Source: Microbotryomycetes sp. JL201
Taxonomy: Eukaryota > Basidiomycota > Microbotryomycetes
Reading direction: 5' to 3'
Assembly: GCA_033819885.1 (NCBI GenBank)
Contig: JAQYUZ010000062.1
Span: forward strand, 1-64,000
DNA: 64,000 nucleotides
The translations under genes and the position numbers were made by a program. Below are positions 1 to 64,000 of this stretch, in pieces; position 1 is the stretch's first letter; every line of letters starts with the position of its first letter. Under the pieces are notes generated by a model. It did not search any database. It had not been told where the DNA came from and was given only the letters and a program-made list of their open reading frames with translations.

Positions 1-1228
1 AAGAGCCGGAGACGCACTTGAGGCCGAGGTGGGGGAGAGGCTGAGTCGGCAAGTGGGGCCGAAGGTCGTTTATGACACTTGCATAGCCAATGCAAGCCTG
101 ATAATCTCAAGGGTTGATGCCTTGTTACCAGGCCATCACAGTATGAGTCATCATAGTTTCAAGACCTGTAAGAGTAGCATGTGCAGAGTGTCATCTCTCT
201 TCTTCTTCTTCAGATCTGACGATATTCTAAGTCTTGTCTACACCATCTTCATTTACTTTGGTGGATCTTCAAGTTGCAAGAACTTACTAGGTCAGAGACG
301 CCATTTCCCCCAAAAAGGAATAGATCAGGAATTGCGTGACAATGTCCTTGCACGTGTTTGATCTTCTCAGACTTTCCTCAGAGGTCAGCCCTTATCAGGG
401 CTTAGAATTGTGACATGGACAGCCAGGACCATTTACAGCCTGAACTACTGCACTGGGCTGACAGATCCTCTGCAACATGGGTCTACAGTGATTGAACAGG
501 GTAAGCCATAGTGAGAACATTCACTGATGCCAAAAAACCTGGGCCAGCAACTTTTCCCGCATGCCCTTGCTACTTTGACACCTAAGGTCGGAATTGCCTA
601 CAAATGCGCAAACTCACAATCTATGGCATTGGACTATGCCAAGTGTGAATTGCTTAGTGAACTACAAAGTGAGCTGCATCAAGTGTGTTGCCCTCCTCTG
701 CAGGAGCCTGAGGACAGCTAGTTGCATCCGTGAGAGTGTAAGAAGGCCAATGGGCACCTTTCATCTGTAGCGCAAGTTGTATCCCAGCAGTCAAGGCTGC
801 CTGGAATTCTCTAGTGCGCCTGTCTTTCCTTCAAGAGCAACTTTGCTGTTCAACATTCTCCTTGGGCGCAAGCTACCATGAGAGAGTTAGGGGAGTGAGC
901 TTTCAAACATTGAACTGCTTGCATGTCTCCCGGTGACAAGGTTGACATTTGCTCCAAACCATTGAAGCCACAGGGAGAGGAGAAAAGGAGCTTGGAAGAA
1001 AGAACTTGCAAGATCTCAATTACTTTTGGTCATTTTTCGGATTCATGATTGAAGGAAATCACACACAGACTCTCTTGAATTGTGTCAGAATATCTTATTC
1101 CATGTCGAGAAGATCTCCGTCACGTGAGACGGCGAACCCTCCAGTTCCGGCCGACCACTGCACCACATTGATGCACCTCGCGTCCAGAGGTGGGCGCCGA
1201 CGAAGCACGTGAAGCTATCCGTGGCAAG
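1..1228. other. AT-richer stretch without a supported gene
   Basis: This first 1.2 kb is visibly richer in A and T than the rest of the window. Its reading frames are short and broken by stops on both strands. None of the short frames (for example 527-721 or 949-1212) resembles a known protein, and I could not build a spliced gene. It may be a long intergenic or subterminal region, or the decayed remains of a repeat. No terminal repeats or target duplications are visible. Confidence 0.4.
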
Positions 1229-2439
1229 ATGTCTTCCAGTGTCGATCAGCCTTCCAGTTCGTTCCGGCCCCGTCAGGCGTCATACCTGCGCATCTCGCCC
1301 CGCCAGGTTCTACAACTCGTCATGTACCTCGAGCCGGCCCATGTAGATTGGATGACTGTTCGTCTGTGATCTGGACCCGATCAGCGCGGTCCAAAGGGCT
1401 GACGCGGCCTTGTTAGGATGAGCGCCTGGATCGCGTGCTGTATGCACTCAAGGAGCGCATTCCCACAAAGCTTCGAAAGGAAGAACACAACTTAAGACGC
1501 AAAAGCGCCGTTGCAAAGGAAAAAACCCAGGTCGACGTCTACCGTGGATGTAAGCAGAGCCGCGCTACGAGCTGCGGGAGCGTTGAGTCACAGCCGTGCT
1601 CTACAGCAGACTACCAGATGGCATACTTCTTCCGGCGCGCCGGGCAGAAACATGTCGTCATGCTCAAGGTACTTGGGTCCTATCAAGCGGGGAAAGAAAA
1701 TGCTGACCACGATAAATGACACAGGACAAACGCCTCCTGTACCCAGACAAGAAAGGCATGCAGGCCGACGTACAGAACATCGCTGGGAATGTCAGTCACC
1801 CCCAAGCTTGTGGCCGCTTGCATGCCCATCCAGTGTCCTTGCAGGTTCCAAATTTGGCTGGCTTGCAAGCAGATGAAGACCTTGTTATCAAAGCAGAAAG
1901 TGAAGATGAGCAAATTCCCGACATTGACAAAGAAAATGGCAGCAGTGCCCAGGCCGATATGAATAGCCTTGATGCAGAAACGAAGCCAGAACTGCAGGTT
2001 TGCTGTATGTCCATGTAGCACTTGTGTGCTCTTGGCGGATGGACCTCAGCTGACAATGACTTCTGTGCTACCGTACGTCCAGACCAAAGCTACACAATCT
2101 TCAATCGCAGCCTTGTTGTCATGTCCGTGGTCTGCCTGGCCGACTGCGGCTGTGTGCGCTGACGCCCCCTCTGTGTACTTGGGCAGCGTGGAGCCTTACC
2201 CGGCGCTATCTACGGTACAATCGACCAACAAACGAGCGCTCTCAAATGAAGAAAAGCGGCAATTGAGCGCTACGCCTTTCGAGGCAGCGCCTTTCTATGC
2301 GGTTCAAAGCTCAAATCTGCCAGAACGAGGTGCATTATTTCGCTCCGAATCATTAATAGATGGGGAGGACAGTGCGCGTGCTAGCCGGAGAAATTTTCGG
2401 ACTAGTCCATCCGTTACACCCAGCGAATCAGAGGATTAA
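1229..2439 (+). CDS. Unrecognised conserved-looking protein, multi-exon
   Basis: I do not recognise this protein. The start MSSSVDQPSSSF at 1229 leads into an ordered N-terminal half that includes YLRISPRQVLQLVMYLEP, RVLYALKERIPTKLRKEE and DYQMAYFFRRAGQKHVVML. The C-terminal half is acidic, serine-rich and probably disordered. Introns with GT-AG ends are needed near 1353-1416 (weak GTTCGT donor), 1554-1611, 1671-1726 and about 1999-2052; a further one near 1791-1844 is optional because the frame stays open. The phases chosen keep the ordered part readable across the junctions. It ends 164 bp before the probable Elg1 start on the same strand. Because the ordered half reads well across four junctions it is probably a real gene, but the exact exon edges are inferred and no function is proposed. 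Confidence 0.55.
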
Positions 2440-2602
2440 TAGGACGTCAACTCAGAACCCGTTGCATGTTGTATTTTCAATGAATCAAGCGCAACCAGTT
2501 CGAGTAATGAGAATTGTGTGCTTTCGTTCCTTTCGCGCGATGCGCGAGGCAGATGCAGCTACCCCTCGACATGAAGGACCGGCCTTGTTCCCGATCTTCA
2601 AC

Positions 2603-5426
2603 ATGAGTCGTCAGACGCGAGACTCGCACAGCGCATCGCGATCCGACCCGGCGCCTGGTTTGCTGACGTCGGGGAAGCAACCCCTCGTCGCAACCGCAAC
2701 CGAACAGAACTTGACGGGTGCGTCACCCCTCGCATATCCATTGAGAAAGCTACTGAGATGCTGTGCAGCTGACAGTAGCGTCCATGTAGCTGAATGGAGG
2801 GCGAAAGACGCGCCGCGACGCGACAAACCATTCTCGAGGACGGCTTCCCCCGCTCATGTCGCGTCCGCCGCTGACTTAGAGCCGCGAGACAGTGTAATAA
2901 CCTGCGAGGCAGGTCACAGACCCGCAGAAGGGTCACTGAAGCCCGGTCACGAATGGTCGAGGGAAGCACTGAGCAAGCAGTCATTCTCATCAACAGTTCA
3001 GCCATCGCGATTCCAATGGTCTGCTTCAAAAGATGGTACTAATGCAGTCCCGCCAAAGGCGCCAGACTCCTCTGTCATCCCAATTATTGTGATTCCCGAT
3101 TCGCCACCTCGTCTCCCTCGACCCGCGAAGGCGAAACGTCGATTTGCGCCAGATGTCGACGCGCGGTGGCCGAGCGTCTCAGAGCACTGCTCCGGTGAAG
3201 TTTGCACAGACTGTCGCCTAGTGGAGCCGCATTCCTTGAACGACCGTTGGATGCCGCACAGCCGCCGGTTCGAGAATTCACCGTCGTCGACTCGACTATT
3301 TCCATATAAGCCTCCAACAAACTTTCGAGCGGCACGTGAAGCGAGTAAGAGCGAGTCAAATTACACAGCAAACAGCCTGTCAAAGCTCGGGAGTCTGCTA
3401 GGTGTGGATCAAGAGCTTTGGTCACTGCGCTACCGTCCGCGATCCGCGATGAAGATGGCTGGAGCGCAGTCAAGGGCTAGCGCCATTTGCTTGCGACAAT
3501 GGCTCGCGAGGCAAGCTATTGAGAATGTCAGACCAGGTCAGTTACCCTGCTAACCAGCAGAGTCTGGCGCTGACATCTCTTTTTCGAGCAGGAGTGAAAG
3601 GAAACATGAAGAAATCCAAGAAGACTACGGGCCTGGGCGAGTTCGATGATTTTGTCGTCTCTGACGAGGACGAAGGGGATTTCTTCGGCCAAGGTCCGGA
3701 TTGGATTCCAGACCGAGACGGGCTGACCGGGAGCCCTAACCTCAACGGCGGTCACTCCAACGTGCTGCTTTTGTCGGGTCCAGTCGGCTCCGGGAAAACG
3801 TCCGCTATACACGCCGTGGCCGAGGAGCTTGGCTGGAATGTGCTCGAGATGAATGCAGGTGGAAGGCGGTCAGGCAAGGATGTTGAGCGTCTTGTCGGCA
3901 ATCTCGGCCAAAATCATACCGTCACTGCGCTCAATGCGTCACTGTCCACAACTCAAGGCATTGCTGCAGTGTTTGGGCCTGGCCAGGCTAATGCACATGC
4001 GTCGGATCGCACATTGATCTTGCTGGAAGAAGTCGATATTTTGTTTCGCGACGACAAAGACTTTTGGAGTGGTGTGTTCAATTGACAGTCAACTACCTTG
4101 TCGCTGAGCTTCCGTTCTGTCTTCAGGTGTTCGGGAAGCAGCGCAACGCTCGAAGCGGCCCCTCGTCCTAACCTGCAATGGTGCGAAAGACTATCAGAGT
4201 AAACAGGGACCACGGCGCTTTCTGACGCACTTTTCAACAGACTTAAATCGTATTCCATGGACCGAATTGGATATGCAAATTATTTCCGTGAATGGACTAC
4301 GCGCTCAGCATCTCGCTTTTTCCTCTCCACGAGTCGACGAAGTCTTCGAGATAATTCAAATGGTACTTGCGAATCAAGGTGGCGGCTTACACACAGATGC
4401 CCCAGTGTCGACATGGATGCGCTCTCGAACACGACATCCAGATTTGCGCCAGTGCCTGAGCCAATTGCAAGTCGAGGGTCGATACAGTATTGTGAATGGA
4501 AACAACGAGCGTGCTGCAGACGAAAATGACGTCATGATTGATATCGACTCACAAGCTGAGCTCACATCGGCGCAAGACATTATGCAGCAAGCGGCGGAAC
4601 GCGTGGAGTCATCCGTGAGTTTAGTGGGCGTTCAAGATTCTCTTCCCGCTCACAAGAACCCTTGACAGCTCGCGCGAAAAGATGATGAGGACTACTTGAT
4701 TGGATACACCTCAATGACTCAACATGCCCTGCGCCTACATCCCAACTTCAAATTCTTGTCAATAACTCCTCACTCGCTGGAGTTGCAGACAAGGATTGAT
4801 GCCAGCGCGTGAGAAGCTCTACTGAATCTGCGACTGCGATTCTTCAGACTGATTCGCTCTGACACTGCCTTGACAGCTCGAAGTATTCAAATGACAAACT
4901 TTCAATTTTGCAGCACGTCTGTGCTGCCGGAAGCAGCATGTGCCGCGCGGCAACCGAGGCGGACTACGTGTCTTTCCTGAAAGACATCACGCTTGCCGAA
5001 GACATGCATGCTGCCATACCGTTGGACAGTCTCGGAGGCGCAGTCTCTCACGGAATGCGGCGGTCTCGGCGTTTGGCCGGCGACGCCTACATTCGACGAC
5101 TGAATTGGTTACAACAACATCTCGACTTTCTCCGGTCAACAAAGTTACGCGAATCCAATTTTGAGGACCCTGTCACTTGCTTTCGCCCGCAACTCATCGA
5201 CCAAGCGAGCGCATCAACTCGTCCTGCGAATTTCGACGCGTCAACCCAACATTCGTGGCAGTAAGTATCCGAAGTCACTTGCAACGGCAGCTTTGCGCTT
5301 TGAGTTCGCTTGAGACGGTGCGCTGTTGTAATAGTTTTGCAATTTAGCAAGAACGGCGCAGAGACGTCGCGGCTGAATGCGAGAATAGTGCTGTTGGCGC
5401 AGCGGAGGGCTCAAATAATCAAGTAA
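2603..5426 (+). CDS. ELG1: Elg1/ATAD5-like PCNA-unloading AAA+ ATPase
   Basis: This is the large subunit of the alternative RFC complex that unloads PCNA after replication. The long, disordered N-terminus ends in an RFC-type lead-in, LWSLRYRPRSAMKMAG followed by LRQWL. The Walker A motif is LLLSGPVGSGKTSAIHAVA, then ELGWNVLEMNAGGRRSGKD, as in ATAD5. The Walker B motif is LILLEEVDILF, followed by KRPLVLTCNG (sensor-1-like). Introns with good ends lie near 3536-3591, 4076-4126, 4617-4670 and 5262-5347; one more is needed near 4810, with its acceptor less certain. The last exon ends with TAA at 5424. An in-frame ATG at 2480 is an alternative start. The 3' end faces SEC15, only 50 bp away. The family call rests on the ATPase motifs; the N-terminal PCNA and ubiquitin interaction motifs were not resolved. 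Confidence 0.85.
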
Positions 5427-5476
5427 GCTTGGAGCCGATGTCAGGAGATGCAGGATCTGCCATATGATTTTTGGAG

Positions 5477-8400
5477 TCAGCCAAAATCCGGAGTGATCCC
5501 ATTATCTTCGGCACTCGCTTGTTGCAGCTCAGCAAAGACGTCCAGCAGAGACTCGTTCTGGAGAGTAGTGACGTGCTCAACGAGCCACCGCACATCGTCA
5601 CGCAGTTGTAGCAAACCGAAGTCGCTGATCCGAGCGGGCTCGGCATCGACGAGATACGACTGCGCGCAAGCTGCTCAGCATAGAAGACTACCGTCAATGC
5701 ACAATGTTGCACTTGCCGAAAGCAGTGAGGCACAATGTGACAGCGCGCCACGATAGACATAATCCTTCGAGAACTCTGGCAGCTGGATCAGAACCGACAT
5801 CATAACGGTCGTCAAGAAGTCGATCAAGTCTTGCAAGAATGCGCTGGCGTCGCTCGACTTGGGAGGACGCGAGGCTGTCCAGTCATATGAAGCTTCCTCG
5901 AAGAAAGAATCCATCTTCTGCGAAATATTGGACACGATGCGGTCTTGCGTCAAACTGAGCGTGTGCTGGAAGGACGCTAGCGATTCGAGGTGCAAGGTGC
6001 CGCCACGCTGCGTGGCACTGACGGTGGCGCGAGTCAGTCACGAGGAAGACATGCTTGCAGAAAGTCCATTTACCGCAAGCTGACAAGCAGATTTTCGAGC
6101 TCTGCACAAGCCGTTTGAAAGAATAGGACATTGACGACAATTTGCGACAGCTGAGACAGGTTACTGATCATTTGTAGCCGACGCTGTATATTCTCGCTAA
6201 CTTGCTTGATCAGCAAATTGTCGAGAGCCTGTGAGGAAACAGTATTAGCGGCCAGATACAAATTTAGAGCTGCGCCACCTCGCCTTTCGGAGGACGTCAT
6301 CAATGTCGCGATGATGCTCAGCGTAGCCATCAGAAAATTGATAGTATTGTTCCGTGAACGAGCGAATGTCGATGCAGCAGAGAGGATACGTCTGCGAGAA
6401 GGGCAGCGCCAGTGGGAATCCCGGACTGTCAACGAGGCGTCAGCCCAATCCATCAACATAATCGCAAGAGTAATCGGCACGTCTCACGCTCGGAGCTCTG
6501 CTTCACTCCATTCACCGGTCGCCGGCAGCCAGCTCACGCTGACCACTTTATTGAACTCTTCGACATCGTTGACGACCATAGATTGATGATCATCGTCGAG
6601 AACAATCTGGCACGTAAAGCAGACTCGTCACTGAACGAAGTGAGTTCTGATAGGCTCAAGCCTGCCTACCTGCTCGAAGTCGCCGCTAAACTTTCTCTGC
6701 AGCAATTGCGAATACCGCTCGAACAACGCGAGCAAGAGGGCATGGAGTTGGTGCACAGCATAACCGTATCCCTGTGCAGGCGTCAGCTTGGTACGGCAGG
6801 AAAAGACAAGATGCCACTTCTAACGGACCTCGAGAGCCTGAACAAATGTCATGACGCGCAGTTTGGTTCCGAGAAACACCTCGGGATCTTCACATCCTGC
6901 CAGTCCATTGTCGACCACAGCGACGATACGCTCGCACATACCGGACCATAGGTCCTCCACATCCTGCTCTGAGCGAAAGCCGTTTGTTGTTCTCAAAACT
7001 TGCGACTCTATCAGGAAAAAGCCGACGATGTCTTCCAAAAGCGAACTGAAGGCCTCGAGAGTGAACGAGTCAAGATCCGCTGACTGGGACAGAATCAGCT
7101 GCGCTTGAGCCTGAACGTGACCTGCACTTGTCAGCTGTCATACAGTAGCAGTGCACAATGGTCATGACTTGCCCTGCGATCGGCCTGATAGCTGAGCTGC
7201 AGATCTTCGAGGGCGTCCAAAGTTTCGTAGATATGTATGCACCTAAACAATGGCTGAAATCCGATTCTGACAGTATCGTTATCCAGTGCATTGTCTGCGC
7301 AGGCGTTCAGTCGTTGTATCAGCGCAAGTGCGTGTCACATCGGCTAGAATCTTCGAAGACGTACATTCATGACGCTCACTGAGGCCCAATTCAACGGAGC
7401 CATTGATCTTCGACAGCGCCATGTTTGCCTCTTTGCGTTTTTTTGCGTTCCAACGCCTGCTTCGAGCTTCCATTGCATCGAGCGCTCCTTTCCCGACAGC
7501 GCGACTGGCTTCACGCGCGTCGAACATCCATGCTTTGAGCGCCTTGGTGACCGATTCGCGTATGGAATTACGAGATACGGAGACAGATGACGCCATCAGA
7601 GCAGCGAAAGGATAGTGCGATACAGTTTTGAGCCGAGTCGCTTGCAGGTCGTCGAGTTGCTGCCAAAAGCGAAACAGATCAAATGAGCTCGGGATTGTGA
7701 ACCTCGGGAAACGAGTGGAATGGATAGCACGTACCCTCAAAGCTGCAAAATACTTGCCGCTGTCCGCCAGAGAGGCAATGTTGTTGGCTGCGTCCAGAAC
7801 TCGCAGGCATGTTTGCAATGTGTCAATCGCATCGTCGATGTTTTGTCCTACCCTTCTTGCATCCAGCAAACCCTTTTTCTGTGTGTGGCATTCCAGTCAG
7901 ACGCGGCTGACGCCGACAACCCTGACGCCGGCGAACCTTGACCATTACGGCTGCGCCACTCTTTTGTACGTCATCGTTCAACTCGATGACACGGTGTTTG
8001 AGAGAGATTGTTCCTTGTCTGACTTTGAGAAGGGCGGTGACCGAGACGACAAAGTCCTGAGACATTGATAAGCGGTCAGCCGTGAACTCGAAAGTATGTT
8101 CAGATGCTGCTTGGCTTGATCCGGCGCCACGGCGGGATGAGCGCACACGTACTCACTTGGTACGATTGAGCACACATCGCTTCGATCTCAAGCTCCTTCT
8201 CCCGGACAAATGCCTTGAGAGCCTTGAGGTAATCATTTTGCTGTCGGCTCTTGTGAATGTTGGCTCTGCAAGGGCATGACGGCATGTGAGCAACCGGCAG
8301 ATTCCGAGCGCGCACACACATCGACTGGCATTGTGCTTGCCCCTGAGCTTACATGATTGATCCGAGTTGTTCAATGTCGCCAGAGACGTTTGACGATAGC

Positions 8401-8725
8401 GAGGAGAACTGACGGCGGGATCAAGAGGCGCGACACGGCGATTTTCATCAGTATCAGCACTTGTGAAGCTCCTTGTCGCTTCCGCACGGCCAGCGTGACA
8501 TACGAGGTGCAACTGAGCGAGCTGCGCTTGAATGTCTTGTTGCGTGAACTTGACGCGACGGTGCCGATGCGACGCACTCGAGGTATCTGTGGCTGTTGGG
8601 ACACTGTCCTTGTTGCGGGTTGGAGCTTGTGTTGACGATGACGACAGCGCTGCTGACTGCTGGCCGGCGTCAGAATGCGAGCTCGTGCCACCGTTCACAC
8701 CGACTGCAGCTGCCATCGAGGACAT
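5477..8725 (-). CDS. SEC15: Exocyst complex subunit Sec15
   Basis: Sec15 is the exocyst subunit that binds the Rab GTPase Sec4 on secretory vesicles and tethers them at sites of polarised growth. Family motifs run in the expected order: KALKAFVREKELEIEAMC near 8160-8240; DARRVGQNIDDAIDTLQTCL and AMEARSRRWNAKKRKE at 7400-7870, followed by VELGLSERHE; and a C-terminal segment DASAFLQDLIDFLTTVM with QLPEFSKDYVYRGALSH near 5740-5850. The protein ends SLLDVFAELQQASAED, with the stop at 5477. The start MSSMAAAV at 8725 precedes a low-complexity N-terminus. The reading frame is split by many short introns, so no single open frame covers more than about 200 codons. It is convergent with ELG1 and divergent from SNX4. 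Confidence 0.88.
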
Positions 8726-8965
8726 GACAGTCCGAGGAGCGCAGGTCAACTAGATACACTAAAAGCGTTGCTCCCTCCTGAGGGTCTCGTGCAGAGGCGT
8801 CGAGGCGGCTTCCGGGCAAGTCTCAAGCGCGCCGTCGTTCAACCTCTTGCCTCGCGTACCCTGTTCTGATAACCGCCCGTGTGTGCCCACAACCGGGCAG
8901 CTGGATATTTGTCGGAGTTAACGACAGCGCGCAGTATCGACTGTCGCACAACAACTGTCGAACTC
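8726..8965. promoter_or_regulatory. Shared SEC15/SNX4 divergent intergenic region
   Basis: The 240 bp between the two divergent starts must hold both promoters. I see no clear TATA box or repeated motif. Both neighbours act in membrane traffic, so shared control is possible but not shown by the sequence. Confidence 0.4.
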
Positions 8966-10840
8966 ATGGCTTCCCCACCAGGCAATGACGAGTTCGGCTC
9001 GGTCGCATGGGACGTCGGCCCGTCTGCGGGCCCTGCCGACACGTTTGGAGACCGTCATGGTAGCCCAAAAGTCCAGCCGTCGTCGAGAGCGTACACTGCG
9101 ACCGGCGATATGCGAACGTCGAATCAAGAGGTCTCCGAAGTGACTGTTACCGATGGCAAGGTCGAGCTCGAAGGCACAAGCGAGACATTTGTATCCTACT
9201 TGGTCACTGCAAAGGTACGTAGCCTTTACTGGCACAGGCGAACGTGTGTGTCCGAGCGCACTCAGTTTCACAGCACGCTGATCCGCTCTACAATTCAGAC
9301 CGAGTCTCCATCATTCTCAAGCTCGACGCCGTCTGCTCGGCGCAGGTTTCAGGATTTTGTCTTTGTCAGGGATATCCTGACTCGCGACTTTCCGGCCGCG
9401 GTTGTGCCGCCACTGCCAGACAAACACAGAATGGGTCAGCCTAGCTCGATTTGATGGAAGTCATCGCAAGCGCTTCAAGCACTCATTGCCATCTTTTCTC
9501 TCCTTTCTTTTCTTTCTCTCCTGTTGTTCAGAATATGTGGTTGGCGACCGGTTCAGCGCAGAGTTTATCGAGCGCAGACGAGCCGAGTGAGTGTCGAACT
9601 GTCACCTCGCTGTCGAGCTAGTAGACGAGTCTAGCTTTGACTCACGGTCATAACTCCTTAGCTTGCAGCGCTTCCTTGAGCGGCTGGCCATGCATCCAAA
9701 ATTGTCGAGAACGGCTGCATTCCAGAATCTGCTGGAATCAAATGAGTGGGTGAGCTTTGGTCGTCACTTTTCATGCCTTGATTTTGGACACGAGCCGACT
9801 CAAACGGCTCGATAGAATGTCTATAAGCACAAAGAGCTGGCGAAACCTGTCGATCCCGATCACACGGCAGGACTGCTCGATAGTTTGTCAGACACGCTGC
9901 TCAATGCGTTTTCAAAGGTTCGCAAACCAGACGAGCGCTTTGTGGAACTGCGCGCACAGCTGGATCAATTCGAGGAAGGCTTGACATCGATCGAGCGCCT
10001 AGGGGCACGAAGCAAGACGCGGCTCAACGATCTTGCAGGCGACTACGAAGACATGGCGATGGGTGTGCAAGGACTCGGGTATCTAGAAAGCGGCATCACA
10101 GACCCTCTCATGCGGTTCGAGCGTGCGCTTGTCGAGTTCGGATCAATCGTTCGAGACAATTCTGGGACGGCCAGCGCACCGTTTTTGGACCACGTGCACT
10201 CGCTGTTGGCGTATTCTTCGGCGTTCAAGGCGGTCTTGAAACTGCGTGATCAGAAGCAGCAAGATTTTGAAGAGCTGAGCCAATACCTGTCCAACATGGT
10301 CACCGAGCGGGATCGGCTCGCCGGTGGGCATAGCTACGGACTCGGACTTGGCAGCTACCTCAAGGAGAAGGTCGACAGCCTGAGAGGGAGTGATGTCGAT
10401 AGCAGTCGGCACGCACGATTGGCCAAGCTCGAAACTAAAATCAAAGAGGTCATTGATCCATATCCATGCGATCCGACGATTGACACTGACATCTCGTGAT
10501 CAACGATCGCTATATGTAGCTGCAAGACGCCGTCGTGCACTCGCAAGATACTTCACAAGCATTCAACGACGAGGTTCTAGCCGAGCATTCCATTTTTCGC
10601 GTCATTAAGCGCGCCGAGATGCGAGACCTGCTTGGACGGTTTGCAGATGGACAGATTACAATGTACCAGGTGAGCCCGGACGGTGATCCCCTATGATTGT
10701 GATTTCCAGCATCGTTCTGATAACTGTCAGTTGTCCAGGCCTCGCTCAACGTGTGGGACAAGTGAGTGCCACTGATAGATTTTCGCAGAGCAATTGATAG
10801 CCTGACGAGCAACACCTGCAGGATGGTTCCGAGCAAGTGA
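8966..10840 (+). CDS. SNX4: Sorting nexin Snx4/Atg24 (PX-BAR)
   Basis: Snx4 binds PtdIns3P on endosomes, retrieves SNAREs to the Golgi and supports selective autophagy. The PX domain reads ELEGTSETFVSYLVTAK, then RRRFQDFVFVRDIL, PPLPDKHRMEYVVGDRFS, FIERRRADLQRFLERLAMHP and the junction ESNEWNVYKHKELAKP. The remainder is the BAR coiled-coil, with SDTLLNAFSKVRKPDERF and GYLESGITDPLMRFERAL. Introns lie at 9215-9298, 9435-9531, 9587-9661, 9750-9815, 10449-10519, 10670-10738 and 10762-10821, all GT-AG. The last exon is 19 nt and completes NVWDKMVPSK and the stop. Every junction restores a family motif, so this structure is one of the safest in the window. Confidence 0.93.
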
Positions 10841-11060
10841 GGCCCCGAGTTGGAATTGGCCCCCGGTGGTTCGGCGCAAAGAAAGTTTGCGTCTGTCTTG
10901 TCTTTGCGACTCCTTGTTGTGATTCAATTGTTGAATATCGTCTTAAAGAAAGGCCTTCGTCCAGGCTGTAGTCCAGGTTCGGTTTCCGCCGACGAACAGC
11001 TTCAGCCTTCTCCAATCTGTACAGCGCGGCCTGTACGTTGCTGTCGCTCTTTTGTACGGC

Positions 11061-12728
11061 ATGTCGACCGGCGGGCACGCAGACGATGTCGAGCGGTCGC
11101 TGCAAGCGCTTTCGCTCGGCGCTGGCTCGGATGACGGCACGCGAGCCCGCAGCGGGCTTCCTCTCAGCCACGGCGGCGAACGCGGGGCCTCACCACCTGC
11201 CAGTTCTGACGCATCGCGGCGTCGGGGCGTCGTAAAGTTCTTCAGTGAGTGAGGCAGCCGAGCCTCGTCTGGGTCGGGCAGGAGCAGCCATGCGTGCACA
11301 GCATAGCTGACCCTTCCATGTACGGTTCTGGTATTCAGACAGCCTCAAGGGCTTCGGTTTTGTCGTCGATAATGACCCGAGCGCGCTCGGAGGCCAAGAA
11401 GGTGGGCTCGCATGATCCGCTCTGTTCGCAGTCTCTGCGGCTATCGCGCAACCTGGTCTATGCTCATCCGAGCGCATAGCAAGCTCGCGAGGAAAGGGCC
11501 GGCTGCATCCGCCGGGCACCATACACGCAGCCGAGGCTGACCAGCTGCCCCTCAGTTTTTTGCCACTTCAGCGCCATTACAGGCAAGGGAGGATTCCGCT
11601 CGCTTGCAGAGGCAAGCCATCAGTCTTTACCCTCAGAATAAAGCTATCTTGCTGACCTTTCGGCAATCTCTTCTCCGCATCCGCAAACTCAGGGGGAAGA
11701 AGCGAGTCCAGCTTGCTATGGCATGATCAGCATCCAACGTTCCAGCTAACTGTAGCTTGGATGCCATCATTCAGGTTGAATACGAGCTTGTACAAGGACC
11801 GAAAGGATTCCAGGCTGCCAATCTGACCGGTCCGGGAGGTATGTGCTGCACATCGGCGCAGCAATCGAGGAGGCACGTGCCTGACACCGTTGCAATCGGT
11901 TGGCGTACAGGACGCAACGTTGTCGGTGACCCGAAAGTCCGTCTCGCAAAACCAATGCAATACATGCCGTTTGCGCCCATGGGTATGAGTACGTATGACC
12001 TTTGCCGTTTTTGCACTGCCTCCTCAGGCTGATTTTCTTTCTTCAAAAAAAAAAAAAAAAAACGCATCAGTGCCAGGCTACGCAGATCCCTACATTCAAC
12101 AGCCTGTGATGTTTCCGGGACCGCAGGTAAGCTTCCGCTCTCTCTCTGTCAGAAGAAGCACTGTTGCTGATTTGCGCTGTCAATTCTGGTCACTCAGACT
12201 CTCATGTACATGCCACCACCAACATTGGGCCCATACGGTAACTCCTCTTACCCGAGACTTCCTCCGACACAAAATGGGCAAGCGCCGAGAGACGTTAAAG
12301 GCCCGAGCAACGAGTCTCTGCAGCAAAGTCGCGGCACCTCCAGCTTTCCCCAAGTTCGGTACGCCCCGAAGCCATCGACAGAAGGAGGTCCACCGTATCC
12401 ATTGTCAAACGGTGCAACAGCATCATTTTTGTACCCTGGTCGTGCACCTGGCCAGGTATCTGCGCCCTCGCCGACGTCTTTCAGCTCGCCATACGGATCT
12501 TCGCCGCCTTCGCTGCCCACGTCACAAAGTCCGCCCATGCCTCCCATGACCTTTGGATTCTCTCCCTTTTCGCCGCCGGCGCCTCCAAACTTGACACTGC
12601 ATGGATCCAGTCCGCCGCCCGAAAGCCACAGAACTTTGCACGAAACGTCTGCAACCATATCTACGGTTGTTTCGAGACCTGAATCTGCTGCAGATGACCG
12701 CGACCAGAATTCTGAAGACGTAAAGTAG
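11061..12728 (+). CDS. Cold-shock-domain nucleic-acid-binding protein
   Basis: A single cold-shock domain sits after a short N-terminus: GVVKFFNSLKGFGFVVDND, VFCHFSAITGKGGFRSLAE, GEE, VEYELVQGPKGFQAAN. The aromatic RNP-1-like KGFGFV and RNP-2-like VFCHF motifs are intact, so single-stranded RNA or DNA binding is expected. The remainder is a Pro/Ser/Tyr-rich tail (PPPTLGPYGNSSYPRLPP and similar) that is probably disordered. Introns: 11245-11338, 11402-11555, 11612-11692, 11702-11774, then three more before 12200. The third and fourth have GC donors and enclose a 9-nt exon at 11693-11701 encoding GEE; without it the domain loses three residues before a core strand. Start at ATG 11061. Likely role: RNA chaperone or translational regulator, inferred from the domain only. 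Confidence 0.82.
12045..12062 (+). repeat. 18-nt poly(A) run inside an intron
   Basis: An uninterrupted run of 18 A residues lies just upstream of a 3' splice site (acceptor near 12070) of the cold-shock gene. It occupies the place where a pyrimidine-rich tract would normally sit, though T-rich sequence precedes it. Confidence 0.9.
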
Positions 12729-13056
12729 CGCACCGACCAGAAGTCACTCTGGCTGGCTCGAGTGCTCAAAAGTCGCTTCGCCTCGTTCTTATGATCGCAC
12801 CCCTCTGGCTTTACATAGTTTCGCTATCCTTTCTTTTTAGAAGGTGTGCATAGCTTTCGGCCGCTTCAGCGGTACTCCTTCGCTTGTTCCTGCCGTCGCT
12901 TTCAATCATTTTGCAGTAACTCCACCTTGTTTCCCGTGTTTGTTTTTGCGACGACCGACCGTTATGCAATCCTGTACCTCGTGTTGCGCTCTGCTCTGGT
13001 TACTCTCTGCAGCATTCCTATTCGTGACAACAAGGCGAAAGCAAAGATTACTGACG
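12729..13056. other. Convergent intergenic region, no gene seen
   Basis: This is the 3' flank shared by the cold-shock gene and SEC1. It is rich in pyrimidine runs on the plus strand. The short open frames here show no resemblance to known proteins, and I see no structured RNA or clear polyadenylation element. Confidence 0.5.
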
Positions 13057-16000
13057 CTACCTGAAACCAAACAACTTTTTCTTCTTCTTTTTCATGTCCG
13101 CCTCAGCCGACGCTCCGCCACTGGTCGCGTTCGACACTTGCGAAGGGGTAGGAGAATGGTTCACCGCAGGAGGCGATCGAGCCGAGCCTTCTGTCCTCGA
13201 CCTCGATATGACGTCCCCAGCGTACGGTTGGTTCGAGGTTGCTATCCTACCGTTGCTCGCCGCTGAAGGTGGTGCAGAGGGAGCATGCTGCAAGGGCTGA
13301 AAAGGTTGCGTCGAGTATCGTCTGTCCATCGACACCTGTTTCGGCTCCGGAACGACCTGTGACGGCGCCTCATTTTTTTGAGATCGCCCGTGCGTAGATG
13401 GTGGCATAGCTCCACCTCCACGGTCCAAGTCGGAAAGACACTTTACAAATCGCTCTGGTGTCCACACGTCAGTCGAACCTGAATGGACGCAGATCGTCAG
13501 AAAACGTTCCGCCAGACCGTGCTGTGATCGACTCACCAATGAAAACGTCCTTGTTGTTCATTTCGCACACTTTGTAGCTGAGTCACGGAATCGGGCCAGT
13601 CAGATGTGCGAAAACTTTTACAAGGACAAAGGCTCACCAAGAACGGATCTCAGAGTACGTCATACCGCCCGCCACGAAAACGAGCATGCGCTGCTTCGGC
13701 TCGTTGACGACTTTGCGCGCTCTGTTTGTGCTCGTCCACTGCGGCCGTGCGCTCCTGAGCGATCCGCCAGAGGTTGCAAGGGCCGCTGACGACGAACCAG
13801 ATCCGCGCAACAGCGAGGACGCGGCCGAGGGCTTGACTGCCTCGACGGGGGCGTCACGGACAAACGGAAACAAAGATTGATCGAGCGTTCCTCGAATGTG
13901 ATCCTGTTGCCCTGTAGTCAGGAACAGACCTCACAAAAGGCACTATAGTGGACTCGCCTCGAGCATGAATCGCAGAGCAGGCTGAAATCGCGAAATGTCG
14001 TATGCGTCTTCGTCCTCCCGCTGCTTAAATATCGGTTTGCGCTTTTTTCCAGTGTCCTGCAGCGACAGAATTAATCAGCTCTGAAATTGGTTTTTCAGCA
14101 AGTTGCAAACCTTTGTGACGCTGACGCCGAGATATCTCATATTGTCAATGGCGTCCATCTCGTGCAGAGCTAGACGAGCATGTTGGTACAGTCGCTTCTT
14201 GTCTCCGTCCGGAACACCGTCTCGATACATGATATAAGTCGCAATGATGCGGAGCTTGTCGACAGAACTGCAAAGCAGGGTATCAGCTTGCTGCATCGCC
14301 CAAAATGCAATATCATCCCTCTTGCCTAACGGAACGATCGTCCAGCAGCGGGACCATTTCCTCGACCAATGTCTTTGGAGTCTTGCCTTCTGGCGTCAGA
14401 CCGGTAGCGCAACACTGACGAAGCATGACAGATGAAATATGAGAGCGAGTGAGTAATGCAGTCACGTTCTGCACTCACTTGTTCTACAGACGCCACGAGC
14501 GGCAGCTTTTTACGCTCAAAGATGGCCATACACTTTTCAGCCATTGTCAAGTGGAGGGACAGCTGTGTAAAAACTGGGTGAGTGCCACAATTGCGGTGCG
14601 GACGCAGTTTCAGCCAAATCTCTTACCTTTTCCTTTGCTTCCCGCAGCTGCGGAAGGCTGGCAAGCATGTCCTTCATGTCGTTCAGACTCGTACCTCTGC
14701 GAAGCCAAGTCAGTATGCAGGGCCCGTTCGCAGTCCGCACAACTGACCCAGAGGCTCCGAACTTGGTTCCGTGATCTCCAGCATACGCTTTGAAGTCGGC
14801 AATCAGTTTGTCCAGCGCGTCCTTCATGTGCATGTGTCGAACTTCGGTCCAAACTTTGTCCTCCTCGCTCAAAACAGCCTCTTTCTCCTCGTCGGCGCCT
14901 TGCGAGTTGATGAAAGAGTACCTAGACACGCGAGAAGCGCGATCCGTTAGAACGCTAGGTCTGAGTTGCGAACGATATAGGCTCGCCTATAAGTCTTGCC
15001 ATTGTCAATGTCGAGCAAGTCGTTGCACATGGCCTGGTACGTGAATTCGTGCATAAGCGGTGCGTACAAATCCATCGACCGGTCCGTGATGAACAAGACG
15101 CCTCTCGGCCGTGGCGGGTCGCTCGCAGGCTGCGGAGCACCTTCCGTCAGTTTGCAAATTTGCACTGTCACCTTGCTCGAAAGACTTCACCGGGAAATCA
15201 GAGTTGTCGCGTGCGTAAGCGTCAATCTCGCGTTGGACGCGGTCTGCTAACCGCTTTCCGATGTGCTCCCCGATAGCAGCACCCGGACCAAGAGGCGGAT
15301 GGAAAGAGGTAGGAGGGTTATAGTATCGGATATGCGGGTACTCTCCTAGAGTAGCGAGAGCGTTCACAAGCTGTCGGGAGCGGGACAAGTCAACAAGGAC
15401 CGCGCGTCTGGGCTCGTGCTGGACGAACCGCTCTGCTCATCCATGCAATGTCGTCCTCCCACTTTGCCAAGCTCTGACGGGCGTCTCGTCCGGGCGGTCC
15501 GTACATGTTGAAGAAAGACGAGGGCATGTCGAGCGAGAATGCCCGTGACTCGATGGCTAGATCGGCAATCGGGGCGTTAGTCTGATGTATCCGCTGGCGA
15601 TGGGACAAAGAATTAACCGTGAAAGTTGGTGTAAAGCTCTTTTAGCGCCAAAAGATACTGGTCCGGCAGGGTCGAAGTGAGACGTTCAACCAATCTATCG
15701 TCGATGCCTTTTCATTTTTGGGTCATTGCATTGACAAGTTAGTCACCGCATTGCAGGTGTTTGCAAGAAGCCACGATACTTACCGTCCACGAAATGCAGG
15801 AAAGCCGAAGCATAGCGTGGTCCTGCCTGAGTGGTAGCGTTGGCCGGTGGCGTCGGGTCCTTCTTTTTGTGTGACAGGCGCGACAAGCTCGAGGCAGTGG
15901 AGGGCTGCGCGGGACTCGTCGAGTTGTCTCCCGCAAAGTCCTTCAAGACGAGCTCGACGTTGTGTGAGGTTGGCATGAGCAGGTAGATGGCCGCCAGGCG

Positions 16001-16432
16001 TGGCTGAGCGTGCCGCGCGCTCGTGATCAAGTCGACCTCTGAGAGCACGAGCAGGACAAAGCAGCACAGTCAGCCGCTGCATGTTTATTCGAGGCGAGCC
16101 AGCAGTGGCAACCGCTTCGTGCGTGCTCGTGTAGGGCAAGCGCAGCCGCGAGACGTCATCGCAGTGCTCGCCTGTCGGCCCCTGCGCCGTTGCTGATGCG
16201 ACTCACGCTGAACGCCCTGGTCAAGGATATCGTAGGTGGTGAGAACACTGTTGAGCATTCGCTGCGTGTACTGGTCTACGACGAGCACCTTCCATCGCGC
16301 CGGGCATCCGCGAAGCGCATCGAGATAGCCTGACCGTCCGTGACGACGTGTAAGCACGCGTGTCAGCCTCTTGATGAACAACTCAGCTCGCCGGGCACCG
16401 CACTCACGCTCGCGCAACAGCTCGATCAGCAT
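13057..16432 (-). CDS. SEC1: Sec1/Munc18 (SM) family exocytic protein
   Basis: Sec1 binds the exocytic SNARE complex at the plasma membrane and promotes fusion of secretory vesicles. N-terminal motifs are YLDALRG, RWKVLVVDQYTQRMLNSVL and TYDILDQGV. The middle holds GVLFITDRSMDLYAPL and HEFTYQAMCNDLLDI; then DKLRIIATYIMYRDGVP, DHIRGTLDQSLFPFV and the C-terminal RMLVFVAGGMTYSEIRS. A Ser/Pro-rich tail ends in a lysine run. About ten introns split the gene. Two of them (13904-13957 with donor GCGAGT, and 14268-14325 with donor GCAAGA) have GC donors, because only these keep the frame into DHIRGTLDQ and SSVDKLRII. An in-frame ATG at 16468 is an alternative start. Sec15, another exocytosis factor, lies 4.3 kb away. 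Confidence 0.9.
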
Positions 16433-16686
16433 GGCGCACACGCCGAATGCCGAGTCGGACAAAGTCACTTCTCCTCATTGGACGCACGCGGGAACTTTGA
16501 ATTGAAACAACACACACAATTGAGAAAAGGTATCGGCCACAGAACACGCTTCCTCGAACATCAAAATTCCCCGTCCACACTTTCCAAAATCAAAATCAAA
16601 CACCGGCCAGAGCTCGACTTTCTGCCCAATCCGAAACATTTGCCAAGCAGCGCGTCATCTTAGAGTCAATTGACACTAGATAAAAG

Positions 16687-19600
16687 TCAATCGCTGACGC
16701 GCTGTAGCGAGAAGCACTTGTCGCCATCGGCCACGATAACTGCGGGGTTGCTTTCGTCAGCGACCATTTTTCCGGCTTGCAACATTGAGCGAGCTTACTC
16801 TGGTTGCGAGTACCCTGGCCACGGAAGCCGTACATACTCGGCACACCTCCCGTGCCCGCCAAGCCGCCATAGTACGCAGCAGACGACGCGGCAGGCGGTG
16901 TATCTGCAAACAAGCAACGGATATTGTTGCCAGGGATGACTTGCATGAGCGCGCCCGTCTCGACGTGTCGCACTTCGATGAAGGTCGGCTCAAAAGCAAG
17001 GACGTAAGGGTAGTGCATCGCTGCGGGACCTCTCGCTGTCAGTCCTGCAGGCGCCGACTACTGAAACAAACTGTGCGCTCAAAACTCACCAAAATTGGTC
17101 GGAAAGCCTTCCCATTGAATGAGCCAATTCTGTCGCGCTCGCCAACCGTTCTTGTTGACGTAGAATGCAAACTCTGAAAGAATAAAGCGGTTCAGCTAAG
17201 GAGGAACAACTTTCTCAAGACCGACAGAAAGCTGACCATCGTAGCAGAGCAGGAATTCTCCATCGATGCGGTAAATCGCAATCGGTCGCGTACTTTCGCG
17301 ACGCTGAACGAAATCGAGCGACGAGTCGGCCGGATCCAGCAGCCCTTGCGTATCGAGCGTCTCAAGGTCGACGATCTCGAAGCCTTTGCTGCATCCGACG
17401 CACAATTTGGACTTGAGAAAGTGTACTGAACTAGACTCTGTCGGAATGTAGAATTCCTGGCCAGATCCAAGCTCGCGTAAGTGAGCGGCCCCCTCAAGAA
17501 AAAGAGGCAGCGTCGAACTCACCTTGAAGACGCGCAACGACTCGTTGCTGCCCTGCAAGAATTTTCTGATCGTCGGTTGCTTCTTGCCTCTGACTTGGTC
17601 GACTGGCTCGAGCGTCTTGATCGTGCTCGACACTGAGCCAGATTTGACGACACAAACCAGAGTCCGCCCGAGACATTGTCCCGCTTTGAAGAAAGTGGCA
17701 TGTGATGAAATCTTGCGTGCCCGCTTGGCAGCACCAATGGCGTCTCCGGGGTCGAGATGCTCGACGAAAAATGTTTGCACAGCCTTGTCTGCAGATCAAG
17801 TCAGCTTCAAGCGCAGCGAGCAAGTCGGGATTGATGATTAACTAACCGGCCAGAACAATTAATATGCCATGCTCCTCGAGCACGTCAAGCTGCGTCACGG
17901 CTGGAACGGAAATGACTTTGACCGGCACCTTGGTCTTCTCGCGAAGATCCGCGAGGTATACTCCATTGTCTGTGCCGTACACCATGCGATTGCCGTTGTC
18001 TGCAAAGCACCAAGTTAGTTCTTCTAGGCGAGATGTCACGTGCGATTGATAGACACTTGCCGAACGGCGCAGCGCAAGTCACTCGATTGGTTCCGACAAA
18101 GTAGCCCGCACTTAACGGCAACGTCTCAAACACCAAACTACGTTCTCTGAGCTCGTTCTGTCGATGTTCAATCTTTTCAAGCCACTTTTTCCGGCTCGAC
18201 CACGACGCTGCCCAGAGCGTGATCTGATAGCCGCGACGACCAAGGTGAATGAAAGTCAAGGCAAAGCCCTGCTTGCTGTTTTTGTCGACGCCTGGCGGGG
18301 GGTTGGCTGCATGTTTGATGATTGCGCCGCGAGCTGCCAGCGACTTGGGTCGCATCGCCCCAGCCCGAGCCTGAGCTGGATCATCGATCGGCGCTACAAC
18401 GAGAAGCTCAAGAGGTATAGGCTGCAAACGGCAGAGTAAAACAAAAAAACAAAAGTCAGCACGCAGGACACGAGGTCTGGTTGGTAAGGAATGTCGGATC
18501 ACCTTGCGATAGACTTTGTACTGCTCGTTCTTGCTTTTCTGCTTGACCATGAGAATCGCATGGTCAAACAAAAAGACTTGAAGCTCGGCGCTCTCGCTCT
18601 GCGTTCCACCTCGTTTCTTGAGAGGTCCTTTGAAGATCATTTCGCGATCCTCATCTCGCAGTCGCAAGTCCTGACAAGTATCGCGCAGTGTTAGAGGCCA
18701 GCATCAGTTTCAGACCACCGTTCACGCACAACAGCCTCTCCGTTTTTGAACACAAGCTGTTGGTCAAGCTGAGCAAGGTTGAACCTGTTTTCGCTCTTGC
18801 CAGATTCGACGTTGACCTTGTTGAGGAATTCTCGGATCAAAGTGATAACTTTGGGGATGATGAGTTTGTCCGGATTGTCGTCGGGCGTGTGTTTCAGACA
18901 TGCTTCCAGGAGAAGGGGGTACCGAGCCAGACGCGTTGTTGGTTTAGTCAAGTAACCATTGAGTTCCAGCTTGCGCGACTCTGGTAACCTCTCCGTTTCC
19001 TGCACAGCAAGGATTGGTCCATTCATGTGCCTGCCCAAATTGAGACCGCGCAAGGCTTACCTCGACAAACTTTGCAAACGCCGGGTTCGACCCCTTTTCT
19101 TTCTCAAACTCATACTTTCCGTACAACTGATGCGCTCCGTACTTGACAAACGGTGCAAAGTGTGGCACAATGTCCAGGAATATGTCACCTATTTTGTCCA
19201 CGACGTGCGCGGATTTCTGTCGCTTGTTGAGCAGTTCGGCCAGTCGAATATTGACAGAGTGAATCTCGAGGATGTTCCAAAACACTTGCGTGACAAAATC
19301 TTCACGCCTGTTCTCGGGTATGATGTTTTGCGTCCGCAAAGGCTTGATCCAGCACTGAGCAAAGGCACGTCAGCTTCGCGTAGCCCAGCAGTGATGCAAG
19401 AAGGAACAGCTCACATCGCGTATGTATTCGAGATCCCGGACAAAATCGCGCTCTGTGTAGAAAACTTCGTTCAGAGCTTCTTGTCGCTTCTTTTCTTTGT
19501 CTGTTGTCGCATCGACCACTTCTTTCGGCACCGAGTGAATCCACAGCGAGCCCGGTTCCTGCGAGCGCCAGAATACGAAGGTCAGCGGTAGCTCATCAAC

Positions 19601-21631
19601 TCATGCCAGTATATAACGAATGCGACTTGCTCTCAAATCACCGAGAGATTCGGTAGACACGCTTCGTTGCAATCCCGGCTTAGGTTTGAGGTTGAGCCGA
19701 GCCTGCTGTTCCAGTCTCCGGGGACAGGCAATACTGTAGCACAGTCTGTCACGACTGCACGTCGGCGAGTAGCAATCGGTCAACAACGTGAATACGCCGG
19801 AAGGGAACGAGTCTTCGGACGAGACAACTGTGTCCGTAAGCGAGTTGCGTCGCCGGACGTCGACCTGTCCGGCAGGTCCTTCTACAGGTGCGACACTGTC
19901 GTCCGGAGACATGAACGAGCCCGTCAGACGTTCGCGGAACTGATACAACTCGTACGGCGAATCTCGCAATCGATGGTCATATGTGACGTCGTGGAAGAAT
20001 TTTTGAGCATCAAGTGCACGTCCGAGCAGGAGGGCCAGGTTGCGGTCGGATGTTTTGATGATGTAGGCGATTTTGTCGACAGCGTCACGGCCATCAAAGC
20101 AGTTTGGGTACACGAGACCGTCTTTGACTCGTTCGCTGACGGCGACACGTCCGCGAAACGCTTCTGCTACTCGAGAGAGCAGAGCCGGGTAAACTACCGG
20201 GGCGCGACGGGACAGTGGCGGGCCATATGCCGACGGTGTGATTGCATCTGAACGGCTGTGCATCGAGTCAATGCTCCTCATGTCGGGCCGTTCTGCTGCC
20301 GAGAATGAAGAAGCCCGATCCTGCGGGTACGCGCTTGTTTTCGGTTGCGTTGGCAGCACGCGCACAGACTCGGACGAGCGGCGGGGATTGAGCGAAGCAA
20401 AGGACGGTGCCGGGCTTCCCGCGCCTGATGCTACAAAGCTCGCCTGCGACGGGTAAATCTGTGCAAGTGGCCGAGGCTCGAACCCGCCAACTCTGTGCAG
20501 CGACAACCTGTCACTGTCTGCCGAACTGCGCCTGGATTCGAAGCTCTGGTGCATGTACGACGGCTGCTCTACGTATTGAACTAGGACAAAGAAAAGGCAT
20601 TGAGCGGAGTGTAAATGCTTGAACATGTCAGACTTACGCGTTGCAGTGGCGTCAAAGTTGGCCGCGCCGTTGCGGTAGTTGGCCGAATCGTCGTACGGTC
20701 CTGGATCGAATAGCGACCCTGGCGACCCTCCCCTTGACACGGGTCTGTTGATTGTTGGTGTCGTCGGAGATGTGTGGTGACCAAAGCCTGCTGCGCCTGC
20801 GCCGCTGCCCCCGCCGCCACCGAGCGACGATGAGGAATCTTGCCATTTGTCGTAAGGGCCGGCGCGGCCGTCAAACCCGAAAAAGTCGTCTTCGATGCTG
20901 CTGCTGTTGTTGTTGGAGAACCGACGGATGTCACTGTGCAGAGGCTGCTGCTGCTGAGCGAATTCAGACAAGTGCGTGCCGTGAACCGAGTGCGACAAAG
21001 ACGTGATCGACGAGATGGATGGTCTCGAGGACGAGGTTGATGAGTATGGGGCAGAAGACGTCGAGGATGCAAAGCTCGAGCGTGGTGAGGCAAATTGATG
21101 CCAGTGTGGCTGCTGCGCTGGAGCAAAGTGGGCCTGCGAGGGCTGGCCGTGCGCGCCAGTCGAAGCAGTATCTGCGATGCTGACCGTGTCATCCAAGGCA
21201 ACAGACTGTGGCCTGTCGTACATGCTTGCCCTGCTCGGCGGCATGGCGGCGGTAGCGGCGGGGTCTGAAGGTTGAGTCGGCCATGGCGCGTGCGACGCGT
21301 GAGCGTGTTGCGCTGCCTGTGACAGTGGCTGCTGCTGCTGCTGATGGTGGTGGTGGGGGTGTTGGTGAAAGTATGAATGATCGTAATGGAGAGGCGGAGG
21401 TGCAGCAGAGTACGGGCCTGGGTGTTGCGATGGTTGAGACCTCGGTTGGTATGACGACGATGCGACGTTTGACGGCGCGGACGCGTACTGTCCGCCGGCA
21501 GAGTATGCCGACACGGATTGATTGTGACCAAGTGTGTGCGAGCCGTGCGCGTTCGCAGGTGCCGGGCGCCTAAAGATGTTGTCAAAGGCCTCGGTGCGCG
21601 ACGAGCGGCCGCCGTGCAGCGGGTACGCCAT
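16687..21631 (-). CDS. ROM2: Rom2-like Rho1 GEF (DEP-DH-PH-CNH)
   Basis: A guanine-nucleotide exchange factor for Rho1, acting in cell-wall integrity and polarised growth. The N-terminal third (21631 to about 20300) is low-complexity, with His and Gln runs and serine-rich stretches. A DEP-like segment follows near 20150-19900 (YPNCFDGRDAVDKIAYIIKT, LGRALDAQKFFHDVTYDHRL). The RhoGEF domain lies at about 19600-18700 (FVTQVFWNILEIHSVN, YPLLLEACLKHTPDDNPDK), the PH domain around 18670-18150, and the CNH domain from about 18000 to the end (PYVLAFEPTFIEVRHVETG, NIRCLF, NPAVIVADGDKCFSLQR). The stop is TGA at 16687. The last intron is ambiguous: a GTATGT donor giving 66 nt, or a GTAAGC donor giving 23 nt, with the same phase and acceptor. 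Start MAYPLHGGRSS is the first ATG of the long first exon. Confidence 0.87.
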
Positions 21632-21892
21632 CGGCCTCGCTGCCGTGCCCTGGTGCGCGCGCTGCCGGTGCTAGAGCACGATCCGAGAGTCGGGGGGAGG
21701 GGCGCGCGCGCGCGCGCGTGTGGACGGCTGAGTGACGGGGGTCGACGATCGTCGTCCGAGCGCCTGTGCAGTGGGGCGCAGCAGCAGCCGCCGCCGCCGC
21801 CGCCGCCGCCGCAAGCCGAGTCTCTGAACGGAGCTCTGTTGGCGCCCATCCTTCAAATCCCGCTCCCGCTCCCGCTCCGACCTCGCCTCAGC
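21632..21892. promoter_or_regulatory. Divergent ROM2/acyl-CoA dehydrogenase region with simple repeats
   Basis: The region between the two start codons holds an alternating GC run (about 21702-21718) and a CCG-type trinucleotide run (about 21784-21812). Both are simple-sequence repeats in non-coding DNA. Promoter elements for both genes should be here, but no consensus box is evident. Confidence 0.5.
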
Positions 21893-23785
21893 ATGTCAAC
21901 CCTGTCAAAGAGTGTCGCGCGCCACGTGCACGTTGCTGCAGCAAGTGTGCGCCCGTCGAGCGCCGCGCCGGGCATCGCGCGCGCCGGACGCCGGCGCCAC
22001 TTTGCGACAGAAGCCGCCACCGGCTCGCTCGCCGGTCTGACGGACGAGCAGCAGGCCATCCAAGACTTGGCGCGCCAGTTCAGCCGCGAAGAGGTGGTCC
22101 CGCGCGCGGCAGAGTATGACCGTTCGATGGCGGCAAGTCGTTTGCTCGTTCGACGTCCATGCACACACGCACGAGCTTGACACTGACACGGTCTCGATTG
22201 TGCTCTTGCTCATTTCAACAGTTCCCCTGGGACATTATCAAAAAGGGTCACGAGGCTGGTCTGATGAATCTGCACGTGCCCGAAGACGTGAGTCTCGCAT
22301 GAAATCGGCGGACGTGCATGGCTTCGCCGAGCCCTGCGACTAGCCTCATACAACCTCCGTGCACGGTCACACCCAGCTCCTACTCAGCTTGACGAATTCA
22401 AGTCATACATTGATCGCTGACTGAATCAACCTCGCAGTGCGGTGGACCAGGCCTTGGAGTGTTCACTTCGGCGCTCGTCAGCGAAGAACTCGGCTACGGC
22501 TGCACAGGCGTGTCAACAGGCACGTCAGCCTTCCGCTTCCTTCGAGCGAAACCCCGGAACACTCGACTTACAGACTCGTCCTTTTTCGTTCTCAACCAAC
22601 AGTGTTTGAGGCCAATGGACTGGCCAGCGCACCCGTCATCGTTGCAGGCTCAGACGAGCAAAAGAGAGAGTACCTTGGGCGCTTGACGGCAGAGCCATTG
22701 ATAGCAAGCTACTGTGAGCCCGCAAGCGGACCTTCTGCGCCTTCGCCTTTGGGCTGATGTCGTCTGCGATCCTTCGCCACCAAGGTGTCACTGAACCCTC
22801 GGCCGGCAGCGACGTCGCCAACATCGCAACCAGGGCTGTCAAAGACGGAGACAAGTACATTCTGAACGGGTCAAAATGCTGGATCACTGGAGCGGGCCAC
22901 GCAAACTGGTTCTTTGTTTTGGCCGTCACCGACGCGTCCGCAAAGGCAAACAAGCGTCTGTCGGGTTTCATTGTCGACGCAAACACCCCCGGCATCACTA
23001 TCGACTCGAAGTTGATCAACATGGGTCAACGCTGCTCCGATACGCGACTGCTCACATTTGACAACGTTGCCGTACCAGTCAAGAACTTGCTCGGCAAGGA
23101 GGGTGACGGGTTCAAGATCGCCATGAAAGCTTTTGATATCACAAGGCCACTTGTTGCCTCGGCAGCTGTCGGTCTAGCACAGCGCGCGCTCAGTGAAGCC
23201 GCGTGGTACGCGCAAGAGCGTGAGTGGCCCATGCAAAAATACTCTGACGCTTCCTCGTTGATCTCATGCATCTTGTTCTTGACGTGCAGGCAAGACGTTT
23301 GGAAAGCCCATCATCCAACATCAGGCGATTGGAACCATGTTGGCGCAAATGGCAGTCGGTGTCGAGTCGTCGCGAGCATTGGTTTGGAAAGCTGGTCTTG
23401 CAAAGGACGGCGGTGACCCACGCAACACTTATTATGCCAGTCTCGCAAAAGCACTTGCGTCCGAGACTGCCGTCTCTAACGCTAACAAGGCAGTTCAAAG
23501 TCAGTCTTCGATCAGCACTTGTTCAGCAAGCCTAACTCGACTCACTGACATGTTTCGGACGTGGTTACAGTCTTTGGTGGATCCGGCTTCAACACTGAAT
23601 ACCCTGTCGAGAAGCTTTACCGCGATGCCAAAATCTTTGAGCTGTACGAGGGCACGACGCAGGTAGGCATCGTCTCGCGGTTCGTCCAGAGGTGTCAGTC
23701 TCGCTGATTTTGCGCTGCCCTTTCTCTATGCCAGATCCAACACATCATCATCTCGCGTCAAGTTGAAAAGGATCATGCAATCTAG
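21893..23785 (+). CDS. Mitochondrial medium-chain-type acyl-CoA dehydrogenase
   Basis: An FAD flavoprotein for the first step of mitochondrial beta-oxidation. A Ser/Ala/Arg-rich targeting peptide precedes [20 protein letters not shown]. Family motifs follow: [94 protein letters not shown], and [20 protein letters not shown] then YEGTTQ, which includes the usual catalytic glutamate. The order and spacing match human ACADM. Seven or so introns occur; 22133-22221 (GCAAGT) and 22520-22602 (GCACGT) need GC donors, since every nearby GT breaks the frame of FPWDIIKKG or VFEANGL. The stop TAG is at 23783. Confidence 0.92.
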
Positions 23786-24171
23786 AAGGGACAAGGCGGT
23801 CTGTTTGTACCTTCGCATTACTTTCGTTTTCTTGCAAGCCAGGGTATGGCTGACTATAGCCAGCATGGCATCGGCTTTCGGGGAGAGAGAGAAGAAGGAG
23901 AAGAAGTGAAACAGAGAGAGAGACGTAGACATGTAGAATAGAGTACAACAATTGCCTGCGATGGCCCGACAGTGACACTTAAAACGGGTTACGCGCTCGC
24001 GTCTATTTCATCTTTGCCTCTGTGAACAGAGCGTGGCGGCCAGCTGTGAAAGCGTGAAGAGCACGTTCATGTCAGCATGCACCGGACGATCAGTGCCATC
24101 TGCATGGTTGGCCGGCGAGCGAGCTTGCAGAGGACAAGTGACGACCGACTGCTCGCTCCTGTGCCAGCAGT
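23786..24171. other. Convergent 3' flank, no gene seen
   Basis: Between the acyl-CoA dehydrogenase stop and the bL33m stop there is a purine-rich patch near 23880-23925 (GAGAGAG and GAAGAAG repeats). I find no supported coding exon and no tRNA-like fold. Confidence 0.5.
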
Positions 24172-24398
24172 CTATATCAACGCACCCTTGTAGTCAAATT
24201 TGATGAAAGCCAACTTTTTGTCTGCTGTCCGTGGACGCTTGCACACGTAAGATACCCCCGTTCCGAGCCTGTGTATGCGGCGCACGACGTTACACACCGA
24301 CTCGTCAGCTCTCGGACGGTGATGAACGTGACCGATAGATCTCCTACTCACGTCGACAAGAGTCGCACCATGAGCAGGCGGCTCTTTGCTTTGGCCAT
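24172..24398 (-). CDS. Mitochondrial ribosomal protein bL33m (two exons, 47 aa)
   Basis: A very small gene reconstructed from two exons on the minus strand. Exon 1 (24352-24398) encodes MAKAKSRLLMVRLLST. A GTGAGT...CACAG intron (24269-24351) follows. Exon 2 (24172-24268) encodes LGTGVSYVCKRPRTADKKLA and then FIKFDYKGALI. The MAK-K-R..VRLLS start, the aromatic residue after TG, and the RPRT..KLA..K.DY pattern are the bL33 signature of the large mitochondrial ribosomal subunit (yeast Mrpl39). Length and exon phase agree with the family. It sits in what otherwise looks like a 730-bp gap between the acyl-CoA dehydrogenase and GPATCH1 genes, and each exon is too short to be found by length. The family call is confident; expression is untested. 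Confidence 0.82.
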
Positions 24399-24515
24399 TG
24401 CAGCGGCGGCGCGGGCGTACAAGAGAATCGCCCGGGAAAAATGCAGGTTGACGACGAGGGAACCCCGCATATCAAAAATTCAGGACAAAGCTCTCTGAGC
24501 AAAGGTGCAACAATG

Positions 24516-27500
24516 TTAGAACAAATCGGCTGCCTTCGCACGAGCTCGCATCTCTACAGGTCGCTCTTGCTGCGCGACAATGTCCGGATGGACACTCGGC
24601 GCCGCCTCTGCCCACTCGTCATCGTCATAAGCCGTTTTCGTGCTGCTGCTCGCAACGAATGTTGCTGACGTCTTGGACTCTTTGTTTTTGCGGTCGACGT
24701 CGGTTTGCCCAGAACGATCGCGCTTGCGTTTCTTGTGCTTGACCACAGTCTCGCCACCGTCACCGCCTTCATCCGCCTCATCGTCCATCGCAAAGCTCAA
24801 TGTAGAGCGTGGCGGCTTGGAAGCCTTCTTCTTTTTCTTGCTCTTGCCAGCGTCGTCTCGTGGACCGGTCGAAGCAACCTGCACACTTCGCGCAACAAAG
24901 CTCGGTTTGAATTCGGCTATCGTATCTGCAGACAGCGTCGGTGTAGAAACGGTATCGCCAGGTGGAACAGCCGCAGAGGCATCCACATGCCGCTCATCCA
25001 TTGCGACAGGGCCCCCGTCATGACCGTTTTCCTTCATCGACGCATCCCCCGGCTCGTCATCACTCTCGTCGTCCTCCTCATCACTGTCCGCAAAGATGGC
25101 CGCAAAAATGTCCTTAGGAGCCCTTTCATAAGTCAACGTCTCTTGCCCTTGCGACTCGTCGTCTCCTAGCCCAACAGTCTCGATAGTCTGTCGAGCGGCT
25201 GGTGGCGGCTTCTTTTCGATCGTGGCAGACGTGCCACCTGATGGTGCGGCATGTCCTGCCTCACGCTCTGTCAAACTCGGCTTGCTACCTCGAACGAGGT
25301 CGTCCATCGCCGTCTGATCGAGCACTTGATGTACCGAGGGCGCTCCAGTTCCCCATCCAGTCGCCGTCGCCTCTTTCCACTGACCGCCCACGCCCGCTTC
25401 AACCTCGTCCGCCGTCGAATCTGAATGGGGCGGTCTGATTCCAAACCGTTTACATAACAACTTCTGAGGTTGCCAGAAAGATACGCTCCTCGTCGCGTCT
25501 CCAAACAAGCCAGCTCGCACGGCTTGCTGCGCCGGCGTGAGCTTTTCGACAAGGACAGGTTCAACGCTGTCAGCCACCAAATACTTGCTGTCCTTGCCGT
25601 TCGATTTCGCCTCTGGCTGGTACAGACCGGGCGTGACAGTCGGTGGCAAGGAGCTCGCGCCGCCACTCGTAAACCGGCCAGCCAACATGGTCGACATGGG
25701 CTTGAATACTCGAGCAGCTTTCGCATAGTCGTTCAATTCTCGATTGAATTCTGACATGGTTTGCATCTTGCCTGAAGCATTGGGACGCGGCCCGAACGGT
25801 AAAGTGCTATCGCTTGGCGGCAACAAGTTTGCGCAATGCTTGAGAAACAAGGTGTACCGAGCTTGTTTAACGGGGTCTGGCGCCGTTGAAGTTGGGCCGA
25901 ACGGCTCGAACCCTTTGAGGGCTGCCAGTGCGGTTGGACCGTCGAGAGCTGGAATTGACAACTCCTCGTCTCGTTCAGGCTCATCACGAGCCGTAACAGT
26001 GGCCTCGTCTTTCTGTGAGCTCGCAGTCTGGAGCGATGCCAGACGCTGTTTGTCCTTGGCCGAGAGGTATTCAAACACGCTCTTTTGCGCTGTCGGAGGC
26101 AGTTGTTCCCCGAGCATCGATCCACGCTGGAAAAAATACTTCAATACTTTAAATTGAATACCAGAAGCGTCCGACCAACCTCGTCTGCGTCAAGCTGTTT
26201 TCCCTTGCCTTTGACCGATGCCGAGGTACCCGCCTCGGCCCAAACTTTCGTAGGATCTGGCTTCCAACCCTTCGGCGGTTGGGGAGGAAGCAAGGCTCTG
26301 CGTAGGCAGCAGTCAGTGTGTTTTCTTTCCTTGGATATGTGAGTGGACCCTACTGATGTGTGGAGATGGCCTCTCGTTGCTGCAACTTGAACCCAGAAAG
26401 AACGGCAGTCCCATCCGGGAATGATTCCAAATGCGACTCGCGAGCCTGTACAAGCCTATCTTAGCAAACACGCACTTTCGCACGACTTTTCTCAAGTCGG
26501 CGTACTCTCGTATCCGCAGGTCGACTCGGCCGAAAGTCTTCGTCCTCGTCAAAGACTTCAATGACCCGAGCCGCTCGCTTGTCGCCAGGCATGACTTGTG
26601 CATCATAAACGTCATCTTCGTCATTCAGACCAACTCCCAGCCCGGATTTGGTCCGGACCCCCTGCGTCCGCCCTAGAGACTCGTTCAGGTCGAGTCCGGG
26701 CGTGTATCCCAGACCCCATCCTCTGTCCGCTGCAGCGCTCACTGCCCCAACAATAGTCAGAGGTCGATCGATTGGCGCGAAGTAGTGCTTGCTCGTCTCG
26801 GTGTCTGAGGCTTGATCGCCGTGATCTTCGTCTTGGGCGAGTTTGACGCCCAACTCTTGAGCCTGCTTCTGCCGTTGCTCATGAGTCAAGCGAGGTCCGA
26901 CGCCTTGCCCGTCACGCCATCCCATCTTTCGCATAAGTTTCAGGCCCACCCGCGTCGACGCAGGTTCGATCAGAGTGGCGAACGCGGCCGCTCCAATGTC
27001 GAATGCTCCCTCCAAGCTTGAGGATTCCCCCGGAGGCTGACCACTGAACCCACTCAAAGGATCGTAATCTGGTCGGGAAGGTTTTGAGCTGTAGGCGTCG
27101 GATGTCTCGAGCTTGCGCGAGCTTTCAAGCTCGGCCAGGTCCTGCACACGATGCAAGCGCGTTTCCAATGAGCGCACGTCTTTGATGTGATTTTGATACT
27201 GCCAAGCATTGTACCTCTTCATCCATGAATGCTCTGGCCGCGTCTTCGATGGTCTTGCCGCTCGCCTGAGCCCTGCTTGACCGCGAACTCTTGAACGTGG
27301 ACGGCGTCCAGCCTGCAGCATAGCTTTGAATGTCAGTATATCTTATTGTGAGTGCATATTGAGTGCCAGCCGACTCGCCTTCCTTGCTGCCAACCGTGTT
27401 AAAGTAGCCGGCACTGAACCCGCCTGTGAACGCGCCGTGCAACCGTCTGCGCCCTTGCTCATCGTACACTTCTTGCTCCCAAATGGGTTTGAACTCGTTC

Positions 27501-27625
27501 GCATCTTTCTTGGTGGTCGCAAGCGACGGCAAGGCCGTGCCAACCGTCACGAAAGACTCTTGTAGGTTGCCATACTGGCCGCTCTCGGCTTGCTCTATCT
27601 TCTTCTTAAGCCGCGACGAGTGCAT
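24516..27625 (-). CDS. GPATCH1: G-patch domain protein GPATCH1
   Basis: A spliceosome-associated nuclear protein. The N-terminal GPATCH1-specific domain reads [53 protein letters not shown] and [10 protein letters not shown], nearly identical to animal and plant homologues. The G-patch follows at about 26890-26960 ([20 protein letters not shown]), which in this family recruits DEAH helicases. The C-terminal exon (24516-26144) contains [15 protein letters not shown], the acidic stretch [20 protein letters not shown] and lysine-rich tracts such as [10 protein letters not shown]. Start [12 protein letters not shown] at 27625. The stop at 24516 lies 117 bp from the bL33m start. Several short introns lie between 26144 and 27400. 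Confidence 0.92.
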
Positions 27626-27762
27626 AACGAAACCTTTGTGCCGTTCAACAGGTCATGCCCGCGACCTTGCTCAGGCAGAGTGTGTGGCGAAAGGCTAAAG
27701 CCGAAAAGGGACTCGATCGGAAGAGGGAGTGCCATGCAACTGGCTCAAACTACTCGGACAAT

Positions 27763-29446
27763 CTACTCTGACTCTATCTCAGCCTCGTTCTCGTCTTCTT
27801 CGTCTTCGTACTCTTCCTCATCAAGCAAAGACTCCGAATCAGAATCCGACTCTTCGTCGCTGCTTGCTTGCTCATCCTCATCTGCGCCCACGCTCTGTGT
27901 AGGTACATCGGTGAGGCCAATGGCGCAAATGCACGTCAAGCGACTGGCTTCCGTATCGAAAGCGCCACAAGGTTCGATTTCGACAGACGCGGCAATCGTC
28001 CCGTCTATTCGCGTCGGCAAAGTGGCGAGGTCATACATGTGTATAAAACCGTCTGATGAAGCGCTGCAAGCAATGACAGTGGAGATCTCAGAGTCCGGCG
28101 CGGCGACCTCGAGCAACTCGAGCATTTTGACCCTAAGAATCGTCGAAGACGTCAACATTGAGCGCGACGGCTTGGAAAACAATTGTCATCACCTGTTCTT
28201 GTGGCCGATGAGTACCGCTACCGGCTCCAGTGTAGTCGCGTTCTCAACTTCCGAGTCGGTCACGGAAGGAGTGGCAACATCAAATATCCTCGTCTTGCCG
28301 TCTTCGCACGCCACAAACAAGTACTCGGACTGTGCAGGATCTTGCTTGTCAAGTGGCAAGTACGAAAAGTGAACGTCGTGAAAGCGCGAAGGTCCGGACA
28401 GCGCGTGCAAGACCGTCATATCCTGCGAGCAATGTCAGGCCTCGCTTGACGCGAAACATATGTAAGAACGACAAGCTCACAATGCCATACACTGTCAGTT
28501 GATTGCCACAGATTGTTGCGAATTTGGTTCCGTCCGTATTCCATCGCACAACATCGCCCTCTGCGTTTGCGCCAGGCTAAGCAATTACGCGAAAGTTTGC
28601 ACGAACCGAATGAGAACTGACCAGCTCCGAGCTTCATGGTCGAAACGGCTTTTCCAGCAACGAGATCCCACATTCGCAACATCTTGTCTTGCCCAACGCT
28701 GAGCGCCACACGCCCAGCTGGGTGCGCGTCGACACAGTTGACCCGTCCTTTGTGACCCTTAAGTGCGCGCAGAAGCACCCAATCACGGACCCTATACAAG
28801 GTGATATTCGAGTCTGTCGACGCGGCCAAAAGCATATTTCGATCCGGCACAAATTGCAGGCACGTGATCGTTCCTGCGTGGGGCCCGAGCTCAAAGTCAG
28901 GCTCGGCAGTCTAGAGCAGTCTGTGATCCTGCGAAACGCACCGCTGGCCTCTCCTTCGAGCGTGCCAACTTCCCTCCGTCTTTTGAGGTCCCATACCTTG
29001 ATGATCTCGTCCGTACCGCCGCTGACGAGGTACTTGCCGCCAACTTTGCGCTCGCTGCCCGTCTGGGGCGAAACGAGCCTGGAGGCAGCGACTGTCTTGA
29101 GAGACGACAAGTGCGCAGGGAACGCAAAGTAGGGCTCGACAATGAGCTTGCGGCTCGGTCCTGGCTGCTCGGCTTTGGCCTCTGTCGCCTCAAAATGACA
29201 CCGCAAGCCGTACAAGAGTCGCTCATAGCTGCCGGCAGACACAACAAAGTGTGTCGGTGCCACCGAAGCCGTCTTTGCTGGTTTGGCGCGTGACGAAGGC
29301 GCTGGCGCCGACATGCGCTTTTTCGTTTGAGCTGCTGATTTGTCGCTTGCGGCGAATCGGGCACGCTTTGCAGGTGGCACAGATGTCAATGCCTGAGCTT
29401 TACTCGAGCCTGGAGCGGCCGCAGTGCCGTTTCCACGTTTTGCCAT
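27763..29446 (-). CDS. MAK11: WD40 ribosome-biogenesis protein Mak11/PAK1IP1
   Basis: A nucleolar WD-repeat protein needed for 60S subunit assembly. After a basic, Lys/Ala-rich N-terminus, the repeats read FVVSAGSYERLLYGLRC, KYLVSGGTDEIIKVWDLKRR, LLAASTDSNITLYRVRDW, LKGHKGRVNCVDAHPAGRVA, LSVGQDKMLRMWDLVAGK, GDVVRWNTDGTKFATICG and FDVATP. The RVNCVDAHPAGRVALSVG..D..LR.WDL..GK block is typical of Mak11/PAK1IP1. An acidic tail rich in Asp, Glu and Ser ends at 27763. Start MAKRGNGTAAAP at 29446. The gene lies head-to-tail with GPATCH1, 137 bp apart, on the same strand. Introns are all ordinary GT-AG where I could place them. Confidence 0.9.
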
Positions 29447-29698
29447 CGCGGGACAGCGGCAACTCAGAGCACAAGGTGCGAAGGTTTGCAACTGCTCTTG
29501 GCGGTCCTGTTGTTGACACAGATCGATATCCTTTCCTAACACAAAAGTGAAATCGCATGCAGGCAGTAATCAGACGAGCTGGCTAGACAGTGTTATACAC
29601 AAAATAAGCTACAATCGCGGTCATATCCAAGGGGGTGCCTCAAGTGCAAGGAGCATTATTCCGGCGTGCGAAGCCGTGCGAGTCTCCATACTTTAGCA

Positions 29699-30586
29699 TT
29701 ATCGTCCACGTTTGCCACTGAGCAAAGCAGTAAGCAAGATACCGGCGACGGTTGCTGCGCCACCAGCCAAGGCCAACCCGACTGCGACAATATCCCTGTT
29801 GTCAGCGCGAATCCAAGCTAATACCAGCTCTGCACATGTATTGACTTGCCATATCCTTCTGCAAGGACGATGCGGCCGCGTGTCAGTCCTGCGAGCTTGG
29901 ACGTACTGCTGGTTCGGCTTACCCTTCGCAACGGCGCTTTCGATCAATTGTGCCAAGCTTTGCGACTGGATGTTCGTAGGCTCCTTTTCCAAGAGCAGAC
30001 CTGCCGAAATGAGCGAATACTTCAGCAAAAGATTTAAATCCCTCCCAATCGTGGCGAGACCCGACCCCAAACTGACCGTTATATCGTTTCGCCTCTTGAT
30101 AGTTCCCAAGTTTGTAATGACCGACAGCCAAAAAGTACAAGCATTCTCGTCTCCTGTTCGGTTCGTCCCGATAGATTTCTGCGAGTCGAAGCACAGCAGC
30201 ATGTCAGATTACCGCTCGATGTGCGACGCAGAAGCACCACCTATCAGCATCGTGCCGAAAGTGCAGCTGACCCATCAACAGGGCGACGCCTTCGCCGACT
30301 TCGACTTTGTTGTCACTCTTGACGCTGCCCCACGCGTAATTGAACTTGGTCTGCACCGAAACCCATCCCTTGGCCCGCTCTGCCTCGTACTGGGTCCGTA
30401 GTACTCCAAGCTAGCGTGACAATAGACTTTGTCATTGTCATGGGCGATGACGTGGGTTTGGCGACGGCTCACCTCTTCGGCCGTCAGCGGCGATTGCGCG
30501 TCGACAGCGGCTGTACAGCATCACCGTTAGACCATTTGCTTTGACTGCAGTGCTGTTGACTTGCCTGGCAAGACGTCAGAGGGCAT
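29699..30586 (-). CDS. FIS1: Mitochondrial fission protein Fis1
   Basis: A tail-anchored outer-membrane protein that helps recruit the fission machinery to mitochondria and peroxisomes. The TPR-like bundle reads [73 protein letters not shown], then [20 protein letters not shown]. The C-terminus has one hydrophobic helix ([20 protein letters not shown]) and the basic end GKRGR, a classic tail anchor. Start MPSDVLP at 30586. The first intron (30511-30564) has a consensus-like GC donor, GCAAGT; no GT donor gives the correct phase into [13 protein letters not shown]. Other introns are short GT-AG. Length is close to that of yeast Fis1. Confidence 0.92.
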
Positions 30587-30768
30587 ATTGAGGCGCGACG
30601 TGAACGAGAGCGGCAAGCTGCCTTGTACTGGGTTTCAAAATATCTTTGTTTCCAAGTAATGGAGATTTGCAGCACACTTCGACTGAGACCCAGATCCCGA
30701 CCCAAATAGACTGTCACAAAATACAACACTTTTCTAGATGACCGCCACATTGCACGCTCTGCCAACCT

Positions 30769-32440
30769 CTACCTCGCCGCGTGCGTGCTCGTCAAATCTT
30801 GCAGCGGCCTCTCCTCAACAATCTGGTCTGGCACATTGAGCCGTGCATCCTGTTCGTGCCGGAGGTCGCTGCGTGAATCGTCCGTCCTCTTGTCGCTCTC
30901 TGCCGGATCTGCTTGCTTTTTGGACTTGTCCAGCGCTACTCTGACGGCCCCTCCAACTATAATCGTGGCGCCAATGACAGACCACACGTCAGGTAGATGG
31001 TGGAAGACGACGCGTTCGAGCAAAATTGCAAACAGCAAGTTTGAATAGACGGCTAGCGTGCCCCGGCCGGCTTTCTCCTTCTGCAACCCGAGCGTCAGAA
31101 GAGCTTGTGCGATAAATCCAAACACGCCGATTGGTGTAATCAGCAGAAAGAAGCTGAGGTTCAGGTGGAGTACGGGCGGGGCATCGACGACAAGTGGGAA
31201 AACACACGCCACGACACACTGTGCGAGAACGAAAAGTATCAGTCCGGTGATCTCCTCCTTCCGTCGGTCGGCTGCATACACTGTAGATTGCAAAGTACGA
31301 AATTGAATGAAGCGCATTCGCCCGTTTGCCGATCGCCCGGATGATGAGATAAGCGCCTGCAGCGCCAAGCGTGCCTAGAAGCGCAATCCCAACAGCCATG
31401 GCCCTCTCCTCCGCTGTAACGGGCTTGGAGCCCGGTTCGATTCCGACGTCGTCCTTGCTCCCGAACAAGAATGTCGGCTTGGCGATGAGCACGACACCGA
31501 AAAGACTGACGAAGCCAGTTGTGGCTTCAAGTTTCGAGTAAGTCTCCTTGAGAAAGACTCTTGCAAGCAGTCCTGCGCCATCACGTCAGCCCTGTTTGCC
31601 CCCCTTTTTTTCCCTCAAACCACGAACCGACTAAGACCGGAGCCAGAAATGACAACACCGTTGCATCGCTCAAGGAAAGGTATTTGAGCGCGAAATAGCC
31701 TGGCGCGAGCCCGAAAAACCCGACCACGCCGCGAGCCACGAGCATCAAGCGAACGCCAGGAGGACCCAGCAGCGGGTGTTCGACGTTTGTCCATCTCATG
31801 TACCAGTAGCAGCCCAGCCATGTGACAAACATGCGGATCAAAATGATCTCCCACACCGGCATCTCGATCCTCTCTTGCAAGATCTAGACGGGAAAAGTGC
31901 GTGAGCTCAAACTCGCAACGCCGTGATCGTTTGACAACTCGCCTTGACGCAAGTTCCTATCGATGCAAAGAACGCCTGTGCCAATGCAATGAGCAAAAAT
32001 CCTGCAAGGAAATGTGATTAACGCATTAATGATTCAAAGGCCGCTGTGGCGTCGACCGCATATTGACCTTCATTCCTCCGCACGAGTCCAAGCAGCTTGT
32101 CCGTTCTGCTATGGACAAAGCTTGTTGGTGCCGACCAGAAGCCTGCCTCTTCGTCAAGGTAACCGGCACGCAAACGCTGCTGTCTGCGCAACTGAGACGG
32201 CGATGACGGCGGAGATGCGGTTGAATCGAGCAGCGGGGCGTGCGATGCCGACTTCTTGTGGCCCGAGCCGCTCCTGCTGGGTTTTGTTCCCTTCAGTGAC
32301 GATCCGACGTCGTTTGTCGGGTCTTCGTCGTCGTTTTGGCGCTCGCTCGTGTCCTCTCGCGCTAGGATCACGCGGTCGCTCGGCGTCGGCTCGATCTGCA
32401 GCGCTGCACCGTCCCGCAGTTGCCGTGCAGCATTTTGCAT
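30769..32440 (-). CDS. EamA/DMT-superfamily multi-pass transporter
   Basis: A drug/metabolite-transporter-type membrane protein with a long Ser/Arg-rich cytosolic N-terminus (MQNAARQLRDGAALQ at 32440). About ten hydrophobic helices follow, arranged as two EamA halves: GFLLIALAQAFFASIGTCVK, WEIILIRMFVTWLGCYWYM, LMLVARGVVGFFGLAPGYFA, TGFVSLFGVVLIAKPTFLFG, then GLILFVLAQCVVACVFPLVV, FFLLITPIGVFGFIAQALL and VWSVIGATIIVGGAVRVAL. The ALKYLSLSDATVLSFLAPV segment is typical of fungal EamA proteins. The substrate cannot be told. The intron at 31884-31942 needs a GC donor (GCGAGT). Divergent from the prefoldin gene, 286 bp away. Confidence 0.82.
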
Positions 32441-32726
32441 CGGTTTGAGACTGGGTTGAATGAACGTCTGTTGATGCCTTGGAAAAGTGCCGGTTGACTC
32501 GCACCCTGCGCGGCGGAAACGGCCCGACGCAGGTCTCTAATTTCCGAAACTGGGTCTACAGCAAATTTATACCACCCACTGAACTCTCTATTCTTGCCCT
32601 GTTCTTACTCGGACTCAAAGAAATTACAACGCCGAATTGAAATTGCCGAAACGCCAGCCAGCTTGGCTTGAGCTACTGCAAGACGGCAGCGCTCCGGCCG
32701 CATCGCTTGCCATCAATCTACCCGCC

Positions 32727-33411
32727 ATGGCAGCCCCACCTGGACAGGTGCGCCTCGAGGATCTTGACGTGCGCTCACTCGCCGAAGTTCGCAACCAGCT
32801 GGAAGAGGTTCGTGCGACCTGTCCGCCCACTCTATGGCGATGGCAGCTCATATAATCGTGCGCTACCACTAAACAGGATCTCAAAACTCTGACGTCGGCA
32901 TTCGGAGAGCTGAAGCAGGCGCAGGCCAAATTCAATGGCTGCATGGACGCGCTCGACGCCATCAAAGACGAAAGCAAAGGCATGTGATGATATGTATGAC
33001 TGAGAGGAAGTACTAGGCTGATACATCTGCTCCGCCCTTGCTTGTCCGTCCGCAGACAAGAAGGTACTGATTCCTTTGACCAGTTCGCTGTACATTCCCG
33101 GGCGAATAAGTAATACGGAAACTGTCCTTGTTGATGTCGGCACTGGATACTTTGTCGAGAAGGTGAGCGTGCTCTTTGATGAATGCGACAAGTCTGTGTC
33201 GGCCGAAATGAAGCGTTTGCCTCTGGTTCTGCAGGATATGAAAGCAGCGAAGACATTGTACAACTCGAAAACGTTGGCCTTGCGTGGCAACCTCGAGACG
33301 CTTCAGCGCCAAATCGAGACTAAGCAGAACAATCTCAATGCGGCGACCGAGGTCCTAAGGCAGAAATTGGCAGCACAGCAGGCAGCTCAGGACGCCACAG
33401 ATCAGGAATAA
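32727..33411 (+). CDS. GIM5: Prefoldin subunit 5
   Basis: An alpha-type prefoldin subunit of the hexameric chaperone that hands unfolded actin and tubulin to CCT. An N-terminal coiled-coil (DLKTLTSAFGELKQAQAKFN) leads to the beta-hairpin core KKVLIPLTSSLYIPGRIS, then VLVDVGTGYFVEK, a motif diagnostic of this subunit. A C-terminal coiled-coil follows (LRGNLETLQRQIETKQNNLN). Start MAAPPGQVRLEDLD at 32727, TAA at 33409. Intron 1 is 32808-32876 (GT-AG). Intron 2 (32980-33055) needs a GCATGT donor: the only nearby GT follows the wrong phase. A 30-nt insertion relative to the usual spacing after VEK (VSVLFDECDK) could also be a mini-intron, but it is in frame and kept here. Confidence 0.87.
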
Positions 33412-33961
33412 AATGGTCATGCGCTTACATCAGTTGTTGTATGTTTCTTGGGCAGAGCATCGTGCGAAGGATGCCGTTATTTCGGTGTGTCGGACATTCT
33501 TGCGCTGTACTTGAGCAGTGCACCTAAGCAGTCCCGAGAGACTGCAACAACACCTGACGCTGTGCTCGGCACGTAGTGCGTAGCCATTTCCCCCAGGGAG
33601 ATCGCAGCCCGATTCGGCAGTCACGTGTCCCCGCCGCGCGCCTGGTTTTGACGCGTCCCGACGCGTCAGACAGTGCCGGGAACGCGCCCATAGCATGCTA
33701 GGCATCTCAGCGTGCAGCCAGTACGACTGTAAATGTCTTTGTCTCAATGTCTGTCAGTTTCAATTTTGCGATTGTCCGTGCACGGTCCGTTTGGTCCAGG
33801 GTGCCTCTCCCAGCGCCGAGCAAACGGCCGTTTGCCTTTCTTTGTTCGTCTCTACTCGCTCACTCCTGTATCAGGGCAGCTGGTTCTGCACCTCTCCTTC
33901 ATTCTAGAATCTGTTCGATCTTCTACGTCTACGCACACACGTACACACACGCCTCGTAACG
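33412..33961 (+). promoter_or_regulatory. Upstream region of the LPMO-like gene with paired ACGCGT boxes
   Basis: This 550-bp gene-free region ends in a pyrimidine-rich leader just before the ATG. Two ACGCGT hexamers (MluI cell-cycle-box type) lie at 33651-33656 and 33661-33666, one helical turn apart. A CACGTG E-box is at 33622-33627. Whether they are used is unknown. No coding exon or structured RNA is supported here. Confidence 0.4.
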
Positions 33962-35255
33962 ATGCACCGCGCTCTGGTCAGCGCCGCGCTTGCCGGCTGT
34001 TTCTTGTTCCAGGTCACATTGGCCCACATTCAGCTCATCTCTCCTCCTGCCATCAACTCAAAATTCGACCCGCAGACGCCAGAGGCCAAGATTGACTACT
34101 CTAGTGAGCCTCGCGCACGGGCCGTCCGCGAGAACGGTGGCACAAGATTTTCGCAAACGATGACTGACGTGATTCACTGTACATGTAGTGACGTCGCCAT
34201 TGCTTCCTGATGGCTCAAACTACCCGTGCAAAGGCTACAACACGCCAGACGCATTCGGAACACTCAACTCGGTGGCGACCCTGCAGGCAGGATCGCAACT
34301 GAATGTCAAGCTGGACGGTACGGCCGTCCACGGCGGAGGTAGTTGCCAGTTCTCCATTTCGTACGACCAGGGCAAGACGTTTGCCGTCATTGCCAGCATC
34401 ATTGGCGGTTGCCCGATCGGATTGCAATTCGGTGTGCCAATCCCTAGCGGCTTACCATCAGCAAACAAGGCCTTGTTTTCCTGGACGTGGTTCAATCTCG
34501 TCGGTAACCGTGAAGAGTACATGAACTGCGCCATCGTCGACATTCGTGGGGGCAGCGCGCAAAGCTACACTGGACCGACCCCTTTCCGAGCCAACACATT
34601 CGCCGACGGCACTTGCATTACCGTCGAAGGACAAGAAGTCGTCTTCCCCAACCCTGGGCCATCCGTCCAATACCTCGGCAGTTCGTCGTCGAGTTCGCCA
34701 GCGACCCAGCTGTCCAATTGTCCGTTCAACCAGAACTCTGACGTGACCATCTCGCCATCTGGCTCGTCGAATCCCGACACGAAGCCTGTCGAGCAACAAC
34801 CACCCGCGACGACACAGACGGACAAGGCCGTGACGCTCCCTGCGTCGCAAACAGTCAAACCCGTCACGAGCAAGCCTCCGATCTTGATCGTCACTCGTAC
34901 AACTTCAACATCGACCGCGGAACCAACAGCCACCAATTCTGTAGATAGCAATTCAGGTAATGGTCCAACACCAGGTAGCACGTCAACAGACTCGAACTCG
35001 TCGCCTTCTGGCTCAACTCAGGCGTACCTGCGCTGCGACTCTTTGAAAACATTCTCGCTGTGCGGAGACGGACGTTGCACATTCATGGGCTCGGTCGCTG
35101 CAGGAACCGTATGTGTCGATGGCGCCATCGGTCACGAAAGGTCGAAACGTCGTTTGGCAGGATCGAACGATGACCGACGACTGCAAGACTTGTCGAAACG
35201 TCACCGTCGACAACGACGAGTCGATCAGCTCAATCATCATAAGACTAGGCTCTAG
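33962..35255 (+). CDS. Secreted LPMO-like protein with N-terminal His and C-terminal Cys domain
   Basis: A signal peptide (MHRALVSAALAGCFLFQVTL, cut after A) exposes a mature N-terminus HIQLISPPAIN. The N-terminal histidine, together with AVHGGGSCQFSISYDQGKTF and the aromatic ALFSWTWFNLVGNREEYMNC, matches a fungal family commonly annotated as lytic polysaccharide monooxygenase-like, in which His1 and an internal His bind copper. An intron (about 34101-34188) joins DYS to MTSPLLPDGSNYPCKGY. A Ser/Thr/Pro linker leads to a small cysteine domain (LRCDSLKTFSLCGDGRCTFM, GSVAAGTVCVDGAI). The last 40 residues are very basic and may reflect a mis-placed 3' end. Activity and substrate are inferred from the family and not proven by sequence. 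Confidence 0.78.
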
Positions 35256-35579
35256 CAGCCATTTGCTCATTCTCTGCCTGTTTTATACGCTTGTGCACGG
35301 CCTCCACACGTCTCTTGTGCTGGTTTTCAAGAATGACGCGTGGCGTCAAGTTTATCTTTTCTATAGCCTTACTTTGTCGTGGTGCTGTTCTCCGTCCGCT
35401 TCATCTACACGGTGTGATTGTTGTCATGTCCTGCATTCCACAGAGAGAGACAGATGAACGAGTATATCCGGAACGAGGAGGGTATCGATGAAACTACGTT
35501 TCGCGAGACGAGTTTGTGCGCAAGCAAAATAAGAACTAAAAAAACTCAAGCATTCACAATCACGACAAAGACGAGACGT
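35256..35579. other. Convergent intergenic region, no gene seen
   Basis: This is the 3' flank between the LPMO-like gene and the RhoGAP gene. A frame running to 35457 on the plus strand encodes hydrophobic sequence, but reaching it needs an intron that would destroy the conserved VCVDGAI ending, so I did not extend the gene into it. Confidence 0.45.
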
Positions 35580-38402
35580 CTATGATGTAGCTGTAGGCCG
35601 GGGTCCTCGAGCGCCACGAGCCGAACCAGCCGGCGAGGCAGACGGGTCCAAAGTTGGTCGGGGATCAGGCACCAAAGGAGGATGAGGCGCTGCCGGCGGT
35701 GACATCGCATCCTTTGGCGATTCGATTGCTTCGGCTGAGCCTGGATCCCCAGTTACAGCCCCCGTTCTAGACAAGTCTTTTGAGACTAAAGGTTCTGCAG
35801 CAGTGGTCTGGACCTTTGTAGGCGGAGACGCCAAAGCCTGCCTCTGCTCTCGCAACAACGAGTCGGCCTTGTCAGGATGAATGACTTCGGTTGCTGCCAC
35901 CCCCATGCTGCTTCTCGACAGTCGAGCGTCAGTCGGTCTTGTTCTTTGACGTCGTGGCTTGAATCTGTCCGTTCGCTCGCTCTTGAGCTCGTCAGCGCTC
36001 GAAAAGATGACCTCGAATTGCCGGACAAGGTCGGAAAACAACAAGGCTGGGAATCTGTCGTCGAGCGTGATGGCAGTTTCGTACCGAGGACGTAAGACGC
36101 AACGGGCGAGAGACAGCGACAACTTTTGGAGGTAGACTTCATCGGCTTCGTCAGTTTTCGTCGAGTTGAGCAACTCGTGGAAGTGTCTCATGACGTAACG
36201 CAAAACCTGCGGATGAAAATGTCGGTACTCTACCTGAGCCAGACCTCATTGAAACAAGCTCACCTCGAGGTGGATCGGCGGCAACCGCGAAAGATGCTCG
36301 GCAATGGCTTTGGCGGGAACTTCGACGATCTCGGAGCCGACTCTCACCGGATACAGCTGTTTGATCTCGTCATATTGCGTAAAGATGATTGGAGGCACTT
36401 CAAGCTCGAGCAGCCAGAGCTTGACGGTCGAAGCAACAACGGGCAGATCGTATTGCGTCAACTTGGCCGAGTCGAGCTTAGTTGTCGTGCTGTTGAGAGC
36501 TTGACGCAGGTGGTGTTGAGCACCGAGCGGCGTTTCGTACAGCCAAATCTTGCGCTTCTCTGTGGCAAGCTGGCGTCAGCGCTTGGAGCGGATCGACCGT
36601 CACCTACAACTTACCAGTGTCAGATACTTTACTGTAAGACGTTACAATATGCTCCATGAGAAAGGAAAGTACCGGCGGTACGAAGGTTGGAGCCTCAGTA
36701 GTCTCTGCAAATTTGCGCAAGTCGATACCGAAGCGTTGCACGTAGGGTTCGCTCCAGTGCGGCTGGAACACGATGGGTTTTGGAGCAAAAGGACCGGTCC
36801 TATCTCGCTCAATGATGGCAATGATATCTTTGAGTGGGTTCGACAGCTCGAGCGTGGCGTTGATGCGCTCGAGCGATTGCGAGACAAGCTTAGGTAGAGC
36901 CGAAATGGCAACGTGGAAAGATCTCATCACTGACGAGATGGCCTTGACACGGTCGACTTCGCACCTTTGCGTGTATGCCAAGTGCTCGTGGATCGCCTCT
37001 TCGAGCACAAGTCGAAGATTGTCCAGAGCGAGGACTGCAGACTTGAGACGGTCTTCTGCATCCTCTACCGAGCGTCTAGCGCGCTCGAGCCGGTCCTGTC
37101 CAGTCTGAGGACCAGCTACACGCTCAAAGAGGTTGTTGAGCCTGTTGTTACAGATGATTGTCAGTCGAGTCGCGTATGAGAAATGGCCTACGCTGCTCAC
37201 TTGGCACGGCTCCAATCGATAGCCGCCGTCATATCAGGAGATGTCGGAGGGTGCTGTTGTGCTTGAGCTTTGTCGATACTGTCTGCACGTGCGCGCCCCG
37301 GGCCGGGGTTGCGTCGAACTGTGAACGCGCGACCGAGTGCCGATGTAATGGCGCTCGCACCGCCAACGAGACCTGATCGGGGGATGATGGTGTCATCGTC
37401 ATCGTTTTCAACGTTCCCTCCGTCTTCTGATCTCTCGTCGTCTTGCTTTTTGGCAGGCGTATAATTGGATTGTTGCTTCGAAACGGGAACATTGTCGCCA
37501 CTGTCACCTGGCTCCGGCTGCTGCTGCGGCTGCGTTTCTGTCTTGTTCTCGGAATGCGTCTGGCTATCACTGGACTTGTGATCGACGGATGTTGTAAGCT
37601 CTGTCGAGCGGGACGATTGTGCTGTCTCTGTGGGAGGTGTTGGAGAAGTGCCCTTGAGGTAGCTTGTTTCGTCCTCGATCTGGTCCAAGGCCCTGCACGC
37701 GTCGTCGTAGTGGGACTTGTGCTTGTGTATGGCGCTGTGAGCCTTTTCCCAAGCGGCGAGGTGTGTTTCGACGAATGCGCGTGAGCTTCTGATCCGTCCT
37801 TCGTGCGCCTGGCTCCACTGCTCGAATGGATCTGCGATTGAGCGCTGTCCAATTGACATGGCAATGTAAGCAGGTCAGGGTCATCTCTCAGAACTGTCGA
37901 CTACACCGTCTCGACTGACCACCAAGTCGTCTGCAAGCTGTGCTCGTGCACGTGCTTCAGTGGCCTGTGCGCTCGCGACCGCTTCAAAGCTCGCGCGTAC
38001 GCCGCTCGCGTCGTCTGGTCCCGGGCCAAGCATCAGCGGATCACAACACTGATGTCATTCTGGGCTTGAACTGACTGTGTCCTAGACCGCCTGGGTCGAG
38101 CGCGTGCGGGGCCAGTGCGCGCGCGAACGAGCGTTCAGCGGCGGCGCGGCGCCTGACATGGTCGATCACCTCTTGGCTGGCAACGATGCCGCTGTCGAGG
38201 CTCGAGTACAGCCGCTGGACGCCTGTACGGTAGTCATGCGACCAAAACTGGACACGGGCAACGGACAGGAGCTCAGCTCGAAGCTGGGCGGTGCACGCAG
38301 ACGAGAGCAGCGGTAGCTTACGCTGTTCGAGAACGATAGCGGCAACGTCACTGTCGCAGGAGTCGCAACGCTCCCCGCTCGAGCTCGCGCCGGTTCAGAC
38401 AT
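35580..38402 (-). CDS. RGD2: Rgd2-like F-BAR RhoGAP
   Basis: A membrane-binding GTPase-activating protein for Cdc42/Rho-type GTPases. The F-BAR starts with SFSNSFWSHDYRTGVQRLYS, then EVIDHVRRRAAAERSFARAL, and later DPFEQWSQAHEGRIRSSRAF. The second half has VKAISSVMRSFHVAISALPK and FGIDLRKFAETTEAPTFVPP, then the RhoGAP-like part WLLELEVPPIIFTQYDEIKQ, IAEHLSRLPPIHLE, VLRYVMRHFHELLN, and a Pro/Ser-rich tail. A disordered, Gln/Glu-rich stretch (37300-37660) interrupts the F-BAR. Start MSEPARARAGS at 38402 joins NSFWSH across a GTAAGC...CCAG intron. Opposes ROM2 function in principle, since one activates and the other inactivates Rho GTPases, but the genes are not adjacent. Confidence 0.84.
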
Positions 38403-39060
38403 CGCACGGCAGCAGGGTCAAAGAAGCGTCTGCGACAGCGAGCATGTGGGGGTCTGGGCATTCTCGAGCACAGCAGCTAGCTCAATGACTGGCATACAGT
38501 CTTGCTGTCATCAAACTTTCTTTTCGAATGTTGAATACGCTCAAAATTGTTAGCGGAAAATTCCTCGAGTGTCGGCGACGGTCGCCATCTTTCAATTGCT
38601 TAGAGTCAGCCCATTCGCCCAAGATACTTCATCCGACGCTGTCCGTTCGTGCTTTCGCTCGCTTGAGCAGCCGTCGTAAGTCTGTACTGCAGCTCAACCA
38701 GGATCGCGAACGGAGCCGAGCCAAGCCGTCGGGTCTCTGCAGAGACCGTCGGCCGTTCGCTCCGAGCCGGTCTAGCTCGTGCAGACAAGGCCAAACTCAC
38801 CGAAGATTGGGCAATGTGCGGCTTTACACAGTTCCTGCAGCGGCACCAGCCTTTGCGGCCCGAGCGACGTCCAACTGTCCTCGAACGAGCTTTGTGCGAC
38901 ATCAGGTGAGCCAGACAAACATGCAGCATTTTGTCATTCTGATTAGTGGGCTGACATTGTCGTCCACTCCGCCTTCTTTCTCAATCAATGAATTGCTGTC
39001 CAGCTTGAGCGCCGATCATTTGCTTCATCAACGCTTGTCTCTGAACCATCACACACGGCC
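38403..39060. promoter_or_regulatory. Divergent RGD2/carbonic anhydrase region
   Basis: A 658-bp gap between two divergent starts. A frame stays open on the plus strand from 38528 but is arginine/serine-rich and unlike any protein I know. A spliceable leader (donor near 38909, acceptor near 38998) could give the carbonic anhydrase an intron in its 5' UTR with a short upstream frame starting MCGFTQFLQ. That is a weak reading. Confidence 0.35.
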
Positions 39061-40350
39061 ATGTCGACGCACAACCTGCTTCAGTCTATCCTCGACGCCA
39101 ACGAGGTCAGTCTGCCTGGCAAACACTCATTGTCTGCTCAATCTATCGTCTCACACGGACGTTTCGTTGCTGCTTTCACCAGACATACGCCGCCGCGTTC
39201 GCCCAGGCGGACCCACGCCTGCTCAAGAAACTGGCAAAGGGCCAGAGCCCTCGGATCTTTTGGCTTGGCTGCTCAGACAGTCGCGTCAGCGCAGAGCTGT
39301 GAGCCCGCTCTCGAATCACTCGAGCCTGGCTCCGTTGGGGGAGACCATCAGCTGATGGCGTCATACCATTCCAATCGCTACTGATACAGGAGCACGGGTG
39401 TCGCACCGGGATCCATCTTTGTTCACGTGAGCTTGCAATCATGTCACAATGGCAGCGGAAACACCACTAATCTTTTGGCTTGCTCATCGCCTCTGCCGCC
39501 GCCCGCGCTCAGCGCAACATTGCGCAATGCTTCCACGAAGGCGATCCCTCCGCGTCCGCTGCGCTCACATATGCCATCAACGTCCTCAAGGTTGAAGCCA
39601 TCATCGTTTGCGGTCAGCTTCATTTGACCGCTTTGTTGGCTCTGGCTTGGCTCACGTGACAAACTGGATGGCAGGCCACACGGGTTGCGGCGGCGTGAAA
39701 GCTGCCGCGGGCATGGCAAAGGCAGAAAAAGAAAACGGACCAGCTCAACCCAAGAATCAACACGAGCGCATTGTGACAAACTGGATCGGCCCGGTACGGC
39801 CTTGTCCGAGATTCTTGCCAATAGGGCGCTGACCTTTCGGATACCGCCGATGGCTTGTTGCAGCTCAAAAATTTGGCGCTCGAGCAGATCAAACAGAACG
39901 AGAGTGCCAATGGCGCTTACGACGCCGAGTCTGAACAGGCTGTCGCTACTTTGACCGACAAGCACGTCGAAGAGACCGTCCGAGCCGTCGCAAGCTCGCC
40001 CATCGTCAAAGAAGCTTGGGAAAACGGTCAAGAGCTCGCCGTACATGGCTGGGTGTACCATGTGAGCCAGGTCGTGCAATGTCGCTGCTGTTTCTGTTGC
40101 TCAATGCTTTTGGCCCGGAAAAGGTCGGCACTGCCAAACTCCGTGACCTCGATGTCGGCTGGAAGGGCGGTAAGTGACGTTGTCAAAGGCCTTGTTAATT
40201 TTGTGCTTTGTGCTTGAGACTTACGTGGTGATGAAATTCCTGCCTGCAGTCAACGTTCGCGCGGACTCGCTGTCGCGCAGCAAGACGTACGAGGATTCAG
40301 AGTATAGCGAACATCTCGAGGGCGTTCCCGACTCTGACGACGAAAAGTAG
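39061..40350 (+). CDS. Beta-class carbonic anhydrase
   Basis: A zinc enzyme converting CO2 and water to bicarbonate, supplying bicarbonate for carboxylations. The zinc motif FWLGCSDSRVSAE carries the first Cys and the Asp-Arg dyad. A conserved segment STGVAPGSIFVH then RNIAQCFHEGD replaces the usual FVHRNIAN. IIVCGHTGCGGVKAAA carries the remaining His and Cys ligands. Later parts read RIVTNWIGP, LKNLALEQIKQNE and ELAVHGWVYH, as expected for fungal Nce103-type enzymes. Start MSTHNLLQSILDANE at 39061; no targeting peptide, so probably cytosolic. About seven GT-AG introns lie between; each junction restores a family motif. It ends SDSDDEK with a stop at 40348. An acidic, Ser-rich tail extends past the usual fold. 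Confidence 0.9.
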
Positions 40351-40765
40351 ATCGAGAAGCTTTGGAGGAATCTGCCTGCTTTCCGGCACTGATGTCGATA
40401 TCATACAATTGACGTAGATGAAATAGAGCGAGGCATTGGCCTTGTCACGTGCAAATATTTTTTCGGTTGCTTTTGAGCGAGAAAGACGTCGCGACCACGA
40501 AGTGTCTGGACCATCACACTGCTCTATGCATATTCTTGCAAAGTGCCGAGGGCAACACCATGCTGTTGGATGCCGGGCGCGACCAAAAGTCCGCCGGGTA
40601 AAAGCGAACGGGCGGCCAGGATGTTGCCCAGGTATGGCAACCCGAATGCCAAGCGAGGGTTTCAAAAGACAAGCGCTTCGGATCACTTGAGCGCGCAAAA
40701 AGGTCGAATCTCGAATATAATTCCCCAGATCTGGCTTTCGACCCTTTCCAGCTTTGAACGCTTCG
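40351..40765 (+). promoter_or_regulatory. Upstream region of 2-methylcitrate dehydratase
   Basis: This 415-bp region has no supported gene. It contains a CACGTG box near 40447-40452 and an AT-rich patch (ATATAATT near 40717) about 50 bp before the ATG, where a TATA-like element would be expected. Confidence 0.35.
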
Positions 40766-43311
40766 ATGCTCCGATTGCAAGCGACCAAGCGTGTGTTGAA
40801 CAGCACTGCCAAGCCTTCTGTTGTCGCACGTGCCTTGTCGTCCTCTGCTCGCCCTGCTGTCCGTCGCTCGTTCGCCGCCGGCCACGTCTCGTCCTCGCCT
40901 TTCATTGCTTCAAAGCTCGCTCCTTTCGGCGCAAGGATGGCTCACGGTTCTGGAGAGTCGAGTGTGAGTGGCACAGGCCAGCTTGTGACTCGCAAAGAGG
41001 GCTCGCTTGACGACACACGCGTTCGCCGGTCAAGCCGTCGGATGCGCAGCTGCCGTTCTTCACCCAAGAGCCTTTGCACGACGCGGTCGACATTCCTGCG
41101 ACCTTTCTCAGCTCCTTCAGCAAGACCTGACTGACACGCGCCCTCCTTCTAAAACCCGCTGTCGTTTTCCAACGGCTCGCCGGCTTTCAGGTTCGACCGG
41201 ATCCCGACTCTGTCCTCGTCGACATCGCAGACTAGTATGTCCCAAACTACCGCAGATCGCTCGAAGAAAGCCAAGCTGACCTTGTGTGTGCGAACGCGCA
41301 GTGTCCACAACTTCAAGGTCAGCTACAGTCTCGTTCGCGCCAAATTCATGAGGTTTCGTCCGCTAATACGTCGGAAATGCGACGCGGCTAGATTGACAGC
41401 GCAGAGGCTCTCAACACTGCCCGTTTGACTTTGATCGACACGATCGGCTGCGGTCTTGAAGGGTGAGCGTCGAGGTCTAGGCGACCGCTTTCCCAAAGAC
41501 TTTGCACTGATCACGCTCAAATCTGCACCGTCAGTTTGCGCATCGATCCCGACTGCAAGGCGCTCATGGCCCCTATTGTCGAGGTTCGCCCTCCACCCGT
41601 CTGCGCATTGGCACCTCGTCATTCTAACCCCTTACTTTCGTGCGATCTTGCAGGGCACGACTGTTCCGAACGGTTCCAAGATTCCTGGCACTCCTTTCCA
41701 GCTCGATCCTGTGTACGTCAACATGGGCTGCCCACCAACCTGCGAGAACTGACCCTAGATCTGCGGATCCAGTCGCGGCGCCTTCGCCATCGGCACCCAG
41801 ATCCGCTGGCTCGATTTTAACGAGTGAGTCGCAGAACGCCCGCGCAAATTGCAATTTCGAAACTGACCGCGTCGATTCTACAGCTGTGAGCATGGGCATC
41901 TACTTGTTTTGCAGAATGGCTGGACGAGGCCACTTACTTTCGCATCGGCCAACAGGCTTTTTGGCTGCCGAGTGGGGTCACCCTTCTGACAACTTGGGCG
42001 CTATCCTGGCTGTCGCCGACTGGATCTCGCGAACCAACGTTGCCAACGGCAAAGCGCCCTTGACAATTCGCGATGTTCTCGACGGCATGATCATGGCTCA
42101 CGAGATTCAGGGTTGCATGGCCCTCGAGAACTCGTTCAACCGAGTTGGTCTGGACCACGTCATCCTCGTCAAGCTCGCGTCTGCCGCCGTCGTTTCCAAG
42201 CTGCTCGGCCTCACTCGCGAGCAGACGATTGACGTCGTCTCGCACGTCTTTGTCGACGGTCAATCATTGCGCACGTTCCGACACGCGCCCAACGCCGGTT
42301 CTCGCAAGTCGTGGTCCGCTGGTGACGCGTGCCAGCGTGCCGTGCACCTCGCCATTGCCGTCCAGCGCGGCCAGATGGGCATCCCCACCGTACTGACGGC
42401 CAAGACTTGGGGCTTCTATGACGTCCTGTTCAAGGGCAAGGAGTTCAAGTTCCAACGCCCGTACGGCACCTACATTATGGAGAACGTCCTGTGGAAGATT
42501 TCGTTCCCGGCAGAGTTCCACGCTCAAACGGCAGCCGAGGCGTCTTTGATCTTGCACAACAAGCTCAAGGAGCTTGGCAAGTCGTCTGACGACATCAAGC
42601 ACATCAAAGTTAGGACTCAGGAAGCTGCCATTCGCATCATCGACAAGAGTGGTCCGCTCAATAACTTTGCCGATCGTGACCATTCGATCCAATATATGAT
42701 TGCCGTTCCTCGTGCGTTGGCGCCTCCAATCACTTCCCGGTCACTCGTGCCTCTTTTCTGATAAGGACTTTCTGCCTTCGCAGTCATCTTCGGTCGCCTG
42801 ACGGCCGAGGACTACACCGACCGAGTCGCTGCCGACCCTCGCATTGATGAGCTGCGATCAAAGATTCAATGTGTCGAGGACAAGACGTTCTCCGCAGAGT
42901 ACCATGACCCCGAGAAGAGGTTCATCGGCAACGCTTTGACAATCACCTTGAACGACGGTACTGTGTTGGATGAGGTTCATATTGACTACCCCGTCGGACA
43001 CAAGCGTCGACGCGAGGAGGGCACGCCTTTGCTCGAGGCCAAGGTGCGTTTGAATGCCACCCTGCAAAAGTAGATCACTGACATTGGCGTTGATAGTTCA
43101 AGCGACACATTGAGCCCCACTACCCCGCCGAACATGTTCAAAAGTGAGACCAAGCTTTGCAGACAAAGAACAATGCGACCGAGTGCGCTTTGCTGACGCT
43201 CGGATTCGCCGTGTCCCCTCCTATAGGATTCTCGATGCCGTTGCAGACCAGGCCAAGCTGGAAAAGATGCCCGTTCAAGACTTTACAGACTTGTTTGAAA
43301 CCAAGGCCTAA
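40766..43311 (+). CDS. 2-methylcitrate dehydratase (MmgE/PrpD family), mitochondrial
   Basis: Dehydrates 2-methylcitrate in the methylcitrate cycle that clears propionyl-CoA. A targeting peptide ([20 protein letters not shown]) precedes [64 protein letters not shown] and [20 protein letters not shown]. Then come [53 protein letters not shown], and near the end [16 protein letters not shown] and [10 protein letters not shown]. The frame can only pass from RWLDFND to [10 protein letters not shown] if a 2-nt exon (CT, 41884-41885) is used between introns 41824-41883 and 41886-41955. All other introns are GT-AG of 50-110 nt. The start is the first ATG before the targeting peptide. Confidence 0.9.
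41884..41885 (+). other. Inferred 2-nt micro-exon
   Basis: The dinucleotide CT lies between TTCTACAG and GTGAGCATGG. Joined as GA|C and T|GC it yields Asp-Cys and restores the family motif [17 protein letters not shown]. Both flanking introns (60 and 70 nt) have GTGAG donors, plausible branch sequences (ACTGAC, CTTAC) and AG acceptors. It is inferred from frame and motif only. Confidence 0.65.
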
Positions 43312-43518
43312 AGGGGATGGAAGACGTCATCTTCATCGTTGTTGAGCAGGGACGAAGTCTGTCGTTGTCCGATAACGAAAAGTAGAGTGTCGATCGACAT
43401 GCAAAAGAGACATTGAATTTTTTTTGACAACAGGAAAGAAAACATTGAGAATCGAACACTTGAGAAAACCTTTTCGACAAATGAAGGATGCGAGACTGTG
43501 TAAGATTGTTTACCCAAA

Positions 43519-46500
43519 TCACCTCCTCGCCGTACTTTCATCAGACAGGTACACCGACACGGCCAAGACTTCATCACCACCCGCCTTCGTCAGGGCGTTG
43601 ATCAAGCCTTGTCTTGATGCTGTGGGTAAAATGTTCCAGAGCCTGTCCATTTTTTCGTCATCCAGAACCGTCTTTGAATCAAAAGTGCCATTTGCATTGC
43701 TCGTCAAATTTGAGGTCGGCTCGATGTAACGATCGACAGGTGGCATCTGTGTCTTGTGCAGACCGCCGCCGCCGCCGCCGCCGCCGCCATTAGCTCCAAC
43801 TTGATCATCATGCGAGCTATTGTTGGGTTTGACCATGTTGTGATTGTTGCTGCCTGCCAAAGTCGTTGAAGAGTTTGTCGACGTCAAAAAAGAATGCGAA
43901 CTGTCTAGAGATTGACGAGGCATTCGAGGACCCGACATGCCGACTCCTCCTCCTCCCCCTCCAGCAGCCGATCTGACAGCGTTTGAAACGCTGTGAACAC
44001 TGTTGCCATGGCTGTTGTTGCTGGATTGAATTGACGTGAGCGTGCCAAGTGACGCCGAAGTCGTCAGATTCGTTGGCGGTCCAATAACAGGTCGCGTCAC
44101 GCCACTTGCGCTTGTCTGACCTGCAACGCCGCCACTTGTCCCACCAGCGTTCGCTCCATACATCGGACCTGAAATGGAAGCGGTCGCTCGTTTCGAAGCC
44201 TTGCGACCGAGTCCAAACAGGGCTTTGCCAGCCGTCGTCTTTGAAGCAAACTTGCCAGACACGCCAGGGTACGGCAACGGCGAAATTGAATCACGTGGAC
44301 TTGGTGCAACATCCGGATAGATCTCTCTCGCCCGATGTCCTTCACCTCGGCTCGGGAAGGTTGATGACGAAGAGTCCTCTCGTGCCCTTCGAGACCGGTC
44401 AAACGGAGAAAGTTGCTGTAAATGTGAGTGTTGTCCAAAACCAGCAGCAGCAGCGGCATCACCACGAACGAAAGACACCCAATCTTGCAAACCGCTCGCA
44501 TCTTGACGAAGAGAGGTAATCTTGCCAAGGTACACTGCTGCCCGAGCTCCTGCAGAGTGACACCGCCGAAGGTCGGGTGCAATCTGTAGCGCAGGCGGAA
44601 GTGCTCGCCGTCGATGGAGGCGCCTGTAACGTGGCATGAGGTTTTGTTGCTGCGCTACGGCGATGCTACCGAGGTAGTCGGCCTGGCCATGCGGAGTAGC
44701 CACTGACGAATGAGGTGGAGCCGTCGGTGATGGCGAGAGCGAAGTCTGTGATGTGCGTGCGTGAGTAGACAATGCAGACGAAGCATAAACAGGAGCAGAC
44801 GGCGACGGTATTGTGTGTGCTATCTGCGTCGGGGCGGGAGACGGCTTAGCTGGTGGTGGCGGGAGCGCCGACTCTATTCGACTGGTCGAGGCATCGTGGT
44901 TAGCGGCTAGATCAGCCACAGGCGAAGACGCAGGCGACGGGGCAGCGACGTAAAGAGACGGCGACGATGCATCGGAAGGCAGGCCAGTCGACAGCTGCGC
45001 CGTCGAATTTGGCGTCGAAGCTGCCCTTCTCAGATCGGCGACGAATGCTGCAGCTCTGGCTTTGGCATCTGCTCGAGGCGAGTCTTGGCGCTCCCCGGCT
45101 TGCGCGGAAGAGCTCGGCTTGGCCTGCAGAGGCAATGGCGTTGTCGCTCGGCTGTTTTCGCTCAGCGGCGCCGGGTGAGTTGGGTCGCTGCTGGCAACGC
45201 GGGCCATCGGCGCATCATGGAACACGTCGTCGCTCATTTCGGAACTTTGCCGATTGTAGAGACTGTCTTGATGCGATGCTGGGGTCTGTGCGCGACTCGT
45301 TACTGGCGCTGGCGAAAGCTGTTCATCTTGCTCAGAAATGCCGAAGCTCAACATGGCACTCGAAAGATCCGCATCTTTTCCGGACAGTTGCTCGGACATC
45401 GATACGTCACGCATGGACCTGTTACTGAGCGAGTCGACATCATGTGCTGGGCCCGCAATTTCGTTAGACAGCGAACCGCGGAGGTAATACGATGACGGCC
45501 GCGAAGCGGCGATGCTGCCGTCGAACGAAGACGTCCGACCAAACTCCGTCCCACCGTACGTCTCAACAAAGTCAGTGGCCGACAGAGGAGTATTAGGTCT
45601 GAATTCGCCGAAAGAAAGTCAGCCATGCCGCGCCGACCTGTGAGCGTGAACAGCGTGACAACTGACTGTGTCAAACCATGGCGCGAGTCCGAGTCTGCAA
45701 AGGAGTACAAACTCAATCGTTGCGGATCTTGAATACTGCGAGGCGTTGCTTCCGCCAATTGCTGCGAGCTTGGTGATGTTGCTGGTCCCGCCAAGCTCGG
45801 CCGCCGTTGCTGAGCTGTAGCAGCTCTGGGTGAAGCTGAAACAGCTGTCGATGGTTCAATTCCTTCTTCTCGTACCACCTGCCGCTGTTCTTGTTGCTGC
45901 TGCTCTTGTTGCTGCTTTCTCAACTTCATGATGCTGGTCCGTTTGCTGCTTTTTTCAGGCGGCGGCATCGGCAGCTCTCTCCGAGCTGGCCTTCGCGTAG
46001 GCCCGCTAGATGCAGTAGTGGGTCCATCAGATCCTGACCTGTCTCGCGACGGATGATCGACAATGGTCGGCCGAGCAAATTGCGAGTCGGGACCAGCGGA
46101 CTCGAGTGAGTCGGCGAGAGAGCAGACCTGGGTAGACTCGTGCGCTTGACTTGAGCTGAGAGAGACAGCCAGTGGACTCGAGGTTGTGTTGGCGTAATCC
46201 TGCCCTGTAGACGGGCTATTGGCAAGGCTTCTGGCCGGAGACGATTGCCTACTAGAACGTCGACTCAATGGCGGGGTGCCAAGGGATGGCCGGCTTGGCA
46301 CATAAGCTGATGGTTGCGGGGTTGAAGGTCGCGCTGAAAGTATTGAACGTAAATACCGTCGCCGTCAATCGCAGCCGACCACAAGAACTCACAGGGCTGC
46401 GAATCATCCCAATCGAGAGCCTTGCCTACCTGGGACGGACTCGTCTCGGGTACCAGGCCATTATTATCGTTTTTTGTCGCCTCTCCAGCAAATTTCCGCG

Positions 46501-47437
46501 CATTCTCTCTCTTTCGCAGCTCTTGCGGTAATATTGGCGAAGTTTCGGCGCTCGTTTTCCACCACGGTCCCTCAGCTGCTGCAGCCGATTTAAGGGTTTG
46601 ACTTTGATCGGCTTTTCTTGCCTCTTGCGTTTGTGTAGTATCTGACACGGCCTCCGTTGGGCTGTCGTTTTGCGTGGCGGCAGCAATGGACTGCATATGG
46701 TCCTGCTCGCCCGCGAGCAATGACAGTAAAGGTGATTTTAGTGGAGACGAAGCAAAGTCGCCTTCCAGACCCTTCCAATCTTGCGAATCGCTCGACTCGT
46801 CACCGTCGCGGGCCGAATCCGAAACCGGGCTGGTCGGTGGCGAAAGCTTTGTACGGTCTGAGGATTTGGGATGGGCCGCAAGAGACACGAGCTGAGGCGA
46901 CTGCTTGTCAGGGTTTTGGACACTAGCTGCTGGCTCGTTCGAGCTCGCAAGCATGGCAGGATCGCGGAGTGTCTGGGTTTGGCGCGGTGTCGATTCCTGT
47001 GCGCTTTCGTAAGCGGATGAAGGAGTTGGGGATCTCGTTCTTGCCTCCCTTGCGGACACTGGTACGAATGCGTCGAGCAAAGCTGATGAGTCTGCGGCTG
47101 AGTTTGAACGCGGTCGAGTTGAGCTCGTTCGGTCTGCGCCACTGGCGAACGAGCTGAGCGCGTGCTTGTCGCCAAAGAATTGGACCGTTTCTCTTCTCGC
47201 GGCTGACCTTCTCAAAGCCGAGGCCATGTTGCTCGTTGACGGTGACGGCGGCGCTGCTGCGCCAGCGGTGATGCTCTCGCTGGCCATGCCGTCGTGTGTA
47301 CTTGGATGCAGTCGTGAGTCTATACGCGGCGGCCTGGCAACGAATGAATCTGCAAGTGGACTGCTTGGTGTCGATAATGACGATGCAGAGTACCCGTGAG
47401 CTGCCTGGCGTGGCTGCGAGTGCCTGCCGGGCGACAT
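43519..47437 (-). CDS. Large disordered fungal protein with CUE/UBA-like C-terminus
   Basis: I do not recognise a characterised family. The protein is about 1,200 residues, dominated by Ser, Pro, Thr and Ala, with Gln runs (KQQQEQQQQEQRQ) and glycine runs near the C-terminus. One ordered-looking island reads AAVYLGKITSLRQDASGLQD then WVSFVRGD, near 44430-44530. The last 45 residues (DDEKMDRLWNILPTASRQGL and then NALTKAGGDEVLAVSVYL) look like a small ubiquitin-binding-type three-helix bundle, similar in pattern to CUE or UBA. Introns near 46310-46395 and 45580-45650 join the three exons. Start MSPGRHSQPRQ at 47437 is chosen because the upstream in-frame extension overlaps the divergent promoter. 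The stop at 43519 is certain. Confidence 0.6.
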
Positions 47438-47921
47438 GGCCGAGCTGCCGTCGCCTTCAGGAATGCTCGTGGTGCCACGGTTTGGTGGTACGATGGATAC
47501 GGATGCGGATACCCGCGTTTGGGTGCTGCGTTGTGTCTGTGGCCCGGCTCGGCCGTCGCCCAGAACGAACGGACAGCCACCTGAAGCGCCGAGGGACTGT
47601 TTGCAAAGGCTGGCAAGCAAGCAGACCAGAGGCGCCAGCCAGAGATGCTGGCACTCTCGGCAAACAAGTCTGCTCCGCCTGAAACTGGGCAAAGGTCAGA
47701 GCTCGGAAGCGCTCTTTCGCTCTTGGCCCGCTGCTTTTGCCGCGGCGCGCTCAGCGAGCACATCCTTGCGTCGAACAGCTGACGCATCAGTTCGACGATT
47801 CGGCCAACTGGTGCGTGCGCCTTGTGAAGAAGCACCGAGCCTCGCGTCGGCTCCTCCTGGCGCCCCACACGCCGAACGAGCCTCAGCAATCGCGACAGCC
47901 GCTTCACGATTGCCAAGTCAC
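47438..47921. promoter_or_regulatory. Divergent region between two disordered-protein genes
   Basis: The 484 bp between the chosen starts is open in both directions (a minus-strand frame to 47692 and a plus-strand frame from 47436). Both extensions read as Arg/Ser/Cys-rich, low-quality protein, which suggests GC-rich promoter sequence. Either gene could start further upstream. Confidence 0.4.
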
Positions 47922-49352
47922 ATGCCCCCAGTCTCTAGCTTTCTACAGCGCATCAAAACTGGCGGGCCGGGGCGAGGTGGACCTGCATCGCAAATCGCAG
48001 ACCCTAACTCGCCACCTTCAACCGAGAATGTACAGCCCAGCGACCATGAGCTGCGACTACATCACAGAGCGACGACCTCGTTACAGCCTGGCCAACCGGC
48101 GCATCCAGGCATTGACCGGTTGACCCACGCACGAATTCTACCAACACATTCTCCTCCACAGCCGTCTCCATGTCCTCTCACAAACAAGCATTCTCTTGAA
48201 GACACAGACTCTCGACGTTCGCCATTCCGTCTGCGCTCTCCTCTCAGGCATCGCTCTCGTTCTCCTGGAAAGGTGTCGGTGGCGGATCCGGCCGTGTCGG
48301 ACGATTCGGGCGAGCTAGAATATGTAGACACGTACGGGCCTGGAATCGTTTGGAAAGACGCGCCAAACCCGTTCAAAACGTCAAACAAGATCAACGCACA
48401 GCTGACTCATCCCTCCTCACCGCCACCCTTGCCCACGGCGGCCGAATCGACGCACAACGGCCACAGAGAGGTTCGGAAGAGCAGCTCGGATGGCGATTCT
48501 AGCCTTGTCGTGCTCGAAGACAAAGCAGCAGACTGGCTCGCCAGCCCTGTTTGGTCAAATGCTTTGGCACCGTCCCATAGTCATATTGACAAGACGCTGC
48601 TCGCCATGTTTCTGCAATCAACGCAAGCTATCAAGGCCAACACTGCCAACGCAGAAGCTCGGACCAAGGATGCTCTTCCGAACGTCGCCATGTCGGAATC
48701 AAAAGCTGAAACTGAAACCGTCGATGCAAGGGGTCCCGATGAGTTGATACCAGAGTCGCCCGGTGACGAGGCAGATGTTGAGGACGCTGAGCGAGTCAGC
48801 CGGGATAGACGATCGTCGCGCACAACGAATCCTCGACATACACCTCATCGCGATCCAACTTGCGCCAAAGATCCAGAGGAGAAGGACGGAAGAGGACGAG
48901 AGGAGCAACTCATGAGCACCGATACTCTGCTGAAATTGCTACCTGGCCACAAGACGAGCAAGGTTGGGATTCGAGAGAGGGCCGATCGGAGGCGGCGCTT
49001 TGTCCCGTAAGTAGCGATTCTTGATGGCGCCTGAATAACCAGCGAATGATATCGAGAGCCTCTAGATCAAATCAGAGCTCGGAAGACAAGTCTGATGCAC
49101 CGACAAGGAAGGGAAAGATTGATCGTCGAATGAGAAAGCCTCGAGCGATCCAAGTAGAACCTGTTGCTGCAAAACGCGTCGATGAAGCATCTGTGAGCAT
49201 CGTGAAAGGAGCTCTGTACTTTCATCTCGTGTGAAAGCTAACTGCTGTGACAATTGCAGGAACATGGCGAAGACGACCGCGCGAAAAGCAAGCGTTTGAT
49301 CAGCATCCAAGAAATCGACGATTACGAACTGGACGTAGAGCATGTCCTTTGA
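47922..49352 (+). CDS. Unrecognised disordered, arginine-rich protein
   Basis: I do not recognise this protein. It starts MPPVSSFLQRIKTGGPGRGG and is largely disordered (Ser, Pro, His, Arg). Short ordered or conserved-looking motifs are ELEYVDTYGPGIVWKDAPNP, LVVLEDKAADWLASPVW, EEQLMSTDTLLKLLPGHKT, and a basic stretch KIDRRMRKPRAIQVEP. The end is LISIQEIDDYELDVEHVL. Introns: 49006-49063 (donor GTAAGT, acceptor CTCTAG, giving FVPSNQSSEDK) and about 49192-49259. The leucine motif followed by basic clusters and an acidic end suggests a nuclear, chromatin- or DNA-associated scaffold, but that is a guess. It is divergent from the previous gene. Confidence 0.55.
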
Positions 49353-49546
49353 CGTCGGGTTTGCTATGATTTTTGGAGTGCTTGTTGTGCATCGATCTCG
49401 TTGCTTTCCAACGATTTGCTTTGCGAGAGAGTCCGTTACAAATGCAGCATGAAACGACGTGAACGACACTTTCAGACACGAAACCCTTTATCCTGAACCA
49501 CCACAAAGTCATACTACCGAATTTTGTCACGCTGTTCTTGGCTCTC

Positions 49547-51391
49547 TCATGCGTTCAAACGGTGTTTGACAAACATGATCGTTTTGTAAGCTCCGAACGC
49601 GCTTGAACCCAACAAGCAAAGACCGATCGTGCCGACCATCAAAAAGAGACCTTGAGGGAAGAAGGTTCTCAACAAAATGTTGGAATGAGGTTTACGCCTG
49701 ACGACAAGCTTCTGGTCTCGGGGTGCGATCTGAGACACGGTCGCTGCGAGTTTCGAGGACGTGAATGGTGCGAAGAAGGTCGAGAGTGCTGAGGTTTGGA
49801 CTGGCTGGACAGAGATTGGAGAAGTAAACTTGTCCGTATCGAGTTGTCCAGGGAAAGGTGCAACTGTGGACACGGAATGTCAACACGACGCTCCTCTTCC
49901 TACGCGGCAGTGCGTGTAGGCTTACACAAAGCATGGATTGGCACGTCGCTCTCGTACACGACAGACGCAACACCTTCAGATGCGAGGTAATCAAAATTGT
50001 CTGCTGCAGCAAAAACGTACGCCACCTTGGCGTTGCTGCGGACAAGATCGGTGCAATCAGCGAACGCGTTCAAGATGTACTTGTGCATGATGACTCACGC
50101 CGTGTTGAGCAATGACAGCGCGCCTTCGAGACTAAGGAACGATACGACGGGCAAAATGGGACCCTTGTTGACCGTCTTGAGCAGTGACATGCTCGGGCCC
50201 TCCACAATCGTCGGCTCAAACAAGTTTGCGGCGGTCGACGACCCGCCAAAGACGACCTTGCCTTCACCATTCTTGACTTCACTCCTGACGAGCGTCTTGA
50301 GGCGCTCGACTTCTTGTGCGTCGGCGAGCCTACCAAAGTCGGCCGACAGCGACACGTCAGAGCCGAACGCGGCTTTCGTCTCTTCGACGATCAAGTCGAG
50401 CAACTCTGCAGCTCGGTCTTGTTGCACTAGAACATGATCGACGCTGCCTGCCAACTTGCCAACGCCAAAGAATTTGCCTCTGACCACGAGCTTGGCGATC
50501 CGTCGCAAGTCGGTTTGGTTTCGGTCGACAACGACGCTCGCCGTAGGCACGTCGGCGCTCGTCGGTGTCGCGACGATCTCGACGTTGTGTTTGGCAGCGA
50601 GCATGCGCGTCTGTTCGTCGGCGAAGCGCGTCACGAGCACGTTCGGGCCGAGCGAAAGCAGCTCGTGCAGGGTGGCCTGGGCCGACTCGGGTGGCGACAA
50701 AAAGACGTAGGCGAGGCGGTCAAGCACAGGCAAGCGATCAGCGAGAATCTGGGACAAGCTCTTGCTGCTATCGGCCGGCTGCAGAGAGAGGAATAGCAAA
50801 GAAACGATCGTTAGCCAACACCGTCGATAGGAGATGCAGCCGCTCCAAAAAAAACAAGACTTGCAATGACGACAGCTGCATTGCCAGCAGCGATGGCCGA
50901 AGCGAGCGGTGCAACGCATGAGAAGAGAGCGGCTGCATGAAAGTGCTCGCAAACGTCAGTTTGAGAGCCCGACCGAACAGGAGAAGCCAAGCTGACCCGA
51001 GTCGTCTGCGACGACGGCGACAAGACCTTTGCCTTTGTTGACGATGCCCCGCTGTCTGAGGCTCTTTGCCTGTTGTGTCATCATACCAAAGTCGCATTCT
51101 GTGAAGCGAGCCTTGACGTGTTGAAGGGTCAGGGCGAATTCGAGTTGGGCTTCTGGGCTTGTCCGGCCTTGGTCGCGCTGCAGCGCCTCGAGAATCGCAT
51201 CTTTGCTAGCAGAGATGGCATCTGGAATTGCGTGGTCAGCAGAGGTGACACACATCGCGTTCCACTGGTGAGTTCGACTGACCATACAACTTGGAGAGTT
51301 GTCCTTCTCGGAACCTCCAATAGTTGACCCGGCCGTCCTCGGCGGACGACTGGGCGGCGACGACTCTGGAGTTGAACGCAGGCACGGGCAT
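49547..51391 (-). CDS. ALDH-fold protein lacking the catalytic Cys, with C-terminal membrane anchor
   Basis: The fold is ALDH class 3-like, as in fungal fatty-aldehyde dehydrogenase Hfd1: CVAPLASAIAAGNAAVVI, LDRLAYVFLSPPESAQATLH, VVVDRNQTDLRRIAKLVVRG, VDHVLVQQDRAAELLDLIVE, GKVVFGGSSTAANLFEPTIV, NKGPILPVVSFLSLEGALSL and a C-terminal hydrophobic helix (LFLMVGTIGLCLLGSSAFGA) with a basic end. But where active enzymes have GQTCVAPDYVL, this one has GKLAGSVDHVL: the catalytic Cys is replaced. The WNFP cofactor motif and the Lys before the PSE-type motif are also gone. It still has an intact frame through five introns, so it is not a decayed gene. The intron at 50779-50864 needs a GC donor (GCAAGT). 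Start MPVPAFNSRVV at 51391. Possible roles are scaffold or regulator; activity is unlikely. Confidence 0.8.
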
Positions 51392-51662
51392 AGTTGCTGT
51401 TGTAGACTCCGGGAATAGTCGTGATGGAATATACACGTGCCTCGTCCTTGCAAACAAGGGCAGGAGGAGACGAGCAAGTCTGTCGGCTCGGAGTCTCGAC
51501 CGCTTCTCGCCCACTCGGCTCGGTTTTGCGGAGATTCGAGTGAACGCGTGCGCCGCGCTCAAGCTCGCCAAACTTTCAAGAAGCTGCCAACAGCAAGGCG
51601 ACGTCCCTGCCTCTTCCACTTTGATCAAGCACGAGAGTCTTTGACCACTCTGCAGATTCACA

Positions 51663-52191
51663 ATGTCTGCCGCCACTGCTCAAACTCAAACGGTCGAGAT
51701 TCCGTCCGCCGATCGGATCTACGTCCGGGGCGAGCGCGATTTGATTGACGCGCACTCTGCTCATCAACAACCAAGAGCGCCAAACGGCTTGCGTGAGGAC
51801 CGAGAGTACCCGCCCGTGCCAGAAGGACAGGCGCCAGGTACGCTTTAGAGTTCAGAGTCCCCAGCTTCTCCGGAGCCCGGCGGTGCTGATGGCGACTTTT
51901 TGCAGAGAACTGGCCGACGGAAGAAGGGTATCCTGCTTTCAGACCTTTGAACACGAATGTTGACATCTCGACGAGGTGCGCAATGCTCCTCGGCTCCGAG
52001 CAGAGCTTTGGGCACTGAATACCTTTCTCAATTGCAGGGCTTGGGCCGCGTCGGGACCCGAAATCGTCTTTGTCAGGACAATGTTGACGGGCGTCTTGTT
52101 CATCGGTTACGCCAACAGGATCTATCGCGAGACTGTTGGCCGCATCGCACCAAAGTCGTGGTGGAACTACGATGTCGGAGGCACTTTCTAA
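51663..52191 (+). CDS. Small protein with one hydrophobic segment, unknown function
   Basis: A 130-residue protein I do not recognise. Three exons join as MSAATAQTQTVEIPSADRIY ... PPVPEGQAP, then ENWPTEEGYPAFRPLNTNVD, and AWAASGPEIVFVRTMLTGVL with FIGYANRIYRETVG. The N-terminal half is hydrophilic. One helix-length segment (IVFVRTMLTGVLFIGYANR) could be a membrane span or a buried helix. The end KSWWNYDVGGTF is aromatic. Introns are about 51839-51905 and 51976-52038 (GT-AG), and both joins keep the frame smooth. Divergent from the ALDH-like gene, 271 bp away. A mitochondrial inner-membrane subunit would fit the size and layout, but nothing specific supports it. Confidence 0.65.
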
Positions 52192-52299
52192 CAAGGTCAC
52201 GGCAAAGGCGCTCTTTCTGATTGGTGTATAATCTGTCATCACGTCGTTCCTCTTTTGTCTTTGTAAAGCATGTTACGCTCGTTATTGTCAAAGATTTGC

Positions 52300-53457
52300 T
52301 CAGTCAACACGCTGGTTCGCCATCAAGTCACTCGCGCCCTGAAACTTTTGCAACGCCACCTCCAACACTCGAACTTGAGGAATGTTCCTCAGGCCTTGGA
52401 CAATGTTGTGCAACGTCGGCAAGTCCTGCCAGGCCAAGTCTCTCCACACGAGTTGGACTTGATCAAACTGTGCCACTGGAATAGTTTTGTACTCGATAAC
52501 GGGAGCCTTACCCTGGGGGGCTGGACAAAAAGTAGTGTATGAAACATCGTGCTGTCCGGGCTGACCGACTGTCGGCACATAGCGATGGTTCATAAAGCCG
52601 TGTTGAGTGGCTGGGCAAATTGCAACAGTCGCGTCAGGATTTCAAAGGCAGACAGTGCAGAAGCGACCTTGAAAGACTGACGATGAGTCCATTCTCGCTT
52701 CTGATGCGCAGGGGCTTGCTCTACCGGCGCTTCTTGCAACTCGGGAATCGTGAGCTGCATAAACTCGTTGCCGAGCCAGTTCAACGAATGCTTCCACGTG
52801 GCGCCTTCGAGTTTGCCATCAGGCTGGTCTGCCCAGACTTTTGGAAATCCGAGCTCCTGCGAACGCACGTCTCTGAGCGGTCGGCTTCAAAAATCCGGCT
52901 AGCGAAAGGAAAGCGAAACTGACCTCGCGACCGGTGACGATGGGATCGGTAAACGATTCGAACAGCACAGCAAGGTAGCTGCCGTACAGTGATCTGGAAT
53001 TTTTGCTAGCCAGGCAAGCTATTAGCTTGGATCTGCGTGTATCTCGAAGATTTACGCTGCCACGGACTTGGGGCATTGGACATTGCTGATATACACGCCA
53101 AAGGTGTTGTAACCTCTTCCGGCGAGCCAAGGGAGATTGCGCAGCTGCATGACCTGCGGTTTGAATCGTTACAGTGTCTTGATCAGAAGATTGACTCGAG
53201 CTATGGCAGGAAGTCCGGTGCCTTGCCTCGAACAAAATTACTGCTGGTTTTGAACGATCGACCGAGTACCCTTCTGGCAGAATTTCGTCGAGTGCATCAT
53301 GTTGTGACTCGTATGTTACTCCAATCGTTGTTGCCGTGCTCTGCGACCAGTCGTAACGTCTGCCTTGTCGGTCTTGGCGCGGCGACAGTGTTGGACCAAA
53401 TCCAACGGGGACCCTGTGAAACAAGCCGGTTTTTTCGAACGAAAGAGTGCTTGGCAT
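52300..53457 (-). CDS. Acetoacetate decarboxylase-like protein
   Basis: A fungal member of the acetoacetate decarboxylase (ADC-fold) superfamily. Motifs include GYSVDRSKPAVILFEA, YGSYLAVLFESFTDPIVTGR, ELGFPKVWADQPDGKLEG, NWLGNEFMQLTIPELQEAP, NHRYVPTVGQPGQHDVSYT and LQKFQGASDL. The order and the PIVTGREELGFPK junction across an intron near 52862-52921 match this family. Many fungal members are not true acetoacetate decarboxylases and act on other keto-acids or bind ligands; the reaction here cannot be told. Start MPSTLSFEKTGLFHR at 53457; stop TGA at 52300. It lies divergent from the transcription factor gene. Confidence 0.8.
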
Positions 53458-53971
53458 GATCTGTTTTGTGACTGTAAAGGAAAGAAGCGCGACTCGTCTT
53501 TCGGTAGGTGGGCCGCCACACTCAGCTCAGGTCAGCGAAAAATTGGGGCCCGAGTGGGAGAAGGCAGTGCCTTTGTTTAGATGCCACAAGCCCGTCCTGA
53601 CTTTGGATTTGGAAGATGTTCTGGATGTATGTACTCATGTTTCCGGCTCATTCTGACAACTTCCCGGGAATGAGGTCGGGGATTTGAGTGACTACATTTT
53701 CGCCCCAGAATTTTCTCGCCACTACGCGGGGAAGTGCAGCATGGTCTGAATGCCGGCGGCTAGCCGTTCTCCGTGGGCGATGAGCTGCTGCACAGTGGGA
53801 GTCAGGCTGGTGTTGTAAAGGGAAGTCACCTTTTTCTCGAAATTTACTTGGGGACGATTCTCGGGGCCGGTGGAGAGTGTAAAAAAACCCGTTCTGCCCC
53901 GGAGCAGAGGGAGTCAGGCCTTGATATGGCAATGAGACATGAGTACAGTCGATACGTGAATTCGCCTTTTG
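53458..53971. promoter_or_regulatory. Divergent region upstream of the transcription factor
   Basis: This 514-bp region contains several C/G-rich words (CCCGGGAA, CGGGGATT, CCCGTTC). Zinc-cluster factors often bind CGG-type sites, so autoregulation or control of the decarboxylase-like gene is conceivable. No site is close enough to a known consensus to call. No supported coding exon. Confidence 0.35.
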
Positions 53972-56900
53972 ATGAAAGCTCTGCATCGACGCGCGCTTGT
54001 CCGCAGCGACCAAAAAAAGGCCGGCCCGAGAGTCAAGGGCGCCGCCGCCGCTGCCTGTTGCTCCGCAGACTTGCTGGACGAGCGGGAGATGGACGTCGGC
54101 ACGGCCGACCCACCCGGTCCGACGCACCAGACCATCACAACGACGGTCAGGGCGTCGACGTCGACGTCGTCGTCGCACGGTGAGGACAAGGCGGCGCCTG
54201 TGCGACCGTTCAAGGTGAGCTCGCCGTGCGCCTCTGGGCCCATGCACGCGTGCTCACTGGCCTGCAACACAGTGCACTCAGTGTGATCAAGCATACGCAC
54301 GAGCAGAACACCTCGGTACGTGTGCACACGCGGCTCGCATGTATGAGGGTGTGCGCTCACTTGTCTCGTCTCCGCGAACGCACAGACCGCCACGCGCGGA
54401 CACACATTCCCAACAGCAAGTTTCCGTGCGACCAGGTACGGCCATCATCTCTGTCCGTCTGCCAGTGATCGCCCTTGGCTGACCCGTATCATTCCGTGTC
54501 CAGTGCGGCAGAGAATTTGCTCGCACGTGAGTCGTCTGTCGACCCACCGCAGTCGGCTCGTTTCAGTTCTGCCGCCTCGTTGAAATTACCCCAGCCGAGA
54601 GCCTCGGCCTCTTTGTTCGATCGTGCGGCGCGCTTGCCCACAGCCGACAGCTTTCATGCACAACCGTACCAGTAACATGTCGTACTAACCCTTTCGCTCA
54701 CCTACCCGCCTGCAGCGACGTGCTCAAACGCCACAAAAAAGTCAGCGTGATCGATCATGTAACGCCTCGCGCAATTTCTGACAATTCTCGCGACTTTCCC
54801 GGTGTCTGTTGCAGCTACACGAGCGAGACGGATCTTCAACGCCTGGCGACTTACGCAACATTCGCAAACAAGCAGCCCTCGATCGCAGCGCGCGAGGTCA
54901 GCTGCGCCCAAATGCTGCTTGCTGAAGAATACCTTAATGACATAGAGCAATTTCAATAAACAGCTTGCATATCGTGTGCAGCCTCGAAAGTGTGTACTTC
55001 ATTCTCGCTCTGGCCTCATATGTCTTTCTGAACTTCGTGATCATTTCTTTTCATCTAGGTCAAGTGCACAGGTGAATCCACGTGCACCCGCTGCGCGACA
55101 ATAGGCAAAGAGTGCGTGTATGCACCAGACACCGCCAAAAGACCCTTGAAGCGGTCTCGCGCGTCTTCAGTCGCCACGGACGCCGATACTGTGACGTACG
55201 ACATGTCGTTGTCTGACGCTTACACCGGCGGAAGTCATGCAGCGGACCTGGCGGAGAGGTAAATATGTTAGAGATGGACCAGCTTGCGAGATGCTGACAA
55301 AGATTACCGCCTAGTCTCAGAACAGCATCGAGCACGTACTCGAATAGTGGGCAGCACCACGACGAGCTGCCGCCGTTACCACACGTGCCCACGCCATCGA
55401 GCGCGATCGTCTCCCTTCCCCCTGCGCAGTCCGACCAATATGCTTTCGACCAGCTGCTCGACTTTGTCGCCTATGCGCCAGAACCAGCGCACGTCGAGAC
55501 GGGCGCGACAATTCAAAGCATGGCCGACATGTCGAATATGCTCAGCCTGCCGGCGAACCAGGTCGTCCCGAGCCAGCAAGCGCATTCGACGTCCTTGCCG
55601 ACATTTGACTTGTTTGGCGGATTTTTAGCCGTCTCGCCGCCCAATCTAGCCGTAACATCTCCCGCGTTTGACCCCGGTTTGCAACTGCCGAATGACGACT
55701 CGCTTTTCTGGTCTTCTTTCGTGTCGCCGCCGGGCAGTTTTCAAGGGGGCGTAGACATGACGAGTCCAGACGCGAAAGGACGCGCCCCACGGCGAGGCAA
55801 GATTGATACGACCGCCGGCGGCCTAGCCACTCGCCATGCCTCGCCAGCGGCAGAAGAGGAAGGAGAGAGGAATCGACAATGGCCGATGGTGTGGAATCCG
55901 TCAGAAAGAGACTCGGAAATCCACCTCGAACCCTCGACCGCGCACGACCTAGAGACGAGTAAGCTTTGACATTCATCAATCGCTCTGAAAGCAGCATGAA
56001 GCTGACATGTAATCATCAGATGGCTCTGTCGCGCCGGTCATGCTCAATCTGCCCAAAATGGATGAAGAGACTCGTTTGGCCGTCTTGGAAACGCTCAGAT
56101 TCGCCAGAGTAAGCTGATTGTTGGTCCTCCTCCCGCCATTCAAATTGCTGATCCTGTCCGTGTTAGCTTTCGGACCATGAGTATCACGCGCTGTACCGTT
56201 CGTTGTCCAAGATCAAATTGCAAACATATGATACGCTTGTCGGTCTGTACTTTCGACACTTCCACCCCAACATGCCTATGTTGCACGTACCGACGTTCAA
56301 TCCTCGCACTACACCTGGCTACCTCTTGCTCGAGATTATCGGTGTCGGCGCTCTACATGCACCGTTCCCTGGAAGCTTGCAGCTCGGCAGAGTCTTGCTC
56401 GAATTGGGCAGGCGCGTCATCGAAGAATTGACGACGAAAGACAATCGACACGCTCGAATGTTGCCAATGGCACAAACGATGCTAATTTGGGGCATGATGC
56501 GGTATATCGGTTCGCCGAGGTCGCTCGAGTTGGCTGAAGTGTTCCAGGGCGTCTGCGTAGCCACGCTGCGGCGGCTCAAAGTTTTTGACGAGCCGATCCC
56601 TGTGTCACCGACAAACGCTCCTTTGCAAGAGCGATGGCACTCTTACATCAAGCACGAGGAGCGACGGAGGACGGGCATGGTTTGCTTTCGTAAGTGTCGT
56701 GCTTTTGCGCAGTGAAGCTGAATTATAAGCTGAGGATCCTATAGTGCTCGAAAGCGAGTTTTCAACTTTGCTACATCATCCGTCGCTGTTGCAAGCGAGT
56801 GATTTGAATACGTGTCTCCCCTCACCCGAGGAACTCTGTGAGTGAGGTCTTCGTCTGCAGCAGATCTCAAACACTGATATACTTTTGTGCCAGGGAATGC

Positions 56901-57874
56901 GAAGGACGCAGAAAGCTGGAACTTGTTGACACCGACCCTGTCCCCGCCATTGAAGGTTGGCGCAATCTGCAAAGTCATCACGCTCGACTCGCCGTTCCCG
57001 ATCCCACAATCCATTCGTTTGACACCTTTCGGCGCACACGTGCTCGTCCGCAGCCTGCACTTGAACGTTTTCAACGCAGCACAATTTTCGTCAACTGGAA
57101 TGGCCAACATTGCAGATTCGGCGCGACTGACGGTCCGTCGTGCGCTCGGTCGGGTTGGACGTGGCGATCATGAATACAGTCCAACATTCGGGTCCAACCA
57201 AGGGGAAGGAGAATTTTCGGCTGCCCGCGTGTCGTACCACTTGGCTCATATCGAGACGCATATCAATGGCGCCGAACTCGACACATTGGCCGGACTGGGC
57301 ACGTTGGCAGAAGTTACGGCAGCGAGGAGCAGAGTACGTCAAAGCAACCGTCAATCCATGGCAGTGTGAGAAAACTTTGCTTATATAAGGTTATTCCTTC
57401 CAGCTGACGAGTTGGATGTCGTCCAATACTGAGTCTGCGAGATCGATCGCGCTCCACGCCGGCCAGCTTGTTCGAATCATTCGATCGTACCCGACGTATG
57501 GCACTTACGAACCTTGCTCCCTGTTCTACGCGAGCTTGTGTTTGTACGTCTACTCGCGCTCGCTCACGTCAACCGGCCACACCCCCGCCACCGAGTCGTC
57601 TGCCGCCCCCGAGCCGTTCATGCTTGATGGCACTCTGACCGACGTGGATTGTGCGACCTGGGTCGCCACTGGTGCTGGACCTGTCGGTCAACATTGTTTC
57701 GCTTCGCTCGACTACGTAGGAAGTTTATCGGACGCTGGATCACCTATCAGGGTCTTGTCAGCAATGTCGACGCTGCTCAACAAAGTTGGAGCGGTTTGGA
57801 GGATTGGTCAGGTGTTGTCTACGGTCGTTGATGGCATCGCAAAGGAAGAGTCTGTTGCGGGGTCGTCTGTGTGA
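53972..57874 (+). CDS. Transcription factor with two C2H2 fingers plus a Zn2Cys6 cluster
   Basis: A nuclear fungal regulator with two kinds of zinc domain. Two C2H2 fingers read CTQCDQAYARAEHLDRHART and CDQCGREFARTDVLKRHKKL (the second His follows). A Zn2Cys6 cluster follows: ACISCAASKVKCTGESTC then TRCATIGKEC, spacing C-x2-C-x6-C-x5-C-x2-C-x6-C. The middle is disordered; the C-terminal half is a fungal-specific transcription-factor domain (LYFRHFHPNMPMLHVPTFNP, MAQTMLIWGMMRYIGSP, ERWHSYIKHEERRRTGMVCF). The DNA-binding part is split over many small exons, all GT-AG. A similar C2H2 plus zinc-cluster pairing is known in Cmr1/PIG1-type melanin regulators. The target genes are unknown. ATG 54089 (MDVGTADPP) is an alternative start. 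Confidence 0.85.
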
Positions 57875-58095
57875 TCAATTTTTGACTGCCTTTCGAGAAT
57901 GGGAACAAGATCGAGAGCTGTTTGGCTTGTTGTTTTATGTAGCGTGCTGTCAAATTGCATATTCGTCTTTGGCCGCGCCCGCCCCCACTTTCGGATCAAC
58001 TTGTCACTGTACTTCCCGGTTCTACCTTCTTCCTCCGACAGTCGCACCCTTTCCACACAAGAGAAATACTCTGATTTGATTGCTTTTGACTAGAG

Positions 58096-58781
58096 ATGGG
58101 CGCGCTGTGCGGCAAGGAAGAACATTTTGATCGGCTCGGCCAAGGCCACGTGCTTGGCGCTTCGTCCAGCGCCGGCCCCACCGCGACTGCCGACAAGTCA
58201 AAGTCACAAGCACTTGCATTAAATCGACCTGCCGCTGCCAGTGCGGTCACAGACGGTAGTCCGAAGCCACTGTCGACAGACACCGGACCGCGCAGGGACG
58301 ATGATTCGCAAAGAAGAGAAGCGTTGCTCAAGGCTGCAGAAGAGAGGAACAAGGCTGTGAGTGACCTTTGGCATTTGCTTGCTTTCGTTCGGACGTCGCA
58401 GACGGTCGGTCAGCGCCTGCGTTGCTCGCGAATGACGGCGTGGTGGCAACGTTCATTTCTGGCCTTGTTCGTGATTCTGTACACGACTCTGTAATGGTGT
58501 CAGTCAGATCATTCTTGATTGACGAGAGTGGTCCCCCGGATTTCTAGGCAGCATCAAGAGGCGGTTCGGGCAAGTTGTCGAGCCAGCTCGCTTCTCAAAA
58601 ATCGGATGGTGGCCGGGCACAGCAGGCGATTCAAGAAGGTCAGAACAAGGACAATGAGCCGTTGCGCGTGAGTCTCTATCAAGCGTCTGTTTCCTCGAAA
58701 CGAGGAACAAGAGTCGAGCAGCCAACGACAAATGCTGACTTGGGCGCACGATCATACTTTACGTTCATTCAGTGGGACTAG
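58096..58781 (+). CDS. Small N-myristoylated SVIP-like protein
   Basis: A 129-residue protein in three exons: MGALCGKEEHFDRLGQGHVL, then RREALLKAAEERNKA joined to AASRGGSGKLSSQLASQKSD, and the end NKDNEPLRWD. Gly2 is a myristoylation signal and Cys5 a likely palmitoylation site, so it should sit on membranes. The AAEERNKAAASRG region resembles the p97/VCP-interacting motif of SVIP and its fungal relatives, and the KL..QLA..K pattern with a C-terminal L.W also fits. Exons: 58096-58356, 58548-58667 and 58773-58781. The last exon is only 9 nt (Trp, Asp, stop). The family assignment is by pattern and moderately sure; p97 binding is inferred. Confidence 0.7.
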
Positions 58782-59114
58782 GAGATTCGTGAAAGGGTTC
58801 TTTGAGTCGGTGTTGTAATGTCAATGAGTGCTCCCGGTAAAAGATAGATCACGGTCGATCGCGATAAAGCATGTGCCATCCGTGGCGAACTCTCTAGAAG
58901 GCAACTGTATCCATCATATCTGTACATAGTATTGCTGAACATCACAAACTGAGTGAGTGGGGAATAAGAAAACGACGCTGCAAACATGATGCGGCACCGA
59001 CACGCTACCGACTCTGTCCCCGTTTTTCGTTTCTGTTGCACAGACACAAGAATACGATTTCCTATCCTTCTACTTCCATGTCCGGCTTTTCTATTCTGCA
59101 CTGTCGACGTGCAA
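58782..59114. other. Convergent intergenic region, no gene seen
   Basis: The 333 bp between the SVIP-like stop and the Clu1 stop contains no open frame resembling a protein, no tRNA-like sequence and no clear terminator. It serves as 3' flank for both genes. Confidence 0.5.
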
Positions 59115-62100
59115 TCAAGATGGTGGCGAAGATTTGCGCTTGCGAGCAGCCTTTGACGAGCTTCCTGCCTTGCCAGACGACTTTCCTTGGATATAATCAA
59201 CCAGCTCGTCGACGCTCAAATCTGCTTTCTGTCCGTGCGCCTTTGGCTTGGAAGTCGCTGCAGCGACGCCACTCGCCTCGACATTCTGTCCGTTGGAGGC
59301 GGCAGAGACGCCGTTGACGCGAGAACCAGACGACATGCGTGCGCGCAAGCTGTTGTCCGTCATCAACTTAGGGAATTTGCGCTTCAATCTGTCTTCCCTT
59401 GCTTGCTGTTCGGCGCCTTGCCTGGAGATTTGGTCCGAGATGACTTCGATCAACAGTTTCGTATCAGACACGTCCTTTGAATCGGCAGGCATGTTCTTTT
59501 CCATGATCGCCAACGACGCTTTCATGTAGGGCAACGCTTTTTCAAAGTCTCGGTTCGTTGCGTAAACTTGACCCATCGCTTGTTGGGCAGAAGAGTACGC
59601 GACAGAGTCGGTTCCAAACAGGCGCTCGGCCAATTGCGAGGCTTCCTCGAGCAGAGGCAAGACCGACATGGGCGAAAAGGACGCTTGAAGCATGGTGATG
59701 GCCGTGTTGAGCAAGTTCAAAATGGCCGAGTTTTCGGTGCCGTACGCGTTAGCCCACAGCAACATGGCGTGCTTTGTATACCTCAGACCAGCTTCGGCGT
59801 TGCCGACAAACTGCTCGAGCAGACCCAAGTCGGTGTACTGCTGGATCGTGTCTGGCGCGTCGAGACCCAAAGTGCGCTCAGCGATGATGACACCTTGGCG
59901 AGCCATGCGAACGGCGTTCATCATGTACGCGTCTTGCTGCGCGCGCACGCCGTCAGCGTCCTCAAGCACGAGGCCGCCATACTTTTCCTTGACTTCGTCG
60001 GTCGCTTGCGGATCTTGCAGGGCTTGCTGTGCAGCCATGTGATACTGAAGCTTGCGCGTCAAGCTGTTGGCAAGTTGATGGTACACTGCAGTCATGAGCG
60101 TCAGCTATGCGTTCCCAGTGTGTTCAGAAAGTTGCGAGACTCACAAATCGCTAAGTCGTGGTACTTGGTCGACGCCTCGGGATGGACACTGCCGAGCACT
60201 TGTTCACACAATTGCAGCGCATCTTGCGCTTGTTCGGACGCCAACTCAATCGACCCTTGGCTGAAAGATCTTTGAGCCAGCTCAAAGCTTTCGTCAGCCA
60301 AATTGCTCTGGATCAGATTGATCGGTCAGCTATCTAGGCTCGTATGGACTCATCAGTCTGTCGGCTGACCTTGGCGATGCTAGCTTTGACAACAGGCGTC
60401 ATATTGAGTATGTCATCAGCTTTAAACGTCGCCGACGGCAACTCGACTGGTTTGGGAGCAGCATCTTGTTTGGCAGCTTTGCCCTTTTTCTTTTTACCGC
60501 CACTGCTCGCGGTGGTATTGACAGTCGGTTGCTCCTTTTGCTCTGCTTCAGGGGTCGATGTTGCGCCATTACTGTCACGTGCCGTGGCCACGAACTGGTA
60601 CGGTCGCGCAACAAGCTGAACACCGACGCGCGTGCACAGCTCACGAAGGATTTTGCGATGGACAAGACCCTCAGACAATACTGATGCAGGCAGAGTGTAC
60701 CTGAAGCGCGCCTCTGCCTCTGACACAATCTGTGATCGCAGGCTTTCGGGTGTCAATGACGTCCATTGACGCTCGACGACGACGTCCATGCCCAAGTCGG
60801 CAGTCTCGGCCACTGGCTTAGATTGGAATGAGGCGCCGAGCAGGCAATTGAGGAAGTGTGCAACGATATAAGGGTGATCGTACAGTTCTGATGCTTTGAG
60901 CAGCCGGTTAAGAATGTGCTTGCTGGCACGGATGACCATCTCGAGCTGAAGGGCAAGCTGTATGAAGCGTTCGCGAATGTCAGCAATGCAGTACCGAGAA
61001 AGGGTCAACGAGCGTCGCACTCGCCTTGAGCGATTTGAGAGCTTCGTCCGTTTGTTCCTTCAGGAACTCGCGTCGCAACTCAATCTTGTCGCCCTCGGTG
61101 TCAATCTTGTCAACCAGCGCGCCGAGATACCTCATGTTGATGCCCTTGCGGTGCATGAGTTTGGACAGCAAGAAGCCGTCCGTAATGGCGTTACCCGATG
61201 CGACAACTTCCGACACGAAAGACATCAAAGCTGTGTCGCGCAAATACTTCGATGCCGCACGAACATTTTTAGACGACTCTTCCTCGGTATCATAGATGAT
61301 GACTGGCTTGCCACCTTCGGCCGCCGGTTTGCGCTCTACAAACGCGTCTGGGTTGAACAGGAGGACAAAGTCTTCGGCGTTGATGACCGAGGTCGGCACT
61401 TTCTGTTCGTCTGTTTTAGGGGACTCGGTGTTGTTGTCCTGCGCCGCCTCTTTCAGCTCAGACTCGATAGAGCCAGCAGCGGCCTTGTCCGCGCTCTCCT
61501 TCTCCACTCTGTCGCGCGTCTCTTTGACGCGCTCCTCAAGCCATGCCTTGAGCTGAGCGTCATGGTAGGTGTTCAACAGCTCTTCGCGCAGGAAAGCCAG
61601 ACGGTGTGGGTAAGGCGCAGGCGAATGCACGCCGTTTGCTTGTGCATCGGTCTTGTCAAAGAACACCTGTCCCCCCATAGAGTTGTCGAGCCACTCTATG
61701 TCGACGCAATGCATACGGAAGCAATCGATAAAGTAGCTTCTGCCATCCGGTGCCGCGATACCATGAACGTCTGTGCTCGTCCAGAGCTTGGTCTCTTTGC
61801 CTTGAGCGTCCTTGACCGTGTGTTCAGCAAAGCGCAACTGCTTGGCAACTTTCTCGGCCAAGCGGTGAAAGTACGCAGACGATCGGACCTTGTCGTCTGG
61901 TGACTCTGGAATGGCACTGCCGTAGACGATCCTGAAGGAGCCGGCTGGCGGGTAATCGTCTTTGTTCGCCGTCACGTCTGACGGGAAAGGCTTGTCATTC
62001 GCCGCAGCCTCGGTCGCTGATTTGCGGCCCTCGTTGTCGTCTTCCGGCAGATCCTCGGCCGACACGTCTTCGTCGTCCTTGGTCTTGAACAAGCCCGGTA

Positions 62101-63848
62101 TCAGTGACTGGGCGACCCATCGCTCACCTGCGTAATCGATTATGACGGTCGCCATCGAGTGAACGCCATCGACATCCAAGCGCTCGAGCATGTCGACGCC
62201 GCGCGAATCTTTCGAAGCGGCGTACCTGCTTGCCTCGTTGCCGCCGACGTGCGAGTACGCGCCGATAGCGTCCGCGGCACGAGTGAAGAGCATATTGTTG
62301 TGAACCCATGTGTGCGCTTCAGAGGCTTCGTTGGGGTTGAGCGGAGGAATGTCACCACGGGCGATGCTCATGGCCGTCTTTGTGGCGGCGGCAACAAAAT
62401 CGGCCTTGACGCGACTCTGCAAGCGCTCACGCACGAGGCGTTCAGCGACGGATGTTTGTGGCATTTCTTTGAACTGGGCATATTCGTCGTTCCAGTCGCG
62501 CGCGGCCGGCAAGACGTCTGCAGAGGTCGCGTTCGTCAACAAGTAAGCAAGCTGGGTCCTAAAGGCGTCCGGGCCGTGTTGAGGCGCATGCACGAGCCAA
62601 GGCGCTGGCGGCACATGATGCGTGATAGGAAGCGTCAAGTACACTTCGGGGTTGCCGGCGTGTTGTTGAGAGGCGAGCAGCGTCGATAAAGACTTGGAGA
62701 ATGATGGCGACAAGGCGGCAAGAAGCTCAAACAGTGACCGGTATGGCTTGCTTTGCATCTTGTTGGGCATGACAGCGCGGGGAGATGGATCAAAGACGTT
62801 GACTGTCATTTTTGAGACCCAGAAGCCGTTAATGGCGCCCGTGATGTGGAACGCTTCGCCTTCGAGTGTCGAAACCGTCAGGTAGACGAGGTCGCCGCGC
62901 AGGCGACGGGCATGTGGAGGGGGGCTCCACGGTGAGACGCCGAGAGCCTTGACGCAGGGTGACGATGTCGACGTTGATGCTGCTGGCTTGAGATAGCCGT
63001 ACAGACTCTCTGGCTCAAGCTCGGCGAGGTGAAAGTTTGTGAACGGGTGGTCAGACTCGGTAATGCCAGGCGCAGCGTCTGCAGTTGCTTCTTCTGTGAG
63101 ATTTTCTGTACATTCTCGATCAGACATTGGCGTCTCGTGAACACCTGGCAAGACCGTTCTCACCTCTGGCGTTCGCCATCGAATTACCGCGGACTTGTGA
63201 GAAGACGGTTGAGCCGGATGCGATTGCCAGGCTGGATGGGTCATACGTGCCGTGCGCAGGCAATGTGACCAGCTGGGAGGACAGCGTGTCCCTGACGCGG
63301 ATCACGTGCTGGTTCATTGCAAGAGCGGAAAATGCCGCTGAAAAGGCGACCCAAGGTCAGCGTTGGTAAGTTCGGCGCAGTCTATCGATCCAGGACGACG
63401 CACTCGGCACAACCTTCAAGCCGCGACGCTTGTCATCAAAGTCGCCTGAGAAAACAGCTGCCAAGTCTGCATAGTCGCCTAGGACGCCCTCGGACGTGAG
63501 ACGCCATGCCTCTGGGTTGACTGCGCCTGGCGTGGGTTGCTCTGCCGGAAGCAATTCCTTCCATTCTGACCAGTTTGTCTCTTGTGTGCCGTCTTCTGTC
63601 TCGTGCTCGCCTAGTTTGTCTGCGACGACCGGTTTCAAGCCAAACGAGCCGAGCCAGAAACCTTCAGGGGACTCGGTGATGATTTGTTTCAGCTCGTGGA
63701 CAGGGTCAGTCAACTGCGATGGCAGGCTGAGCTCGACGTATTTGCCATCTGCGGATTTCGTGGCGCCTGAGCGCGCGGCATCGACAAAGTCCTGCGTTGG
63801 TACAACCAATACGAGCTCGAACGCGGGCGAGATGGCAGCAGCGTCGTC
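59115..63848 (-). CDS. CLU1: Clu1 (clustered mitochondria protein), 5' end unresolved
   Basis: A cytosolic RNA-binding protein that controls mitochondrial distribution and is also known as eIF3-associated Tif31. Domains in order: an N-terminal CLU_N-type segment (VHELKQIITESPEGFWLGSF); GTYDPSSLAIASGSTVFSQV and the Clu core, with GRSYFIDCFRMHCVDIEWLD at 61690-61760; the central-region motif LEMVIRASKHILN; and C-terminal TPRs (QQYTDLGLLEQFVGNAEAGL and ALPYMKASLAIMEKNMP). The stop is at 59115, after a Lys/Ser-rich tail. Introns cut the gene near 61000, 60300 and 60100; the one at 60958-61024 is best read with a GC donor (GCGAGT), though in-phase GT donors also exist. The coding frame continues upstream toward the window edge, and no convincing start codon is seen, so the gene probably begins beyond the window or in an unplaced exon. 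Confidence 0.9.
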
Positions 63849-64000
63849 TGCTTTTGCAAAGTGAGAGACAATTGAGGCGCAGATTGAGGCGGAGCGAGCA
63901 AGATGGAGTCGGCGAGATTGGCGCCGAGTCGAGCCGAACGCGTGCGAGGAAAATTGTCAGCGCATGGCTTGCAACGAGACGTGGCAGGCACGGCCAGGCA

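Follow-up and report, generated by a model that had tools for sequence, protein, structure and literature searches.

A predicted two-nucleotide exon between two short introns in a fungal 2-methylcitrate dehydratase gene

The 2-methylcitrate dehydratase (PrpD) gene in a 64-kb window of fungal DNA (the whole stretch analyzed, 64,000 nt) was predicted to contain an internal coding exon of two nucleotides, CT, at 41884-41885 on the plus strand. Constitutive inclusion of this exon through the sequential removal of two short introns is the reading we favor, with a probability of about four in five. The two-nucleotide internal exon had been put forward in an earlier note on this DNA, and the computational evidence presented here, namely reading frame, protein fit and splice-site quality, supports it.

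Homology-guided splicing of the PrpD gene on the plus strand, from 41191 to the stop codon at 43309-43311, gave a product of 479 amino acids. The product matched the N and C domains of the MmgE_PrpD family (PF03972, E 1.2e-57; PF19305, E 7.6e-22 and 2.2e-27), and its residues 1-475 were collinear with solved PrpD structures (1szq, E 4.2e-207; 5mvi, E 2.6e-208). As judged from these matches, the spliced gene is a fungal 2-methylcitrate dehydratase of the MmgE/PrpD family, an enzyme of propionate breakdown. The coding exon at 41191-41234 was collinear with both structures, and its 5′ boundary is likely. Upstream of it (40766-41190), an ATG at 40766 was followed by a likely targeting peptide, and this 5′ part of the gene probably contains at least one further intron. 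The next exon in the model, at 41302-41317, is itself small: its 16 nt, read as VHNFK, are flanked by introns of 67 and 74 nt. Three coding exons at 41392-41462, 41535-41583 and 41654-41712 were placed by the gene model and the PrpD structure alignment, and are followed by the exon at 41773-41823, which ends RWLDFN-GA in phase 2. Beyond the interval under study, the exon at 41956-42711 encodes a large part of the MmgE_PrpD N domain together with the beginning of the C domain, and that at 42784-43043 encodes C domain; both were located by domain match and structure alignment. Another exon placed by the gene model and structure alignment (43097-43143) precedes the last coding exon (43227-43311), which ends with the stop codon TAA.

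The window has a G+C content of 55.2%. It carries a fungal transcription factor domain and short GT-AG introns, by which it appears to be fungal; a basidiomycete source is a guess. On its minus strand, open reading frames at 16599-21670 encode DEP, PH and CNH domains in that order, and presumably represent a gene resembling a Rho1 guanine nucleotide exchange factor. Minus-strand open reading frames at 59118-63301 matched CLU (clustered mitochondria), eIF3_p135 and TPR domains and probably form one CLU-type gene, and an exocyst Sec15/EXOC6 N-terminal domain was found at 7282-7896 on the same strand. Downstream of the PrpD gene, about eight CCG triplets at 43763-43788 lie within a minus-strand open reading frame (43522-45618), where they read as poly-glycine.

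The evidence for the CT exon begins with a break in the reading frame. As the earlier note had stated, the upstream exon ends with AAC GA at 41823 in phase 2, and the downstream frame resumes as GC TTT TTG GCT GCC from 41956 in phase 1, so that the two cannot be joined directly. Removal of all 132 nt between them (41824-41955) would shift the frame, adding 11 residues after the N of RWLDFN before a stop codon. Retention was predicted to be no better tolerated. If the first 60 nt or the entire 132 nt were kept, a Glu codon (GAG) would be followed at once by a stop (TGA), and if only the last 70 nt were kept, translation would stop after 35 residues. Exact skipping of CT and all three forms of retention would truncate the protein.

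Because removal of the whole interval breaks the frame, two nucleotides must remain. This consideration bears on a stwintron, that is, an intron lying within the donor, branch site or acceptor of another, with all 132 nt removed. Stwintrons have been described in fungi, and the interval does consist of two tandem units of normal intron size with almost nothing between them; a stwintron, however, leaves no nucleotide by definition, and its complete removal would throw the outer exons out of frame. We regard it as extremely improbable. A zero-nucleotide recursive splice site, in which AG is followed directly by GT, was rejected, as CT separates the two dinucleotides and the frame is also against it.

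All single internal exons within the interval were then enumerated that were preceded by AG, followed by GT or GC and flanked by introns of at least 20 nt on each side. Six kept the frame without a stop codon. The exon CT was the only one with a GT donor, and the other five, all of which require GC donors, were rejected. With CT included, the mature message would read AAC GA|CT|GC TTT TTG, encoding N D C F L, in which CT supplies the third base of the Asp codon (GAC) and the first base of the Cys codon (TGC). Of the canonical GT-AG solutions found, the CT exon alone preserves the frame, the length of the protein and its invariant Asp. An intron finder based on codon usage, a measure too weak for this purpose, returned no candidates. 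A scan that joins open reading frames found candidate introns in other parts of the 64-kb window, comparable in size to these; they entered no count.

The fit of the predicted protein was assessed against the best 80 of at least 545 relatives, all of them bacterial by title and all examined. No fungal PrpD locus was present among these best 80, drawn from a prokaryotic collection, or in viral contigs. The 20-residue block spanning the junction contained no insertion or deletion in any of the 80 bacterial orthologs, and its Asp was invariant (80/80). The residue after Asp was Thr in all 80, followed by Trp in 79 and Phe in one. Under the CT model, 18 of the 20 positions carry the commonest bacterial residue, and Cys and Phe stand in place of Thr and Trp; both departures fall at the exon junction, and they count against the model. 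The earlier note had presented NDCFLAAEW as a conserved family block. Its length and its Asp are indeed restored, but the bacterial consensus is NDT (80/80) and NDTW (79/80). Asp-Thr-Trp was also found in each of the five structure alignments shown, which include that of a cis-aconitate decarboxylase. A pattern scan in which LAAEWGHP was fixed and the Thr codon left free was run on three sets of genomes and matched 36 of 398, 7 of 396 and all 6 of 6. The set of six shares two genomes with the larger sets, and its six sites are loci among the 80 orthologs. Each of the 48 distinct sites (47 genomes) encoded Thr-Trp. The Thr may be absent from some fungal PrpD proteins. In sum, AG-CT-GT lies between phase-incompatible outer exons and restores frame, length and Asp, but not Thr-Trp.

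The conserved block probably belongs to the active site. A docked substrate is described as contacting D91 and H102 in the related enzyme of B. subtilis (PMC7347537). Judging from their spacing, these residues would correspond to D in LDF and H in GHP. The predicted splicing would rebuild an active-site motif of 2-methylcitrate dehydratase with no residue gained or lost.

Five models of the junction were compared by scoring their products against a profile of the 80 orthologs. The CT model scored best (824.4 bits), followed by a non-canonical GA-AG intron (821.9), a one-base loss (814.3) and single introns ending at 41914 (803.7) or 41890 (802.7). Phe is encoded by the downstream exon in every model compared except the one-base loss, and only the CT and GA-AG models yield the Cys.

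The margin of the CT model over the GA-AG intron was only 2.5 bits, which counts against the CT model. A single intron of this kind, starting at 41826, would keep both frame and length and give N E C F. It would, however, need GA as its donor right next to a GTGAGT and put Glu in place of an Asp that all 80 orthologs share, and it leaves unexplained the internal series CTGAC-TTCTACAG-CT-GTGAGC. We hold it to be highly improbable.

A single ordinary intron could also be masked by an error of base calling or assembly close to the junction, such as in the run of five T at 41958-41962, as a loss of one base or a gain of two would mend the frame as well. To this we give very little credence: the one-base loss, as modeled, gives a product that lacks the invariant Asp and reaches 814.3 bits against 824.4, an intron of 132 nt would be the longest in the PrpD gene, and an internal acceptor and donor of the observed quality, two nucleotides apart, arose by chance in only one of 20,000 shuffles (see below).

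Splice sites were scored with a matrix trained on the eight other introns of the PrpD gene only, the focal sites being excluded. Under the CT model, the first intron (41824-41883, 60 nt) would run from GTGAGT through the branch-like CTGAC to an acceptor at TTCTACAG, and the second (41886-41955, 70 nt) from GTGAGC through CTTAC to CAACAG. Both donors scored high, at 7.75 and 7.13 for introns 1 and 2, compared with 5.5-7.8 in the training introns, and acceptor 1 scored 5.61 (training range 4.1-7.5). The claim that CT sits between a good acceptor and a good donor was therefore upheld, both scores (5.61 and 7.13) being inside the range of the eight other introns. The flanking introns also look like normal introns of this gene. 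Their sizes are within the 53-83 nt of the eight others, both are bounded by GT and AG, and both carry a branch-like site, with 17 nt from the A of CTGAC to the end of acceptor 1 and 19 nt from the A of CTTAC to acceptor 2. Acceptor 2, however, scored 3.52, the lowest of the ten introns (minimum of the eight others, 4.1), and its branch-like site is CTTAC, whereas intron 1 and the eight others have CTRAY. No other intron among the ten is as weak as intron 2, and this counts against the CT model.

The earlier note had named a single in-frame alternative, an acceptor near 41913. Such a site does exist, TTTTGCAG at 41907-41914 with its AG ending at 41914, and its use would add a net 13 residues and lose the Asp; it is not the only one, as AG 41890 is also in frame. 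The latter was rejected (net gain of 21 residues, a poor site at GTGAG, profile score 802.7). A single 91-nt intron, 41824-41914, ending at TTTTGCAG would leave the reading frame open throughout and use a strong acceptor (6.59, above both focal acceptors), giving an enzyme with 13 extra residues and Glu for Asp. We nevertheless consider it very unlikely. It would place an insertion in a block that is free of insertions in all 80 bacterial orthologs, replace the invariant residue, and lower the profile score to 803.7 from the 824.4 of the CT model. Moreover, the distance from branch site to acceptor would be 48 nt, as against 15-30 nt in the eight other introns, and a good AG at 17 nt would be skipped.

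A possible origin of intron 2 as a copy of the other 70-nt intron (41584-41653) was rejected. Overall identity was 26 of 70 positions, a value reached in 3655 of 20,000 shuffles. The two introns share a match of 12 of 13 nucleotides around CTTACTTTCG at the same offset (0.005, uncorrected, for the best of 45 pairs).

The probability that the arrangement around CT arose by chance was estimated from 20,000 dinucleotide shuffles of the 132-nt interval. A bare AG-NN-GT at a usable place was common (936 shuffles), and 526 shuffles also restored the Asp. The stricter YAG-NN-GTRAG with the Asp occurred in five, and sites flanking a 2-nt exon that both scored at least as high as those observed occurred in one. 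Across the 64-kb window, YAGNNGTRAGY was not enriched (3 found, 3.42 expected), and the argument thus rests on its position exactly inside the phase-broken interval. A composite of CTRAY, 8-24 nt, YAG, 2 nt and GTRNGY, composed after the site was known, occurred once in the window, at the focal site. The expectation was 0.77 per window (60 shuffles), so that the improbable part is its presence in this one interval; for a given strand of 132 nt the chance is about 0.0008.

What the analysis demonstrates is the frame logic, the quality of the splice sites and the fit of the protein; the splicing itself, its order and its constitutive use are inferred. In the interval 41824-41955, the exon CT would be flanked by two spliceosomal introns of ordinary type, both of them short (60 and 70 nt). 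U2AF/U2 and U1 can hardly engage an acceptor and a donor 2 nt apart at the same time. As acceptor 1 and donor 2 are separated by only these two nucleotides, each intron would be recognized through intron definition, and their removal would be successive. Intron 1 is likely to be removed first, since it outscores intron 2 at the donor, the branch-like site and the acceptor alike, and its removal would leave GACT|GTGAGC for the second step.

How such an exon might have arisen is a separate matter. Rescue of a lost base has been proposed as the origin of such tiny exons (PMC12940212). A comparable history for CT, in which bases were lost at an intron border within the active-site motif and a cryptic AG-CT-GT was recruited that restored the frame and the Asp at the price of Thr-to-Cys and Trp-to-Phe changes, seems to us unlikely. 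If it were true, the efficiency of CT inclusion could also set the level of the enzyme, since skipping and retention would truncate the protein.

Exons of one or two nucleotides are not unprecedented, as 1-nt exons with transcript evidence are described in plants and in a fungus. In Arabidopsis, APC11 is reported to contain a transcript-backed 1-nt exon in an intronic stretch of 422 nt, for which intron definition and successive removal were proposed (PMC4674806). The resemblance to CT lies in an internal exon of minimal size and the proposed stepwise removal, and the differences in the plant host and the much longer intronic stretch. APC11 is discussed together with VPS55, a second plant gene with a 1-nt exon, which is backed by RNA-seq and RT-PCR (PMC8831610); unlike CT, these two exons have been tested experimentally and occur in many land plants (PMC4674806, PMC8831610). 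According to work cited in PMC12940212, Arabidopsis, Drosophila and humans have exons of 2-5 bp. A longer regulated microexon is the subject of PMC11121469, and PMC8022950 and PMC3990503 mention a mapping option only.

Among basidiomycetes, bglA of Sirobasidium magnum and Rhodotorula minuta is described with shortest exons of 5 and 6 bp (PMC9142197), and the shortest exon of Phanerochaete P450 genes is given as 6 bp (PMC1184071). These genes resemble the PrpD gene in being intron-rich, with short introns and tiny exons, but their exons are of at least 5 bp. No 2-nt fungal exon was found among the matches listed from the open-licence literature, which, being confined to open-licence papers, is weak evidence that none was described earlier. 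As far as that literature reaches, CT would, if true, be the first fungal exon of 2 nt on record. It would leave the known principle unchanged, since 1-nt exons are already documented. A 2-nt exon that forms part of an active-site codon in a conserved metabolic gene would offer a sharp and simple test of sequential intron definition. Exons of 1-2 nt show that, in genomes with short introns, splicing can do without an exon of any measurable size. Standard annotation may overlook such exons and leave conserved enzymes truncated or garbled.

Stwintrons and recursive, zero-nucleotide splicing (PMC4674806) share with the CT case consecutive excisions at adjacent sites, but leave no nucleotide in the mRNA, where the CT case must leave two. 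The closest parallel is the cytochrome P450 gene CYP621A of Fusarium, reported in 2026 to contain a 1-nt exon, G, on the basis of 20 orthologous genes and 18 transcript reads, one of which contained intron sequence (PMC12940212). There, too, in a fungus, the outer exons are incompatible in phase, an exon bounded by AG and GT restores a conserved motif, and the apparent intron, at 139 nt, is over twice the usual length (PMC12940212). The CYP621A exon differs in its size of one nucleotide, its ascomycete host and its support by reads and orthologs (PMC12940212). It was inferred by the same logic as the CT exon and then supported by reads, and we count it in favor of the CT exon.
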